Positions 1-64,000 of a stretch of DNA of 64,000 bases are shown here, in pieces (the first letter of the stretch is position 1; every line of letters begins with the position of its first letter). Below the pieces are notes generated by a model, which saw only the letters and a list, made by a program, of their open reading frames with translations, ran no database searches and was not told the DNA's origin. Where the stretch lies: NCBI GenBank assembly GCA_000381565.1, contig KB906724.1, forward strand, positions 180,045 to 244,044, in the 5' to 3' direction. Origin of the DNA: Oxalobacteraceae bacterium AB_14. Lineage in GTDB: Bacteria; Pseudomonadota; Gammaproteobacteria; Burkholderiales; Burkholderiaceae_D. The position numbers were made by a program, and so were the translations under genes.

Positions 1-105
1 TTTTTTACGCTACATCCCATGCTGTCATGGGTGCGCGTTCAATGGTCGCCCTGGAAAAACGTGGGAATTGGCGCACTGGTGACCCTCGGATTTCAAAGGA
101 CGTAA
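1..105 (+). CDS. possible C-terminal end of a protein entering from the left edge
   Basis: The frame is open from base 1 to a TAA at 103-105 and would encode about 34 residues, ending in a Trp/Val/Gly-rich stretch (SWVRVQWSPW then GIGALVTLGF). It is in the same frame as the next small gene but separated from it by the stop. No family can be named from so short a tail, and an open frame of this length can occur by chance. Confidence 0.2.
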   Translation, partial: FFTLHPMLSWVRVQWSPWKNVGIGALVTLGFQRT

Positions 106-123
106 CAGGCTGAATGGCTAGAG

Positions 124-342
124 GTGTCAGCGGAATGGTTGCGGTTCGGCACTGGCAAGCGTAAGGCCGCGAAGGCTGGCGAAAAGTCGGCAGAGGGTGA
201 AGTTGGCGTTGTTGTCGTCGGCAAGCATCAGGCGGCTATCGTGCCGGTTGTCGAGCTTCTGGCGAAGCTGTCGCCGAAGAACATCCGTTTGGTCGAAGGA
301 ATTGTTCGCTGCGTTCTCGCCAGTCAGGAAAACGGCTCGTAG
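124..342 (+). CDS. small hypothetical protein, paralogue of the next gene
   Basis: This 72-residue protein starts at a GTG (124); an in-frame TTG at 139 is an alternative and neither has a strong ribosome binding site. The N-terminal third is basic (Lys/Arg/Ala). The C-terminal half ([16 protein letters not shown]) matches the C-terminal half of the protein at 442-684, so the two are tandem paralogues with different N-termini. I do not recognise a family. The shared part would fit a short helical interaction domain, which is inference. Base composition is closer to the accessory region than to the core. Confidence 0.5.
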
Positions 343-441
343 TAGGCTGGCGCAGCGAGGCGCACAATAGCAACAGGTAGCGTTGAGGTTCTCGGCGTTC
401 GCATTGACGGTATCAGCACCATCAATGATCGAAAGCCCAGT

Positions 442-684
442 ATGACAAACAAAAAGCCCGTCACTCGCAGAAATGCGCCGGCACGTCCATCCACAAAATT
501 AGACGTGGCCACGCTGCAAAATATGGCCCATCAGCAGCTCTCAACCGCTGCCGCGGTCGCAGCGGATAGCGTGGCACTTCAGCCCGTAGTTGAAATGCTG
601 ACCAAGCTGTCGGCATCTAACTTGCATCTCGTGGAAAACATCATCCGTGTCATCGTCGATGAGCAGACGCGCGACAGCGACTGA
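442..684 (+). CDS. small hypothetical protein, paralogue of the preceding gene
   Basis: This 80-residue protein starts at an ATG. A basic, Pro/Thr/Ala-rich N-terminus (residues 1-20) is followed by a helical Ala-rich segment and the C-terminal module [20 protein letters not shown] shared with the neighbour at 124-342. It lies 100 bp downstream of that gene on the same strand. A strong GC-rich hairpin follows the stop codon by 17 bp and probably ends the transcript. No function is assigned. Confidence 0.55.
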
Positions 685-700
685 GCCTCATAGCTAGATT

Positions 701-727
701 AGTTGGGCCGCCCCATGCGGCCCAACT
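701..727. terminator. GC-rich hairpin after the paralogue pair
   Basis: A perfect 11-bp inverted repeat (AGTTGGGCCGC / GCGGCCCAACT) with a 5-nt loop lies 17 bp after the stop of the 80-residue gene. There is no T-run, so it could be a factor-dependent terminator or an RNA-stabilising hairpin. An ATG at 703 lies inside the stem, which argues against using it as the start of the next gene. Confidence 0.55.
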
Positions 728-795
728 CGCCCCCCCGTTCTGCTATCATTGTTCGCACTATTAACTCGTGGCAACATGATACGCGGACGAAATCG

Positions 796-1089
796 ATGAT
801 TGCATTGAACTACCCTGGTATGGCATTTGATGAACAAGAACTAATCGACGCCATCAAGGCATCTGGCAAGACCTTTATCATTCAGGGTCAAAGGGTCGTA
901 AAATGGGGAGGTCACCCCAAGCCCGAGTCGCTTGACGTATGGCTGCGTGACCGTTTCCCCCACAAGAAGGATACGAAGCTTGCTGACAATTATGTGATCG
1001 ATGCACTGGTCGCGACGGGGAAGTTTACTGCCACGAAGGAGATTTGCCCGAAAAGTGGGCGGCTATGTAAGGCGGTCCGCCTTGCTTAA
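796..1089 (+). CDS. small hypothetical protein upstream of a P-loop protein
   Basis: Starting at the ATG at 796 gives 97 residues. The longer frame back to 703 begins inside a hairpin, and its first 31 residues look non-coding. The sequence suggests a compact alpha/beta fold: an acidic helix (DEQELIDAIKASG), then a strand, then WGGHPKPESLDVWLRD and a Lys-rich middle, ending in a basic segment with two cysteines (ICPKSGRLC). It ends 35 bp before the P-loop gene on the same strand, so the two probably form a unit. I do not recognise a family; a nucleic-acid-binding role is a guess from the basic C-terminus. Confidence 0.55.
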   Translation: MIALNYPGMAFDEQELIDAIKASGKTFIIQGQRVVKWGGHPKPESLDVWLRDRFPHKKDTKLADNYVIDALVATGKFTATKEICPKSGRLCKAVRLA

Positions 1090-1124
1090 TTTGTCATTTA
1101 ATTGAAATTTTTTTCAGGATAAAT

Positions 1125-1658
1125 ATGACGGTTTATGTGGAACGTGCGTTGTTCGTCGTTGCTCCTCAAGACTCCGGAAAAAGTACCACGCTGCGATCGA
1201 TGTTTCTTGACCACCGGTTGGGGACAAATGGTGTTCTTCCTGCTTCTAATGATCGACTAACGTCGATTTATCATTTAAGTAATGATCGTAGGTTGTATTT
1301 GCGATTAACATCACCGCACGAAAGCGGCGAGACGCCAGAACGATTCATTGAGAAATCGCGAAGAAAAATGAATGGTGGACGTTGTTGTTTCGCTGGTCCA
1401 CTTCAACCAAATGCCTTTCGAAAAATGCCTGATGTGGTTGATTCAGTAAAAGCGTTCGTTCATGCCTTTCAGCCGGAGCGCGTTCGAGTCGTATTTTTAT
1501 CGCCTGATCGTCATAACCAAAACATAGACACGTTTTCTCCAGGACGCGATCTTATGAACGAATTATCAACACTTAAAAAAGTAGAGGTGGTTTGTATTGA
1601 TGGTCGTAAGCGTAATAGAAATGGCTTATTCTTAGCCGACTTCTTTGATTTTATTTGA
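1125..1658 (+). CDS. hypothetical protein with a Walker A-type P-loop
   Basis: This 177-residue protein starts at an ATG. Residues 13-20 read APQDSGKS, which fits the [AG]-x4-GK-[ST] P-loop pattern and directly follows a hydrophobic strand (ALFVVA), as in real P-loop NTPases. A second hydrophobic strand followed by LSPDRH (about residues 120-130) could hold Walker B, but a clear hhhhD/E is not visible. At this length it would be a minimal NTPase or kinase-like domain. It is preceded by the 97-residue gene and followed by a 185-bp gap with a palindrome. Function unknown. Confidence 0.6.
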   Translation: MTVYVERALFVVAPQDSGKSTTLRSMFLDHRLGTNGVLPASNDRLTSIYHLSNDRRLYLRLTSPHESGETPERFIEKSRRKMNGGRCCFAGPLQPNAFRKMPDVVDSVKAFVHAFQPERVRVVFLSPDRHNQNIDTFSPGRDLMNELSTLKKVEVVCIDGRKRNRNGLFLADFFDFI

Positions 1659-1748
1659 TATGCAGATCAAAACACGCGTTAAAAACGAGTAGAAGCGTTT
1701 CTAAGGCGTGGAGCGAGATTGAGATGCATCGACGCGCCGAATTGAAAC

Positions 1749-1781
1749 GAAATCGATTCTAGGCGTCTTAGAATCGATTTC
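1749..1781. repeat. perfect 13-bp inverted repeat between two hypothetical genes
   Basis: GAAATCGATTCTA and TAGAATCGATTTC flank a 7-nt loop 91 bp after the P-loop gene and 62 bp before the start at 1844. The AT-rich stem and lack of a T-run make it more like an operator or recombination-type site than an intrinsic terminator. Related half-sequences (TTCTAAGGCG, TTTCTAACG) occur nearby. Confidence 0.5.
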
Positions 1782-1843
1782 TAACGTGGTCGAAAATTTG
1801 TCTTCAACTATTACAAGAATTATACCCGGGAATAGCCATTACA

Positions 1844-2632
1844 ATGAGTGTTGACTTGAAACAAATGGATCGTCAAAAATATGTCCGTAGTGTATTCGAG
1901 ACTGCATTGTTTTTCCGGGATATGTTCGAGGAAAAACAAGGTGGTCATACAGGAGCCATAAAGTTACTCAAACCTCTTAGCGACATAAGCAACAAAGATA
2001 CGCGTGAGTTCGTGTTGGTTGATTGCTATCGGAATCGCGACCTTAATCTCACCAAAACCTGTTTGGCTTTTGCTGCGAGGCTCGCCGGTACTGGAAAGGC
2101 TCCCGATTTTGATGCCGAAGTTGTCGATGCGGAACTGCGAAGCCTTTGTATCGGGCATGAGCGGGAAATCCGGGAAGTGATCGATAGGGAAGACCATATT
2201 GAACGTAGCTTCCTTCGTGCTGCAAGGTATCTTCAACGAATTCAGGCGGATGGGGCTCAGGCGCACTCCCGTGTGCTAGAGCTGTTCGTCTCCGCAGAAT
2301 TTGTGCCAGTTGGGCGCGGGAAAAAAGGACCGGGTCATCGGGAGCATGTGGTGCCATGTGTCTATCTTGCTGAGGCCGCGCTCGATCTATTCGTAAAAGG
2401 TCGCACGGTAGATTATGTTGCACGCTGGCTGCGTCCTTACTTAGTCATCGTTGAAATTTCCAAGCCCGAGCAGCAGTATTTGGACGGCGCTATCCGCAAA
2501 GGCGGACTGGGTTTAAAAAATAAGATGCCGGATGGTTGGCAATTCGATACAGGATGTATCTTTCAGCGATTACACGATGCTGGTATTGCGTTTGACCATC
2601 CCTCTAACGTAGCTATATGCCGCCATACGTAG
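1844..2632 (+). CDS. hypothetical protein, 262 residues
   Basis: This soluble, charged protein has no signal peptide or membrane segment. The N-terminal two thirds look largely helical. At about residues 158-172 there is GKKGPGHREHVVPC, a His/Cys-containing stretch resembling the REHVVP segment seen in some HNH-like or metal-binding hypothetical proteins; that resemblance is from memory and weak. The C-terminal third (VEISKPEQQYLD, then MPDGWQFDTGCIFQRL) looks globular. The gene stands alone on its strand before a convergent H-NS gene. No function is assigned. Confidence 0.6.
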   Translation: MSVDLKQMDRQKYVRSVFETALFFRDMFEEKQGGHTGAIKLLKPLSDISNKDTREFVLVDCYRNRDLNLTKTCLAFAARLAGTGKAPDFDAEVVDAELRSLCIGHEREIREVIDREDHIERSFLRAARYLQRIQADGAQAHSRVLELFVSAEFVPVGRGKKGPGHREHVVPCVYLAEAALDLFVKGRTVDYVARWLRPYLVIVEISKPEQQYLDGAIRKGGLGLKNKMPDGWQFDTGCIFQRLHDAGIAFDHPSNVAICRHT

Positions 2633-2689
2633 TAGGTGCGACAGCATTTCCAGCCGCCGCATCCAGCGCGCGTTGCACGCGGTGTCTGA

Positions 2690-2977
2690 TTACTTGATCA
2701 GATACTGAGCTTTGTCTTTACCTTCCAGCCACTTCGGCGAGCGTCCGCGACCAGTCCAGGTCTCGCCAGTCGCTTCGTCACGATACTTTGCAGCGACCGG
2801 GATGCGAACTTTCATGGCCTTCGCCTTGGCACCGCCGAGATCTTCAACGGTCAAGCCGTAATCCTTCATGATCGCGGCGATTTGTGCTTTTGCGCCAGCG
2901 ATTTCGTTTTTGCGTGCGGTCTCCGCGAGCTGTTGTAACTCGGCGATCTTGGCGGTGTATTCCTGATACGTGGACAT
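2690..2977 (-). CDS. H-NS family nucleoid-associated protein
   Basis: This 95-residue protein has the H-NS layout. An N-terminal coiled-coil oligomerisation region (residues 1-45, with [15 protein letters not shown]) and a short linker lead to a C-terminal DNA-binding motif, [12 protein letters not shown] (about residues 74-85), the signature of the Burkholderiales/Oxalobacteraceae H-NS type. It would bind curved AT-rich DNA and silence horizontally acquired genes, which fits its place in an AT-rich accessory region. A good Shine-Dalgarno (AAAGGA) precedes the ATG. Whether it acts locally or genome-wide cannot be told. Confidence 0.9.
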
Positions 2978-3314
2978 GGATTTCCTTTAATGAAGTAGTG
3001 ACAGATCATACTTTACGCTATCTCAGCAATTCTATCCAAATGTAACACGTAAAATTGCTGTCGATAGTTGTTTCAAGGTTCATAAGCCGTTGGGCGATAT
3101 ATTGTCGGCTTGCCGTTTTCGTCGCGTTTTACGACGCAATATGCCACTAGGATGTAGTTCTTGGCCTGAATTCTGCCAGCGAACCATTCGGATCGCATCT
3201 CTCCACCGCATTCGTACTTGATTGTAACGCCAAGACCTTCCGTAATCTCAGGTGCGCCCGTGCAGTTTGGAAGGCATTTCACATTGCGTGACTTTGCGGC
3301 GTCCACTTCCACCT

Positions 3315-4728
3315 CAATCCACCCAAGTTAAGGAAAATGTGCGCGGTTAAATAATTTATTTTCAATATTTGCAAATATATACTTGACACCGTATTAAAAG
3401 TGCGGCCGCCAGTGTGAATTTTTATTCCCACTGCCTGCCATGTCTGTTCTGACCATTCTGTTTCAAGATTTCGCCGCCCGACTATGCTCAACAGAATTCC
3501 TCCTCGATGCGCGCCACGCGGACCATCCGACTGCGTTTTCGCGCTGTCGCAAGCTGCCCTTGCCGACGCTGGTCGCCATTATGCTGACGGGCATGCGGAT
3601 GAGCATCCAGGCCGAACTGGACACCTTCTTTGCCCATCTTCGCCAACAAGCCCAGCTGGTCCGGGAAGTGTCGGAGCAGGCGTTCGCCCAAGCGCGTGCC
3701 AAGCTGTCCCCGACCGCCATTCCCGGCCTCAACGACTGGCTCATCGCGCGCGCCGAAACGGACAGGTTTGTGCCGCGCTGGCGCGGACTACGGCTGGTCG
3801 CCGCCGACGCTTCGACGATGCGTTTCGGTCTGCGGGCCAGCCATGTTAAGCGCGCCGCGCTGGCCGATCAAATCCTGTTCGGCCTGTTCTTGCCGGGGCC
3901 GGACCTGATGCTCGCGGCCTCCCTGCACGACGTCCACGAATGCGGCGAACGCCAATTCCTGTTCGAACACCTGGACCGGCTTTCACCGGACGACTTGCTG
4001 TTGCTCGACCGAGGCTATCCCTGCCGCTGGTTGGTCGCCGTGCTCAACGATCGCGCTATCAAGTTCTGCATGCGCGTCGACAATACCAGCAGCTTTGCTT
4101 GCGTGCGCACGTTCATGCGCTCGAACGCGCTTGAACAGATCGTCATGTTGCCCGCGCCGAACAAGCGTGACGCACTTGACTACGAATGCCCGCGCAAACC
4201 ACAGCGCGTGCGTTTGGTTCGCAATGTCTCGCCCAGCGGCGAGCAGCGTGTTCTGATGACCAACCTATTCGATGAACAGCTCTTCCCGGCCGACTGCTTC
4301 GCCGAGCTTTACCACAAGCGCTGGGGCATCGAGGAGGCGTTCAAACGACTCAAGCACCGGCTCAATCTCGAGCACGTCACTGGATTGACCCAGCAAGCCG
4401 TGGCCCAGGACGTGGCCGCCAAAATCGTCTGCGACAATCTGCAGGCTCTCGTCGCTCTAACCGCGCATGCGGACGCCGATCTGCCCGACAACAGACGCGT
4501 CAACCACGCCTATGCCCACACCGCACTCAAGCCGTTGTTGCCCATTCTTCTGCTTGGCGCGGGGATCGGCAGAAAGATCGGCAAACTGCTGCGGGGAATG
4601 CTCGACCTGATTGCCGGACGAACCTATCGCCATCGCGAAAATGTTTCAAAACCACGCAACCCAGGCCGGAAGCCGCACAAGTCGATGAGTCAGAAAAATT
4701 GCTGAAAAGTCTTAACTTGGGTGGATTG
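3315..4728 (+). mobile_element. IS4-family insertion sequence with 10-bp target duplication
   Basis: The 1414-bp element has a perfect 18-bp terminal inverted repeat, CAATCCACCCAAGTTAAG, at 3315-3332 and inverted at 4711-4728. The host sequence ACTTCCACCT is duplicated at 3305-3314 and 4729-4738. It carries one intact transposase gene. The GTTAAG in the ends and the 10-bp duplication fit the IS4 family. The perfect repeats and full-length transposase suggest a recent, possibly active copy. Confidence 0.92.
3440..4705 (+). CDS. IS4-family transposase (DDE)
   Basis: This 421-residue transposase fills the IS4-type element. The catalytic residues are visible: Asp123 in VAADAST, Asp190 in LLLDRGYP and Glu298 in the family signature Y-x2-R-x3-E-x6-K (YHKRWGIEEAFKRLK). 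A basic tail (RKPHKSMSQK) ends 23 bp before the right end. The frame is intact with no internal stop, and the GC content is higher than in the surrounding host gene, as expected for a recent arrival. Confidence 0.93.
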   Translation: MSVLTILFQDFAARLCSTEFLLDARHADHPTAFSRCRKLPLPTLVAIMLTGMRMSIQAELDTFFAHLRQQAQLVREVSEQAFAQARAKLSPTAIPGLNDWLIARAETDRFVPRWRGLRLVAADASTMRFGLRASHVKRAALADQILFGLFLPGPDLMLAASLHDVHECGERQFLFEHLDRLSPDDLLLLDRGYPCRWLVAVLNDRAIKFCMRVDNTSSFACVRTFMRSNALEQIVMLPAPNKRDALDYECPRKPQRVRLVRNVSPSGEQRVLMTNLFDEQLFPADCFAELYHKRWGIEEAFKRLKHRLNLEHVTGLTQQAVAQDVAAKIVCDNLQALVALTAHADADLPDNRRVNHAYAHTALKPLLPILLLGAGIGRKIGKLLRGMLDLIAGRTYRHRENVSKPRNPGRKPHKSMSQKNC

Positions 4729-4888
4729 ACTTCCACCTCCTCTTCACAAAGCCTGATCGCTTTGCATTTGCGGCAAACGAGGTTTGTGATGCCAGTAACG
4801 CTATTGCGAGCAGTATAGTTTTCATGATATTTTGTCTTTACATCTTGCTTCAGCCGAATAAAAAATTGGTCATACAAGAGCATGATCT

Positions 4889-5692
4889 CTAGTCAATTGA
4901 CATATCAATGTGTGATTGGAGTTCTTTGATAATATCGCTGTGATGATCCATCCATGCATAAACGAATGACATGCGTACGCCTACTAAAGCATTTAAATCC
5001 GGTAGTCGCTCTATTAAGATAGCACTGGCGCAGGTAGGGTAAAATCCGTTTGAGTGTGGGATGTAGTCAAAACAGCCCTGAATAAGACCTCCACTCATTC
5101 CATGCGGTCCAGGTGCGTCAATGAGATTGCTATCATCATCAAAATTCCCTTTTTGTCGGAAACGTATAGCGAGATGAATTAAAGGATTGTACTTGCCATC
5201 CATTAACAATTCTAACGTAACGTCATTGCCACTCGAAACTAGACATTCGGGTGTGAAAAGTGCACTTTTCGCAAAGGCTCTTTCAGCTTGTTGCCTATTT
5301 TTTGAAGCCGGAAAACCTATAGCTTGATAGGCAATGACATGTTTTGATTTTTCGTCGTCCTCAACGAATTCCCGTTGTATAAATTTTACGTGACCGTTAA
5401 TATGTTTAAAAACATGTTCCGGTACTGGCATGACGCCTAAGTCAACTGGGTCGTTGGACCTCGATCCGCCAAACGGCCGGATGTCTGAGAGCAATCGCTG
5501 GAATCTTCCAAGGAAGAAGATTTTCTCTGCCGCCCATATGTAAATTCTTCCGGTTCCAAGCGACTCAAAAACATGTGCAGCAGAGACAATGCGTAGAGCT
5601 CCGTTGAAGAACACTAACGTTCCAGTACCGATAGGATCCCAGGAACCACGTTTGGTTTTTTTGAGAAAAAGAACTATGGCGTCTCTTAACAT
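4889..5692 (-). CDS. trypsin-like serine protease domain protein
   Basis: The protein has 267 residues and no signal peptide, so it is probably cytoplasmic. A chymotrypsin-fold triad is visible: His40 in IVSAAHV (after GTGTLVFFNG), Asp84 in DPVDLGV and Ser200 in GPHGMSGG. There is no PDZ domain, so it is not a DegP/HtrA protease. Stand-alone cytoplasmic trypsin-like proteases are often effectors or partners in conflict systems, but no NTPase or sensor is fused or clearly adjacent; that role is inference. Neighbours are the DUF3761 gene upstream and the IS4-broken gene downstream on the same strand. Confidence 0.7.
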   Translation of the reverse strand: MLRDAIVLFLKKTKRGSWDPIGTGTLVFFNGALRIVSAAHVFESLGTGRIYIWAAEKIFFLGRFQRLLSDIRPFGGSRSNDPVDLGVMPVPEHVFKHINGHVKFIQREFVEDDEKSKHVIAYQAIGFPASKNRQQAERAFAKSALFTPECLVSSGNDVTLELLMDGKYNPLIHLAIRFRQKGNFDDDSNLIDAPGPHGMSGGLIQGCFDYIPHSNGFYPTCASAILIERLPDLNALVGVRMSFVYAWMDHHSDIIKELQSHIDMSID

Positions 5693-5719
5693 GACTGGAC
5701 CTCGATTCTACGCTACGAT

Positions 5720-6037
5720 TTAAAGCCAAGTCGCTACACCGCCGTGATGCGAGCATGTGCCACGGTGGTTTTTACTGAAACTGTAACTGCCATCCCTACA
5801 CTTCGCACTTGCTCCTGACGGAACCTTATCGTCGATGTTTTTCGCTGGAGCGTGCACCTCCTGACCTGCCCTGTTCTTGTAGTGCCCGTGCGCTTGCAGA
5901 TCGGCTTCATTCGGCTCTGTCTTCTTCGGCGAACTGGATGCAGGCGGGTTAGATGCTGGTGGGGCCAGCTGAGCATTTGCGAACGTTTGAGCGAGTACAG
6001 AACTGGAGAGCAGCAGCCCCCATAGGATTTTTCTCAT
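5720..6037 (-). CDS. DUF3761-type secreted small protein
   Basis: The protein has 105 residues. A signal peptide (residues 1-22, ending TFANA) is followed by a Pro/Ser-rich linker and a compact domain with HGHYKN..G..V, ASAKCRDGSYSFS and RGTCSHHGGVATWL, which I recognise as the DUF3761 pattern. Its two cysteines could form a disulfide in the periplasm. It is encoded 27 bp upstream of the protease gene on the same strand. The function of the family is unknown. Confidence 0.75.
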   Translation of the reverse strand: MRKILWGLLLSSSVLAQTFANAQLAPPASNPPASSSPKKTEPNEADLQAHGHYKNRAGQEVHAPAKNIDDKVPSGASAKCRDGSYSFSKNHRGTCSHHGGVATWL

Positions 6038-6996
6038 GGCTATTCACTATAAAGTTGTACGACCAAGGCCAGTTCATGTAGTCATTGCGGTACTGGTACT
6101 TTGCCGCAGCCGGCACCAGTTCCTAATAAAATACACAATGATGTCATGTTGTTGGTGAGGCTTTGGAGCTTGATTCAATACTACCACCCTCTAGTAAATT
6201 GTTAATTTCAAGTCCCTTGGCAACTTCCTTAGCTGTATCTTCTATTTTCTTTTCAGAGCGAGCGGTGAGCCCTTTCGTAATTGCTGCTAATCCCGGTATT
6301 TTAGATAGTGCGTCCATCGAATCCGATAGAGTTTTACTATTTTCCAGCACGGAGAGTAAGGGGTGATCTGTCTTGTTGTAGTCGGTGATGAGTTTCCCGG
6401 GATTTTCTGCACTTACTTGAAGCAGGTTGAATAGTAGCCTGGTTCGTAACTCTTCCTTAGTACTGCCATCTGCCTTCAATGTTTCAATTTGGTTTGATAT
6501 GCCGGAGAATGTTTTTCCTAAAACCTCCTTATGCGTATATTCCTCAATGAGCCTTTTTGATAAATTTATTTTTTTATTTTGAGAAATGGCAAGCCACAAG
6601 GCGGGGAGGTATAACGGCAATATTGCTAAGAGCAGATTCGGTGTATCTTGAATTACTTTGATAATTCCAATTTTTTGCCAAAATAATAGGTAGATGTTGA
6701 CTAAGAGCGGAATGCAGGAAATTCCAGCCATGGAGAAAATGGCTTTTTGGAATTTTTGTTCTGATTTCTCTAAGGATTCAGTCTCGTCTTCTTTCTTTTT
6801 TGCATACGCCGCACTCAACCCAGCAGCCATTCCACCAGGCATCAGATTTTTTAATTCGGTATCAACTTCATCTATGCGGGATGTCGATAGGGAAACGAGA
6901 TCCTCGAATGTCTTTGTGTGCTTGGCTAACTGAATGTCATGGTTAGATTTTATTGAATCCGTAAAAATTTGGAGATCAACTTCCAGATTCTTTACT

Positions 6997-8348
6997 GAGG
7001 GTGTAAATAATTTTGTGTAAACGGTCATTTGGCAGGACACTGCCGCCATCAAGGAGAAATAATGACCGTTGTAAAGCGTAACAAGCGGGCCAAGCCCGAT
7101 CCAGAACTGCTCAAACTGGCCGACAGCCTGCTGGCCAACTACCAGAAGCCCGAGGACCTGATCGGTGAAAACGGCCTGCTCAAGCAGCTCACCAAGATGC
7201 TGGTGGAGCGCGCCCTGGAGGTCGAGATGACTGGCCACCTGGGCCACGACAAGAGCGGCGATGTGACCAACGGTACCGCCAACACCCGCAACGGCCATAG
7301 CACCAAGACCCTAAAGGGCGATTTCGGCTCGCTGCCGCTGGATGTTCCCCGCGACCGCCAAGGAACGTTCGAGCCGCAGATCGTCGTCAAGCACCAGACC
7401 CGCTGGACCGGCTTCGACGACAAAATCATCTCGCTCTACGCGCGCGGCCTGAGCGTGCGGGAAATTCAAGGCCACCTGGAGGAGATGTATGGCACCGAGG
7501 TGTCACCCACCCTCATCTCCAACGTCACGGACGCCGTCAGCGAGGATGTGAAGCTCTGGCAGGCCCGCCCGCTCGACGCCGTGTACCCGATCCTGTATCT
7601 CGACTGCATCCATGTGAAGGTGCGCGACAACGGCGCGGTGCGCACCAAGGCGGTCTACCTGGCCATCGGCGTCAACATGGAGGGCCACAAGGAGGTGCTG
7701 GGCCTGTGGATCTCCCAAACCGAGGGTGCCAAGTTCTGGTTGCAGGTCGTGACCGAACTCAAAAATCGCGGCGTGCAGGACATCTTCATCGCCTGTGTCG
7801 ACGGTTTGAAAGGCTTCCCTGAAGCCATCGAGGCAGTCTACCCACAGACCACCGTTCAACTATGCATCGTCCACATGGTGCGCAATAGCTTGAACTTCGT
7901 GCCCTGGAAGGCGCAGAAGGAAGTGGCCGCCGATTTGAAGCTGATTTACAGCGCGGCCACCGTCGACGAGGCTGAACTCAGGCTCGCGGAATTCGAGGAA
8001 AAATGGGATAAACAGTATAAACCAATAAGCCAGTCTTGGCGCCGCAACTGGGCCCGCGTCATACCGTTCTTCGACTACCCGCCGGAAATCCGCAAGGTGA
8101 TTTACACCACGAACGCGATTGAATCGATTAATATGAGCCTGCGAAAAGTCACCAAGGCCCGCAGTTCCTTCCCGACCGATGATGCAGTCAGCAAGTTGTT
8201 TTACCTCGCGCTGAACAACATCAGCAAGAAGTGGACGATGCCGATACGGGACTGGAAAGCAGCGCTGAACCGCTTCGCCATCCAGTTTGAAGACCGGGTA
8301 CCGCAGGCTTAAACGAAAACCCGTTTACACAGAATCCAGTACACCCCC
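6997..8348 (+). mobile_element. IS256-family insertion sequence with 8-bp target duplication
   Basis: The element is about 1352 bp. Imperfect terminal inverted repeats of about 28 bp begin GAGGGTGTA (left) and GGGGGTGTA (right, inverted) and share GTGTAAACGG at their inner end. Host sequence TCTTTACT is duplicated at 6989-6996 and 8349-8356. Eight-base duplications are normal for IS256. The single transposase gene is intact. Confidence 0.9.
7062..8312 (+). CDS. IS256-family transposase (mutator type)
   Basis: This 416-residue transposase starts at the ATG at 7062 behind AAGGAGAA. Catalytic residues are visible: Asp181 in LYLDCIHVKV, Asp247 in IACVDGLKGFPEA, the C-(2)-H motif CIVHMVRNS and Glu354 in TTNAIESINMSLRK. 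The region GHDKSGDVTNGTANTRNGHSTK is the usual N-terminal hallmark of the family. It is full length and uninterrupted. Confidence 0.95.
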   Translation: MTVVKRNKRAKPDPELLKLADSLLANYQKPEDLIGENGLLKQLTKMLVERALEVEMTGHLGHDKSGDVTNGTANTRNGHSTKTLKGDFGSLPLDVPRDRQGTFEPQIVVKHQTRWTGFDDKIISLYARGLSVREIQGHLEEMYGTEVSPTLISNVTDAVSEDVKLWQARPLDAVYPILYLDCIHVKVRDNGAVRTKAVYLAIGVNMEGHKEVLGLWISQTEGAKFWLQVVTELKNRGVQDIFIACVDGLKGFPEAIEAVYPQTTVQLCIVHMVRNSLNFVPWKAQKEVAADLKLIYSAATVDEAELRLAEFEEKWDKQYKPISQSWRRNWARVIPFFDYPPEIRKVIYTTNAIESINMSLRKVTKARSSFPTDDAVSKLFYLALNNISKKWTMPIRDWKAALNRFAIQFEDRVPQA

Positions 8349-9012
8349 TCTTTACTCGAGAATCAACATCTATGTAAGTTCTTTCAAGATTGTCTTTCAA
8401 CCCGTCTACATGCACGTTGGTGCCATTTACCTCCATATTTTTCCCTAAGATTTTATCTCTTAGATCGTCAATTTCAGCCTTCTTTGCAGCGGAATGAGAT
8501 AAAAGGTCGTTAATGTTTGAGGATAATTTCTCCGAACTGCTAAGAAGTTCCTCAATTTTGTTTACCGAATCAGGTAGCGTTTCGCTTTTAATAAGGGCAT
8601 TGTTTATTATTTCGATATTGGAATGTATTCCTGATTTTGCTGCCTCAACCTCGGATTTAGCTGAGAGTAAGGAGCTGTACAAGTGATTTGTCTGCTCAAT
8701 AGATGAGCTTAGTTCTTGATTGATATTTCTTGAATTATCGCATTCAGATGTTAGTTCATCTAATTTCGCCTTAGCCGCAATGCTGAACTGATGGAGTCCT
8801 TCGAGTGCGACTCTGAACTGTGACTCCAAATCCTTCACGCGAATTTCTGCCTCCACAGCGTTTGCTGCAGCAACTTTAGCTGTTTCCTCTGAATCAGTTG
8901 CCTTCAAATCTACAGCCCGTTTCAGTCGGCTAATTTCCTCACTTATGGTCGCTCTAAACGATTCCAAATCACTTATTTTTGCGTAGCTGCTGCCACCGAA
9001 GAAATCCATCAT

Positions 9013-9458
9013 CTTTTAGCTCCAGATTCATAATATTGTTTTTTAGAATTCAGTAGTGATCCCGAATGCTTGTCGAGGTCTGTTCAAGAATTGCTAGAAT
9101 GCCATAGTGATTGTTAGAATGCAAATTTACGTATGTCTATCTATATGAAAGTTACTTGGTTGCCTCTTAACACAGAACTTTCATAACAGGAACGGTAGCT
9201 GCATATGAAGATTTTAGTCTTTGAGGTTGTGGTACATAACGACAGACCTCCAGTCAAGAGGTGCTAATATATCTCATCTTTCTATATGGAAAGATACTTT
9301 ATACATGTGTCTATCGGGGAGCTTTGCCGAATTTGACTTGGTCCGATGTTGTTGACGTATTTTCGAAGACCAGGACGCCGAAAGCGACCATCTACCGTGC
9401 GAATTTCCGAAAAAGACGTCGTAGGTTTGCTGACGCACGTAGGGTTTTAGAATAAGAT
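9013..9458. other. 446-bp gap with a 13-bp direct repeat
   Basis: No convincing gene is seen. The gap lies between the divergent coiled-coil gene (minus) and the PIN-partner gene (plus), so it should hold both promoters. Two near-identical 13-mers, ATTGCTAGAATGC (9090-9102) and ATTGTTAGAATGC (9110-9122), lie 20 bp apart, two helical turns, about 80-110 bp upstream of the coiled-coil gene. A 64-residue open frame at 9261-9455 has no ribosome binding site and an unusual composition, and I do not call it. Confidence 0.4.
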
Positions 9459-10277
9459 GTGTATGACTTAGCATCCAATAAAATATTTCTACATTGGCAA
9501 CCTGTGAACCCCATTGATCAGCTCCGTTTTTCTGTGCGCGACCTCATTAATGATGTAGAGGTTGGGCCGGCGCACGTGCCTTTGGCATTGCTAGGAGAGT
9601 TCCAGAAGGATGTGGCTGATTTTTTGAAAGGGACAAGCCGTGATGTGGACCCTACGCAAGTTCAAGTCTCCATCGAGTCAGGTTCACTCGCATTCGCGGC
9701 TTCTGGATTGCTTGCCGCGACAACATTGTGGCTGGACGTAGCTCATCTGGCGTCCCCGAATGCGTTGAACCTTATTGACTCTAAGCGCGCTACCGTATTG
9801 GAACGTTGGCAAGCTGTGGCGCGTGAAAATCCGCATCGGAGCTACTCTGTAGCGGACGAGGCCGGCCATGTATTCCTGGTAGTTGACGCACGAACGAACT
9901 TGATTAAGATCGACGATGTCTGGGTGCAAGTTGAAAAATACTTGCACGGGAAGGTTGTTGATATGGGGGGGAAGACAAAGGCCAATGTCCACCTTGAACT
10001 TGAAAATGGTCAGACTCTGACAGTTAGCTCCAGTCATGATCTTTTGGCGCAAGACGAACGAAATCGTCTTTATCGACCAGCATTGCTGCATGTAACTGCG
10101 GAGGAAAATTTGCTTACGGGTGAGTTGCGCAATCTGCGCTTATTGGCATTCGAGACCCATCAGCCCAGTTATGATGATGAGGAATTTAAGCTAATGGTCG
10201 AACGAGGAACAAAAGCTTGGGAAGATGTAGTCAACGCAACGGAATGGACTGACGCGCTGCGTGGCGGTCAAGCATGA
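9459..10277 (+). CDS. hypothetical partner of a PIN-domain protein
   Basis: This 272-residue protein starts at a GTG, the only early start after an in-frame TAA at 9453. The first 75 residues contain a charged helical region. Residues 78-110 include IESGSLAFAASGLLAATTLWLD, a hydrophobic stretch that could be a buried helix or a single membrane segment. Residues 140-240 look beta-rich (HVFLVVDARTN, VHLELENGQTLTVSS). Its stop overlaps the PIN gene start by four bases (ATGA), so the two are translationally coupled. It is far larger than a usual VapB antitoxin; whether it neutralises or targets the PIN protein is open. Confidence 0.65.
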   Translation: MYDLASNKIFLHWQPVNPIDQLRFSVRDLINDVEVGPAHVPLALLGEFQKDVADFLKGTSRDVDPTQVQVSIESGSLAFAASGLLAATTLWLDVAHLASPNALNLIDSKRATVLERWQAVARENPHRSYSVADEAGHVFLVVDARTNLIKIDDVWVQVEKYLHGKVVDMGGKTKANVHLELENGQTLTVSSSHDLLAQDERNRLYRPALLHVTAEENLLTGELRNLRLLAFETHQPSYDDEEFKLMVERGTKAWEDVVNATEWTDALRGGQA

Positions 10278-10771
10278 CGGCCTCTGTATTGCTGGATACG
10301 AGTTTCTTGATTTCGTTGGTTGACAGCAGTCGCCCTAATCATGCTGTCGCCGCCAAGTACTATCGATTGATGCTTGATCAAAATTTGACCATGTACTTTT
10401 CCGCAATCGTAGCAGCGGAAATTTCTATTAAACAGCCGATTACTGATTTTCCTCTGAAGAATTTTCGGACGGTCCCGTTCAACATCCCCCATGCTGTCGA
10501 GGCTGGACGGATCTGGAATGCGCTGGGATCTCGCGATAGCGGTGATGCACGCGGAGCGATTCGCGATGATGTGAAGCTGATCGCTCAAGCTGACCACGAA
10601 ACGATTCCCTTTATCATTACTGAAGACGCTTCGACCCTCTTCAAGTATTGCGAACGGTTGCGAAGCGCCGGGAGCGTAAAGGTCCGGGCCATTAAACTGG
10701 CTGATGGGTTTGATGCCAATGCGTTTCGCTTAGACGGTCAGAAAGGGTTCGATCTGGACGACCCGAAGTGA
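10274..10771 (+). CDS. PIN-domain protein (putative ribonuclease)
   Basis: The protein has 165 residues. PIN features are visible: LLDTSFLISLVD at residues 5-16 with the first acidic residue, a conserved Glu in VAAEISIKQ, Asp residues in RDDVKLIAQA and ITEDAST near the C-terminus. These would form the acidic Mg-binding site of a ribonuclease. The gene is coupled to the preceding 272-residue gene by a 4-base overlap, a layout like a type II toxin-antitoxin pair but with an atypical first gene. It is the last intact gene before the tRNA. Confidence 0.75.
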   Translation: MTASVLLDTSFLISLVDSSRPNHAVAAKYYRLMLDQNLTMYFSAIVAAEISIKQPITDFPLKNFRTVPFNIPHAVEAGRIWNALGSRDSGDARGAIRDDVKLIAQADHETIPFIITEDASTLFKYCERLRSAGSVKVRAIKLADGFDANAFRLDGQKGFDLDDPK

Positions 10772-10782
10772 AGTTAGAATTG

Positions 10783-10836
10783 CGGCCATCACACCTTGGT
10801 GACATCGGCCATCACACTTTCGATCACAGCGGCCAT
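10783..10836. repeat. short spaced direct repeats before the tRNA gene
   Basis: CGGCCATCACAC occurs at 10783-10794 and 10806-10817, and a partial third copy, CGGCCAT, at 10830-10836, at 23-24 bp spacing. Multiple short repeats of this type are typical of the ends of IS21-like elements; that reading is from memory, and no IS21 genes are present. It may be a relic end. Confidence 0.35.
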
Positions 10837-10884
10837 GCGGCAATGTTGTCAATTGCGCGCAATCGCGCGTAGAATGCGTGGCAC

Positions 10885-10958
10885 GCGGGTGTAGCTCAAT
10901 GGTAGAGCAGAAGCTTCCCAAGCTTACGACGAGGGTTCGATTCCCTTCACCCGCTCCA
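10885..10958 (+). tRNA. tRNA-Gly (anticodon CCC)
   Basis: The gene is 74 nt with an encoded CCA. The acceptor stem pairs GCGGGTG with CACCCGC. The D-arm is GCTC/GAGC with loop AATGGTA. The anticodon loop TTCCCAA carries CCC at 10917-10919, and the T-arm is GAGGG/CCCTT with loop TTCGATT. The sequence closely resembles E. coli glyU. The outermost anticodon-stem pair is a G-A mismatch. The gene separates AT-richer accessory DNA (left) from high-GC core (right). Confidence 0.95.
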
Positions 10959-10964
10959 TGACCA

Positions 10965-11229
10965 CCGCCACCAGTACGATGCCGACCGTCTAGGCGAGCA
11001 TGTCGTACCACGGGAACGCCGACCCCAACACCAGATGTCCCGCCGTCGTCGCAAGGATCGCGTTGATCCACGGCGCCTGATACAGCTGCGACAATTCAAC
11101 CAGTTAAGATATCGCCAAGGCGCTTGCCGCCACGCGGCCCGTTGCAGCGGCTGGCTGGATGAAGGCGCAAGCCAGCTACACCATCACCGCCACCCAACCG
11201 ACGAACAGCCGGCGACGATGCCTCGCCAT
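10965..11229 (-). pseudogene. decayed small membrane-protein gene
   Basis: On the minus strand one frame starting at an ATG (11229) reads through about 85 codons with a membrane-protein character: LFVGWVAVMV, LACAFIQPAAA, QAPWINAILATTAG, SAFPWYDML and VGIVLVAVV. It is broken by three in-frame stops (TAG at 11178, a TAA in the middle and a TAG near 10994) and runs toward the tRNA. Consistent hydrophobicity in one frame suggests a degraded gene rather than random sequence. It is downstream of ohrR on the same strand. The family is not identifiable. Confidence 0.5.
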
Positions 11230-11231
11230 GC

Positions 11232-11693
11232 CTAGCCCTTGCCTTGGGTCGACTTGATCAGGCTGTCGCGCAGGGTGGCGACGGCCTGCTGCACCGCCGA
11301 GAATTCATCCGGCGTCAGGCCGCAGGCCTCCACCAGGTTCATCTCCAGTCCCCGTTCGCGCAGCGCGCGGCCGGCGTCGGTCAGGCTGACCAGCACCTGG
11401 CGCTCGTCGCCCGGATCGCGCACGCGGCGCAGATAGCCCAGCGCTTCGAGCTTCTTCAGGATCGGCGTCAGCGTATTCGATTCCAGGAACAGCTTCTCGC
11501 CCAGGCTGGTCACGGTCTGCTGGTCCTGTTCCCACAGCGCGATGATCGCGATGTACTGCGTGTAGGTCAGGCCCAGCTCGTCCAGGATGGGGCGGTAGGC
11601 GCGGCCGAACGCCAGGTTGGCGGAGTAGATCGAAAAGCACAGGAAGTCGGCCAGCTTGCGGGTGGGCGGTTGGGGAGGGGCGTTGGCGGTCAT
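11232..11693 (-). CDS. ohrR: OhrR, MarR-family organic hydroperoxide sensor-repressor
   Basis: The protein has 153 residues from the ATG at 11693, which has AAGAGG upstream. It has the MarR winged-helix layout (TVTSLGEKLFLESNTLTPILKKLE as the HTH, then a DERQV wing). Cys19 in the context LCFSIYSA is the conserved peroxide-sensing cysteine of OhrR, and the Tyr residues expected near it are present. It should repress the divergent ohr gene and release DNA when oxidised by organic hydroperoxides. The divergent arrangement with ohr supports the assignment. Confidence 0.9.
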   Translation of the reverse strand: MTANAPPQPPTRKLADFLCFSIYSANLAFGRAYRPILDELGLTYTQYIAIIALWEQDQQTVTSLGEKLFLESNTLTPILKKLEALGYLRRVRDPGDERQVLVSLTDAGRALRERGLEMNLVEACGLTPDEFSAVQQAVATLRDSLIKSTQGKG

Positions 11694-11755
11694 GGCGATA
11701 CCTCTTGATCTGGATGTCATGCATTATACATCGCATACGATTTGATCGGAACTGC

Positions 11756-11808
11756 TTGACTTTGTGTTTGGTTGGGTTATTATTCGTCTCATCCGATTGC
11801 ATCGGATG
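11756..11808 (+). promoter_or_regulatory. ohr promoter with palindromic operator
   Basis: TTGACT (11756-11761), a 16-bp spacer and TATTAT (11778-11783) form a plausible sigma-70 promoter for ohr. A perfect 8-bp inverted repeat, CATCCGAT-TGC-ATCGGATG (11790-11808), sits at the expected transcription start and is the best candidate for an OhrR operator. A second near-palindrome, ATCGCATACGAT, lies about 60 bp upstream in the same gap. Confidence 0.6.
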
Positions 11809-11848
11809 CGATACAAGTGCTCCTCCACCACCTTTGAAAACCTCCGCC

Positions 11849-12268
11849 ATGATCCACATCGAAAAAGTACTGTACACCGGCAAGACCCACACCACCGGCG
11901 GCCGCGATGGCAGCGTCCGCAGCAGCGATGGCCGCCTCGACCTCAAGCTGTCCTCGCCCGGCAGCAACGGCCAGGGCAGCAATCCCGAGCAGCTGTTCGC
12001 GGCCGGCTGGTCGGCCTGCTTCATCGGCTCGATGGGCCTGGCCGCGCGGGCGATGAAAGTGCAGCTGCCGCCGGACCTGGCGGTGGACGCCGAGGTCGAC
12101 CTGGGCACCACCGGCGACGACTACCTGCTGCAAGCACGCCTGCACGTCAGCCTGCCGGGCCTGGAGCGCGCAGTGGCCCAGGCGCTGGTCGACGCCGCCG
12201 ACAAGATCTGCCCGTACTCCAAGCTGGCGCTGGGCAAGATCCACGTCGAGCTGGCGCTGCTGGCATGA
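11849..12268 (+). CDS. ohr: Ohr, organic hydroperoxide reductase
   Basis: This 139-residue OsmC/Ohr-fold protein reduces organic hydroperoxides with a reactive cysteine pair. The peroxidatic Cys57 lies in GWSACFIGS, and the resolving cysteine is in KICPYSKLA near residue 121. The N-terminal YTGKTHTTGGRDG pattern and the NPEQLFAAG segment are typical of Ohr, not YhfA. It is divergent from ohrR. The stop overlaps the next start (ATGA), so the hydrolase is co-transcribed. Confidence 0.93.
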   Translation: MIHIEKVLYTGKTHTTGGRDGSVRSSDGRLDLKLSSPGSNGQGSNPEQLFAAGWSACFIGSMGLAARAMKVQLPPDLAVDAEVDLGTTGDDYLLQARLHVSLPGLERAVAQALVDAADKICPYSKLALGKIHVELALLA

Positions 12269-13269
12269 ACACTCAGCGCCGCACCCTGCTGACCGGCGCG
12301 CTGGCCGCGGTCGGCCTGGCCGCCGCCGAACTGCCGTTCGCCGCGCCGGCGCAGGCCGCCGACGGAGCGCAGCCGCTGGCGCCGATCCGGCAAATCCGCG
12401 CCGGCGAGCTCGATGTCGGTTACTACGAAGCCGGTCCGGCCGACGGCAAGCCGGTGCTGCTGCTGCACGGCTGGCCATACGATATACACAGTTTCGCCGA
12501 GGTGGCGCCGCTGCTGGCGGCGCAGGGCTACCGGGTGATCGTGCCGCATCTGCGCGGCCACGGCAGCACGCGCTTCCTGTCGGACGCCACCTTCCGCAAC
12601 GGCCAGCAGGCGGCGGTGGCGCTGGACATCATCGCGCTGATGGACGCGCTGAAGATCGGGCAGGCGATCCTGGCCGGCTACGACTGGGGCGCGCGCACGG
12701 CCAACATCATCGCGGCCTTGTGGCCGCAGCGCTGCAAGGCGATGGTGTCGGTGAACGGCTATCTGATCAACAACCGCGAGCGCAACCAGCTGCCCTTGTC
12801 GCCGCAGGTGGAACACGGCTGGTGGTATCAGTTCTACTTCGCCACCGAGCGCGGCAAGGCCGGCTACCAGGCCAACCGCCGCGAGTTCGCCAGGCTGATA
12901 TGGCGGGCCAACTCGCCGCAGTGGCGCTTCGACCAGGCCACCTTCGAGCGCAGTGCGGCGTCGTTCGACAACCCGGACTACATCGCCATCGTGATCCACA
13001 ACTATCGCTGGCGCTTGAGCGTGGAGCAGGGCGATCCGAAGTTCGACGCGCTGGAACGGCGACTGGCGGCCGGCCCGGCGATCGGCGTGCCGACCATCAC
13101 GCTCGACGGCGACAGCGACGGCGTGGCGCCTGCCACCGATGGACTGGGCTACGCCGCCCGCTTTACCGGCAAGCGCGCGCACCGCGTGATCAAGGGCGCG
13201 GGCCACAACCTGCCGCAGGAAGCGCCGCAGGCGTTCGCCCAGGCCGTGATCGACGTCGACGGGTACTAG
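12265..13269 (+). CDS. exported alpha/beta hydrolase, epoxide hydrolase-like
   Basis: The protein has 334 residues. The N-terminus NTQRRTLLTGALAAV resembles a Tat signal, with a cleavage-like AQA around residue 32. An HGWP motif (oxyanion region) and the nucleophile elbow GYDWG carry Asp rather than Ser; the acid is probably in LDGDSDGV and the base His in GAGHNLPQEAP. An Asp nucleophile with HGxP is typical of epoxide hydrolases and haloalkane dehalogenases. Coupling to ohr suggests a role with oxidised lipids or hydroperoxide products, which is inference. Substrate unknown. Confidence 0.8.
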   Translation: MNTQRRTLLTGALAAVGLAAAELPFAAPAQAADGAQPLAPIRQIRAGELDVGYYEAGPADGKPVLLLHGWPYDIHSFAEVAPLLAAQGYRVIVPHLRGHGSTRFLSDATFRNGQQAAVALDIIALMDALKIGQAILAGYDWGARTANIIAALWPQRCKAMVSVNGYLINNRERNQLPLSPQVEHGWWYQFYFATERGKAGYQANRREFARLIWRANSPQWRFDQATFERSAASFDNPDYIAIVIHNYRWRLSVEQGDPKFDALERRLAAGPAIGVPTITLDGDSDGVAPATDGLGYAARFTGKRAHRVIKGAGHNLPQEAPQAFAQAVIDVDGY

Positions 13270-13273
13270 CGCG

Positions 13274-14845
13274 TCAGGCGGACTTGCGTTCGCCGCGCTG
13301 GAGGAAGTGTTCGACCAGCGCGCGGTGCGTGGGCAGGTCGGCCAGCGCGCGCAACGACATCTGCTCGATCATCTGGAACTCCCTGCGCGCCTCGTCGACG
13401 CGCGGCAGCGTGCGCGCGTTGGCGTATTGCGCGGTCGGATACTCCATCCCGTACAGCACATACTGCCAGCTGGACGGCGGATACATCTCCAGGTCCACCA
13501 CGAAGTCCATGCGGTGCGGCGCGCGCGTGCGCCACATCGACAGCTTGTCGCGCAGCGATTCGGGAATGCTGGCCGGGTCGGTGTTGTCGCTCCAGAAGGC
13601 GTGGTCCTTGCGCTGCGTGAGGCAGTAGTGCAGCTTGACGAAATCGACGATGCGCTCGTAGCGCGCCTTCATCATCTCGTTGTAGACCTTGGCCACCGGC
13701 GCCAGGTCGCCGTCGTGCGGGAACAGGTAGCTGACCAGGTAGGCCGCCGTTTCGATCAGGCCGATGCCGGACGATTCCAGCGGCTCCAGGAAGCCGCCCG
13801 ACAAGCCGACCGCCACGCAGTTCTTCACCCAGTGCTGCTCGCGGTAGCCGACGTTGAGCTTGAGCTGGCGCGGATTGAGGCCGTCGCTGGCCGGGCCAAT
13901 GTACCGGCGCAGCACTTGCTCGGCGCGGGTGTCGTCGGTGTGGCGGCTGGAGTAGACGTAGCCGATGCCGCGCCGCTGTTGCAGGCCGATGTCCCAGGTC
14001 CATCCCGCCTCGTGCGCGGTGGCGATGGTGTAGGAAGGGATGGGCGCGTCGGCCGACTCGTAGGGCACCTGCATCGCCAGCGCACGGTCGACGAACAGCG
14101 TGTCCTTGATGTTGCGGAAGGGCGTGCCCAGCGCGTCGCCGATCAGCGCCGCGCGGAAGCCGGTGCAGTCGATGTACAGGTCGGCCGTCAGCACGCCGGC
14201 CTCTTTGGTGTGCACCGCGCCGATCGCGCCCTGGTCGTCCAGCTCCACCCGCTCCACCGTGGCCTGCACGTGGCGCACGCCCAGCGATTGCGCGTGGGTG
14301 CTGAGCAGGGCGGCGAACTTGCCGGCGTCGAAATGGTAGGCGTAGTTCAGCGGACCCATGAAGTCGGCGTCGTTGTAGCGCTTGGGGCCGTGCGCGGCGT
14401 CCGCCACCCGCTTCTGCATGGTGGCGGCGGCGGCGAAGCCCGCGCCTGGCGCGGCCGCGCCTTGCAGCCAGTAGGGCAGCAGCTCCGGGCCGCCGGGCCG
14501 CTGGCTGGGCAGGCTGAAGGGGTGGAAGTAGTGGTCGTTGCCGGGCGCGCCGGGCGGGCGCACCCAGTCGGTGAACTTGATGCCCTGCTTGAAGGTGGCG
14601 TGGCATTCGCGGATGAAGCGCGCCTCGTCGATGCCGATGGCGGCCAAGGTGCCGCGGATCGACGGGAAGGTGCCTTCGCCGACGCCGATGATGCCGATCT
14701 CCCTCGATTCCACCAGCGTGATGCGCACGCTATCCTCGTCCGCGCCGGCGCCCAGGGTGCGGGCCAGGAAGGCCGCCGTCAGCCAGCCGGCGGTGCCGCC
14801 GCCGACGATCAGGACGTTTTTGACAGGTGTTGGCATCGATTTCAT
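13274..14845 (-). CDS. flavin-dependent tryptophan halogenase-family protein
   Basis: The protein has 523 residues. The FAD motif GGGTAGW is at 15-21, GVGEGTFP follows, and a conserved Lys lies in FKQGIKFTDW, the position of the catalytic lysine that forms the haloamine. The family hallmark WxWxIP appears here as WTWDIG, a variant seen in halogenase-like proteins near TonB receptors. It would halogenate an aromatic substrate using FADH2 from a separate reductase. It is divergent from the TonB receptor across a 251-bp regulatory region with repeated palindromes. Substrate and actual halogenase activity are unproven. Confidence 0.87.
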   Translation of the reverse strand: MKSMPTPVKNVLIVGGGTAGWLTAAFLARTLGAGADEDSVRITLVESREIGIIGVGEGTFPSIRGTLAAIGIDEARFIRECHATFKQGIKFTDWVRPPGAPGNDHYFHPFSLPSQRPGGPELLPYWLQGAAAPGAGFAAAATMQKRVADAAHGPKRYNDADFMGPLNYAYHFDAGKFAALLSTHAQSLGVRHVQATVERVELDDQGAIGAVHTKEAGVLTADLYIDCTGFRAALIGDALGTPFRNIKDTLFVDRALAMQVPYESADAPIPSYTIATAHEAGWTWDIGLQQRRGIGYVYSSRHTDDTRAEQVLRRYIGPASDGLNPRQLKLNVGYREQHWVKNCVAVGLSGGFLEPLESSGIGLIETAAYLVSYLFPHDGDLAPVAKVYNEMMKARYERIVDFVKLHYCLTQRKDHAFWSDNTDPASIPESLRDKLSMWRTRAPHRMDFVVDLEMYPPSSWQYVLYGMEYPTAQYANARTLPRVDEARREFQMIEQMSLRALADLPTHRALVEHFLQRGERKSA

Positions 14846-14961
14846 TTTATTTCGGTCTCCATCGGTAGAGTGTGCAGCCTCTCAAAACGTCGTTTGACAT
14901 GTCTGGGAAACAACGCCGCTACAATTTTTAAATTGACATCCGTGATTTGAATTATGTACCA

Positions 14962-15037
14962 TGAAATCGATTTCACAAATAACGAAATCGTTTTCAGTGA
15001 ATTTGAAAACGATTTCAAGCAACATGAGATCGATTTC
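14962..15037. promoter_or_regulatory. array of four LacI-type palindromes with exact 21-bp period
   Basis: Four sites lie at 14962-14975 (TGAAATCGATTTCA), 14984-14995 (GAAATCGTTTTC), 15004-15017 (TGAAAACGATTTCA) and 15026-15037 (GAGATCGATTTC). Each is centred on CG, at 14968, 14989, 15010 and 15031. The period equals two helical turns, so all sites face the same side of the helix. The array lies between the halogenase and the TonB receptor, 60-135 bp before the receptor start. A TTGACA at 14933 and another at 14894 are candidate -35 boxes upstream of it. The central CG and AT arms fit LacI/GalR-family operators. The same 14-mer as site 3 recurs at the beta-glucosidase promoter. Confidence 0.85.
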
Positions 15038-15096
15038 CACCATGATAAATGTGGCACCGCCCCTTCCCCCGGCGATCGCTACGCAAAAGGAGACTT

Positions 15097-17544
15097 ATGA
15101 ACGTCCACGTACCGCAGTCCGGGAAGCGCTTGCCGTCCCCGATCCAGTTGGCCATCCTCGCCCTGATGGCCGGCGCCAGCGTCACCGCCTATGCGGCCAC
15201 CCCGGCCGAAGCATCGGCCGCCGAGCAGACCATCGCCGTCGTCCCCGCCGCCGATAAAACCTCCTCGACCATCACCGAGGTGTATGTCACCGCGACCAAG
15301 CGATCCACTTCGCTGCAAAAGACCCCGGTCGCGGTGACCGCGCTGAACGCGGCGGTGCTGGACGATAACCACGTGCAGACCTTGCAGGACGTGGTCAACC
15401 TGGTGCCAGGCTTCGCCGCCACCGGCCAGGGCGACCACGGCGTGATCACCATGACCTTGCGCGGCATCGGCAACGACAGCGCCAAGACCGAATACGCCGA
15501 TCCTGAAGTGGCCAGCTTCGTCGACGGCATCTACTCGCCGCGTCCGGAAGGCGCGACCGCGCTGCTGTTCGACCTGGACGCGATCGAAGTGCTGCGCGGC
15601 CCGCAAGGCACGCTGTGGGGCCGCAACTCGACGGTCGGCGCAGTCAATATGCAGACCGTGAAGCCGGAGATCGGCAGCAGCGCCGGCAACTTCGAAGCGG
15701 GCTACGGCAGCTACGCCCGTCTGGGCGCGCGCGGCGCGGTCAACATCCCGATCAGCGACACCATGGCGATGCGCGTGGCGGTGGTGCACGAGCAGCACAA
15801 CGGCTACGTCAGCTACCAGGATGCGCCCAACCTGTCGCTCGCCGCCCAGCACACGGCGGCCGATCCGGTGATCGCCGCATGGAACACCGCGCATCCGGGC
15901 AATCCGATCGCCTTCCAGCCGATCAACACCAACCTGTACGTCAACAACAACCAGAAGTACAGCGCGCAGGACCAGAGCGCGGCGCGCCTGAGCTTCCTGT
16001 GGCAGCCGATGCCGGGCCTGAAGTGGAACGTCGCGTATGAGCACTACATGGACCGCGGCACGCCGAGCATGAACCTGATGCAGACGCCGCGCGCGGGCCA
16101 GGATTTCTGGTCGGCGCTGATCGACGTCGCGCCTAGCGTGAACCGCGATTCGCATTCGGTGCGCAGCCGCGTCGACTACGAGATCAACAAGGACGTCAGC
16201 CTGGCCTACATCGCTGGCTACTCGCGCTTCAACGGCTCGTCGACCTTCGACCAGGACGGCGGCGCGAATATCCCGACCAGCTTCACCAGCGGCGGCAGCT
16301 ACCAGGCCAACAACACCGTCTGGTCCAAGTACAGGAACTACAGCCACGAACTGGAAATCCAGTCGACCGGCAAGCGCGATGTGGACTGGCTGCTTGGCCT
16401 GTACTACGCCAATGAGGACAACGGCATCCGCTTCGACATCCCGATCATTAACGGCACCCAGCAGGGCACCGTGGGCTGGCAGGGCTCCTTCATCCAGCCC
16501 AAGGAAACCGTGGAATCGAAGTCGGTCTTCGGCCAGGCCACCTGGAACGCCAACGATGCCTTGCATGTCACCGGCGGCCTGCGCTACACCTCGGACGAGC
16601 GCAAGAACATCGGCGGCACCAACAACGGCTGGAGCAATTCGGACGCGCCGCAGATTCCTGTGAGCCCTTCGATGAATCCACTGGGCGGCGGCACCGGCTT
16701 CTCGACCTACCAGCGCAACGACGGCGTGTTCAACGACCACAAGCTGACCGGCCTGGTACGCGTGAGCTACGAGATCGACAAGCACAACATGGTCTACGCC
16801 AGCGTATCGACCGGCTACAAGTCGGGCGGTCTGCAGGATGGCGGCGTGCCATATGGTTCCGAGACGCTGACCAACTACGAAGTCGGTTCGAAGAGCACCT
16901 TCCTGGGCGGTTCGGTGCGGATGAACAATTCGGCCTACTACGAGAAGTTCAAGGGCTTCCAGTTCAGCGCACCGGTGACCTATGCGGACGGCACGCGCGG
17001 CCTGGCGACCAGCAATGCCGAAGGTGCCAAGGTCTGGGGTATCGAGACGGAAATCGCGGCGAAGATCACGCCTGTGGACCGCGTGCAGCTCACCGCCGCC
17101 TACACCAACGCCACGCTCAAGCATCTGATCGGCGGCAGTAACGACTACGTGCTGCCGGCATGCACGGCCCCTGGCATCACCAATCCGTGCCTGGACGTGA
17201 CCGGCAATACCATGCCGCACTCGCCGAAGTTCAGCGCGCAGATGATGTATCAGCACAGCTTCGCTCTGGCCAACGGCACGCTGATACCGCGCATCAGCGC
17301 ACACTACGAGACGGCCAGCTGGCTGAGCGTGTTCAATCTGGGTGAGCCGGACAAGCAGAAGTCCTACACCCGGACCGACCTTGGCCTGCGTTTCGACGCC
17401 GATTCGAAGTGGTACTTCGACGCCTACATCCGCAACGCGGAAGACGCGAAGATCAAGACCAGCGCGATGAACGCCAACGGTCCGTGGCAAGCGCAGTACC
17501 TGCCGCCACGCACCTTCGGCATCAACGTCGGCAAGTCGTTCTAA
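15097..17544 (+). CDS. TonB-dependent outer-membrane receptor
   Basis: The protein has 815 residues from the ATG at 15097, chosen for AAAAGGAGA just upstream. The signal peptide ends near AYAATPAE. A TonB-box-like TEVYVTATKR is followed by the plug domain (VAVTALNAAVLDD, LRGIGND, DGIYSPRPEG, VEVLRGPQGTLWGRN-like segment) and a beta-barrel ending in NVGKSF with a terminal Phe. It would import a large substrate across the outer membrane using TonB energy. The locus (GH1 beta-glucosidase, MFS carrier, shared operators) points to a glycoside or sugar-conjugate ligand rather than a siderophore, which is inference. Confidence 0.93.
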   Translation: MNVHVPQSGKRLPSPIQLAILALMAGASVTAYAATPAEASAAEQTIAVVPAADKTSSTITEVYVTATKRSTSLQKTPVAVTALNAAVLDDNHVQTLQDVVNLVPGFAATGQGDHGVITMTLRGIGNDSAKTEYADPEVASFVDGIYSPRPEGATALLFDLDAIEVLRGPQGTLWGRNSTVGAVNMQTVKPEIGSSAGNFEAGYGSYARLGARGAVNIPISDTMAMRVAVVHEQHNGYVSYQDAPNLSLAAQHTAADPVIAAWNTAHPGNPIAFQPINTNLYVNNNQKYSAQDQSAARLSFLWQPMPGLKWNVAYEHYMDRGTPSMNLMQTPRAGQDFWSALIDVAPSVNRDSHSVRSRVDYEINKDVSLAYIAGYSRFNGSSTFDQDGGANIPTSFTSGGSYQANNTVWSKYRNYSHELEIQSTGKRDVDWLLGLYYANEDNGIRFDIPIINGTQQGTVGWQGSFIQPKETVESKSVFGQATWNANDALHVTGGLRYTSDERKNIGGTNNGWSNSDAPQIPVSPSMNPLGGGTGFSTYQRNDGVFNDHKLTGLVRVSYEIDKHNMVYASVSTGYKSGGLQDGGVPYGSETLTNYEVGSKSTFLGGSVRMNNSAYYEKFKGFQFSAPVTYADGTRGLATSNAEGAKVWGIETEIAAKITPVDRVQLTAAYTNATLKHLIGGSNDYVLPACTAPGITNPCLDVTGNTMPHSPKFSAQMMYQHSFALANGTLIPRISAHYETASWLSVFNLGEPDKQKSYTRTDLGLRFDADSKWYFDAYIRNAEDAKIKTSAMNANGPWQAQYLPPRTFGINVGKSF

Positions 17545-17592
17545 GCAAAGAGTTTTTCATGTAGTCCCAGTGTTGTTGTAGTGGTCTTCCAG

Positions 17593-17625
17593 CCCCTCGT
17601 CCCGAAAAGGTCGAGGGGTTTTTTT
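17593..17625 (+). terminator. intrinsic terminator of the TonB receptor gene
   Basis: CCCCTCG (17593-17599) pairs with CGAGGGG (17612-17618) and is followed by seven T residues. It lies 49 bp after the receptor stop codon. Confidence 0.9.
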
Positions 17626-17630
17626 ACGCC

Positions 17631-17656
17631 GTCATTCCCGCCTGCGCGGGAATGAC
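17631..17656. repeat. REP-like palindrome
   Basis: GTCATTCCCGC and GCGGGAATGAC form an 11-bp perfect stem with loop CTGC. The same core (GTCATTCCCGC, GCGGGAA) occurs again after dnaK at 61655-61732, which indicates a dispersed repetitive extragenic palindrome family. Confidence 0.7.
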
Positions 17657-17659
17657 AAC

Positions 17660-17693
17660 AAAAAAGGGCCGGCGCTTTCTAGGCGCCGGCCCT
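17660..17693 (-). terminator. intrinsic terminator of the MFS gene
   Basis: On the minus strand AGGGCCGGCGC pairs with GCGCCGGCCCT (7-nt loop) and is followed by six T residues. It lies 22 bp after the stop of the MFS gene. Confidence 0.88.
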
Positions 17694-17714
17694 CTTGCTG
17701 ACTGTCTTGCTGCT

Positions 17715-19079
17715 TTAGTCTTTGTGGTGGAACGGTGCGTACCAGGTGACGATGAACGATGGGATCGTGGCGGCCATCACCAGCCAGAAGTAGTGCACAT
17801 AGCCTAAAGCCTGTTGCAAATGGCCGCTGACGATGCCGGTGACCATCATGCACAGGCCCATCAGGCCCGTGCCGAACGCGTAGTGCGTGGTGGTGTATTT
17901 GCCCGGCGCCAGCTGCTGCATCAGGTAGATCATGAAGCCCACCGAACCGAAACCGAAGAAGAACTTCTCGATCGCCACGCCGGCGCTGATGATCAGCAGG
18001 TCATGCGGCTGGTAGATGCTCATCAGCAGGAAGGTGAGGTTGGGGATGTTGACCGCGCAGCACAGCACGAACAAGGTCGCCGGCAGTCCGCGCCGGGCGA
18101 CGAAGATCCCGCCCAGCAGTGAGCCCAGCAGCACCGCGATCAGGCCATAGGTGCCGTAGATCAGTCCCAGCATCTCGTTCGACAATCCCAGCCCGCCCTG
18201 CGCCACCGGATCGACCATGAAGAAGGGGCCGATCTTTTCCAGCAGCCCGATGCTGAGCCGGAACAGGAAGGCAAACGACACCATCAGCCACACGTCGCGC
18301 TTCTGGAAGAAGGTGACGAAGGAATCCTTGAGGATGAAGGCCGCTTCGGCCACCGACTTCGGCGCGTTCTCCGCCTTGGCGCCGTCCGGCATCACGCGCA
18401 TGTGCCACAGCGCCGCGACGATGGTGACGGCCGCGACGATGAAGAAGATGATGCGCCACGATTCGATCCACTCCGGCCCGAACACGCCGGCCTGGTGATG
18501 GAAGTAGTGCGTGTGCAGCCAGCCGCTCAGGTACACCATGCCGCCCGAGGCGACGATGGGACCGATGTTCCAGCTCAGGCTCTGGATGCCGCAGAACAGC
18601 GACTGCGTCTTGGCGTCCAGCGAGGTGACGTACACGCCGTCGGACGCGATGTCCTGCGTGGCGCCGACCAGCGACAGCATGCCGAACATGAACACCATCA
18701 CCACCATGTAGTCCGGCAGCGACATCGCCAGCGCCACGCCGGCGAAACCGAGGCCGATGATCAGCTGCGCGCACAGCACGAAGAATTTCTTGGTGCGGTA
18801 CATTTCAACGAATGGCGCGAACAGCGGCTTGATGGTGTAGGCCAGGATCAGATAGCTGGCGTATTGCGCTGCCTGGCCGTTGTCCATGCCCAGGTTCTTG
18901 AACATGATGGAGGTGACGCTGGTGAGCATCATGTAGGTCAGCGCCATCGCGAAATAGCCGCTGGGGACCCACAACATCGGCGTGCCGCGCGCGAACATGG
19001 CGCGCAACAGCGATGGCGGTTGGCTGGCGGGGGAGGGAGCCTGCGGCTCTTGTGGCACGGCGGATGGTGCGGTTTGCAT
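17715..19079 (-). CDS. MFS transporter, AmpG/sugar-porter-like
   Basis: The protein has 454 residues from the ATG at 19079; the longer open frame upstream lacks a binding site, while GAGGACGAC precedes this ATG. A Pro/Ala-rich cytoplasmic N-terminus is followed by about 12 hydrophobic segments, with loops such as EMYRTKKF and KYTTTHYAFGTG. The overall pattern resembles AmpG-like and related MFS permeases found in TonB receptor/glycoside hydrolase loci. It probably moves the hydrolysed or imported glycoside across the inner membrane. It follows the beta-glucosidase gene on the same strand after a terminator-like hairpin. Confidence 0.82.
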   Translation of the reverse strand: MQTAPSAVPQEPQAPSPASQPPSLLRAMFARGTPMLWVPSGYFAMALTYMMLTSVTSIMFKNLGMDNGQAAQYASYLILAYTIKPLFAPFVEMYRTKKFFVLCAQLIIGLGFAGVALAMSLPDYMVVMVFMFGMLSLVGATQDIASDGVYVTSLDAKTQSLFCGIQSLSWNIGPIVASGGMVYLSGWLHTHYFHHQAGVFGPEWIESWRIIFFIVAAVTIVAALWHMRVMPDGAKAENAPKSVAEAAFILKDSFVTFFQKRDVWLMVSFAFLFRLSIGLLEKIGPFFMVDPVAQGGLGLSNEMLGLIYGTYGLIAVLLGSLLGGIFVARRGLPATLFVLCCAVNIPNLTFLLMSIYQPHDLLIISAGVAIEKFFFGFGSVGFMIYLMQQLAPGKYTTTHYAFGTGLMGLCMMVTGIVSGHLQQALGYVHYFWLVMAATIPSFIVTWYAPFHHKD

Positions 19080-19141
19080 GATGTCGTCCTCGTTATTCTC
19101 GTTGGAGTGTAAAGCATCAGGCTCTGTGGCCTGTAGAAAGG

Positions 19142-19165
19142 AAAACGCCGGCATCTGCGCCGGCG
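19142..19165 (-). terminator. terminator or attenuator between beta-glucosidase and MFS genes
   Basis: On the minus strand CGCCGGC pairs with GCCGGCG (6-nt loop) followed by TTTTCC. It comes 18 bp after the beta-glucosidase stop and 63 bp before the MFS start, so it could lower MFS expression relative to the glucosidase. Confidence 0.7.
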
Positions 19166-19182
19166 GGGTGATTACGCCTGTT

Positions 19183-20523
<1,341 letters not shown>

Positions 20524-20574
20524 GGATAGTCGTTTTGAGGATTAACAGGGTGCGAAACAGGGCATTTTGACGTT

Positions 20575-20631
20575 TGAAAACGATTTCACGCCTCCTGACT
20601 CGATTAGACCTCAAGTCAAACGGGGTGTCAA
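20575..20631 (-). promoter_or_regulatory. beta-glucosidase promoter with LacI-type operator
   Basis: On the minus strand TTGACA (20631-20626), a 17-bp spacer and TCTAAT (20608-20603) form a strong sigma-70 promoter. The palindrome TGAAAACGATTTCA (20588-20575) lies about +9 to +22 from the predicted start, a classic repressor position. It is identical to the third site of the receptor array. Confidence 0.85.
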
Positions 20632-20725
20632 TCTTTTGCTGAAATGGGGCAGTGGGGGTGATGAGGGGCGGCTGCGGGGTGACTGATATAATGCTGCCTC
20701 ATTCTTCATCGACTCACTTCATCCC

Positions 20726-21445
20726 ATGTCTTCCGATACCCCTAAAGACGGCCCAGCGCGGCCGATGCTCTACGACCCGACCGAACACCGCATCCGCAGC
20801 TTCGTCACGCGTGCAGGCCGCCTGTCGACCGCGCAGGCGCGCGCGCTGGAGGAATTGAGCCCGAAGTACATGATCGAATACGCCAAGACGCCGCTCGACT
20901 ATGAGCAGGTCTTCGGCCGCAAGGCGCCGGTGGTGCTGGAGATCGGCTTCGGCATGGGCGGCACCACGGCGCACATCGCTGGCGTGATGCCGGAGAAGGA
21001 CTTCATCGGCGTGGAAGTGCATACGCCCGGCGTGGGCAGCCTGCTCAAGCTGATCGAAGAACAGGGCCTGACCAACCTGAAGGCGATCCAGCACGACGCG
21101 GTGGAAGTGCTGAACCAGATGATTCCGGACGGTTCGCTGCACGGCGTGCATATCTACTTCCCGGACCCGTGGCACAAGGCGCGCCACAACAAGCGCCGCC
21201 TGATCCAGTCGCCGTTCGTCAAGCTGCTGGTGCAGAAGCTGGCCGTGGGCGGCTACCTGCATTGCGCCACCGACTGGGAAGACTACGCGGTGCAGATGCT
21301 GGAAGTGCTGGGCGCGGAAGAGGGCTTGCAGAACACCGCCGACGGCTACGCGCCGCAGCCGGCTTATCGTCCGCTGACCAAGTTTGAAAACCGCGGCCTG
21401 AAACTGGGCCACGGTGTGTGGGACCTGGTCTTCACCAAGAAGTAA
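20726..21445 (+). CDS. trmB: tRNA (guanine-N7-)-methyltransferase TrmB
   Basis: The protein has 239 residues. It makes m7G46 in tRNA with S-adenosylmethionine. The SAM-binding LEIGFGMGG motif is near residue 72, [13 protein letters not shown] follows, and the TrmB signature [15 protein letters not shown] lies around 145-160. A C-terminal TKFENRG block is also characteristic. The length is normal. It is a monocistronic housekeeping gene convergent with the solute-binding protein gene, whose stop follows at once. Confidence 0.96.
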
Positions 21446-22168
21446 TTATTTGCGCAGCCGGACGATGGCGGCGTTCAAGCGCGTGAACGTCTCGTCCGGC
21501 ACCGACTTGCTGCACCACAGGCGACGCTCGTAGCCTTTGTACAGGTCGGAGAAGTAGATGCGCTTGTAGTACGAGGCCGGATAGCCCGAGGCCTTGATCG
21601 CTTCGTCCAACTCCTCCTCCGTGATGAAGAAGTAGTCGATGCTGTGCCGGCGCAGCATGTCCAGCAGCTGCCGGGTGTCCGCCGCGCTGGGGATGGTCGG
21701 CGTCTTGTAGCGCAGCAGGCCGCGCTCGATCACCACGCCGTAGGACACGCCCCGGTTCACCACCACGCGCAGCTGCTTGTCGGTCAGCGTATCCTTCAGC
21801 GGTTCCTCGTCATGCATGGCGGGATTGCCGCTCCAGGTCAGCGCGAACGGGCGCTTGTCCTCATACAGCATTTCCGAGAATTTTCCGACGCGTTCGCGCT
21901 CCGGCGTTTGCAACCAGCCCAGCATGCAGGCGGGTTCCTGCAAGGCCGCCTGCATCAGCACCAACTGCTGCTTGGCCGGCGTCTGGCGCACGACAAACGG
22001 GATGCCGGCGGCGGTGAGCGCGGCGATGGCAGGCGTGGCGGCGTGGCCCGTCAGCACGCCGCGCGAGTCGGCATATTGCAGCGGTGGGCTTTGCGTGTAG
22101 TGAAGTACCAGCGGCTGGGCCGAGGCGGCGCCCGCCGCCATCAGCAGGGACAGGGCAAACACCTTCAT
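21446..22168 (-). CDS. orphan periplasmic solute-binding protein (SBP_bac_3-like)
   Basis: The protein has 240 residues from the ATG at 22168, chosen because a signal peptide (residues 1-17, ending ASA) then leads. The mature part resembles family-3 amino-acid-type binding proteins: YTQSPPLQYAD, RGVLTGHAA, GWLQTPERE and LRVVVNRGVSYG. No ABC permease or ATPase gene is adjacent, so it may be a sensor or scavenging protein. The start overlaps the preceding gene's stop by one base (TGATG), which implies coupling to the HIRAN-like gene. Confidence 0.7.
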   Translation of the reverse strand: MKVFALSLLMAAGAASAQPLVLHYTQSPPLQYADSRGVLTGHAATPAIAALTAAGIPFVVRQTPAKQQLVLMQAALQEPACMLGWLQTPERERVGKFSEMLYEDKRPFALTWSGNPAMHDEEPLKDTLTDKQLRVVVNRGVSYGVVIERGLLRYKTPTIPSAADTRQLLDMLRRHSIDYFFITEEELDEAIKASGYPASYYKRIYFSDLYKGYERRLWCSKSVPDETFTRLNAAIVRLRK

Positions 22169-22677
22169 CACTTTTCCAGCTGCTCGATATCCAGCACCAC
22201 GACATAGGCCAGGTGGCCGCTCTGCCACACGCCGCCGCCGCGCACCTGGGCGTCGCAGCTGGTGACCTGGCCTTCGATGTCCTTGTGCTTGAGCAGCGCG
22301 CGCAAGGTCAGCGAGGCCTTGGGCGACAGGTAGCCCGTCATGCGGCCGTTGAGGAAGACTGCGACGGCCGCGCTCTCGTAGGGATTGACATCGTCCGGCA
22401 CCAGCGTGGCCAGGTAGGGCGTTGCGGCGGGCGCGTCGCCATGGTCGCCGGCCAGCGCCTTGAGCGTGGCCTGGTAGCGCGATTCGTTGACCACTTCGAC
22501 CAGGAAGCGGCCGTCGTCGGACCAGTGCAGGGCGGGAGCGACGTCGGGCAGCTGCGGTTCATACGGCGTGGCGGGGCGCGCCGGCAGCGGCATCGGCTTG
22601 GCCGGATTGGTCTTGATGATCGCGTAGACCACCAGGCCGGTGACGGCGATGATCAGCAGGGAGATGGCGAGTTCCAT
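22168..22677 (-). CDS. membrane-anchored HIRAN-like domain protein
   Basis: The protein has 169 residues. One N-terminal membrane segment (residues 2-21) is followed by a Pro-rich linker to residue 45. The globular part has FLVEVVNESRYQATL, a gap, LVPDDVNPYESAAVAVFLNG, then GYLSPKASL. The pattern of a strand, N-P-Y-(E/D)-x-x-A-V-A-V and a following GYL is what HIRAN domains look like. HIRAN domains usually bind DNA 3-prime ends inside helicases, so a membrane-tethered copy is unusual. It is coupled to the solute-binding gene downstream. The domain call is by eye. Confidence 0.6.
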   Translation of the reverse strand: MELAISLLIIAVTGLVVYAIIKTNPAKPMPLPARPATPYEPQLPDVAPALHWSDDGRFLVEVVNESRYQATLKALAGDHGDAPAATPYLATLVPDDVNPYESAAVAVFLNGRMTGYLSPKASLTLRALLKHKDIEGQVTSCDAQVRGGGVWQSGHLAYVVVLDIEQLEK

Positions 22678-22707
22678 GGCGTGCCCGTTTATCTAAAGGC
22701 CGACATC

Positions 22708-24489
22708 TTAACGCATGCCCTTGGCCTGATACACAATTTTGCCGCCCACCATAGTCTGCAGCACCTTGATGTTGGCGATGTCCTCGGCCGGAACGGTGAA
22801 GAAATTCCGGTCCAAAACGATCATGTCGGCCAGCTTGCCCGGCTCCAGCGATCCGGTCAGCGCTTCCTGGCGCAGCGTGTAGGCGGCGTTGAGCGTAATG
22901 GCGCGCAGCACGGCGGCGCGCGGCATGCCGGGCTGCGGTCCCAGTGTCCCCGCGTATTCCTTGCCGGCGTCCGGCGCGGCGGTGCGGGTTACGCCGACTT
23001 TCAAGGCGAACCATTCGTCGAGCGGATCGACCGGCCAGTCGCTGCCATAGGCGATGCGGGCGCCGGCGTTCAGCAGCAGCGCCTGCGGTTCGACGATGGC
23101 GTAGCGCTGGGGGCCCATGTAGTCCTGCAGCGCGCCCACGGTGTCGGGCGCCGGTTTCCCCCATTGGAAGGACAGCACCGGCGTCACATCCAGGCTGGCG
23201 AAGCGCGGGTAGTCGGCCGGGGCGACGATTTCGTCGTGCGCCAGCGCAGGGCGGATGTCCTTGCCGGCGGGCGTGGAGCGCAGGTATTCGATGGCGTCCA
23301 GCGATTCGCGCACGGCGCGGTCGCCGTCGACGTGGATGTGCGGATCGATGCGGGCCTTGGCCAGTTCCGTCAACGTGGACTTCAACGCTTCGGGCGTGAA
23401 GTAGCTGGCCGGTCCGGTGCTGGCGCCGGGCTGCCAGTCCGGCTTGTCCGCCGTGCCCTTGTTGACCAGGTAGGGCGCCAGCATGGCGCCGGTGAAGGCC
23501 GGCGCCGAGATCACGCCGTCCATGAACAGTTTGGCGTGGCGTACCTGCATCGATGGCGCGGCGGTGGTCGGCCCCTGGTCGAACTGCTTCTGCTGCTTGA
23601 GCAGTTCGGCCACCGCGCTTTGCGGCGTGGCGCCTTTATCGAGGTCGATCAGCACCGCGAAGTGCGCGCGCGCCGTCAGCTTGCCCTGCTTGTGCAGGTC
23701 GGCGAAGGCGGTCATGGTTTCGGGATCGGTGTAGGCGTCGAGGAAGCTGGTGATGCCCTGCTTGCGCATCGCCGCCAGCGCGGCCTTGGAGGCGGCCAGG
23801 TTTTCGGCCACCGTCAACGGCGGCAGCAGGTTCATCGCCATGTCCTGCGCGGCGTCTTCCAGCATGCCGGTGGCGTCGCCCTTGGCGTCGCGGGTGATCT
23901 TGCCGCCGGCGGGATCGGGCGTGTCGCGTTTGATGCCGGCCAGTTGCACCGCTTTTGAATTGAGCAGCGCCGAGTGGCCGAAGGAAGAGCGCACGATGAC
24001 GGGACGTTCGGTCTTCAGCGCGTCGAGCGTGGCGGCGGTGGTTTCCACGCCGTCCGGCAGCATCCCTTGCTGGAACCAGTTGACCACCACCAGCCAGCGG
24101 CCGGCGCCGGACTTCTTGTCCTTGTCCAGGCAGGCCTGGATGCGCGACTGGAACTGGGCGACCGTCAGCGCGGCGTAATCGAGGCTGCAATTGAGCAGGC
24201 GGCTGCCGCCCGATTGCGGGTGCATATGGCCGTCGACCAGGCCGGGCATCAGCATGCGGCCGTGCAGGTCGATGACCTTGGTCTTCTTGCCGGCCAGCGG
24301 CTTGGCGCCGGCGTTGTCGCCGACGTAGACGATGCGGCCGGCGCGCACGGCCAGCGCCTGCTGCACGCTGTCCCTGGCGTCGACGGTGTAGATGTAGCCG
24401 TTGCGGTAGATGGTGTCGGCCGGCGCATCGGCGGCCATTGCCTCCGATGTCGCCATTGCCAGCGTGAGTGCAGCGACGTATCTGTTCAT
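22708..24489 (-). CDS. exported metal-dependent amidohydrolase (YtcJ/NfdA-like)
   Basis: The protein has 593 residues. A signal peptide (residues 1-19, ending AMA) precedes an amidohydrolase-3 fold. DGHMHP provides the first metal ligands after MPGLVDG; HIHVDGDRAVRESLDAIEYL and HDEIVAPADYPRF contribute further His residues, and AYGSDWPVDPLDEW is the late conserved Asp block. The pattern is that of YtcJ-like N-acyl or formamide hydrolases. Its substrate cannot be read from the sequence. Flanking genes are a HIRAN-like protein and a DMT transporter on the same strand. Confidence 0.85.
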   Translation of the reverse strand: MNRYVAALTLAMATSEAMAADAPADTIYRNGYIYTVDARDSVQQALAVRAGRIVYVGDNAGAKPLAGKKTKVIDLHGRMLMPGLVDGHMHPQSGGSRLLNCSLDYAALTVAQFQSRIQACLDKDKKSGAGRWLVVVNWFQQGMLPDGVETTAATLDALKTERPVIVRSSFGHSALLNSKAVQLAGIKRDTPDPAGGKITRDAKGDATGMLEDAAQDMAMNLLPPLTVAENLAASKAALAAMRKQGITSFLDAYTDPETMTAFADLHKQGKLTARAHFAVLIDLDKGATPQSAVAELLKQQKQFDQGPTTAAPSMQVRHAKLFMDGVISAPAFTGAMLAPYLVNKGTADKPDWQPGASTGPASYFTPEALKSTLTELAKARIDPHIHVDGDRAVRESLDAIEYLRSTPAGKDIRPALAHDEIVAPADYPRFASLDVTPVLSFQWGKPAPDTVGALQDYMGPQRYAIVEPQALLLNAGARIAYGSDWPVDPLDEWFALKVGVTRTAAPDAGKEYAGTLGPQPGMPRAAVLRAITLNAAYTLRQEALTGSLEPGKLADMIVLDRNFFTVPAEDIANIKVLQTMVGGKIVYQAKGMR

Positions 24490-24518
24490 GGGTTTCCCTG
24501 TGGTATGCGGCTCACATC

Positions 24519-25415
24519 TTAAGCGGCTCCCATCGCTTTGCTGCGCGGGGCCAGCGGCAGGAACGCCAGCAGATTCCCCGCCAGGACCAGCGCCAGCCCG
24601 GCCAGTGCCGTCGGCGTCCAGTGGTAGCCTTCATAGATGGTTGAAATGGTCAGTGCCACGATGGGGAATAATACCGTGGAATAGGCCGCGCGGTCCGGTC
24701 CTATGCGGCCGACCAGCAACAGGTAGGCGGTGAAGCCGATCACCGAACCGGGTATCGCCAGATACAGCAGCGCGCCGACGTAGCGCGTGCTCGGCTCCAG
24801 CGCGAACGGCATGCCCAGCGCCAGCGCCGCCACGCCCAGCGTGGTGGAGCCGATCAGCATGGCCCAGGTGTTGGTCAGCCACGGCGTCAGGCCCAGCGAC
24901 TGCATGCGGCTCGACAGCAGGTTCCCGCAGGAGAAGCACAGCGTGCCGCCCAGGGTCAGCGCGAGGCCCATCATCACCTTGCTGTCGTTCCAGTGGCCGG
25001 CCATCTGCGGCGCAAACAACAGCACGATGCCGGTCAGGCCGAGCAGGGCGCCCAGCATCACCTGCCGGCGTATCGGCCGGCCGAGGAAGATGCGGCCGTT
25101 GATGGCGTTCCAGATCGGCGCGGTGGAGAACACCACGGCTTCCAGGCCGCTGGTGATCCACTGGCTGGCGTAGTAAAAGCACAGGAAATTCAGGCAAAAC
25201 AGCGCCAGCCCCTGGGCGAACAGGTAGCGCCACGCCTGGCGCGGCGGCCACCACGGCTTGCGGGTGATGAGCAAGAATGCCATCAGCACGGCGGCGGCCA
25301 GCCAGAAGCGGTAGGCGATCGAGACCGGCGCCGGCACCACGCCAAGCTGGAAGGTGATGGCGATCCAGGTGGTTCCCCAGATCAGGACAGTGAGCAGGTA
25401 AAGGAAGATATTCAT
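24519..25415 (-). CDS. DMT-superfamily (EamA) transporter
   Basis: The protein has 298 residues from the ATG at 25415. Ten hydrophobic segments form two EamA repeats: the first starts FLYLLTVLIWGTTWIAI and the second LALTLGGTLCFSCGN. Proteins of this type export amino acids or metabolites. It is divergent from an AraC-family regulator, which probably controls it. No substrate can be inferred. Confidence 0.88.
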   Translation of the reverse strand: MNIFLYLLTVLIWGTTWIAITFQLGVVPAPVSIAYRFWLAAAVLMAFLLITRKPWWPPRQAWRYLFAQGLALFCLNFLCFYYASQWITSGLEAVVFSTAPIWNAINGRIFLGRPIRRQVMLGALLGLTGIVLLFAPQMAGHWNDSKVMMGLALTLGGTLCFSCGNLLSSRMQSLGLTPWLTNTWAMLIGSTTLGVAALALGMPFALEPSTRYVGALLYLAIPGSVIGFTAYLLLVGRIGPDRAAYSTVLFPIVALTISTIYEGYHWTPTALAGLALVLAGNLLAFLPLAPRSKAMGAA

Positions 25416-25509
25416 GCCGCCAGCATGGCGGGTGCGCGCGGGCGGCGCTTGTCTGGAATTGCGCATTTCGGCCGGCCGCCAGCGGGGAGGGCGCGCGCCG
25501 TGCTAGACT

Positions 25510-25529
25510 TTCAGTCAACTCTTACTGAA
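25510..25529 (+). promoter_or_regulatory. inverted repeat in the EamA/AraC divergent region
   Basis: TTCAGT-N8-ACTGAA ends 10 bp before the GTG start of the AraC-family gene. The position suggests an autoregulatory binding site, but there is only one copy in the window and no other support. Confidence 0.35.
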
Positions 25530-25539
25530 TGTCCGCGCC

Positions 25540-26466
25540 GTGCCAGCCCGCCCCTCCAACGCCACCGATGCTACCCCCGCCAGCGCGCCGGAAGGGCTGA
25601 TCTCGCACGCGGTGTTCCGCACCATGTCCGAAACGGACGCGGTGCTGGAGCGTTTCGCCTGGCTGGGCGACGAACTGGCGGTGGCCATCTGGCGCCGCGA
25701 CACCGAGGTCGCCGAGACCAGCTACAGCAAGCCTGGCCACCATACGCTGTCCTACTACATGGGCGGCGGCTACCGCACCGAGCGCGACGAGCTGCCCGGC
25801 CTGTACGGCGCGCCGGAGCGCCTGTGCACGCTGCCGGACTGGCACGAGTCCAGCTGGACGGTGCGCGGGCCGCTGCGCTTCCTGCACGTCTACTTCCTGC
25901 CCGAGCATTTCACGCGGCGCGCCGTGGTGGAGCTGGACCGCGAGCCGCGCGAGATCACCTTGGCCGACCGCACCTACTTTGAAGATGAACGCATCGGCCG
26001 CCTGTGCGCGGGGCTGGCGGGCATGTCGTGGGAAGGCGCGGACGGCCAACTGCGCGCCAACGAAACGGCGCACGAGACCCTGAGCCACCTGCTGCTGTCG
26101 CAATCGATGCCGCAGCACCAGCAGCGCGTGCGCGGCGGCCTGGCGCCGGTGGTGCGGCGCCGTCTGGCCGACTACATCGAAGCGAACCTGGCGCAGAATA
26201 TCTCGCTGGGCATGCTGGCGCAGCTGGCGTGCATGTCGGAGTACCACCTGGCGCGGATGTTCAGGATCTCGTTCGGCATGCCGCCGTCGGCGTGGATCGC
26301 GGCGCGCCGCGTGGAGCATGCGCGCCAGCTGCTGAAGACCACCGACCAGCCCTTGCAGCAAATCGCCGACGCCTGCGGCTACGCGGACCTGAGCCACTTC
26401 AGCCACCGCTTTCGCGACAGCGTCGGTGCGCCGCCGAGCCGCTACCGCAGCATCGTCACGTCGTAG
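25540..26466 (+). CDS. AraC-family transcriptional regulator
   Basis: The protein has 308 residues from a GTG start. The C-terminal hundred residues carry both HTH motifs: NISLGMLAQLACMSEYHLARMFR and the signature block QPLQQIADACGYADLSHFSHRFRD followed by APPSRYR. The N-terminal region would sense an effector and is of the short-cupin-like type common in this group. It is divergent from the EamA transporter gene. The last 11 bp overlap the convergent DUF1993 gene. Confidence 0.9.
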   Translation: MPARPSNATDATPASAPEGLISHAVFRTMSETDAVLERFAWLGDELAVAIWRRDTEVAETSYSKPGHHTLSYYMGGGYRTERDELPGLYGAPERLCTLPDWHESSWTVRGPLRFLHVYFLPEHFTRRAVVELDREPREITLADRTYFEDERIGRLCAGLAGMSWEGADGQLRANETAHETLSHLLLSQSMPQHQQRVRGGLAPVVRRRLADYIEANLAQNISLGMLAQLACMSEYHLARMFRISFGMPPSAWIAARRVEHARQLLKTTDQPLQQIADACGYADLSHFSHRFRDSVGAPPSRYRSIVTS

Positions 26467-26959
26467 GCTTTTCGAACGAGAAGCCCGGCGCGTACAGGTG
26501 GTAGCCGTCGAAGTCCTGCTTGCCGATGTCCGCGCCCTGGCTGCGCGCGATGGCGTAGGCCATGCTGAAGTGGAAGTAGAAGTTGGGCAGGATGTACAGG
26601 TTCAAGTATTCATCGGCCGGCAGCGCGATATCGGCAAAGCCGGCGCGGTCGTGGCACAGGCGTTCGGCCGCATCGTCGAAGCGCTGCGCAGGAATCGCGG
26701 CGATGTAGGCGATGGTGTCGTCGATCTGCTTCGCCAGCGCGGCCAGGGACAGCTCCACGCCCTCGAAACTCACCGGCGCCAGGCCGGCCAGCGGACAGCA
26801 GCCCCGCAGCGCAAAATTGCAGGTGGCCCGCACCTGCGAGGCAAACGGCAGCATCTCCGCATGTAGCCGCGTCGTGAGGATCTCCGGGTGTGGCGTCACT
26901 TTGTCGACCATGGCGGCCAGCTGGCCGAGATAGCGGGTGAAAATAATTGGTGCGTGCAT
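26456..26959 (-). CDS. DUF1993 family protein
   Basis: The protein has 167 residues from the ATG at 26959. It begins MHAPIIFTRYLGQL and has VTPHPEILTTRLHAEMLPFASQV, then ...CNFALRG, DDTIAYIAAIPA and a C-terminal PNFYFHFSMAYAIAR..G.DIGK..F. This is the DUF1993 layout, a four-helix DinB-like fold. The function is unknown. Convergent overlap with the AraC gene is 11 bp. Confidence 0.85.
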   Translation of the reverse strand: MHAPIIFTRYLGQLAAMVDKVTPHPEILTTRLHAEMLPFASQVRATCNFALRGCCPLAGLAPVSFEGVELSLAALAKQIDDTIAYIAAIPAQRFDDAAERLCHDRAGFADIALPADEYLNLYILPNFYFHFSMAYAIARSQGADIGKQDFDGYHLYAPGFSFEKPTT

Positions 26960-26972
26960 AGTCAAAGCCAGA

Positions 26973-27896
26973 TTATCTGGCGGAGAGGATTTGCGGTAGA
27001 TTCTGCGCCCGAAACGCCTCGACAACAAAATCGATAAACACGCGCGTCTTCGCCGGCAGCAGTTTCTGGTTGGTGAAGTACAGGGAGATCGCCCCGACGT
27101 CGCCATACCAGTTTGGCAGCAAGCGCACCAGCGCACCACTTTCCATATGCGGCGCGGCGTGCGGCACCGGTATCAAGCCGACTCCAAGGCCCAGCACCAC
27201 GGCGCGGCTGAGCGCATCGGGATCGTTGACCAGCATGATGGCTTGCTGCTTGGCCGTGACCTCGGCGCCGGCGTGATTGCGCATGACCTGCGTCCGCTGA
27301 CGGCCAGTCACCGGAGAACGGATCACCACACTGGGGAACTCGGCAAGTCCGGAGGGGTCTTTGGGACGACGCTTGCCTTCCAATAGCGCCGGCGCCGCCA
27401 CCGCGATCAGGTGGATGCGCGCCAGTTCGCGCGCCACCATACCTGGCGGCAGCTCAAAGCCGGCGCCGATCGCCGCATCGAAGCCGCCCGCGATCAGGTC
27501 CAGCGGACGGCTGTCGAACACCCAGTCGGGTATCACGCCCGGATACCGTTCGAGGAACGCCGGCATCAGCGGCAGCAGATAGTCCATGCCAAATCCCGGC
27601 GCGGCGCTCAGCTTCAACACGCCGGCCGGTTGCCCGGCATTGACCTTGATGTCGGCAATCGCTCCCTGGATGCTGTCGAGACCGCCCTGTACCGATTGCT
27701 GAAAACGTTCACCCGCTTCGCTCAGCGTCAGGCCACGCGTGCTGCGCATGAACAGCCGCACGCCGAGATTGCGCTCCAGCAGTGCAACGTTGCGGCTCAC
27801 CGCTGCCGGCGTCAAACCCAGCCGGCGGGCGGCCGCGGAAAAGCTCCCGCTCTCTGCGCTGCGCACGAAGGATTCCAGGTTGGCCAGGGTTTCCAC
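26973..27896 (-). CDS. LysR-family transcriptional regulator
   Basis: The protein has 307 residues from a GTG at 27896 preceded by GAAGGTGA. The N-terminal HTH (ESFVRSAESGSFSAAARRLGLTPAAVSRNVALLE) is canonical, followed by the substrate-binding domain starting at GVLKLSAAPGFG. It is divergent from the NADP-oxidoreductase-like gene at 28020 and probably its regulator. The gap between them (123 bp) contains TTGAAA and TATAGC-like boxes. Confidence 0.9.
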   Translation of the reverse strand: METLANLESFVRSAESGSFSAAARRLGLTPAAVSRNVALLERNLGVRLFMRSTRGLTLSEAGERFQQSVQGGLDSIQGAIADIKVNAGQPAGVLKLSAAPGFGMDYLLPLMPAFLERYPGVIPDWVFDSRPLDLIAGGFDAAIGAGFELPPGMVARELARIHLIAVAAPALLEGKRRPKDPSGLAEFPSVVIRSPVTGRQRTQVMRNHAGAEVTAKQQAIMLVNDPDALSRAVVLGLGVGLIPVPHAAPHMESGALVRLLPNWYGDVGAISLYFTNQKLLPAKTRVFIDFVVEAFRAQNLPQILSAR

Positions 27897-28019
27897 GACG
27901 TCACCTTCAAGTAATGATTGAAACTGATTATAGCTTGTTGCCACTAACGCTAGAAGCCACAAAGCCCCAGAATTCAACTCAGCAAACAGTTTATACACTT
28001 AACCTTCAAAGGAAACATC

Positions 28020-28667
28020 ATGACTATCGGCATCATTGGCTCGGGCGCCCTCGGCTCCAACTTCGCTCGCATTCTGGCCAAACAAGGTATCCCGGCCACC
28101 ATCTCCAACAGCCGTGGCCCCGCCTCGCTGGCGGACCTGGTCAAGGAACTGGGGCCAACCATCAAGGCTGGCACGGTGGAAGAAGCGGCAAGCGCCGACA
28201 TGGTGCTCGTTGCGGTGCGCTGGGTCGACGCGGAGAAAGTGCTGGGCAGCCTGCCGGCATGGAATGGCCGCATCGTAATCGATGGCACCAATCCGGTGGA
28301 GTTCTTCGACCCCGCGACGTCGCCGGATGCGAACGACGCCAGCAACCCGCTGGCGGCTTATGGGATCAAGGCGGTCGATCTGGGTGGAAAGCACTCGAGT
28401 CAGGTCATCCAGCAATTGGTGCCTGGCGCACGCTTGGTCAAGGCGTTCAACCACAACGACGTCAACGTGCTGAAGGAGCCGGAAACGGCAGGCGGCAAGC
28501 GCGTGTTGTTCTACTCGGGCGACAACGCGGCCGCCAAGGCGGAAGTGCGCGGCATCATGGAGGCCGCCGGCTTCTTCCCGGTCGACCTGGGCACGCTGGA
28601 TGTAGGCGGACCGTTGGCGTCGCTGCCTTTCGGCCCGCTGTCGACGCACAACTTGGTGCATGTCTGA
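28020..28667 (+). CDS. NADP-binding F420-reductase-like (coenzyme F420/NADP Rossmann) protein
   Basis: The protein has 215 residues. The Rossmann motif GIIGSGALGSNFA (residues 4-16) is followed by SNSRGP at the end of strand 2, the region that selects NADP. ADMVLVAVRW, IDGTNPVEF and LVKAFNHND complete the pattern of the NADPH-dependent F420 reductase-like family. F420 is not expected in this organism, so it more likely acts as a ferric or NADP reductase-type protein. It is divergent from the LysR gene. Confidence 0.78.
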   Translation: MTIGIIGSGALGSNFARILAKQGIPATISNSRGPASLADLVKELGPTIKAGTVEEAASADMVLVAVRWVDAEKVLGSLPAWNGRIVIDGTNPVEFFDPATSPDANDASNPLAAYGIKAVDLGGKHSSQVIQQLVPGARLVKAFNHNDVNVLKEPETAGGKRVLFYSGDNAAAKAEVRGIMEAAGFFPVDLGTLDVGGPLASLPFGPLSTHNLVHV

Positions 28668-28678
28668 CCGGTCGCGGC

Positions 28679-30502
<1,824 letters not shown>

Positions 30503-30542
30503 TTCTACTACTCGATTCCGACAACAAAACTACGACTAAGGT

Positions 30543-31379
30543 TTAATCGGCCCAGACGATGACGCCGGAGTAACCGGTGACCAGCACCATCAGGCCGAAG
30601 GCGATGCGGTACCACGCGAACGCGGTGAAGGTGTGCGAGCTGATATAACGCAGCAGCCAGCGCACGCACAGGAAGGCCGAGACGAAGGCCGCCACGGTGC
30701 CGATCGAGAACAGCGGCAGGTCGGTGGCCGACAGCAGCGCGCGCTCCTTGTACAGCGAATACACGGTGGCGCCCAGCAGCGTGGGGATCGCCAGGAAGAA
30801 CGAGAACTCGGTGGCCACCTTGCGCGACAGGCCGAAGATCATGCTGCCCATGATGGTGGCGCCGGAGCGGCTGGTGCCCGGGATCAGCGCGAACGCCTGG
30901 GCGATGCCGATCTTGATGGCGTCCATCGGCGTGATGTCGTCCACCGAATTGATGCGGGACATGGCCGGATTGGCCTTCTCGCGCTGTTCCACCCACAGGA
31001 TGACGAAGCCGCCGACGATGAAGGCCAGCGCCACCGGCACCGGCGCGAACAGCTTGGCCTTGATGGCCTTGTTGAACAGCACGCCCAGCACGGCGGCCGG
31101 CAGGAAGGCGATCAGCACGTTGAGCGCGAAGCGCCGCTGTTTCGGGTCGCCCAGGCCGGTCAGCACGGCGGCGATGCGCGCGCGGTACTCCCAGCAGACG
31201 GCGAAGATGGCGCCCGCCTGGATGACGATCTCGAACACTTTCATTTTTTCTTCCATGCCCTGGAAGCCCAGCAGGTGTTCCGCCAGAATCAGATGGCCGG
31301 TCGACGAGATCGGCAGGAATTCCGTGAAACCTTCAACCAGGCCCATGATCAGGGCTTTGAGTGCGAGAACGATATCCAT
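30543..31379 (-). CDS. uppP: undecaprenyl-diphosphatase UppP (BacA)
   Basis: The protein has 278 residues and is an integral membrane protein with about eight segments. It recycles undecaprenyl diphosphate for cell-wall synthesis and gives bacitracin tolerance. Both signature blocks are present: [20 protein letters not shown] near the N-terminus and [14 protein letters not shown] around residue 160. It lies 40 bp upstream of recQ on the same strand. Confidence 0.96.
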
Positions 31380-31503
31380 GAAGTAAGTTGTAAGTTGGTG
31401 GGAAGGGAGGCTCTGTCACAGCGCCGGGGTCGAAGCTTACCATGTTCGCCGCCTGCTATTCTGAATCTCACTCAAGCGTAATGCGGTTTTCGGCGGCCAA
31501 ACG

Positions 31504-31528
31504 AAAAAACGCCCCGGAACGGGGCGTT
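31504..31528 (-). terminator. intrinsic terminator of the metalloprotease gene
   Basis: On the minus strand AACGCCCC pairs with GGGGCGTT around a 5-nt loop and runs into a T-tract (A-run 31504-31509 on the plus strand). It lies 30 bp after the protease stop codon. Confidence 0.85.
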
Positions 31529-31557
31529 GAAAGGAAGAACTTTCGAGCGCGGGACCC

Positions 31558-33675
31558 TTACCAGCTGGCCTTGAGCGTGTATTTGCCGCTGGTGGCGCCG
31601 GTGCCGCCGCCGTAGTAGATCACCTTGGCGTACAGCGTGCCGGCGGTGCCGTAGCTCAGGCTGTCGACCGCGCCGGTGCCGTTGACGCTGGACGCGACCT
31701 TGGCGCCGGCGCTGTTGTACAGCTCCAGGTCGTAGTCCGAGCTGGCGTTCGGGGCCAGGCTCAGGGCCAGCGTTTTGCCCGACGACAGCACGATCTTGTA
31801 GTAGTCGACGTCCGACGAGGCGCTCATGGTGCCGTTGACGGTGGTGCCGGCGGTGGTGATCGCTTGCGCGGTGGCGGTGGTGTTGTTGCTCTCCACTTCG
31901 CTGATGGTCGGGCCGCTGACCACCGACGACAGGATGTTCTGCGCCTCGAACTTGGCCTGGAAGGTGTTGGCGTAGCTCAGGTCCGATGGGAACAGCGTCT
32001 TGGCCGCGTTGACGATGGCGGTGGCCATGGCCGGCATCTTGACGTTGCTGCCCAGGCCGAAGTGCGCCTCCAGGATGATCTGGTCGATATTGGCGCGCGG
32101 CTTGCCGGCGGCGATCAGCGCCACCATCGACTGGTACAGCGGCGCCGACCACAGTTCATCCGACTGGAACGTCACGCCGCCCTCGGTCACCGACTGGTGC
32201 GCGGCATAGGTCTTGCCGGCGTTGTACTTGGCGTCGGTGCGGTTGAGCATGCGGCCGTCCCAGCAGGCGCCGTGGCCGTCCCAGCTGAAGGCCCACTCGG
32301 GGTGGTAGATCTTGCCGTTCGGGGTGCTGTACGAGTAGGACGCGGCCCAGTAGTCGCCGAAGCCTTCGCCCATGGCACCGGTGTCGCCGCCGGTCCAGTT
32401 GCTGTCGATATTGGCCTGGATGCCGTGGCCGTATTCGTGCAGGATCACGTCGGCGTCTTCGCTGTCGTTCACGCAGCCGTGGCCGAAGGCCAGGTAGTCG
32501 GAGCCGGCCGCGCCGCCGCTGTAGTGCGAGTTGTCGTCGCCGTTGACGCCGTCGGTGTCGACGTCCAGCGGACGGTTGATGATGGACTTGGCGCCGGTGA
32601 AGCCCAGCGACTGGATGTAGCGCTGGCTCTGGTCCAGGTGGAAGTAGACGTTGGTGTCGTCGAAGCCGTTGTTGCCGCGCTTGGCCGTCCACACGCCGTT
32701 GCTGGTGGTGCTGGGCGCGGTGGCCGGGGATTCGATGTTCTTGATGTTGACGAACGGGCCGCTCAGCTTGTAGACGCCGCCGCTCACCGTCAGGTCGCGC
32801 AGGGTCTTGGTCGAGTAGGCGGCGTCGAAGGCGGAGGCGGCCGAGGTGTCGGTCAGCGCGCCGGTGTTGAGCGCCGTGCGCGGATCGGGATCGAAGGCGT
32901 AGCCGGAACCGTTGATGCCGGACGGCGTGGCGGCGGCCACGGCGCCGCCTTGCACGGTGCGCGTGCGCGAACCCTGGCTGTCGCTGAGCGCCTTGGTGGC
33001 GGCGTGGCGGTCCAGCACGGGGCCGGCCAGCTCGGCGCGGGCGTCCAGCGTGCGCTTGCCGCGGCGCGGCAGCGAGGTGGAGTAGGAGCCGATGACGGCG
33101 CCGTCATGCGCGTTGAGGAATTGCACGAAGCCGCCGGTCGGCATTTGCGCTTCGATGCGCACCTTGCGCGCCAGTTGCACCCCATCCTTGGTGGTGACCC
33201 ACACCAGTTCGGAGGACGGGGCGGCCACCAGCGGATGCTGTACCTTCATATTGGTCCAGGCCTTGTCGAGCGCCTGGTCTTCGCTGATCTGGGCCTGGTT
33301 GTACAGCTGGTTGACGGCGCTGGCGTCGACCTTGTCGGAGATGTGGCGGGTTTCGTTGAAGATCTTTTGCAGCTGGCCGCTCTTGCTGATGGAGACGATG
33401 ATCTCGGCCCGGTCCACCGGCAGGCCGCGCAGCATCTGCTGGTAGTGGTAGTGCTTGCCGGTGAGCGATTCCTGCACCTTCACCAGTCCCAGGTTGTTCA
33501 GCGATGCCGGCAGGCCGAAGCGGGCCGCGTTCTGGCGCAGCGCGTCTTCGGCCGTGGTGGCGGTGGTGCTCGAGTACAGCGTCAGGTTGTCGACGGAATA
33601 GCTGCCGGCGTGCGCGGAACCCGCGTAAGCCAGGACGATCAGGGATGCAATCAGGGGACGGGCGAATTGGCGCAT
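31558..33675 (-). CDS. secreted zinc metalloprotease, M36/M4-like, with C-terminal PPC domain
   Basis: The protein has 705 residues. A signal peptide (1-23, ending AHA) is followed by an FTP-like propeptide (GLVKVQESLTGKHYHYQQMLRG) and a catalytic domain with HEYGHGI (zinc ligands and general base) and EGFGDYWA supplying the third ligand Glu. FHLDQSQRYIQSLGF-type sequence is typical of the fungalysin/thermolysin group. The last 100 residues (VESNNTTATAQAI, DVDYYKIVL, YDLELYNSAG) form a bacterial pre-peptidase C-terminal domain. It is a probable extracellular nutrient protease with its own terminator. Confidence 0.92.
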   Translation of the reverse strand: MRQFARPLIASLIVLAYAGSAHAGSYSVDNLTLYSSTTATTAEDALRQNAARFGLPASLNNLGLVKVQESLTGKHYHYQQMLRGLPVDRAEIIVSISKSGQLQKIFNETRHISDKVDASAVNQLYNQAQISEDQALDKAWTNMKVQHPLVAAPSSELVWVTTKDGVQLARKVRIEAQMPTGGFVQFLNAHDGAVIGSYSTSLPRRGKRTLDARAELAGPVLDRHAATKALSDSQGSRTRTVQGGAVAAATPSGINGSGYAFDPDPRTALNTGALTDTSAASAFDAAYSTKTLRDLTVSGGVYKLSGPFVNIKNIESPATAPSTTSNGVWTAKRGNNGFDDTNVYFHLDQSQRYIQSLGFTGAKSIINRPLDVDTDGVNGDDNSHYSGGAAGSDYLAFGHGCVNDSEDADVILHEYGHGIQANIDSNWTGGDTGAMGEGFGDYWAASYSYSTPNGKIYHPEWAFSWDGHGACWDGRMLNRTDAKYNAGKTYAAHQSVTEGGVTFQSDELWSAPLYQSMVALIAAGKPRANIDQIILEAHFGLGSNVKMPAMATAIVNAAKTLFPSDLSYANTFQAKFEAQNILSSVVSGPTISEVESNNTTATAQAITTAGTTVNGTMSASSDVDYYKIVLSSGKTLALSLAPNASSDYDLELYNSAGAKVASSVNGTGAVDSLSYGTAGTLYAKVIYYGGGTGATSGKYTLKASW

Positions 33676-33873
33676 GCTGCATGAACTCCTATAGGTTTTG
33701 GTTTATTCGGTATGCGAGCCTTGTGGGTGCCAAACGAGTATATCCACGCCTTTTTGCCATTTGTAAAATCGGGCGTTTTTAGACAGTTTTCCGGATTCTG
33801 TTAAAAATGAGACATGGCGGTGCCGCGCGCGCGGCGCTAAGATGGACCGCTAACCACCCACGAAAGGTCGCTT

Positions 33874-34209
33874 ATGTCCAGGCTGTTTTCCCTGCTGTTG
33901 CCGGTCGCGCTGGCGTCCGGCTGCGCGATGGCGCAGGCGCCCAAGCCGATCGAGGATGTGGAGCCGGAGGTGACGCGGCAGGTGGCCGCCGCCGTGGCGA
34001 ACATGGCGCTCGATCCGGCGGCCGAGGGGGCGGCGTTGCTGCGCGCCTGCCCGGCCCGGGCCGCGCCGCCGCTGGAGCTGCTGCAACGCACGGTCGACGG
34101 CGAAGAGCGCAGCTATCTGTACCGCACCCGCTGCGGCAAGGCGCTGCTGGTGTCGGCCACTTACGGTAAAAACCGCGCCATCAAGCGCCTGACGGTCAAG
34201 GCGGAGTGA
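33874..34209 (+). CDS. small exported hypothetical protein
   Basis: The protein has 111 residues. A hydrophobic N-terminus (SRLFSLLLPVALASGCAMAQ) could be a signal peptide, and the ASGC tetrad is close to a lipobox. The rest is a small acidic-then-basic domain with two cysteines (LLRACPAR and YRTRCGKALL) that could pair in the periplasm. It ends 2 bp before the convergent P-type ATPase stop. The family is not recognised. Confidence 0.6.
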   Translation: MSRLFSLLLPVALASGCAMAQAPKPIEDVEPEVTRQVAAAVANMALDPAAEGAALLRACPARAAPPLELLQRTVDGEERSYLYRTRCGKALLVSATYGKNRAIKRLTVKAE

Positions 34210-34211
34210 AA

Positions 34212-36737
<2,526 letters not shown>

Positions 36738-36905
36738 GTTGTTCGCGAGAGAGAGTGGGAAAGCAAGGTCGAAGCAATATCGCTATCTTAAGTGAGTTTG
36801 CGATACGATCAACCCAAAAAGCACCGCGATCCATGCGTTTGCCCTGCCGATGCAGTTTCTGATACCCGGCTGGAGCTTCGCCGCCTGGCGTCCGTGCCTG
36901 CTGCG

Positions 36906-37628
36906 CTAGCGCAGGCGCAGCAGCCGCGCCAGTTCGCCGCTTTTTTCGATGGCGTCGATGGCGGTGTTGACTTCTTCGATGCCGGCGTAGCCCCGCTTGG
37001 CCACGGCGCACATCGACTGGTATTGGTTGATCACCAGCAGATGATAACCAGCCGGCAGCGCGCCTTTGGCTGCCTGGCTGTCGATCATGGTGCGGGCGGC
37101 CAGAAAATAGTCGTAGCGGCCGGCCTGCCACTTGAGCAGCGTGAGATCGGAGGAGGGCGCGTCGTCGCGCACGAAATCCGTCCCCAGGCGCTGCTCGACC
37201 TCGGGGTAGCGGAAGCCCAGCAGCGTGCCTATGCGCTTGCCTTTCAATTCATCCAATGTGCGCGGCGCCGGCACCCGGTTCGACGACACCAGCACTTCCG
37301 AGGTGGGGATGAAGGGCCGGCTCCAATACACATCGCCCTTGACCCAGGCCGGCACGTAGCCGCACAGGATGTCGCCTTCGCCGCCTTCCAGGGCGGCCAC
37401 CATGCGCTTGCGCGGGAGGGAGATGAAGCGCACCGGCCGCCCCATCTGCCGCGCCAGCGCCGTGCCCAGTGCTTCCTGGAAGTGGTTCAGTTCAGATTTG
37501 TCGGGAGAGGGGCGCTCTTCGCTCTTCTGCACATAGCGCAGTTCCTGCCTGCCGCCATGGCCTGCAGGCGCGGCCGTTGCCGGCGTCGCCAGCAGGGAAA
37601 GTGCGAGGAATCTGACCAATGAATTCAT
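36906..37628 (-). CDS. orphan periplasmic solute-binding protein (SBP_bac_3-like)
   Basis: The protein has 240 residues from the ATG at 37628, where a signal peptide (1-19, ending TAA) begins. The mature region has RFISLPRKRMVAALEGGEGDILCGY and RIGTLLGFRYPEVEQRLG, the pattern of family-3 binding domains. It lies 50 bp after the LysR gene on the same strand and may be co-transcribed with it. No transport genes are nearby. Confidence 0.72.
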   Translation of the reverse strand: MNSLVRFLALSLLATPATAAPAGHGGRQELRYVQKSEERPSPDKSELNHFQEALGTALARQMGRPVRFISLPRKRMVAALEGGEGDILCGYVPAWVKGDVYWSRPFIPTSEVLVSSNRVPAPRTLDELKGKRIGTLLGFRYPEVEQRLGTDFVRDDAPSSDLTLLKWQAGRYDYFLAARTMIDSQAAKGALPAGYHLLVINQYQSMCAVAKRGYAGIEEVNTAIDAIEKSGELARLLRLR

Positions 37629-37677
37629 AGGCGCGCCGGTTGAGGTGCATTCAAGGTAGATCAATCTGGCTTCGCCG

Positions 37678-38574
37678 TCAATCCAGCGAGCGTTGCATCT
37701 GGTCGATCTCGTCCTTGAGCCAGGCGCGCAGGCGTGCGATCTTGGTCATGCCTTCCTTGCCGCGGCCGACCACCAGCCGGTAGCCGCGCTGGTACGGCGC
37801 GCTGAAACAGGCGATCCGCTTCAAGGCGCCGCTGCACAGGTCTTCGTAGGCGATCGCATACGAAACGAGACTGATGCCCTGTCCCGCCAGCGCCGCCTGC
37901 GCCAGCACGGCGAAGTTGCTGTAGCTGCGGGAGAAGTCGTAGCTCCCTTTCAGCGCATTGTTCTTGCGCAGCAGTTGTATCCATTCCTCGTTGCTGTGCT
38001 CATGCAGCAGCGGGAAGCGCTGCAGGTCGGCCAGCGTCAGCTCCGCCTGGCCGGGCGCCAGCAGCGACGGGCTGTAGACCGCCACCAGCCGTTCGCGGAA
38101 CAGCAGTTCGGGATCGCCGTCCTCGATCGGATGGAAGCGCAGCGCGGCGTCGGTGCTGCCGTCTTCCAGGTCGGCCAGGCGGTCGCTGGAATCGATGCGG
38201 ATGTCCAGCTCCGGGTACAGCTTGGTGAAGCGGTGAATGCGCGGCACCAGCCACTTGATCGCCAGCGAATGGGTGGTGGAAATGCGCAGTATCTTTTCCT
38301 CGTCGCCGTCCTGCAGCGCGGCCACCTTGGCGCGCAGCTCGCCCAGCGTGTGGGCCACGGCCGCCGCCAGTTCCTGTCCCTTGTCGGTCAGCGTGATATG
38401 GCGCGGGTGGCGTGTGAACAACTCAAACCCCAGCGTCGCTTCCAGCTGCTTGACCTGGATGCTGATTGCCGCCGGGGTCTTGTGCAGCTCCTGCGCGGCC
38501 AGCTTGAAGCTGCCCCAGCGGGCGGCGCAGTCGAAGTCGATCAGGCCGGAAAGCGAGCGCAGCGGTTTGTTCAT
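37678..38574 (-). CDS. LysR-family regulator, GcvA-like
   Basis: The protein has 298 residues. The HTH is in FDCAARWGSFKLAAQELHKTPAAISIQVKQLE. LFTRHPRHITLTDKGQELA and a late WLKDEI stretch match the GcvA/AmpR-like branch. It would control a nearby operon in response to a small ligand. Downstream on the same strand is the solute-binding gene; upstream, divergently, lies a 41-codon reading frame. Confidence 0.9.
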   Translation of the reverse strand: MNKPLRSLSGLIDFDCAARWGSFKLAAQELHKTPAAISIQVKQLEATLGFELFTRHPRHITLTDKGQELAAAVAHTLGELRAKVAALQDGDEEKILRISTTHSLAIKWLVPRIHRFTKLYPELDIRIDSSDRLADLEDGSTDAALRFHPIEDGDPELLFRERLVAVYSPSLLAPGQAELTLADLQRFPLLHEHSNEEWIQLLRKNNALKGSYDFSRSYSNFAVLAQAALAGQGISLVSYAIAYEDLCSGALKRIACFSAPYQRGYRLVVGRGKEGMTKIARLRAWLKDEIDQMQRSLD

Positions 38575-38726
38575 GTCGGGCTTAGGCTAAGTTATTCTTA
38601 TTCATTGATCGAAAATTACTCGTTTGATCACAGCTGCGGCAGAGAGGAAAATATACCTCATGCGCTGATAAAACTCCATGAGTAAGGATTTATCGATATC
38701 GGCGCCACATTCAACAGGAGGTTGCC

Positions 38727-38852
38727 ATGTCCCAGACCCACCCCGTCCCGCCGCCGTGCAACTGCAAACCGGCCATCCCGTGCCCGGCGCCGGCGCCAAA
38801 ATTTTCAGCGGAATTGATGCGCATGCTGGCGCAGCTGGTGATGTTGCGTTGA
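38727..38852 (+). CDS. 41-residue Pro/Cys-rich small protein
   Basis: The gene is very short but begins 5 bp after a perfect AGGAGG. The product is Pro-rich with three cysteines in its first half (PPPCNCKPAIPCPAPAP) and ends in an amphipathic helix rich in Leu and Met (SAELMRMLAQLVMLR). It precedes the M64 peptidase gene by 130 bp on the same strand. A longer frame covering the same bases from 38678 lacks a binding site. Homology is unknown; the ribosome site is the main evidence. Confidence 0.55.
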   Translation: MSQTHPVPPPCNCKPAIPCPAPAPKFSAELMRMLAQLVMLR

Positions 38853-38982
38853 TGCAGCGCAGCGGCAGCGCAACAGCCGGCGACGATGGCAGCAGGTTTG
38901 TGCAAGTTGCGCCGCATTGCACATCTGCGCCGCCGGCGACGGCGTGACAATCGGTGCTCCACCAAAAAAATACGGAGACACC

Positions 38983-40584
38983 ATGACCTACCTACGCATC
39001 ACGGCGGCGCTGGCAGCGCTGCTGGCCGCCGGCGCCGCCAGCGCCGACAATATCTCGCTGCGCCTGAGCTACGCCGACGGCCGCAGCGGACCGGTGTTCA
39101 GCGCCCGCCACGCGCAGATCGGCGCCTTCGCCTTGACGCCGGACCTGCGCAACCAGGCGCCGGGCGCGCAATGGCGCGTGGTCGCGCGCGATGCGCAGGG
39201 CGTCATCCTGCATGAAGTCACCGTGGCCGCCGGCCAGCAGCGCCACGTCGAGGTGTTCAATCCGAAAACCGGCGCCATCGACATTGCCGAAACCGTGCGC
39301 CAGGCGAGCGGCTCGTTTGAAGTATCGCTGCCGTTCGACCGCGCCACCGCCAGCGTCGAGGTGTTGCCGGTGCAGGCCAGCGGCGGCAAGGGCATGAGTG
39401 CCGCCGCCGCCAGCGCGCCGCTGGCGCGCTTCGACCGCGCCACGCTGGCCAGGCTGGCCGCCACGTCGCGCACCGCGCGCGCCGCCGCGCTGGCGCCGGC
39501 CGCCAGCGCGACCACCATCGTCAATACCGGCCCGGCCGCCGCGCGCATGGACTACGTGTTCGTCGGCGACGGCTACACCGCCGCCGAAATGGGCAAGTGG
39601 CACACGGATGCGCAGAAGGTCATCGACGGTTTCCTGGACGATCCGCTGTTCGCCGCCAACCGCGCCAACATGAACGTGCGGCGGGTGGACATGGCCAGCA
39701 ACCAGTCCGGCGTGGACGAACCGGACAAGGGCATCTACCGCGACACCGCGATGGACGCCGCCTTCAACTGCTACAACATCGACCGGCTGCTGTGCGTGGA
39801 TACGGACAAGGTGCACGATATCGTCGGTTCGGTGCTGGCGCCGGACGAGCGCGACGTGATCATCGTGGTCGCCAACTCCACGCGCTACGGCGGCTCCGGC
39901 GGCGACGTTGCCACGCTGTCGATGGCGCCGCAGGCGATCGAGGTCGCGCTGCACGAGATCGGCCACACCGCGTTCAAGCTGGCGGACGAATACGACTACG
40001 GCACCTGCAGCCTGGACGGCGAGCCGGGCGAGCCCGATGTGACGATGAACGCCACCCGCAGCGTCAAGTGGCGCGGCCTGATTTCGGCCGGCACGCCGGT
40101 GCCGACCAGCGCCGGTGTCTATCCGAACGGCACCGTGGGGGTGTTCCAGGGCGCGCAGTACTGCACCAGCGGCAAATACCGTCCGACTGAAAACTCGCGC
40201 ATGCGCACGCTGGGCTATCCGTGGCACGCGGTCAACGAGGGCGCGGCGCGCAAGGTGTTCACGCAGTACAGCGGCGGCGCCGGCGTGACGCAGACCGGCA
40301 CCGTTCCGGCCGGCGGCAGCGTCAACGTGCCCAATGTGAATCCAGGCTGGATACAGGCGGCGGCCGGCAACATCAGCTTGCGGTTGACCGGCAAGGTGGG
40401 CACCAGCTACCAGCTCTATCTGTATCAGTACGGCGCGAACGGGTGGGCGCAAGTGGCGGCCAGCGCGGGGGCGTCGGCGAGTCCGTCGATCTCCTACAAC
40501 GCCGCCGCCGGCTACTATTATGCGGTGGCCACCAGCTCCACCGGCGGCGCGTATTCGCTGAACTACAGCTATGTCAAGCCTTGA
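38983..40584 (+). CDS. secreted M64-family (IgA-peptidase-like) metalloprotease
   Basis: The protein has 533 residues from the ATG at 38983. A signal peptide ends ASA near residue 20. An N-terminal beta domain (about 23-150) is followed by the M64 catalytic domain with DYVFVGDGYT and HEIGHTAFKLADEY, the HExGH zinc site with the family-typical LADEY. About 120 residues after it look like a C-terminal beta domain (NISLRLTGKVGTSYQLYLYQYG). It is probably extracellular. The 3-prime end overlaps the first unit of a tandem repeat. Confidence 0.88.
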   Translation: MTYLRITAALAALLAAGAASADNISLRLSYADGRSGPVFSARHAQIGAFALTPDLRNQAPGAQWRVVARDAQGVILHEVTVAAGQQRHVEVFNPKTGAIDIAETVRQASGSFEVSLPFDRATASVEVLPVQASGGKGMSAAAASAPLARFDRATLARLAATSRTARAAALAPAASATTIVNTGPAAARMDYVFVGDGYTAAEMGKWHTDAQKVIDGFLDDPLFAANRANMNVRRVDMASNQSGVDEPDKGIYRDTAMDAAFNCYNIDRLLCVDTDKVHDIVGSVLAPDERDVIIVVANSTRYGGSGGDVATLSMAPQAIEVALHEIGHTAFKLADEYDYGTCSLDGEPGEPDVTMNATRSVKWRGLISAGTPVPTSAGVYPNGTVGVFQGAQYCTSGKYRPTENSRMRTLGYPWHAVNEGAARKVFTQYSGGAGVTQTGTVPAGGSVNVPNVNPGWIQAAAGNISLRLTGKVGTSYQLYLYQYGANGWAQVAASAGASASPSISYNAAAGYYYAVATSSTGGAYSLNYSYVKP

Positions 40585-40624
40585 TGCGCAAGCCTTGATG
40601 CGCAAGCCTTGATGCGCAAGCCTT
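40575..40624. repeat. 14-bp tandem repeat spanning two convergent gene ends
   Basis: CAAGCCTTGATGCG is repeated three full times and once partially (CAAGCCTT). The first unit holds the TGA stop of the M64 gene (40582-40584), and the last partial unit reaches the stop of the convergent YkgJ gene (40623-40625). The repeat is likely to vary in copy number by slippage without touching either coding frame. Confidence 0.9.
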
Positions 40625-40901
40625 AGGCGGGCGCGGTGGCGCGCTCCAGGTCGGCCAGCCACAGCATGGCCGATTCGCGGCTGGCGCCGCACATCTCGGC
40701 CGACGGCTGCAGGCCGCCGCAGAAGGCCGGCCGTTCGGGACGGCCGAAGATCTTGCAGCGGTTGTCGTCGGCCAGCTGGACGCAGCGCACGCCCGCCGGC
40801 TTGCCGTCGGGCATGCCGGGGATGGGGCTGGTGATCGAGGGCGCCGTGCAGCAGGCGCCGCAGTTGGGACGACAGTCCAGGGTGGGCGGGGAATTGTTCA
40901 T
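40623..40901 (-). CDS. YkgJ-family cysteine-cluster protein
   Basis: The protein has 92 residues. CRPNCGACC near the N-terminus gives the CxxxCxxCC-type zinc or iron cluster, followed by ...[22 protein letters not shown] and EMCG. Members are predicted to bind a metal cluster, and their role is unknown. It ends in the tandem repeat at its 3-prime side. It lies 12 bp downstream of the alpha/beta hydrolase gene's stop in transcription order, so the three minus-strand genes here may form an operon. Confidence 0.85.
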
Positions 40902-40913
40902 AGGGGCGGTATT

Positions 40914-41678
40914 TTACGCCCCTTTTTCTTCGGCCAGCCATTTCGCGATCGACGCCGCCACCCACGGGCCGTCGTCCAGCGGCAGGTCGTGGCCTGCGCT
41001 CGGGTGCACCAGCAGCGGCGCCTGCCACGCCTGCGCCAGCCGCAGCGAGCAGCGGTGGTCGACCAGCTGGTCGCCGGCGCCGGCCAGGACCAGCAGCGGC
41101 ACGGCCGGCCGCGTGGCCGGCGCGCGGAAGCGGGCGGCGGACCACAGCTGGCGCAGCGCGTTGGCGCGCGTGACGGGGAATTCGCGCTGGTAGCCCAGCC
41201 AGCGTCGCAGCAGTTGTTCGCGTTCGGCGGCGTCGCCGGTGCGGCTGGTCAGGCGCAGGATCAGGCGCTCCTGCCGTTCGACGCCGCCGCGCAGCATCAG
41301 CCCGACGATGGACGGATAGTTCTGCCAGCGCAGCCGCTGGTGGAAGCGGCTGTACGGCCGCATGCTGGTGTTGATCAGCACGCAGCGCTCCACTTCGCCG
41401 GGATAGCGGCTGCACCACTCCGCCGCCGCCATGCCGCCCAAGGATAGCGCCAGCAGCGAGTAGGGCGGTTCGATGCCGCGCGCCTGCAGGTCGCGGCGGC
41501 AGTAGTCCACCATCTGCGCCACCTGCGTGACGCTGCGCAGGGCGTGGCGCTCGCCGTTGCCGGGCAGGTCGGGCGTGACGATGGCGGCGTCCGGCAGCGC
41601 GGCGGCCAGCTGGCCGGGGAAGCGTCCCCAGTGGCGCTGTTCGCGCATCAGGCCGCGCAGCAGCACCCAGTTGCTCAT
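40914..41678 (-). CDS. alpha/beta hydrolase
   Basis: The protein has 254 residues. The nucleophile elbow LALSLGGMAA carries a Ser at about 97, with ALSLGG in place of GxSxG. LLVLAGAGDQLVD supplies the acid, and HPSAGHDLPLDDG the His. The N-terminal LLRGLMREQRHWGRF region is the oxyanion side. The start overlaps the stop of the M14 peptidase gene by four bases (ATGA), so the two are translationally coupled. Confidence 0.82.
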   Translation of the reverse strand: MSNWVLLRGLMREQRHWGRFPGQLAAALPDAAIVTPDLPGNGERHALRSVTQVAQMVDYCRRDLQARGIEPPYSLLALSLGGMAAAEWCSRYPGEVERCVLINTSMRPYSRFHQRLRWQNYPSIVGLMLRGGVERQERLILRLTSRTGDAAEREQLLRRWLGYQREFPVTRANALRQLWSAARFRAPATRPAVPLLVLAGAGDQLVDHRCSLRLAQAWQAPLLVHPSAGHDLPLDDGPWVAASIAKWLAEEKGA

Positions 41679-42691
41679 GCGTCGTACCACTGCGCCAGCG
41701 CGCGCCGGTGCTGGACCTTGCGCGCCATCCCTTCCGGCATCCAGCGCCCGTGGCTGTTGGCCGCGCGCATCAGGAAGTCGAACCAGATCAGGTGGCGCCG
41801 CAGCACCCGTTGCAGGCGGTGCTTGGCGGTCGGGTTGAAGATGGCGATGCGGTCGAAGATCTGGCGCGGGTTTTTCTTCACCCATAGCCACGAGCCCATC
41901 TCCAGCGTCAGCGGCAGGAACACGCGGTCGTTGTAGCTGGTGCCGTTCAGGTACAGGTAGTCCCACAGGTCGCCGTGGGTGCGGTACTGGCGGCTCTGCG
42001 GTTCGAATACGTAGTTGTGGTTCGGGTAGCTCTGGCTGAACAACTGCTCCAGCGCGCCGATGTCGGCCAGGTGCGGGATCGGCGCCGTGGTGTGGGCGTG
42101 CGGGAACCAGATGCGGTCGCGCAGGCCGAAGCCGGAGTGGCAGTCGAGCGCCATGCTGAACTGGCGCGACAGCAGTTCGCGCTCGACCAGCTCGCACACG
42201 GCCTGGCTTTCCGCCTCCATCGGCGCGCCGGCCTTGCCGCGGTACCACGGCAGGTGATGGCTGTAGCGCTGGCCACCCAGCATGAACGGCACTTTGTCGA
42301 CCGCGCTCAGCGGCGCGTTGCGCATCAGGTCCACGCCCTGCGGATTGCAGCGCGTGGCCTGCCACATGCCGCCCGGATTCACCAGCGGCATGAACACCAG
42401 CCGCATCGATTCGAGCTGCTGGTGCAGCGTGCTGTCCCAGCGCAGCCGCGCCAGCAGGCTTTCCATGAACGACAGGATGACCTGGGTGCCGATGCGTTCC
42501 AGCCCGTGGATGCCGCCGAAGAAGCCCAGCGCCGGCACGTCCGGGCTGGGGTTGCCCAAGGCGATGGTGTAGACCGGGAACTGGCGGCCGTCCATCGCCA
42601 CGGTGCAGGAGGTGCCGACCTCCAGATGCCGCCCGCCTTCGTCGATCAGGCGCTTCAGGGTGATCAGTTCAGGCAGGTTCTTCTCGGGCAT
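41675..42691 (-). CDS. M14-family zinc carboxypeptidase-like protein
   Basis: The protein has 338 residues from the ATG at 42691. Zinc ligands His62 and Glu65 lie in GGIHGLERIG, the third His in LDCHSGFG and the catalytic Glu in LEMGSW. FMPLVNPGGMWQATRCNPQGVDLMRN is typical of the succinylglutamate-desuccinylase-like side of M14. There is no signal peptide, so it is probably cytoplasmic. It is coupled to the alpha/beta hydrolase gene. Substrate unknown. Confidence 0.85.
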   Translation of the reverse strand: MPEKNLPELITLKRLIDEGGRHLEVGTSCTVAMDGRQFPVYTIALGNPSPDVPALGFFGGIHGLERIGTQVILSFMESLLARLRWDSTLHQQLESMRLVFMPLVNPGGMWQATRCNPQGVDLMRNAPLSAVDKVPFMLGGQRYSHHLPWYRGKAGAPMEAESQAVCELVERELLSRQFSMALDCHSGFGLRDRIWFPHAHTTAPIPHLADIGALEQLFSQSYPNHNYVFEPQSRQYRTHGDLWDYLYLNGTSYNDRVFLPLTLEMGSWLWVKKNPRQIFDRIAIFNPTAKHRLQRVLRRHLIWFDFLMRAANSHGRWMPEGMARKVQHRRALAQWYDA

Positions 42692-42746
42692 GGAAGCGGA
42701 CGCAGAAAGATGTGACCGACAGTGTAGCCCAATTTGGCGGCGCCGC

Positions 42747-43060
42747 TTACTGTGCGGCGCCGATGCCATACAGCTCGCGGCACACCAGCGCGACCTGCTC
42801 GCGCAGCCAGCGCTGGGCCGGATGGGCGTCGTTGCGGCGGTGCCAGTGCAGCCCGAAGGGCACCGGCGCCGGCAATTGCGCCAGCTTGACGTCGACATGG
42901 CCGACGCCATCGCCCTCCGGCGACACCAGCGGGTGCTGGCAGCTGACAAAACGCGCCAGCGTCATCATCTTTTTCGCCAGCGGATGGCCTTTGCGCACCA
43001 GGCAGACAAAGCGTTCCGCGAACAGCGGCCAGGTCGGGATGCGCGGCGTGCTGCCGCCGG
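42747..43060 (-). pseudogene. remnant of a LysR-family regulator
   Basis: The minus-strand frame ending at the TAA (42747) reads AERFVCLVRKGHPLAKKMM, CQHPLVSPEGDGVGHVD, then WHRRNDAHPAQRWLREQV, which are LysR substrate-binding-domain blocks. The N-terminal HTH is missing, and the stretch that normally lies between the VDVKLAQ and HWHRR blocks is deleted. It is therefore doubly truncated. The adjacent 43061-43231 holds another coding-like fragment on the opposite strand (see findings) and no intact gene. Confidence 0.75.
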
Positions 43061-43231
43061 CTTCACCAACTCGGCCTCGGTCAACGGCGACACGTTCTCG
43101 ACGATTCGGTATTTCTGGCCGCTGGCCATGCAGCACAGCCAGATCTGGGGCGGCACTGGCCGGATGCCGTCGAATAAAGAGGAACACGGAGCGCGATCTG
43201 GAGACCGCCCGCCTGCTGGGTCGCCAGAGGG

Positions 43232-43699
43232 CTATTTGTATATCCCGGCGCCCACCATATAGTCGTCCACTTTTTCGATGTAGCTCGATTTCTCTTCGAT
43301 GGCGTTGGTGACCGGGTTGGGCCATTTGTAGTCGAACCATCCCTGGTTCTTGGTTTTGACGGTCTGGATGAAGCCCTTGATGATGTAGGTACCTTCCGCG
43401 TCGCGCATATCCAGCAGGTTTTTACCAACCATCTTCGATGCGTTGCCGTTACCGATGGCCAAATTGACACCATTTAAATCGTAGACAAAGATATACAAGT
43501 TGCGGTCGATGAACTGGCCTTTCGGATTGTTGAATTCGGCAAACGCCTTGTCTTTCCCGTTCGCCTTCACGTAGGCAACGGCTTTCTTGACCAGCGCGAC
43601 GCAATCGTCCGCACTGGCCCGCTCGTTGGCTGCGTAGGCGCTCGTGGCTAGCAGCGCAGTCATCACCAGCAGTGAAATTTTAGGAATAAACCGGTTCAT
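43232..43699 (-). CDS. periplasmic single Cache-domain protein
   Basis: The protein has 155 residues. A signal peptide (1-23, ending AYAA) precedes a Cache-type sensor fold: ADDCVALVKKAVAYVKANG, FIYVFVYDLNG-like, NGNASKMVGKNLLDMRDAEG and KGFIQTVKTKNQGWFDYKWPNP. Stand-alone Cache proteins bind small ligands and may deliver them to chemoreceptors or kinases. GGAGA sits before the ATG. Downstream is decayed DNA; upstream lies a solute-binding protein gene. Confidence 0.82.
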   Translation of the reverse strand: MNRFIPKISLLVMTALLATSAYAANERASADDCVALVKKAVAYVKANGKDKAFAEFNNPKGQFIDRNLYIFVYDLNGVNLAIGNGNASKMVGKNLLDMRDAEGTYIIKGFIQTVKTKNQGWFDYKWPNPVTNAIEEKSSYIEKVDDYMVGAGIYK

Positions 43700-43782
43700 T
43701 TTGATCTCCGTTAAAGGTTGTTTCTGTAATCGATATTATGAATTGCGATTCAAAAAACCTTTGATCTGGATCAAAACGGGCT

Positions 43783-44544
43783 TCATCCACCTGGCTGGAA
43801 CCATTTCTTTTGTAGCGCTGTGAACGTGCCGTTGGCCTTGATCGCCTCCAGGCCCTTGCGAAAACGCTCGACCAAAAGGTCGTCAGTCTTCGGCCCGAAC
43901 GCCATGTAGCTGCCGCCACTGCCTAATTCGGTCAACTGCAGCGCCCGCACCAGCATTTGGGACGGATCGCCGCCATCGCGCCGTACGATGTCGGTGGCCA
44001 CTATTTCGCTCATGGCCCACAGATCGACGCGTCCCAGCTTGAGTTTGTCGTAGTTGGTCTTGGGCTGGGCGTTGCCGTGCAACTGACGGCCCTTGACGAA
44101 GCCTTTCGACTCCAGGTATTGCTCGCGCGCATCGCCGTTGATGGTGGCGATATTGTAGCGCAGCGCATCGTCGAGCTTGTCGAGTTTGAGATTGCGTCCG
44201 CGCAGCGCGTACAGATAGGAACCGTCGGGCGGGGAGACCACGCCGACCCATTTGAACAGGTGCTCGCGCTCGGGTATCCGCATGATCGAGAAGATCAGCA
44301 CGTTTTCCTTGTGCAAGGCCGTCGCATAGGCCCGCGCCCAGGGCATGATCTGGAAGTCGGCCTGCACATCGATTTCCTTGAGGACGGCTTCGACGACCTC
44401 GGTGCTGAAGCCGGTGACCTTGCCGTTTTCCCAAAAATTGACCGGGCGATTTTCCTCGGTGACGCAGGTGACCATGGCGGCCGCGCGCCCGCCGGCCGAT
44501 ACGCACATCAGCCCCACCCACAGCAGCAAGCGAAGCATTTTCAT
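43783..44544 (-). CDS. orphan periplasmic solute-binding protein (SBP_bac_3-like)
   Basis: The protein has 253 residues. A signal peptide ends near GRAAA. The mature region has ENRPVNFWENGKVTGFSTEVVEAVLKE, MPWARAYATALH, RVDLWAMSE and FTALQKKWF, the full pattern of family-3 solute-binding domains. It is the third such gene in the window without a permease. It stands 83 bp upstream of the Cache gene on the same strand; both are periplasmic, which suggests sensing. Confidence 0.85.
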   Translation of the reverse strand: MKMLRLLLWVGLMCVSAGGRAAAMVTCVTEENRPVNFWENGKVTGFSTEVVEAVLKEIDVQADFQIMPWARAYATALHKENVLIFSIMRIPEREHLFKWVGVVSPPDGSYLYALRGRNLKLDKLDDALRYNIATINGDAREQYLESKGFVKGRQLHGNAQPKTNYDKLKLGRVDLWAMSEIVATDIVRRDGGDPSQMLVRALQLTELGSGGSYMAFGPKTDDLLVERFRKGLEAIKANGTFTALQKKWFQPGG

Positions 44545-44646
44545 TCCGGGGGAATCCTCTGGTGTGGCGTCAAGAACTTATTGCTCTCGCGGCCATTATA
44601 CGCGCGTTTGTGGCGCCCTTTTTGCCGCCGGGAAGCGCAAGCCTGC

Positions 44647-44689
44647 TTGACGCTGGACATCCTTGCGCTTATATTAATGACTTATAAGT
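44647..44689 (+). promoter_or_regulatory. promoter with palindrome for the TetR gene
   Basis: TTGACG (44647-44652), a 17-bp spacer and TATATT (44670-44675) form a good sigma-70 promoter. A perfect 10-bp palindrome, ACTTATAAGT (44680-44689), covers the expected transcription start and is a candidate autorepression site. Confidence 0.6.
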
Positions 44690-44709
44690 AAGTTAAATTG
44701 GGTACACCC

Positions 44710-45354
44710 ATGCAAGCCCCTCAAGATACCAAGCCACGCTGGGAGCGGCGCAAGGATGCGCGGCCGCAGGAATTGCTGGCGGCGGCGCTGGACCAGTTCG
44801 TCGAGCGCGGCTATGCCGGCACGCGCCTGGAGGACGTGGCCAAGCGCGCCGGCGTGTCCAAGGGCACGCTGTACCTGTATTTCGCCAACAAGGAAGAACT
44901 GTTCAAGGCCGTGGTGCGCGAGAACATCGTGCACGCCATCGGCGAGGCCGAGCAGGAAGCGGCCGTGTTCGACGGCCCCAGCGCCGAGCTGCTGCGCGCC
45001 ATCCTGATGAAGTGGTGGAACCAGATCTGTTCCACCCACCTGGCCGGCATCACCAAGCTGATGCTCGCCGAAGGCAATAATTTCCCCGAACTGGCGCAGT
45101 TCTACAACGAGGACGTGGTCGCCCGCGGCAACGGCCTGATCGCCAGCGTACTGGTGCGCGGCATCGCGCGCGGCGAGTTCCGCCCGGTCGATCCGGCCGT
45201 GATGACGCCGGTGCTGGTGGCCCCGGTGCTGATGCTGATGATGTGGACCCATTCCTTCATGCCCACCTGCGAGATGCCGGCGATCGACCCGCAAGCGTTC
45301 ATGAACACGCTGATCGACGTCACGCTGCGCGGCCTGGAAGCGCCCCAGCCGTGA
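44710..45354 (+). CDS. TetR-family transcriptional regulator
   Basis: The protein has 214 residues from the ATG at 44710; a TTG four codons earlier is the alternative. The HTH is canonical: ELLAAALDQFVERGYAGTRLEDVAKRAGVSKGTLYLYFANKEELF. The C-terminal ligand domain (about 60-214) resembles the group with TetR_C_11-like ends. No adjacent transporter reveals its target. A palindrome at its own promoter suggests autoregulation. Confidence 0.92.
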   Translation: MQAPQDTKPRWERRKDARPQELLAAALDQFVERGYAGTRLEDVAKRAGVSKGTLYLYFANKEELFKAVVRENIVHAIGEAEQEAAVFDGPSAELLRAILMKWWNQICSTHLAGITKLMLAEGNNFPELAQFYNEDVVARGNGLIASVLVRGIARGEFRPVDPAVMTPVLVAPVLMLMMWTHSFMPTCEMPAIDPQAFMNTLIDVTLRGLEAPQP

Positions 45355-45523
45355 GCCGCCCAGCCCGCGATTTGCGTCCAACTTGCCATTTTGGTAGGTT
45401 CAACCCCCTTAAACTGCAGACTGTCGCAATTTCCCGCGAACCCGCCGTCATATCGTTAATATGTGCCTCGATGCCAGTTCAACGATAAAATGACGGATTA
45501 TTTAATCCGACCAGAGTCATAAG

Positions 45524-46177
45524 ATGAATATCGAACAAGCCCGCTTCAACATGATCGAACAGCAAATCCGCCCTTGGGACGTCCTCGACACGAGTGTGCT
45601 GGATCTGCTGATGGTGGTGAAACGCGAGAATTTCGTGCCGGCCGCGCACAAGGCGCTGGCGTTCGCGGATACCGAAATCCCGCTGCCGGGCGGCGTTTCC
45701 ATGCTCAACCCCAAGGTGGAAGCGCGTCTGCTGCAGGACGTCAACGTCAAGAAGCATGAGAGCGTGCTGGAAATCGGCGTCGGCTCCGGCTACCTGGCGG
45801 CGCTGCTGGCGCACAAGGGCCGCCACGTGACGGCGGTGGAAGTGTCGCCGGAGCTCAAGGCGCTGGCGGAAAAGAATTTGGCCGACAACGGCGTCACCAA
45901 TGTGACCGTGGAACTGGGCAACGGCGCCCAGGGCTGGAGCAACGGCGCGCCGTTCGACGTGATCGTGGTGACCGGCTCGCTGCCGGAGCTGCCGCCGGCG
46001 TTGTTGCAACAATTGAAAGTGGGCGGCCGTTTGGCGGCCATCATCGGCCAGTCGCCGGCGATGAAGGCGCAGCTGATCACCCGTACCGGCGAAGCCGGCT
46101 ACGACACCCGCACGCTGTTCGAGACCGACGTCAAAGCGCTGGCCTCGGCCACGCAGCCGTCGCAGTTCAAGTTTTAA
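45524..46177 (+). CDS. protein-L-isoaspartate O-methyltransferase-like protein
   Basis: The protein has 217 residues. It begins with the family block NIEQARFNMIEQQIRPW..D. The SAM-binding motif LEIGVGSGYLAALLA is at about 86-100 and VTAVEVSPELKALAEKN follows. Pcm repairs isoaspartyl damage, but this branch, encoded just before rhodanese and TolC genes in betaproteobacteria, may act on another substrate. It is first of three genes on the strand. Confidence 0.88.
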   Translation: MNIEQARFNMIEQQIRPWDVLDTSVLDLLMVVKRENFVPAAHKALAFADTEIPLPGGVSMLNPKVEARLLQDVNVKKHESVLEIGVGSGYLAALLAHKGRHVTAVEVSPELKALAEKNLADNGVTNVTVELGNGAQGWSNGAPFDVIVVTGSLPELPPALLQQLKVGGRLAAIIGQSPAMKAQLITRTGEAGYDTRTLFETDVKALASATQPSQFKF

Positions 46178-46192
46178 GCCGGGCGGACCAGC

Positions 46193-46516
46193 ATGCAGCA
46201 GATCACCGCTCTGGAACTGGCCGACTGGCTGGCGGACGATGCACGGCCCAGCCCGATGTTGCTGGACGTGCGCGAAAACTGGGAGTTTGAAACCTGCCGC
46301 ATCGACGGCTCGGTGCAGATCCCGATGAATACCATACCGGCGCGCATCGACGACCTGGATGAGGATGCGGCCATCGTCTGCATCTGCCATCACGGCGCGC
46401 GCAGCCTGCAGGTGGCCGCCTTCCTGGAGCATAACGGCTTCGGCAAGATGGTCAACCTGACCGGCGGCATCCACGCCTGGGCGCTGCAAGTCGACAGCAC
46501 GATGGCCAAGTATTAA
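46193..46516 (+). CDS. rhodanese-like sulfurtransferase
   Basis: The protein has 107 residues and is a single rhodanese domain. The catalytic Cys is in VCICHHGARS (loop CHHGAR), preceded by MLLDVRENWEFETCRIDGS. It transfers sulfur from a persulfide or acts as a redox-related carrier. It lies 15 bp after the methyltransferase gene and 86 bp before the TolC gene. Confidence 0.93.
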   Translation: MQQITALELADWLADDARPSPMLLDVRENWEFETCRIDGSVQIPMNTIPARIDDLDEDAAIVCICHHGARSLQVAAFLEHNGFGKMVNLTGGIHAWALQVDSTMAKY

Positions 46517-46602
46517 GCGCCGCGGCGCGAGTAACGAGCGCGGCGCTCAGGTAGTGTGTTTTTGATTTGATCAACTTTTTGATGACTCCAACGGAGAATG
46601 CA

Positions 46603-47919
46603 ATGCAGAGACCCCTTATCGCCGTGCTGATCACCAGCGCCTTCTTGACGCTCAACGCACAGGCGGCCGACCTGATCCAGATATATCAGCAAGCGCTGGC
46701 CAATGACGCCACGTACGCCAGCGCCCGCTCGTCGCTGACCGCCGGCCAGGAACGGATCACCCAGGGGCGCTCCGGCCTGCTGCCGAGCATTTCGGCCAGC
46801 GGCAGCAACACGCGCAACTCCGGCGACCAGACCACGCCCAATTTCCTGGGCATCATGACCAAGAACGACGTCGACAGCCACAGCAACTCCTACTCGGTGC
46901 AACTGAGCCAGCCGCTGTTCAACTGGGCCAACTGGCAGACTTACCAGCAGAGCAAGCTGGCGCAAGCCACCGCCGAAGCCACCTTCGCCCAGGCCCAGCA
47001 AGACCTGATCACCCGCGTGGCGCAAGCGTATTTCGACGTGCTGACGGCGCAGGACAACCTGACCTCGACCCAGGCGCAGAAAGTGGCGACCACCGAACAG
47101 CTGGCCTCGGCCAAGCGCAACTTCGAAGTCGGCACCCAGACCATCACCGACACCCACGAGGCGCAGGCCGCCTACGACCTGGTGGTGGCGCAGGAATTTG
47201 CCGCCGTCAACGACCTGGAGAACAAGCGCACCGCGCTGCAGGTGATCATCGGCCAGGCGCCGGGCACCCTGGCGCCGCTGCGCACCGGCGTGGCCATCAA
47301 CGCGCCGTCGCCGGCCGCGGTGGAACCGTGGGTCAGCTCGGCCGAGAGCCAGAACTACGCCGTGGTGGCAGCCAAGCTGAACGTGGAAATCGCCAAGCGC
47401 GAGATCGAGCGCAACCGCGCGGGCCACATGCCGACCGCCAACCTGATCGCCAGCTCCACGCACCAGACCACCACCGGCGTCCAGCGTTCCAACAACAACG
47501 CCATCGGCGTCAGCTGGAACGTGCCGATCTTCAGCGGCTTCGCCGTCACCAGCAAGGTGCGCGAAACCATCGCGCTGGAAGACAAGGCCCGCAACGACCT
47601 GGAAGCGACCAAGCGCGCCGCCTCGCAGAACGCCCGTTCGGCCTACCTGGGCATGAACAGCGGCCTGGCGCAAGTCAAGGCGCTGGAAGCGGCCGAAGTG
47701 TCGAGCAAGTCGTCGCTCGATTCGAACAAGCTGGGCTACCAGGTCGGCGTGCGCATCAACATCGACGTGCTGAACGCCCAGAAGCTGCTGTACTCGACCC
47801 AGAAAGACCTGGCCAAGGCCCGTTACGACACCATCATGAACGGCCTGCGCCTGAAGTCGGCCGCCGGTTCGCTGAAGGAAGACGACCTGGCGCCGATCAA
47901 CGCCTTGCTGGTGCACTGA
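46603..47919 (+). CDS. tolC: TolC-family outer-membrane channel protein
   Basis: The protein has 438 residues from the ATG at 46603 (CGGAGA upstream). The signal peptide ends AQA. It has two repeats of coiled-coil plus barrel segments with ADLIQIYQQALANDATYASARS at the start and NVPIFSGF in the second repeat. The last stretch DDLAPINALL is typical. As a trimer it would form the exit duct for tripartite efflux or type I secretion. Its partners are not in the window. Confidence 0.92.
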   Translation: MQRPLIAVLITSAFLTLNAQAADLIQIYQQALANDATYASARSSLTAGQERITQGRSGLLPSISASGSNTRNSGDQTTPNFLGIMTKNDVDSHSNSYSVQLSQPLFNWANWQTYQQSKLAQATAEATFAQAQQDLITRVAQAYFDVLTAQDNLTSTQAQKVATTEQLASAKRNFEVGTQTITDTHEAQAAYDLVVAQEFAAVNDLENKRTALQVIIGQAPGTLAPLRTGVAINAPSPAAVEPWVSSAESQNYAVVAAKLNVEIAKREIERNRAGHMPTANLIASSTHQTTTGVQRSNNNAIGVSWNVPIFSGFAVTSKVRETIALEDKARNDLEATKRAASQNARSAYLGMNSGLAQVKALEAAEVSSKSSLDSNKLGYQVGVRINIDVLNAQKLLYSTQKDLAKARYDTIMNGLRLKSAAGSLKEDDLAPINALLVH

Positions 47920-47938
47920 CGCGTAGCCCTGCTGCCAT

Positions 47939-47963
47939 GGTGAGGCGGCTTGACCGCCTTACC
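47939..47963. terminator. hairpin between convergent genes
   Basis: GGTGAGGCGG and CCGCCTTACC form a 10-bp stem with one G-T pair and a 5-nt loop, 20 bp after the tolC stop and 21 bp before the convergent PEP-CTERM gene end. It could serve both directions. No T-run is present. Confidence 0.5.
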
Positions 47964-47983
47964 GCAGTGGCGCCCTGCGAGCT

Positions 47984-49042
47984 TCAGCGGGACCGTCGCG
48001 CCCGACGGCGCCAAAAGCCCAGCACGGCCAGTCCACCCACCAGCATCGCATAGCTGGCCGGTTCCGGCACTGCCTGCATCGCGTTATAGCCGGCGATCTG
48101 CTCGCCCACATAATCGCCCACGAATTGGTTCAGCGTGTTGCCATGCGGGGTCTCGGTGGTCTTCGGATCGACCAGGCCCTCGTCGTCGAAGCTGCCCTTG
48201 TATTTGAAGAACTCGAAGCGTATCGCCACCGATGGATCGCCTTTCATGTCGATCGATTTGCTCACTTCGTCGACAAAGCCGGGTTGCAGCACCTGCCACT
48301 CGATTTCCGTTTCCGTCTTGTCATTCAGCGCCGCCACGCCGGCGTTCTCGAACGGATGGTGGCCGCCCATCAGTTCATTTAAATCCACGTTGTCCGGCAA
48401 AGTGGTCTGGACGATTTTGACCCAGAACGCATTATTTTGCGGCACCACCGGATCGACGCGCTGGGCCTGGATCACCGCCACCACGGGCGCGGCTGGCGCC
48501 GGAGGGGGCGTGAAGCTGACCGACGGAATGGCGGTGGCGGCATTGACCAGCTGGCCCGGCGTGCCCGATTCGACCAGCCAGCCGTAGGTGGTGCGGGTCG
48601 GCGTGCCGACGGTGCTGACACCGAAGTGGTCGCATGGCACGTTGGGGTAGCCGACGTTACCGAAGGTCCAGCAGCTCTCGCCGGGCGTGCTGAAGGTGCC
48701 CGACGGCGTGCCCGCGCTCCAGGCGCTGCCGTTGAAACTGGCCAGGTAGCTGATTTTGCTGCCGATGACCTGGGCGCCGGCGCCCAGCAGGTCGCTCACC
48801 ACCGGTATGCCGTAACGCTCGACATCGCCCGGCGATGGCGTGCCGAAGTTGCGGTTCAGGCCGAATACATCGACGATCTGGCTCCTGCTGACGCCTTCAA
48901 GCTCGATCTCAAAGCCGTGCGCGGTCAGGCCGGTATCGTTGACCACATCGAAATTTGCCAGCGAACCATAGGTTGCCGCGACCGACAACGGCGGCAGCGT
49001 CGCAAGCACGGCGCTTGCGAGGGCCAAGACGAGTTTGGACAT
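47984..49042 (-). CDS. PEP-CTERM-sorted exported protein
   Basis: The protein has 352 residues from the ATG at 49042; the upstream ATG at 49054 lies on top of GGGAGG, which is the binding site for the later one. A signal peptide ends SVA near 22. The last 26 residues are a sorting signal: VPEPASYAMLVGGLAVLGFWRRR has the PEP motif, a membrane helix and a basic end, to be processed by exosortase EpsH. The bulk is a secreted beta-rich region with a Pro-rich segment. The window holds no exosortase. Confidence 0.93.
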   Translation of the reverse strand: MSKLVLALASAVLATLPPLSVAATYGSLANFDVVNDTGLTAHGFEIELEGVSRSQIVDVFGLNRNFGTPSPGDVERYGIPVVSDLLGAGAQVIGSKISYLASFNGSAWSAGTPSGTFSTPGESCWTFGNVGYPNVPCDHFGVSTVGTPTRTTYGWLVESGTPGQLVNAATAIPSVSFTPPPAPAAPVVAVIQAQRVDPVVPQNNAFWVKIVQTTLPDNVDLNELMGGHHPFENAGVAALNDKTETEIEWQVLQPGFVDEVSKSIDMKGDPSVAIRFEFFKYKGSFDDEGLVDPKTTETPHGNTLNQFVGDYVGEQIAGYNAMQAVPEPASYAMLVGGLAVLGFWRRRARRSR

Positions 49043-49199
49043 ATTTCCTCCCATTAGCTACAAGTATTGAGCCGTCCGCGCCGCGGACGGGACCTGCGGC
49101 AAATAGCCACAGCATCAGCTTGATACTAGGAGGTACCGTCTTGCAATTCGCTGTCCAAAGTCAAGTGCGCTAAAGGTAGTCACACCTGGATTTTTATGC

Positions 49200-49607
49200 C
49201 TACAGGCCGGCGCCCTGGCCGTCGAAACTGCGTTCGATCAATTCGATCTTGTAGCCGTCGGGGTCGGTGACGAAGGCGATCACGGTCGAGCCGCCCTTGA
49301 CCGGGCCGGGCTCGCGCGTGACGGCGCCGCCGTTGGCCGTGACGGCGGAGCAGGCGCTGACGATGTCGTCGGCCGAGATCGCGATGTGGCCGTAGGCGGT
49401 GCCCAGCTCGTAGCTGGTCTGGCCGTAGTTGTAGGTCAGCTCCAGCTCGGCGTGTTCCGGATTGGCGCCGTAGCCGAGGAAGGCCAGCGTGTACTGGTAC
49501 TCGGGATTGTCGCTGGTGCGCAGCAGCTTCATGCCGAGTACCTTGGTGTAGAAATCGATCGAGCGCTGGAGGTCGCCGACGCGCAGCATGGTGTGCAGAA
49601 TACGCAT
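49200..49607 (-). CDS. gloA: lactoylglutathione lyase (glyoxalase I)
   Basis: The protein has 135 residues. It is a glyoxalase/bleomycin-resistance fold with metal ligands seen in [12 protein letters not shown] (His5), AELELTYN (Glu) and [11 protein letters not shown] (His), and the last Glu in KIELIER. The glyoxalase block [11 protein letters not shown] follows. It converts the methylglyoxal-glutathione adduct to S-lactoylglutathione. It is a single gene near the OsmC gene on the same strand. Confidence 0.95.
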
Positions 49608-49665
49608 GGAAGTCTTTCGTGGGAACGGATAAAGCAGAATTCTATGCGTTTTGCCGCAACCGTGC

Positions 49666-50097
49666 TCAGCTCTCGAGCCGCGCGTCCAGCGTGATGTGGG
49701 CGTTGAGCAGTTTGGACACGGGACAGTTGTCCTTGGCCTTGAGCGCCGCCGCCTCGAATTTCTGCTGGTCGGCGCCGGCGATGGTGGCCACCAGGTTCAG
49801 GTGGACTTCGGTGATGGCGAAGTTGCCGTCCACCTTGTCCAGCGTGACGGTGGCCGTGGTGCTCAGATTTTGCGCCGTCAGGCCGGCCTCGGCCAGGACG
49901 CCGGACAGCGCCATCGTGAAGCAGCCCGCGTGCGCGGCGCCGATCAATTCCTCCGGATTGGTGCCGGGGCCGTCTTCAAAGCGCGAGTGAAAGCCGTACT
50001 GGACGTTGTCCATGACGCCGCTTTGCGTGGAAATCTTGCCGCCGCCGTCTTTCAGACCGCCGCTCCATACTGCCGAACCCGTGTGTTTGCTGCCCAT
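49666..50097 (-). CDS. OsmC-family peroxiredoxin-like protein
   Basis: The protein has 143 residues. A conserved start ([20 protein letters not shown]) is followed by the active-site cysteine in [11 protein letters not shown] (about Cys59) and the second one in [10 protein letters not shown] (about Cys125). OsmC proteins reduce organic hydroperoxides. A strong AAGGAG precedes the ATG. It lies 12 bp downstream of the sugar dehydrogenase gene on the same strand, so both may be stress-induced together. Confidence 0.93.
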
Positions 50098-50109
50098 GAT
50101 GTTGACTCC

Positions 50110-51435
50110 TTATTTGCCTGCGGTTGTGGTAGCGGAAGGCGCGACGCGCCAGATGATGTTGCCGACGTCGTCCGCCACCAGCAACGCGCCTTGCTGGTCG
50201 AGCGCCACGCCGACCGGGCGGCCGTGCGCCTTGCCGGCGTTGTCGAGGTAGCCGAACAGGAAATCTTGCGGCGGGCCGGACGGCTTGCCGCCGGCGAAAG
50301 GCACGAACACCACCTTGTAGCCGCTGTGGGGTTTGCGGTTCCACGAGCCATGCTGGCCGATGAACACGCCGCCCTGGTAAGACCGGGGGAACAGGGCGGC
50401 ATCGTAGAACGCCAGCCCCAGCGAGGCGGTGTGGGCGCCCAGCGCGTAATCCGGCACCAGGGCTGTCGCCACCAGTTCCGGCTTCTGCGGCGCGACGCGG
50501 CGGTCGACGTGCTGGCCAAAGTAGCTGTAGGGCCAGCCATAGAAGCCGCCTTCCTGCACCGAGGTCATGTAGTCCGGCACCAGATCGTTGCCCAGCTCGT
50601 CGCGCTCGTTGACCGCGGTCCACAGCGTTTTGGTCTGCGGTTCCCAGCCCATGCCGTTGGCGTTGCGCAGGCCGCTCGCGTACAGGCGCGCCTTGCTGGT
50701 GGCCAGCTCCAGCTGCCAGATGGCGGCGCGGCCGGTTTCCGCCTCGATGCCGTTTTCGCCGACGTTGCTGTTGGAGCCGACCGTGACGTACAGGTACTTG
50801 CCATCCGGGCTGGCGACGACGTTCTTGGTCCAGTGGTGGTTGATGCTGCCGGCCGGCAGGTCCATCACCTTGACGCCGGGCGTGTGGATCGAGATCGCGC
50901 CGACCTGGTAGGGGAAGCGCAGGATGGCGTCGGTATCGGCCACGTACAGCTGGTCGCCGACCAGCGCCATGCCGAACGGCGAGTTCAAGCCCTGGAGGAA
51001 CACGCTGCGGGTTGGCGCCGCGCCGCTGGCGTCCAGCCCGCGCAGCAAGGTGATGCGGTTGGCCGAGGCGCCGGCCGCGCCGGCCTTCTTCATTTCATGC
51101 TTCATGATCGCGCCCTTGATGCCCTTGTAGTCGTCCGGCTTGGGCGGGGCGTTGGTCTCGGCCACCAGCACGTCGCCGTTGGGCAGCTTGTAGAGCCAGC
51201 GTGGATGGTCGAGATCGCGCGCGTAGGCGGTGACGTTGAAGCCGGGCGCGGTGCGCGGCCGGTCCTGGCCCTGCCAGGCTTCCACCGGCGCCACGTTGAC
51301 GGTGGGGATCAGCGAGCGCTCCGGTTCCGGCAAGGCCGGATTGGGGCCGTAGCCGGTCGGGTAGCTTTGCGCCAGCGCGAGCGGCGCGGCCAGCAAGGCG
51401 GCAAAGGCGATCAAAGCGGCGAGGGCGGCTTGCAT
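50110..51435 (-). CDS. exported PQQ-type sugar dehydrogenase (sorbosone dehydrogenase family)
   Basis: The protein has 441 residues. A signal peptide (1-22, ending ALA) is followed by a six-bladed propeller fold: ARDLDHPRWLYKLPNGDVLVAETN, ...GLNSPFGMALVGDQLYVADTD and NANGMGWEPQTKTLWTAVNERDELG...VPDY. These are the blocks of the soluble aldose dehydrogenase/sorbosone dehydrogenase family that use PQQ in the periplasm. It follows a small 83-residue gene by 6 bp. Confidence 0.9.
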   Translation of the reverse strand: MQAALAALIAFAALLAAPLALAQSYPTGYGPNPALPEPERSLIPTVNVAPVEAWQGQDRPRTAPGFNVTAYARDLDHPRWLYKLPNGDVLVAETNAPPKPDDYKGIKGAIMKHEMKKAGAAGASANRITLLRGLDASGAAPTRSVFLQGLNSPFGMALVGDQLYVADTDAILRFPYQVGAISIHTPGVKVMDLPAGSINHHWTKNVVASPDGKYLYVTVGSNSNVGENGIEAETGRAAIWQLELATSKARLYASGLRNANGMGWEPQTKTLWTAVNERDELGNDLVPDYMTSVQEGGFYGWPYSYFGQHVDRRVAPQKPELVATALVPDYALGAHTASLGLAFYDAALFPRSYQGGVFIGQHGSWNRKPHSGYKVVFVPFAGGKPSGPPQDFLFGYLDNAGKAHGRPVGVALDQQGALLVADDVGNIIWRVAPSATTTAGK

Positions 51436-51441
51436 GCGGGG

Positions 51442-51693
51442 TCAGTCGCGCTTGTCGCCGGGCAGCGGCAGGGCGGTGCCGGCACGGGGGGCCGGCGCGC
51501 GCGTGCGCTCCGCGCCGGGCTGGTTGTGCAGGTCGGTGTTGACCAGGCCGCGTTCGATGTCGCTGGCGGCCTGCTTTATGACGTTGCGCGGCTTGGCGTC
51601 CTGGGCGTCGGGTGCTTCGTCGCGTTCATGCGGCATGCGTTTGACGCCGTCGTTCTCGACCTTGGCCCTGGTATTGACGTGTGCGTCTTTCAT
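51442..51693 (-). CDS. small hydrophilic hypothetical protein
   Basis: The protein has 83 residues from the ATG at 51693, which sits behind a perfect CAGGAGG. It is highly charged and lacks hydrophobic core residues, so it is probably disordered: HERDEAPDAQDAKPRN and QPGAERTRAPAPRAG. It is encoded directly upstream of the sugar dehydrogenase and OsmC genes in transcription order; the three look like an operon. Stress-type small proteins of this sort are common in the family. Function unknown. Confidence 0.7.
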   Translation of the reverse strand: MKDAHVNTRAKVENDGVKRMPHERDEAPDAQDAKPRNVIKQAASDIERGLVNTDLHNQPGAERTRAPAPRAGTALPLPGDKRD

Positions 51694-51835
51694 GGCGACC
51701 TCCTGAGCATATGCGTGCACCCATCTTAACCAGTTGTTTTTTCCACGGTCGCTAGATTGAATTCCGACAACTATCTTCTGAACTCGTTTATCATTTGGTC
51801 ACTCTTTCCACGCTGTTATCGATCAGGATGTTTGC

Positions 51836-52888
51836 ATGAGCACTGCTGTGACTTCGGAACACGACGCCCACGCGCCGTCGGCCAATTGCCCCAACTGCGA
51901 GGCGGTGGTCAGCGGCCACTATTGTTCGAACTGCGGCCAGGAAGCCATCCTGCACCACGCCAGCACGCGCGAGTTCCTGCACGAGTTCGTCGGCCATTAT
52001 GTGGCGCTGGAGGGCAGGCTGTGGGGCACGGTGATGCGCCTGCTGTTCCGCCCCGGCGCGCTGACCCTGGAATACATCCGCGGCCGCCGCGTGCGCTTCG
52101 TGCAGCCGCTGCGCCTGTACCTGACGCTGAGCTTGCTGTTCTTCGCGATCATGAAGTTCTCCGGCGGTTTCGATCCGAGCACGAACGAGAAGCCGGAAAC
52201 CGTGGTGGCGGCCAAGGCGGCGGACGCGGCGCGCCAGGCCGCCAGGGTGCAGTCGGCTGCGGTCGAAAAGCTCAAGCCGCTGACGGCCGACGAGGCGCGC
52301 GGCAAGAGCGCGGCCGAAGCGGCGATCGAGGACATGCAAAAGGATTTCAAGCTGGAGCAAACCACCAGCGCGGCAGCCAAGAACGCCAGTAGCGGCAATG
52401 ACCTCAATTTCACGCTGATGGACAAGGACGGCGATTTCCTCAACCGCTGGCCGACGCTGAGAAACAAATGGCAAGCCTTCGAAGACCTGCCCAACGGCGA
52501 AAAGGGCAAGGTCTTCACCGAAGGCTTCTACCATTACGCGCCGTATGCGATCTTCTGCCTGATGCCGGTGTTCGCGCTGTTCCTCAAGGTGCTGTACCTG
52601 GGCTCGGGCAAGCGCTTCGGCGAGCACCTGCTGTTCGCGCTGCACACCAACGCCTTCGCCTTCTTCATCTACAGCGTGATCCTGCTGGTGCCATCCGGTT
52701 TGCTTGGTTTCGTGCTGTGGTGCTGGCTGCTGGGCTACCTGCCGTGGGCCATGCGGCGCGTGTACGGCGGCAGCCGCTGGGGCGTGTTCCTCCGCTGGGG
52801 CACGCTGATGACCTTCTATTCGATGGCGATCGGCCTGGCGGTGCTGCTGTCGATGCTGGCCGGGATCATGAGCGTCGGCGGCCACTGA
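51836..52888 (+). CDS. DUF3667 domain membrane protein
   Basis: The protein has 350 residues. An N-terminal zinc ribbon ([17 protein letters not shown], residues 19-41) and the block [19 protein letters not shown] are the DUF3667 pattern. A first hydrophobic segment ([13 protein letters not shown]) is followed by a charged helical loop (about 125-215) and three more membrane segments at the C-terminus. The role is unknown. It lies upstream of the nadK-recN unit on the same strand. Confidence 0.85.
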
Positions 52889-52893
52889 GGTCC

Positions 52894-52950
52894 TTGCAGT
52901 CTGGCCGCCGGCACACTATACTGCGCAAAATACTGTTTAAATGTACAGTT
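52894..52950 (+). promoter_or_regulatory. nadK-recN promoter with LexA (SOS) box
   Basis: TTGCAG (52894-52899), a 17-bp spacer and TATACT (52917-52922) make a sound promoter. TACTGTTTAAATGTACAGTT (52931-52950) is a LexA box of the CTGT-N8-ACAG type placed at about +2 to +21, the usual repressing position. It lies upstream of nadK, and the 15-bp nadK-recN gap has none, so both genes should be SOS-induced. Confidence 0.88.
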
Positions 52951-53034
52951 GTGGGAGGGCGGGTGATAGCAGAAGCCTGCGTTATGGGTTACCCTGCTGC
53001 GTGTCGCCGACCTCACCCTTTTGCCGAGATTTTT

Positions 53035-53943
53035 ATGACCGCCACGCCCGCCGTTTATCAAACCATCGCACTGGTCGTGCGCCAGAACACCGACGGCATC
53101 GCCGAATCGGTGCGCAGCGTGGTCGACTTCCTGCAACAGGACGGCTACACGGCGGTGTTTGAAGAGCAGACCGCCGCCCATCTCGGCTTCGGCATGGCCA
53201 ACGTGCGGATGATGAGCGCCAGCGAAATCGGCGCCCACTGCGACGCCGCCATCGTCATGGGCGGCGACGGCACCATGCTGGGCATCGCGCGCCAGCTGGC
53301 GCCGTTCGACGTGCCGCTGATCGGCATCAACCAGGGCCGCCTGGGCTTCATGACCGACATCCCGCTCGACGCCATGCTCGACGTGCTGCCCAAGATCCTG
53401 GCCGGCCGCTACAAGGCCGAGCGCCGCACCCTGCTCGAAGGGCGCGTGGTGCGCGACGGCGAAACCATCCACGTCGGCCTGGCCGTCAACGACGTCGTGG
53501 TGTCGCGCGGCGCCGGCGCCGGCATGGCCGAGCTGCGGGTCGACGTCGATGGCCACTTCATGTACAACCAGCGCTCCGACGGCTTGATCATCTCGACCCC
53601 GACCGGCTCCACCGCATATGCGCTGTCGGCCGGCGGGCCGCTGCTGCATCCCAGCCTGGGCGGCGTGGTGCTGGTGCCGATCGCGCCGCACGCGCTGTCG
53701 AACCGTCCCATCGTGCTGCCGGAATCGAGCGAGATCGTGATCGAGATCGTGCGCGGGCGCGACATCTCGGTCAACTTCGACATGCAGACCTTCGCCAGCC
53801 TGGCCGCGCAGGACCGGATCATCATCCAGCGTTCGCCGCACTCGATCACCTTCCTGCACCCGGAAGGCTGGAGTTACTACAACACGCTGCGCGAAAAGCT
53901 GCACTGGAATGAACATCCTTCCGTTGAAGGCAAACTCAATTAA
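53035..53943 (+). CDS. nadK: NAD kinase
   Basis: The protein has 302 residues. It phosphorylates NAD to NADP. Visible are the GGDGT motif (MGGDGTMLG), [12 protein letters not shown] and the conserved [16 protein letters not shown] block (NAD-binding, about residues 190-205). An alternative ATG 17 codons upstream (52984) is in frame, but the family normally starts near 53035. It is the first gene of a unit with recN (15-bp gap), the usual pairing in proteobacteria. Confidence 0.96.
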
Positions 53944-53958
53944 CCTCACCAGGCCTCC

Positions 53959-55611
53959 ATGCTCCGTACTCTGTCCATCCGCGATTTCGTCATCGTCGAC
54001 ACCATCGAACTGGAATTCTCCGCAGGCTTCACCGTCTTCACCGGCGAGACCGGCGCCGGCAAATCGATCCTGATCGACGCGCTGACGCTGGCGCTGGGCG
54101 GGCGCGGCGACGCCAGCGTGGTGCGCGAGGGCGCCGCCAAGGCCGACATCACGGCCGATTTCGCGGTGAGCGAGCAGGCGCGCGACTGGCTGGCCGCCAA
54201 CGAGTTCGCGGTCGAGGAGGGCGGCGCGCTGCTGCGCCGCGTGATCGACAACGCCGGCCGCAGCAAGGCCTACATCAACGGCGTCGCGGCGACGGCGGCG
54301 CAGCTGCGCGAGATCGGCGACATGCTGGTCGACATCCACGGCCAGCACGCGCACCAGTCGCTGATGAAGAGCGAGGCGCAGCGCGTGCTGCTCGACAGCC
54401 AGGCCGGCGCCGGCGGCGACGTCAAGGCGGTGACGCTGGCCTACCGCGCCTGGCGCGCGCTGGGCAAGCAGCTCGAGGAGTTCGAGACCAACGCCGCCAA
54501 CGTGCTGTATGAACGCGAGCGGCTGGAGTGGCAGGTCAACGAGCTGGAAAAGCTGGCCGTCAAGCCGGGCGAGTGGGCGGAGGTCAGCAATGAACAGAGC
54601 CGCCTGTCGCACGCCGCCAGCCTGCTGGAGGGCGCGCAGGAGGCGCTGACGGTGATCTCGGAGGCGGAGCAGCATCCGATCCTGTCGCAGCTGTCGTCGC
54701 TCAATCAGAAGCTGGGCAAGCTGGCCGGCATCGACACCGGTTTGCAGGCCATCGTCGACCTGATCGAGCCGGCGCGCATCCAGTTGCAGGAAGCGGTGTA
54801 TGCGCTCAACGACTACCTGGACCGGGTCGACCTCGATCCCGAGCGGCTGCGCAAGGTGGAGGCGCGGATGGACGCGATCCACTCGGCGGCGCGCAAGTTC
54901 CGCGTCACCGAAGAGCAGCTGCCGGAGGAGCACGCCAAGCTGGCCGGGCGCCTGGCGCAGATCGCCGACGCCAGCGACATCGAAGGCTTGCGCAAGCAGG
55001 AGGAAAAGCTCAGGGCCGCCTACATGGAGCAGGCGCAGCGCCTGTCCGGCACGCGCGCCAAGGCGGCCCGCCAGCTGAGCGACGCGGTCACCCAGGCGAT
55101 GCAGGAGCTGAACATGACGGGCGGGCGTTTCGAGGTCGCGCTCAACGCCGGCGAGCCGGGCGCGCATGGGCTGGAGCAGGTCGAGTTCCTGGTGGCCGGC
55201 CATGCCGGCGTGGCGCCGCGTTCATTGGCCAAGGTGGCCTCGGGCGGCGAGCTGGCGCGCATCTCGCTGGCGATCTCGGTGATCACCTCGAACGCCACCA
55301 CCACGCCGACGCTGATCTTCGACGAGGTCGACAGTGGCATCGGCGGCGGCGTGGCCGAAGTCGTGGGCCGTCTGCTGCGCCGCCTGGGCCAGCAGCGGCA
55401 GGTGCTGTGCGTGACGCACCTGCCGCAGGTGGCCAGCCAGGCCGGCCAGCACTTCCAGGTGGCCAAGGGCACGCTGGAAAACGGCAAGACCGCCTCGCGC
55501 ATCGACGTGCTGGACTCGAAAGCGCGGGTCGAGGAAGTGGCGCGCATGCTGGGCGGCCTGGAAATCACCGCCACCACCCGCAAGCACGCCCGCGAACTGC
55601 TGGCTTCTTGA
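53959..55611 (+). CDS. recN: DNA repair protein RecN
   Basis: The protein has 550 residues. It is an SMC-like repair ATPase, an SOS-induced factor for double-strand-break repair. Walker A is in FTGETGAGKSILIDAL (about 30-45). A long coiled-coil middle (about 165-380) precedes the signature ASGGELARISLA and Walker B LIFDEVDSGIGG. The length is normal. Control by the LexA box upstream of nadK fits the SOS role. Confidence 0.97.
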   Translation: MLRTLSIRDFVIVDTIELEFSAGFTVFTGETGAGKSILIDALTLALGGRGDASVVREGAAKADITADFAVSEQARDWLAANEFAVEEGGALLRRVIDNAGRSKAYINGVAATAAQLREIGDMLVDIHGQHAHQSLMKSEAQRVLLDSQAGAGGDVKAVTLAYRAWRALGKQLEEFETNAANVLYERERLEWQVNELEKLAVKPGEWAEVSNEQSRLSHAASLLEGAQEALTVISEAEQHPILSQLSSLNQKLGKLAGIDTGLQAIVDLIEPARIQLQEAVYALNDYLDRVDLDPERLRKVEARMDAIHSAARKFRVTEEQLPEEHAKLAGRLAQIADASDIEGLRKQEEKLRAAYMEQAQRLSGTRAKAARQLSDAVTQAMQELNMTGGRFEVALNAGEPGAHGLEQVEFLVAGHAGVAPRSLAKVASGGELARISLAISVITSNATTTPTLIFDEVDSGIGGGVAEVVGRLLRRLGQQRQVLCVTHLPQVASQAGQHFQVAKGTLENGKTASRIDVLDSKARVEEVARMLGGLEITATTRKHARELLAS

Positions 55612-55675
55612 TACTTCTGAGAGAGTTGGTTTTCCGTTCACCAAGCACCGTTAGACCGCAAACGAAAGAGACTAA

Positions 55676-56119
55676 ATGAGTACCGACGATTTCTTCGCAA
55701 AAGTTGACGCTAGCCTTAACAAGCAGCAGACCGAAAAGGCCAATGCAAAGCTGGTTGCTGATCAGGCACATGGGTTTGCCCAAGAAGTACTGCTTCGCTT
55801 GCGCCCACTCGCTGAGGCATATGAATCTGGTCTGCGGGCGCGAAGTTTTAATGTCAACCTGAGTTCCAGTGACAGATCAATTTCTATCATTCTCAAGTAT
55901 AAGGACGGTGGACATCACAGCATCTCGCTGAGTCCACAAGGAACTTCAGGCCGACTTGAATTCTTGGGAAACTACACGAATGACGACGGGAGAAACTACT
56001 CGTCGACAGACGGGAGGAGCTATGGGCGTGAGAACTGGAGCGATGAGCTGTTTAAAGTTGCCATAGAGAAGTGCATTGAAGACTACATTTTTTATGCGTC
56101 ACGTCACGGGGGGCTTTGA
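55676..56119 (+). CDS. hypothetical protein, accessory insert
   Basis: The protein has 147 residues. A charged helical N-terminus (residues 1-60) is followed by a beta-like part (NVNLSSSDRSISIILKY, SISLSPQG) and an acidic, Tyr-rich loop (NYTNDDGRNYSSTDGRSYG). Codon use is AT-richer than recN and hemH. It is the first gene of a small insert between recN and hemH. No family recognised. Confidence 0.55.
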   Translation: MSTDDFFAKVDASLNKQQTEKANAKLVADQAHGFAQEVLLRLRPLAEAYESGLRARSFNVNLSSSDRSISIILKYKDGGHHSISLSPQGTSGRLEFLGNYTNDDGRNYSSTDGRSYGRENWSDELFKVAIEKCIEDYIFYASRHGGL

Positions 56120-56261
56120 CCTGCGACACCATTTGATTCAAAGCGTTAGTCTTTTTTCTGCCGGTTGAATTTCGGACTATTTGCACTAGAAAATTCACCG
56201 ACTTGATGCGGCGAGAGCTCTGGCTACGCAGGTTCTCGTTTGAAAAAGGGAATGCGCGACG

Positions 56262-56630
56262 ATGACTTTACCCTTATGGACGCGAATCTGGTTGTGGATT
56301 CGGAAGGTTTGCGGGTCTGAAACTCACCCGCTGCGGGTCGAGGCGAAATCTCGTGCGATGGCGCAGTTCAAGAATTTTCGTAGTATGGCCTCGTCGGGTT
56401 CTGTGTTCCTGAACGGGGAAACCGCGGAGATTCTTCATCAAGAGGAATCGTACAGTTTTGACGAAGGCGAACTCGTGAGCTATGTCTTGACGCTCTTTCT
56501 TCTGACGCCGGAAGGACATCATTTTCAATTCATGTCTAATGAGGCAGGCCGCCCATTTTCAAAGTACCTGACTCCTGAGCGGGCTCGACTCGTTTTAAAT
56601 GACAAATACAAAGCAAGAGGCTCGACCTGA
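56262..56630 (+). CDS. hypothetical protein, accessory insert
   Basis: The protein has 122 residues. The N-terminal segment WTRIWLWIRKV is amphipathic and may be membrane-associated. The centre (SGSVFLNGETAEILHQEESYSF) and LVSYVLTLFLLTPEGHHFQ suggest a small mixed alpha/beta domain. It is flanked by another hypothetical gene and the toxin-antitoxin pair. Function unknown. Confidence 0.5.
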   Translation: MTLPLWTRIWLWIRKVCGSETHPLRVEAKSRAMAQFKNFRSMASSGSVFLNGETAEILHQEESYSFDEGELVSYVLTLFLLTPEGHHFQFMSNEAGRPFSKYLTPERARLVLNDKYKARGST

Positions 56631-56746
56631 TGCCTGATTGGCCGTCCCGCCAGACCAAGCTGGCCTCTTGATCTGTCTCAGCCGAGGCTTGGGCTGGCGG
56701 TTAAAAAACGCGCTATGATGTCCATTACATGCTTCAAGGTGAGTAT

Positions 56747-56986
56747 ATGACCGCGATCACTGTTCTCGATTTACCCGAAGAAACGCACCGTGCGCTGCAA
56801 ACGCGCGCGTCGCAGAATGGGCGTAGCGCCGAGGCCGAAGTGCTTGACATTCTTGAGAAAGCATTGCTGTCCGATCCTCGCTTAAGAATCGGTTCGGAAC
56901 TGGCGGCCTTCGGAAAGTCGTTTGGAGGAATCGAGTTGGCAATCTCGCGTGATCAGACTCCGATCAAGCCGGCGGAATATGAATGA
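56747..56986 (+). CDS. FitA/VapB-type antitoxin
   Basis: The protein has 79 residues from the ATG at 56747. The N-terminal ribbon-helix-helix has the FitA pattern: ITVLDLPEETHRALQTRASQNGRSAEAEVLDILEKAL. The C-terminal tail (GGIELAISRDQTPIKPAEYE) would occlude the toxin active site. The stop overlaps the toxin start by four bases. The gene appears intact, although the toxin carries a nonsense codon. Confidence 0.88.
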   Translation: MTAITVLDLPEETHRALQTRASQNGRSAEAEVLDILEKALLSDPRLRIGSELAAFGKSFGGIELAISRDQTPIKPAEYE

Positions 56987-57402
56987 TCATCCTCGATACA
57001 AACGTCGTTTCTGAGCCGATGAAGCCGAGCGCCAGCCCATTGGTACAGGCGTGGCTAGATCGGCAGCCAGCCGAGAATCTTTATTTGACCGCAACCAGCT
57101 TGGCGGAGCTCCTGGTTGGCATTGAGATTCTTCAGGACGGCAGGCGCAAGACATAGCTTTCCGCTGCGCTCACATCTTTGATGGCCAAATTATTCGGCAT
57201 GCGGATATTGCCGTTCGATCAGGCTGCTGCCCTTGCTTATGCCTTATTGGTGGCTCGCGCTCGCATGGCTGGACGCATCATGTCGCTGGCAGACGGTCAA
57301 ATAGCGGCGATTGCCGAATCGCGGCACTTTATTGTGGCGACACGCGATACCGCACCATTTAATGCTATCGGCCTTCAGGTGATAAATCCCTGGACTGCTT
57401 GA
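56983..57402 (+). pseudogene. FitB/VapC-type PIN toxin with in-frame amber codon
   Basis: The frame starts MIILDTNVVSEPMKP (acidic Asp at residue 5), continues LTATSLAELLVGIEILQDGRRKT, meets a TAG at codon 58 (57154-57156), and resumes in the same frame with LSAALTSLMAKLFGMRILPFD, then SLADGQIAAIA and VATRDTAPF. All PIN acidic positions are present on either side. One base change, CAG to TAG for example, explains it, with no frameshift. The toxin should be truncated unless suppressed. Confidence 0.85.
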
Positions 57403-57501
57403 CTCGCAGCCGGGCGCGGCCGCCGGCGCCGATTTCCAACCATCGCCAGGCCAGGCTAACTATAATGGCGAGCTGTCCTATACACGCTGCCATTGGCCTA
57501 C

Positions 57502-58620
57502 ATGACCTTCCTCAAAGAACCCCCCTATAAGCATGGCACGGTTGGCCGTAGCGCCATCGTGCTGGTCAACCTGGGCACGCCCGATGCGCCGACCCGCTCG
57601 GCGGTGCGCCGCTACCTGAAGGAATTCCTGTCCGATCCGCGCGTGGTCGAGATTCCGCGCGCCGTCTGGTGGTTCATTCTCAACCTGATCATCCTGCCGT
57701 TCCGCTCAGGCCAGTCGGCCAAGAAATACGCGTCGATCTGGACCCGCGAGGGCTCGCCGCTGAAGGTGCACACCGCCGCCCAGGCCATGCTGCTGCGCGG
57801 CGCGCTCGGCGAACGCGGCCACCAGAACCTGACCGTGGCCATGGCCATGCGCTACGGCTCGCCTTCCTTGCCCGAGGTGCTGGCCAAGCTGAAGGCCGAC
57901 GGCGTCGAACGCATCGTCGTGCTGCCCGCCTATCCGCAGTATTCCGGCACCACCACCGGCTCGATCTACGACGCCGTGTTCGACCACTACCGCAAGGTGC
58001 GCAACATCCCCGAGCTGCGCTTCGTGCGCAACTACCACGACCACGACGGCTACATCCGCGCATTGCGCCAGTCGGTGCAGGCGCACTGGGACGCCCACGG
58101 CCGCCCGGACAAGCTGGTGCTGAGCTTCCACGGCGTGCCCAAGCGCACGCTGATGCTGGGCGATCCCTACCACTGCGAATGCCTGAAGACCGCGCGCCTG
58201 CTGGCCGCCGCGCTGAAGCTGACGCCCGATCAATACGTCGTCACCTTCCAGTCGCGCTTCGGCAAGGCCGAGTGGCTGCAACCGTACACGGCGCCCACCA
58301 TCGCCCAGCTGGCGCGCGACGGCGTCCAGCGGGTGGACGTGCTGTGCCCCGGCTTCACCAGCGATTGCCTGGAAACGCTGGAAGAAATCTCGATGGAGGT
58401 GCGGCACGACTTCGAGCAGGCCGCCGCCCGCCAAGGCGCCGGATTCCACTACATCCCCTGCCTGAACGAATCGCCGGCCTGGATCGCCGCCATGGCGGAA
58501 ATTGCCGAGCAGCACATGATCGGCTGGCCGACCCAGATGGCCGCGGCCCAGCATGATGAAGTCAAGAAAGATGCGGAGATCGGCCGGGCCGCCGCCCTGA
58601 AACTGGGCGCCGCCGACTGA
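57502..58620 (+). CDS. hemH: ferrochelatase
   Basis: The protein has 372 residues from the ATG at 57502. It inserts Fe(II) into protoporphyrin IX. The family blocks AIVLVNLGTPDAPTRSAVRRYLKEFLSDPRVVEIP, LPAYPQYSGTTTGS and LSFHGVPKRTLMLGDPY (His in FHG is a metal/proton-handling residue) are present. A -10-like TATAAT lies at 57461. It is a conserved neighbour of the grpE-dnaK-dnaJ unit in this group. Confidence 0.96.
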   Translation: MTFLKEPPYKHGTVGRSAIVLVNLGTPDAPTRSAVRRYLKEFLSDPRVVEIPRAVWWFILNLIILPFRSGQSAKKYASIWTREGSPLKVHTAAQAMLLRGALGERGHQNLTVAMAMRYGSPSLPEVLAKLKADGVERIVVLPAYPQYSGTTTGSIYDAVFDHYRKVRNIPELRFVRNYHDHDGYIRALRQSVQAHWDAHGRPDKLVLSFHGVPKRTLMLGDPYHCECLKTARLLAAALKLTPDQYVVTFQSRFGKAEWLQPYTAPTIAQLARDGVQRVDVLCPGFTSDCLETLEEISMEVRHDFEQAAARQGAGFHYIPCLNESPAWIAAMAEIAEQHMIGWPTQMAAAQHDEVKKDAEIGRAAALKLGAAD

Positions 58621-58691
58621 AAAGAGACAATCCCCAGGCAACTGCGCCCGGACAGCGTAATCAGCACTTGCGGGTGACGAGTGCCAGCCTG

Positions 58692-58790
58692 TTAAAATAG
58701 CCGGCTGAAGGGAAAGTCGGCGTAGCATATCCATGCCGTCGCCAAGACGATGTACACCAGGATGGATGCTGCGATCAGTGGCAACTTCAT
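58692..58790 (-). CDS. 32-residue putative single-pass membrane peptide
   Basis: On the minus strand an ATG at 58790, with GGGAGCG shortly upstream, opens a 33-codon frame ending TAA at 58694-58692. The product is one hydrophobic helix (PLIAASILVYIVLATAWI) with a Lys at the N-terminal side and Asp/Arg at the C-terminal end, like many small stress-related membrane peptides. It lies in the hemH-grpE gap, opposite to the heat-shock operon. There is no homology support. Confidence 0.4.
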   Translation of the reverse strand: MKLPLIAASILVYIVLATAWICYADFPFSRLF

Positions 58791-58959
58791 GGTGAGGCGC
58801 TCCCGGAAAATCTGCCGCGATGCTTGTCTTTAGTACAGCATAGACGCTGCGCTGCAAAAAAGTAGAGTCTGCACAGACGAAGTTTTGTAACGCGTGTTAC
58901 ATGAGGCCGCTTGTGGGGCGATGCGGGCTGGCGGTGATGAAATAACGGGCAGAATAACC

Positions 58960-58985
58960 CTTGAAAAGATAGGTTATCGCCCCAT
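58960..58985 (+). promoter_or_regulatory. heat-shock (sigma-32) promoter of grpE-dnaK-dnaJ
   Basis: CTTGAA (58960-58965) and CCCCAT (58980-58985) with a 14-bp spacer match the RpoH consensus, 59 bp before the grpE start. No CIRCE element is seen, so RpoH control is favoured over HrcA. Confidence 0.88.
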
Positions 58986-59044
58986 TTGCAGCCAGTGCAG
59001 TAAGAAAAGTAATGTCAAACAAATACGATAGTAGGAGTCTATAG

Positions 59045-59587
59045 ATGCAAGATCAGGAAAACCAAGCCGTACCTAATCCAGAGGCGGCTGCTGCCGCTGC
59101 GTCGGCCCCGCCATCGAATCCTGACCAGCCTACGCTGGAGGAGCAGCTGTCGGCCACCGAAGCGAAACTGGCCGAGATGCACGACGCCTTCATGCGCGCC
59201 AAGGCCGACGGTGAAAACATCCGTCGCCGCGCCCAGGAAGACGTGGCCAAGGCCCACAAGTTCGCCGTTGAAAGCTTTGCCGAGGCCATGGTGCCGGTCA
59301 AGGACAGCCTGGAAATGGCGCTGAAAGTCGAAACGCCATCGATCGAATCGCTGAAGGAAGGCGTGGAAATGACGCTCAAGCAACTGTCGTCGGCCTTCGA
59401 GAAAAATCGCCTGCTGGAGATACTGCCGGCCCAGGGCGAGAAGCTGGACCCGAACAAGCACCAGGCGGTTGCCGTGGTGCCGGCGGACCAGGAAGCCAAT
59501 ACGGTAGTTTCCGTACTGCAAAAAGGCTATATGATCGCGGACCGCCTGCTGCGTCCCGCCATCGTGACCGCGGCGCAGGCAAAGTAA
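59045..59587 (+). CDS. grpE: nucleotide exchange factor GrpE
   Basis: The protein has 180 residues. An Ala/Pro-rich N-terminus, a long dimerising helix (about 30-80) and a compact beta domain are present. The C-terminal signature [11 protein letters not shown] followed by [21 protein letters not shown] is diagnostic. It releases ADP from DnaK. GGAG sits 8 bp before the ATG. It is first in the heat-shock operon. Confidence 0.97.
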
Positions 59588-59704
59588 GTCACGGCAATGC
59601 CGCGACGACGAACTGAATAAGTTTTTCGAACTAAGCACTTGAAAACATACAGCATTTCCACATATTAGTACCATCTGAACTTTAGCAAATAAGGAAGAAA
59701 AATC

Positions 59705-61648
<1,944 letters not shown>

Positions 61649-61654
61649 TCCGGC

Positions 61655-61732
61655 GTCATTCCCGCGCAGGCGGGAATCCATGCTGAGTATCCGCAGTCAA
61701 TCAGCATGGGTTCCCGCTTGCGCGGGAACGAC
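61655..61732. repeat. large imperfect REP-like inverted repeat
   Basis: GTCATTCCCGC...GGCGGGAATCCATGCTGA is mirrored by TCAGCATGGGTTCCCGC...GCGGGAACGAC around a 14-nt loop. It is a longer form of the palindrome at 17631-17656 and probably belongs to the same dispersed family. It lies between the dnaK stop and its terminator. Confidence 0.75.
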
Positions 61733-61733
61733 C

Positions 61734-61778
61734 AGCCGAGCCGTGTGGCCGTATATAACGGCGCCGGCTCGGCTTTTT
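61734..61778 (+). terminator. terminator or attenuator between dnaK and dnaJ
   Basis: AGCCGAGCC pairs with GGCTCGGCT and is followed by five T residues. It lies 86 bp after dnaK and 46 bp before dnaJ, so dnaJ is either partly uncoupled or expressed through readthrough. Confidence 0.8.
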
Positions 61779-61824
61779 AGCATAAACAGTACATCAGTAT
61801 TCAATACAGCAAGGTGCCGACAAT

Positions 61825-62955
61825 ATGGCAAAGCGAGATTTCTACGAGACACTTGGTGTCGCCAAAAACGCGTCGGAAGACGAGATCAAGAAGTCGTATC
61901 GCAAACTGGCGATGAAATACCATCCGGACCGCAATCCGGATAGCAAAGAGTCTGAAGAAAAATTCAAGGAAGTCAAAGAAGCCTACGAGATGCTGACCAA
62001 TCCGGAGAAGCGCGAAGCGTATGACCGTTACGGTCACGCCGGCGTCGATCCGAACATGGGCGGCGGCGGCGGCTTCGGCGGCGGCGCCGGCGGTTTCGGC
62101 GACGCCTTCGGCGACATCTTCGGCGACATCTTCGGCGGAGGCGGCCGCGGCCGCAGCCAGGGCCCGCAGGTATATCGCGGCGCTGATTTACGCTATAACC
62201 TGGAGATCACGCTGGAGCAGGCCGCGCACGGCTTCGACACCACCATCCGCGTGCCGTCGTGGGACAAGTGCGACACCTGCCACGGTTCGGGCGCCAAGCC
62301 CGGCACCTCGCCGGTCACGTGCTCGACCTGCGCCGGCCACGGCCAGGTGCGCATGCAGCAGGGCTTCTTCAGCATCCAGCAGACCTGCCCGAAGTGCCAC
62401 GGCACCGGCAAGATCATCCCCGAGCCATGCGCAGCCTGCGCCGGCCAGGGCCGCATCAAGCGCAACAAGACGCTGGAAGTGAAGATCCCGGTCGGCATCG
62501 ACAACGGCATGCGCATCCGCTCGTCCGGCAACGGCGAGCCGGGCACCAATGGCGGACCGTCGGGCGACCTGTATGTGGAAATCCACATCAAGCCGCACAG
62601 CGTGTTCCAGCGCGAGGGCGACGACCTGCATTGCGAAATGCCGATCTCGTTCGCCAAGGCGGCTTTGGGCGGCGACATCGAGGTTCCGACATTGTCTGGT
62701 AAAGTGTCGTTCACGATCCCTGAAGGCACCCAGTCGGGCAAGACCTTCCGCCTCAAGGGCAAGGGCATCAAGGGCGTGCGTTCCGGCTTCGCGGGCGACT
62801 TGTTCTGCCACGTGGCGGTCGAGACCCCGGTCAAGCTGACCGAGAAGCAGAAGGACATGTTGCGCGATTTCGAAAAGCTGACCACCGAGGGCGGCGCCAA
62901 GCACAGCCCGCAAAGCAAGACCTGGCGCGACAAGGTGAAGGACTTTTTTGAATAA
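61825..62955 (+). CDS. dnaJ: co-chaperone DnaJ (Hsp40)
   Basis: The protein has 376 residues. A J domain with the HPD motif (YHPDRN, about 34) is followed by a Gly/Phe-rich linker (about 75-115), four CxxCxG-type zinc repeats ([32 protein letters not shown]) and two C-terminal beta domains ending in a helix. It is a type I DnaJ. It stimulates DnaK ATPase and delivers substrates. Confidence 0.98.
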
Positions 62956-62998
62956 AGGTTTCGAGTAACTGCGACGTCATGCAGTCTTGGTAATATCG

Positions 62999-63040
62999 GA
63001 CCGCCGCGCCACCCTTTCCGGGTGGACCGGCGGTCTTCTT
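62999..63040 (+). terminator. terminator after dnaJ
   Basis: GACCGCC (62999-63005) pairs with GGCGGTC (63029-63035), with an inner stem CCACCC/GGGTGG. The following TTCTT is a weak T-run. It separates dnaJ from the carbonic anhydrase gene. Confidence 0.75.
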
Positions 63041-63058
63041 ATGTACGAGAGGAGCATC

Positions 63059-63736
63059 ATGAGTGATCTGGACAACAGCAATTCCCCGTTGAGCGACCTG
63101 CTGGACAACAACCGCCGCTGGGCCGAATCGGAAGTCGAGCGCGATCCCGACTTCTTCAACCGCCTGGCGCAGCAAGCCTCGCCGGAATACCTGTGGATAG
63201 GCTGCTCCGACAGCCGGGTGCCGGCCAACGAGCTGCTGGGCCTGGCGCCTGGCGACGTCTTCGTCCATCGCAACATCGCCAACGTGGTGGTGCACTCGGA
63301 CCTGAACGCGCTGTCGGTGCTGCAGTTCGCGATCGACGTGCTGAAGGTCAAACACGTGATCATCGTCGGCCACTACGGCTGCAAGGGCGTGCACGCGGCG
63401 ATGACCGGCACCCGCGTCGGCCTGGCCGACAACTGGCTGCGCCACGTGCAGGACGTGCACCAGAAGCATGAGCGCTACCTGGGCGATGTGCTGACCAGCA
63501 AGCTGCGCGCGGAACGCATGTGCGAGCTCAACGTGGTCGAGCAGGTGTCCAACGTCTGCCAGACCACCATCGTCCAGGACGCCTGGGACCGCGGCCAGAA
63601 CGTCACGGTGCACGGCTGGGTCTACGGCCTGAAGGACGGCAAGCTGCACGATCTGGAAATGACCGTCTCCGCCGCCCACGAACTGGCGCCACGCGTGGCC
63701 AAGCGCCTGAGCGAGTACGAGGCGGAAATCGGCTGA
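63059..63736 (+). CDS. can: beta-class carbonic anhydrase
   Basis: The protein has 225 residues from the ATG at 63059 (GAGAGGAG upstream). Zinc ligands are seen in GCSDSRVPANE (Cys, Asp/Arg pair) and VGHYGCKG (His, Cys), typical of the Can/CynT family; the Asp-Arg dyad fits the usual open or closed active site. It supplies bicarbonate for carboxylation reactions. It follows dnaJ in this lineage. Confidence 0.96.
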   Translation: MSDLDNSNSPLSDLLDNNRRWAESEVERDPDFFNRLAQQASPEYLWIGCSDSRVPANELLGLAPGDVFVHRNIANVVVHSDLNALSVLQFAIDVLKVKHVIIVGHYGCKGVHAAMTGTRVGLADNWLRHVQDVHQKHERYLGDVLTSKLRAERMCELNVVEQVSNVCQTTIVQDAWDRGQNVTVHGWVYGLKDGKLHDLEMTVSAAHELAPRVAKRLSEYEAEIG

Positions 63737-63744
63737 TTTCCGAC

Positions 63745-63778
63745 GCGGTCCGTTGCGACGCCGTTGGCGGCGGACCGC
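63745..63778. terminator. hairpin after the carbonic anhydrase gene
   Basis: GCGGTCCG and CGGACCGC form an 8-bp stem around an 18-nt loop that can fold further. It starts 9 bp after the can stop codon. There is no T-run, so this is a possible factor-dependent terminator. Confidence 0.45.
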
Positions 63779-63864
63779 TATCGCTGGCAGCACAGCGGCT
63801 TTGTGCCGTAGAATGGATTGATTCTTGCTTGCATAAGCGTCATGAACCAACTCCCAACCTCCGC

Positions 63865-64000
63865 ATGACCATGAAACATTTACGCATCGTGGTCGTCAAC
63901 ACCATCATCCACGCCGGCGACGAGGATGACGACGCGCTGCGCGCGCAGGCCGAGCGGGCCCGCGCGCTGCGCATCGGCTTGCTCGAAGCGGGCTATGACA
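63865..64000 (+). CDS. response regulator, ANTAR/NasT-like, truncated by the window edge
   Basis: Only 45 codons are visible. HLRIVVVNT followed by ...RALRIGLLEAGYD resembles the start of the receiver domain of ANTAR response regulators (NasT/AmiR), which bind RNA hairpins to antiterminate. The start is the ATG at 63865 or 63871. An 8-codon frame (ATG at 63842) overlaps the first start (its stop lies in GCATGA), which could couple translation. The call rests on a short stretch. Confidence 0.5.
   Translation, partial: MTMKHLRIVVVNTIIHAGDEDDDALRAQAERARALRIGLLEAGYD

Follow-up and report, generated by a model that had tools for sequence, protein, structure and literature searches.

The question raised by this locus is why one short intergenic region should carry four copies of an operator-like palindrome at a constant distance, and which protein would read them. 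In the window (the whole stretch of DNA that was analysed, 64,000 nt), the sites lie at 14962..14975 (TGAAATCGATTTCA, site 1, over the predicted transcription start), 14983..14996 (CGAAATCGTTTTCA, site 2), 15004..15017 (TGAAAACGATTTCA, site 3) and 15025..15038 (TGAGATCGATTTCC, site 4), with no strand assigned, and their start-to-start distances are 21, 21 and 21 bp. A preliminary description of this DNA had reported four near-identical 14-bp palindromes with central CG and a 21-bp period. The four sites and their period are confirmed, however site 4 ends at 15038 and not at 15037, and the palindrome is perfect in site 1 only, one or two pairs being broken in sites 2-4. The array was also rightly placed between a halogenase and a TonB receptor, namely a flavin-dependent halogenase (PF04820) gene at 13274..14845 on the minus strand and a TonB-dependent receptor gene at 15097..17544 on the plus strand. 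For the latter the ATG at 15097, after AAGGAGACTT, was chosen as the start; the ORF list gives an earlier ATG at 15049. As even palindromes with a CG centre, the sites have the form of LacI-family operators, and their position, -135 to -59 relative to ATG 15097, is inside the range of such operators, more than 75% of which, according to Ravcheev et al. 2014 (PMC4052901), are found about 140-30 bp before the start codon.

The sites stand out clearly from their background. In 2000 dinucleotide shuffles of the upstream region, counting as a site any match of at least 10/12 with a central CG, 1942 contained no site, 57 contained one, a single shuffle contained two and none contained more. A scan of the window allowing up to three mismatches found 12 matches against 1.5 expected, the maximum in 100 shuffles being 5. 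The genome, of 7,028,009 bases, contains the exact motif TGAAANCGNTTTCA only four times. Two of these copies belong to the array and a third precedes a GH1 gene (window 20575); the fourth, on the other large contig, stands between L006, a gene of the LacI family, and the divergently oriented gene for glucokinase. One mismatch is present at twelve further places, and this locus accounts for two of them, array site 2 and a site inside GH1. Since the exact matches are all at three promoters of one pathway, the motif marks a pathway and not a dispersed repeat. A weak 21-bp pair at 1748/1769 was rejected as an array, being really one inverted repeat with a 7-nt loop; this repeat (1748-1782), with 13-base arms around the 7-base loop, mimics two operator sites 21 bp apart and precedes an ORF without family match (1844-2632).

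Conservation was examined in 245 family genomes, 47 of which have a homologue of the receptor (E up to 1e-100). Amongst 46 relatives, a 21-bp site pair was found within 450 bp before the receptor match in 37 and further out in 2, one relative has a pair at 20 bp and one at 19 bp, and no site pair was found before the receptor in 5. A second set comprised the best 80 named loci, which with the window make 81; they come from Duganella, Rugamonas, Massilia, Pseudoduganella, Undibacterium and others, including the more distant types Roseateles, Mitsuaria, Rhodoferax and Solimonas. In this set 94 of the 114 adjacent site distances under 60 bp are 21 bp, the others being 20 (3), 24 (7), 28 (1), 38 (1), 39 (3) and 51 bp (5), and no pair at 21 bp appeared in 20 shuffles of each region. 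The distance from array to gene varies among the 81 loci. Exact 21-bp runs are present in 55 of the 81: 30 loci have two sites, 11 have three and 14 have four. Allowing 19-22 bp there are four sites in 16 loci, three in 9, two in 31, one in 23 and none in 2. As the loci are related by descent, counts across them are not independent.

It had also been suggested that selection acts on the sites and their phase, the spacers differing, and the column values bear this out. Across 48 distinct arrays, taking all but the last site of each, 11 of the 14 site columns reach 1.84-2.00 bits and the spacer columns only 0.17-0.51; positions 7-8 are CG in 84/84 units, where CG was itself a search condition. 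The constant distance and the loose spacers therefore carry more weight than the conserved site columns, which the score threshold selects. Within 13 distinct four-site arrays site 1 is the most conserved, with a pairwise identity of 1.00. An independent scan of the 245 family genomes, in which the gap between two exact sites could be anything from 0 to 30 bp, found pairs in 21 genomes, in 18 of which they are 21 or 42 bp apart, and none with the reversed-pattern control. The exceptions are at 20 bp (G231), 19 bp (G154) and 26 bp (G222), the last of which was rejected as an array, having a different core (TGAAAGCGCTTTCA) and lying before another gene. Hence the search of relatives for the motif and its 21-bp phasing found both conserved, and the assignment to the LacI/GalR operator form is supported by sites kept together with their distance.

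The number of sites differs between lineages: Massilia types have two, and the clade of Duganella, Rugamonas and Pseudoduganella has three or four. In a FastTree tree of the receptor, triples and quartets at 20-21 bp form one clade of 24 rows (16 with four sites, 8 with three), the rows nearest to the window being Rugamonas rivuli and R. aquatica; a further triple, in an Undibacterium genome, lies outside it. An orphan three-site 21-bp array with promoter-like boxes was seen at L126:9945-10000 (G089), with MFS and GH1 genes 7-10 kb away and neither receptor nor halogenase in its 20-kb stretch.

The position of site 1 suggests how such an array could act. The receptor promoter, TTGACA-N18-TACCAT at 14933..14962 on the plus strand, ends with a T (14962) that is the first base of site 1. 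This fusion is general: among the best 80 named loci and the window, the last base of a TAnnAT box is also the first of a site scoring at least 11/12 in 63/63 loci of the TGAAA operator type, and in the same 63 loci a TTGACA-like box (at least 5/6) precedes it by 18 bases in 61 and by 17 in 2. Given this overlap, the array spans roughly -7 to +69, which puts site 1 over the likely start of transcription and sites 2-4 in the leader, a geometry that suits a repressor. On the minus strand, a possible halogenase promoter (TTGTGA-N16-CATAAT, 14951..14978), a weak match to the consensus, runs across site 1 and spacer 1, and its letters recur in 20 of the 63 loci. A weak divergent promoter of this kind is a possible reason why spacer 1 is better conserved (0.86) than the other spacers (0.51 and 0.56) in the 13 distinct four-site arrays. 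A weak site, TGGCATCGATTTCA, at 14831..14844 (no strand assigned) overlaps the halogenase start codon, and a 10/12 site 119-140 bp before site 1 is found in 14 of the 81 loci.

The two-turn distance is not shared by every lineage. All seven loci with 24-bp pairs have the TGACA operator, and in 10 of the 16 loci of this group (again among the best 80 and the window) the -35 box is inside an operator, 18 bp before the TAnnAT box. The distance of 21 bp thus characterizes the TGAAA group and not the locus wherever it occurs. In L163, L195, L198, L210 and L213, operators TGACANCGNTGTCA stand 24 bp apart before the receptor, the second containing the -35 TTGACA, and four of these five, those in which a LacI-type gene was found, have the recognition helix IK. 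In the Undibacterium-type loci L162, L167, L175 and L176 the fusion of -10 box and site 1 is kept, with other sites placed 51 bp upstream of site 1 and 38-39 bp downstream of it.

No LacI-type gene is present in the 64,000-nt window, and the genome has twelve. The likely binder of the array, judging from the sequences, is the LacI-family protein L006 (G000:C2:2180852-2181868), which is BglR-like and combines a helix-turn-helix (PF00356, 60.3 bits, cut-off 27) with a sugar domain of the periplasmic-binding type (PF13377, 122.8 bits, cut-off 26.5), as LacI-family repressors do. Its gene is on another contig, and its link to the array comes from relatives. Within the 20-kb stretch that surrounds the receptor, 39 of 46 relatives carry a LacI-type gene, and 53 of the best 80 named loci likewise have one in their surroundings. 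By identity to L006 the proteins of relatives form two sub-types, one at about 70-82% and the other at 52-57%, with one case at 36%. Of the 245 family genomes, 75 have an L006 homologue (E up to 1e-80), namely 46 of 47 with the receptor against 29 of 198 without it, and the sole receptor genome lacking one, G108, is 82% complete. The operator sequence changes together with the recognition helix of the LacI-type protein. Among the best 80 named loci, which are related by descent, a helix with P/A-S/A goes with the TGAAA operator in 37/37 loci, and a helix with IK goes with TGACA in 14 of 16 and with TGAAA in 0, no operator being found in 2. We also considered whether extra operators compensate for a repressor gene that has moved away, and rejected this, as the repressor gene lies nearby in L158 and L159, which have four sites when distances of 20-21 bp are counted, and in L056 (three).

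E. coli LacI is a tetramer held by its C-terminal helix. The alignment of L006 covers residues 3-329 of the LacI chain, which has 360, and leaves 4 residues of L006 over; the protein thus ends before the region of the tetramer helix, which lies beyond the LacI residues covered by the alignment. The C-terminal helix expected of a looping tetramer is absent from L006, and with no room for it side-by-side contact is likelier than a loop; looping, suggested earlier, is therefore not favoured in the form of a LacI-type tetramer. The best solved-structure match of L006 is CcpA (E 2.2e-60), and the half-site is similar to that of cre; the score of L006, 215.9 bits, nevertheless falls far short of the NCBIfam cut-off for CcpA (442.35), and none of the 18 NCBIfam models listed for L006 reaches its cut-off.

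The genes near these sites point to sugar uptake. Downstream of the receptor in the window, a GH1 beta-glucosidase gene (19183..20523, minus strand; TIGR03356, 599.2 bits, cut-off 478.5) is followed downstream by an MFS transporter gene (17715..19154, minus strand). The single operator before GH1, at 20575..20588 (no strand assigned), reads TGAAAACGATTTCA on the plus strand and lies just downstream of a promoter-like TTGACA-N17-TCTAAT (20603..20631, minus strand). In L058 the receptor, GH1, glucokinase, MFS and a GH9 cellulase follow one another on one strand, and beside the L006 gene in the genome studied are glucokinase, GH12, TonB receptor and GH3 genes. The role of the locus is therefore likely to be the uptake and use of beta-glucosides or beta-glucans, or of cello-oligosaccharides. 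The stretch adjoining the L006 gene (L132:12040-18478) holds a GH12 with ricin-type lectin domains, a TonB receptor and a GH3; no site of at least 10/12 was found before these three genes. Within a few kb of the receptor locus there are also an IS4-family transposase (3440-4705) and an ORF (7029-8312) that, judged by eye, resembles an IS256-type transposase.

A further operator-like site, TGCAATCGTTTTCA, lies inside GH1 at 20035..20048 (no strand assigned), 540 bp from the operator of that gene. For comparison, 117 GH1 matches were reduced to 91 distinct regions, counting copies identical over 300 bases once and leaving out matches that do not cover the internal position. An operator near the gene start was found in 24 of the 91, and in 16 of these 24 an internal site scoring 10-12 of 12 is present at the same codon position, whereas it is absent in 8 (one being L052, a Duganella relative) and none of the 67 regions without operator scores above 8. 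Simulations of synonymous recoding reach the score of the internal site in 4.2% of cases for one of the 16 and in 0-0.4% for each of the other 15. Identity over the internal 14 bases is 96% in 16 of the 19 clade rows (L051 had no row, L053 was partial, and L052, complete and without internal site, was left out), where the mean is 84% and 33 of 1286 windows are equally high; full conservation at third positions, as seen in this site, is common to a quarter of 254 codons with an invariant residue. Although shared descent weakens this test, the site is a probable auxiliary operator, similar to lacO2. In E. coli lac, O1 lies just downstream of the promoter and O2 inside the structural gene, and the GH1 gene is alike in having an operator downstream of its promoter and a further one within.

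Tandem operators of the LacI family are known, for example for RafR of Enterobacteriales and ScrR of Burkholderiales (Ravcheev et al. 2014, PMC4052901). In that survey, about 20% of operons have more than one site, with three sites at 116 operons and four at 5; distances between sites peak at 22 bp, which was read as cooperative binding of two dimers, and LacI sites deep within lacZ are mentioned. Four phased copies, described previously as unusual, are thus rare but have a precedent in those five operons. The known arrays share with ours their even, CG-centred palindromes and 21-22 bp pairs (PMC4052901). The arrays described here differ in their setting, beside a halogenase and a TonB receptor of Oxalobacteraceae, in the overlap of site 1 with the -10 box, and in a site number that ranges from two to four at one orthologous promoter. 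The survey also describes LacI-family control of beta-glucoside use by BglR1-3 and GluR of Caulobacterales, GluR acting on a glucokinase-containing operon, with a predicted response to beta-glucosides or glucose (PMC4052901); the likeness to L006 is one of described role, and Caulobacterales are another lineage. By analogy with these regulators the inducer here is likely a beta-glucoside or glucose.

Taking these lines together, we hold with good confidence that the array is the control region of a beta-glucoside/cello-oligosaccharide uptake locus under L006-type dimers that probably act cooperatively. From the sequences we infer that such dimers would bind each of the four sites. A dimer on site 1, over the -10 box and start, would keep RNA polymerase out, and dimers on sites 2-4, on the same helix face in the leader, would hold each other and that on site 1 and may also obstruct early elongation. 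Such mutual support would give tighter repression and a steeper response. Repression would be lifted by a sugar that frees the dimers, this being probably a beta-glucoside or glucose, and through the single sites the same protein would also control GH1-MFS and the repressor/glucokinase pair. A more specific form of this model is a one-dimensional assembly, in which dimers lacking the tetramer helix are stacked from the -10 box into the leader, steepness is tuned by adding 21-bp units and the lacO2-like GH1 operator was gained in the same clade; this we put forward only tentatively, and it is rather less likely to hold than to fail.

The sites could instead be four independent operators that raise local occupancy or block elongation, their 21 bp inherited from a tandem duplication. 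The 24 bp of the sister group and the 38-39 and 51 bp of the Undibacterium types, which imply that whole-turn phase is not needed in every relative, agree with such independence, as does a candidate repressor without room for a LacI-type tetramer helix. However, near-random spacers together with 21 bp in 94 of 114 pairs are unexplained by duplication without selection on distance, and the same distance occurs in unrelated regulons (PMC4052901), so that we consider independent operators unlikely. It is more doubtful still that the real binder is another, or several, of the twelve LacI-type proteins of the genome. With eleven other such genes and a similar site, GGAAAACGTTTTCA, just after one of them, cross-talk is possible, but only the L006 type adjoins the array in relatives and co-occurs with it, L006 alone among the twelve reads PS in its recognition helix, and an exact TGAAANCGNTTTCA site lies at its own promoter region.

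Nor is the array likely to act as RNA, through leader hairpins that attenuate transcription. Sites 2 and 3 pair perfectly and a terminator-like 14-pair stem lies over them on the minus strand, although palindromes form hairpins in any case. The most conserved of the sites is site 1, which shares bases with the -10 box and would be transcribed only in part, there is just one site each at GH1 and glucokinase, and the operator changes with the repressor recognition helix, all of which leaves attenuation a very slight chance. A dispersed repeat or a chance arrangement without function is ruled out by the shuffles, by the four exact matches in 7.03 Mb and by the conservation in relatives, and has practically no probability left.

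The array is real and conserved, and switches of its kind are already in print, as PMC4052901 shows. What is new here is the regulon, of which no description was found in a literature search (most subscription journals being outside its coverage), the promoter-fused geometry, the natural variation from two to four sites within one clade and its relatives, and the probable lacO2-like operator of GH1. Through the array, a TonB-linked halogenase comes under likely sugar control. The sister group differs in operator sequence, in distance (24 bp), in position (at the -35 box) and in the repressor recognition helix. The value of the finding lies in this change of operator and repressor between clades and in the natural series of site number, one orthologous promoter occurring with one, two, three or four operators, so that existing sequences could be used to test the effect of operator number and phase on how strong and how steep repression is.
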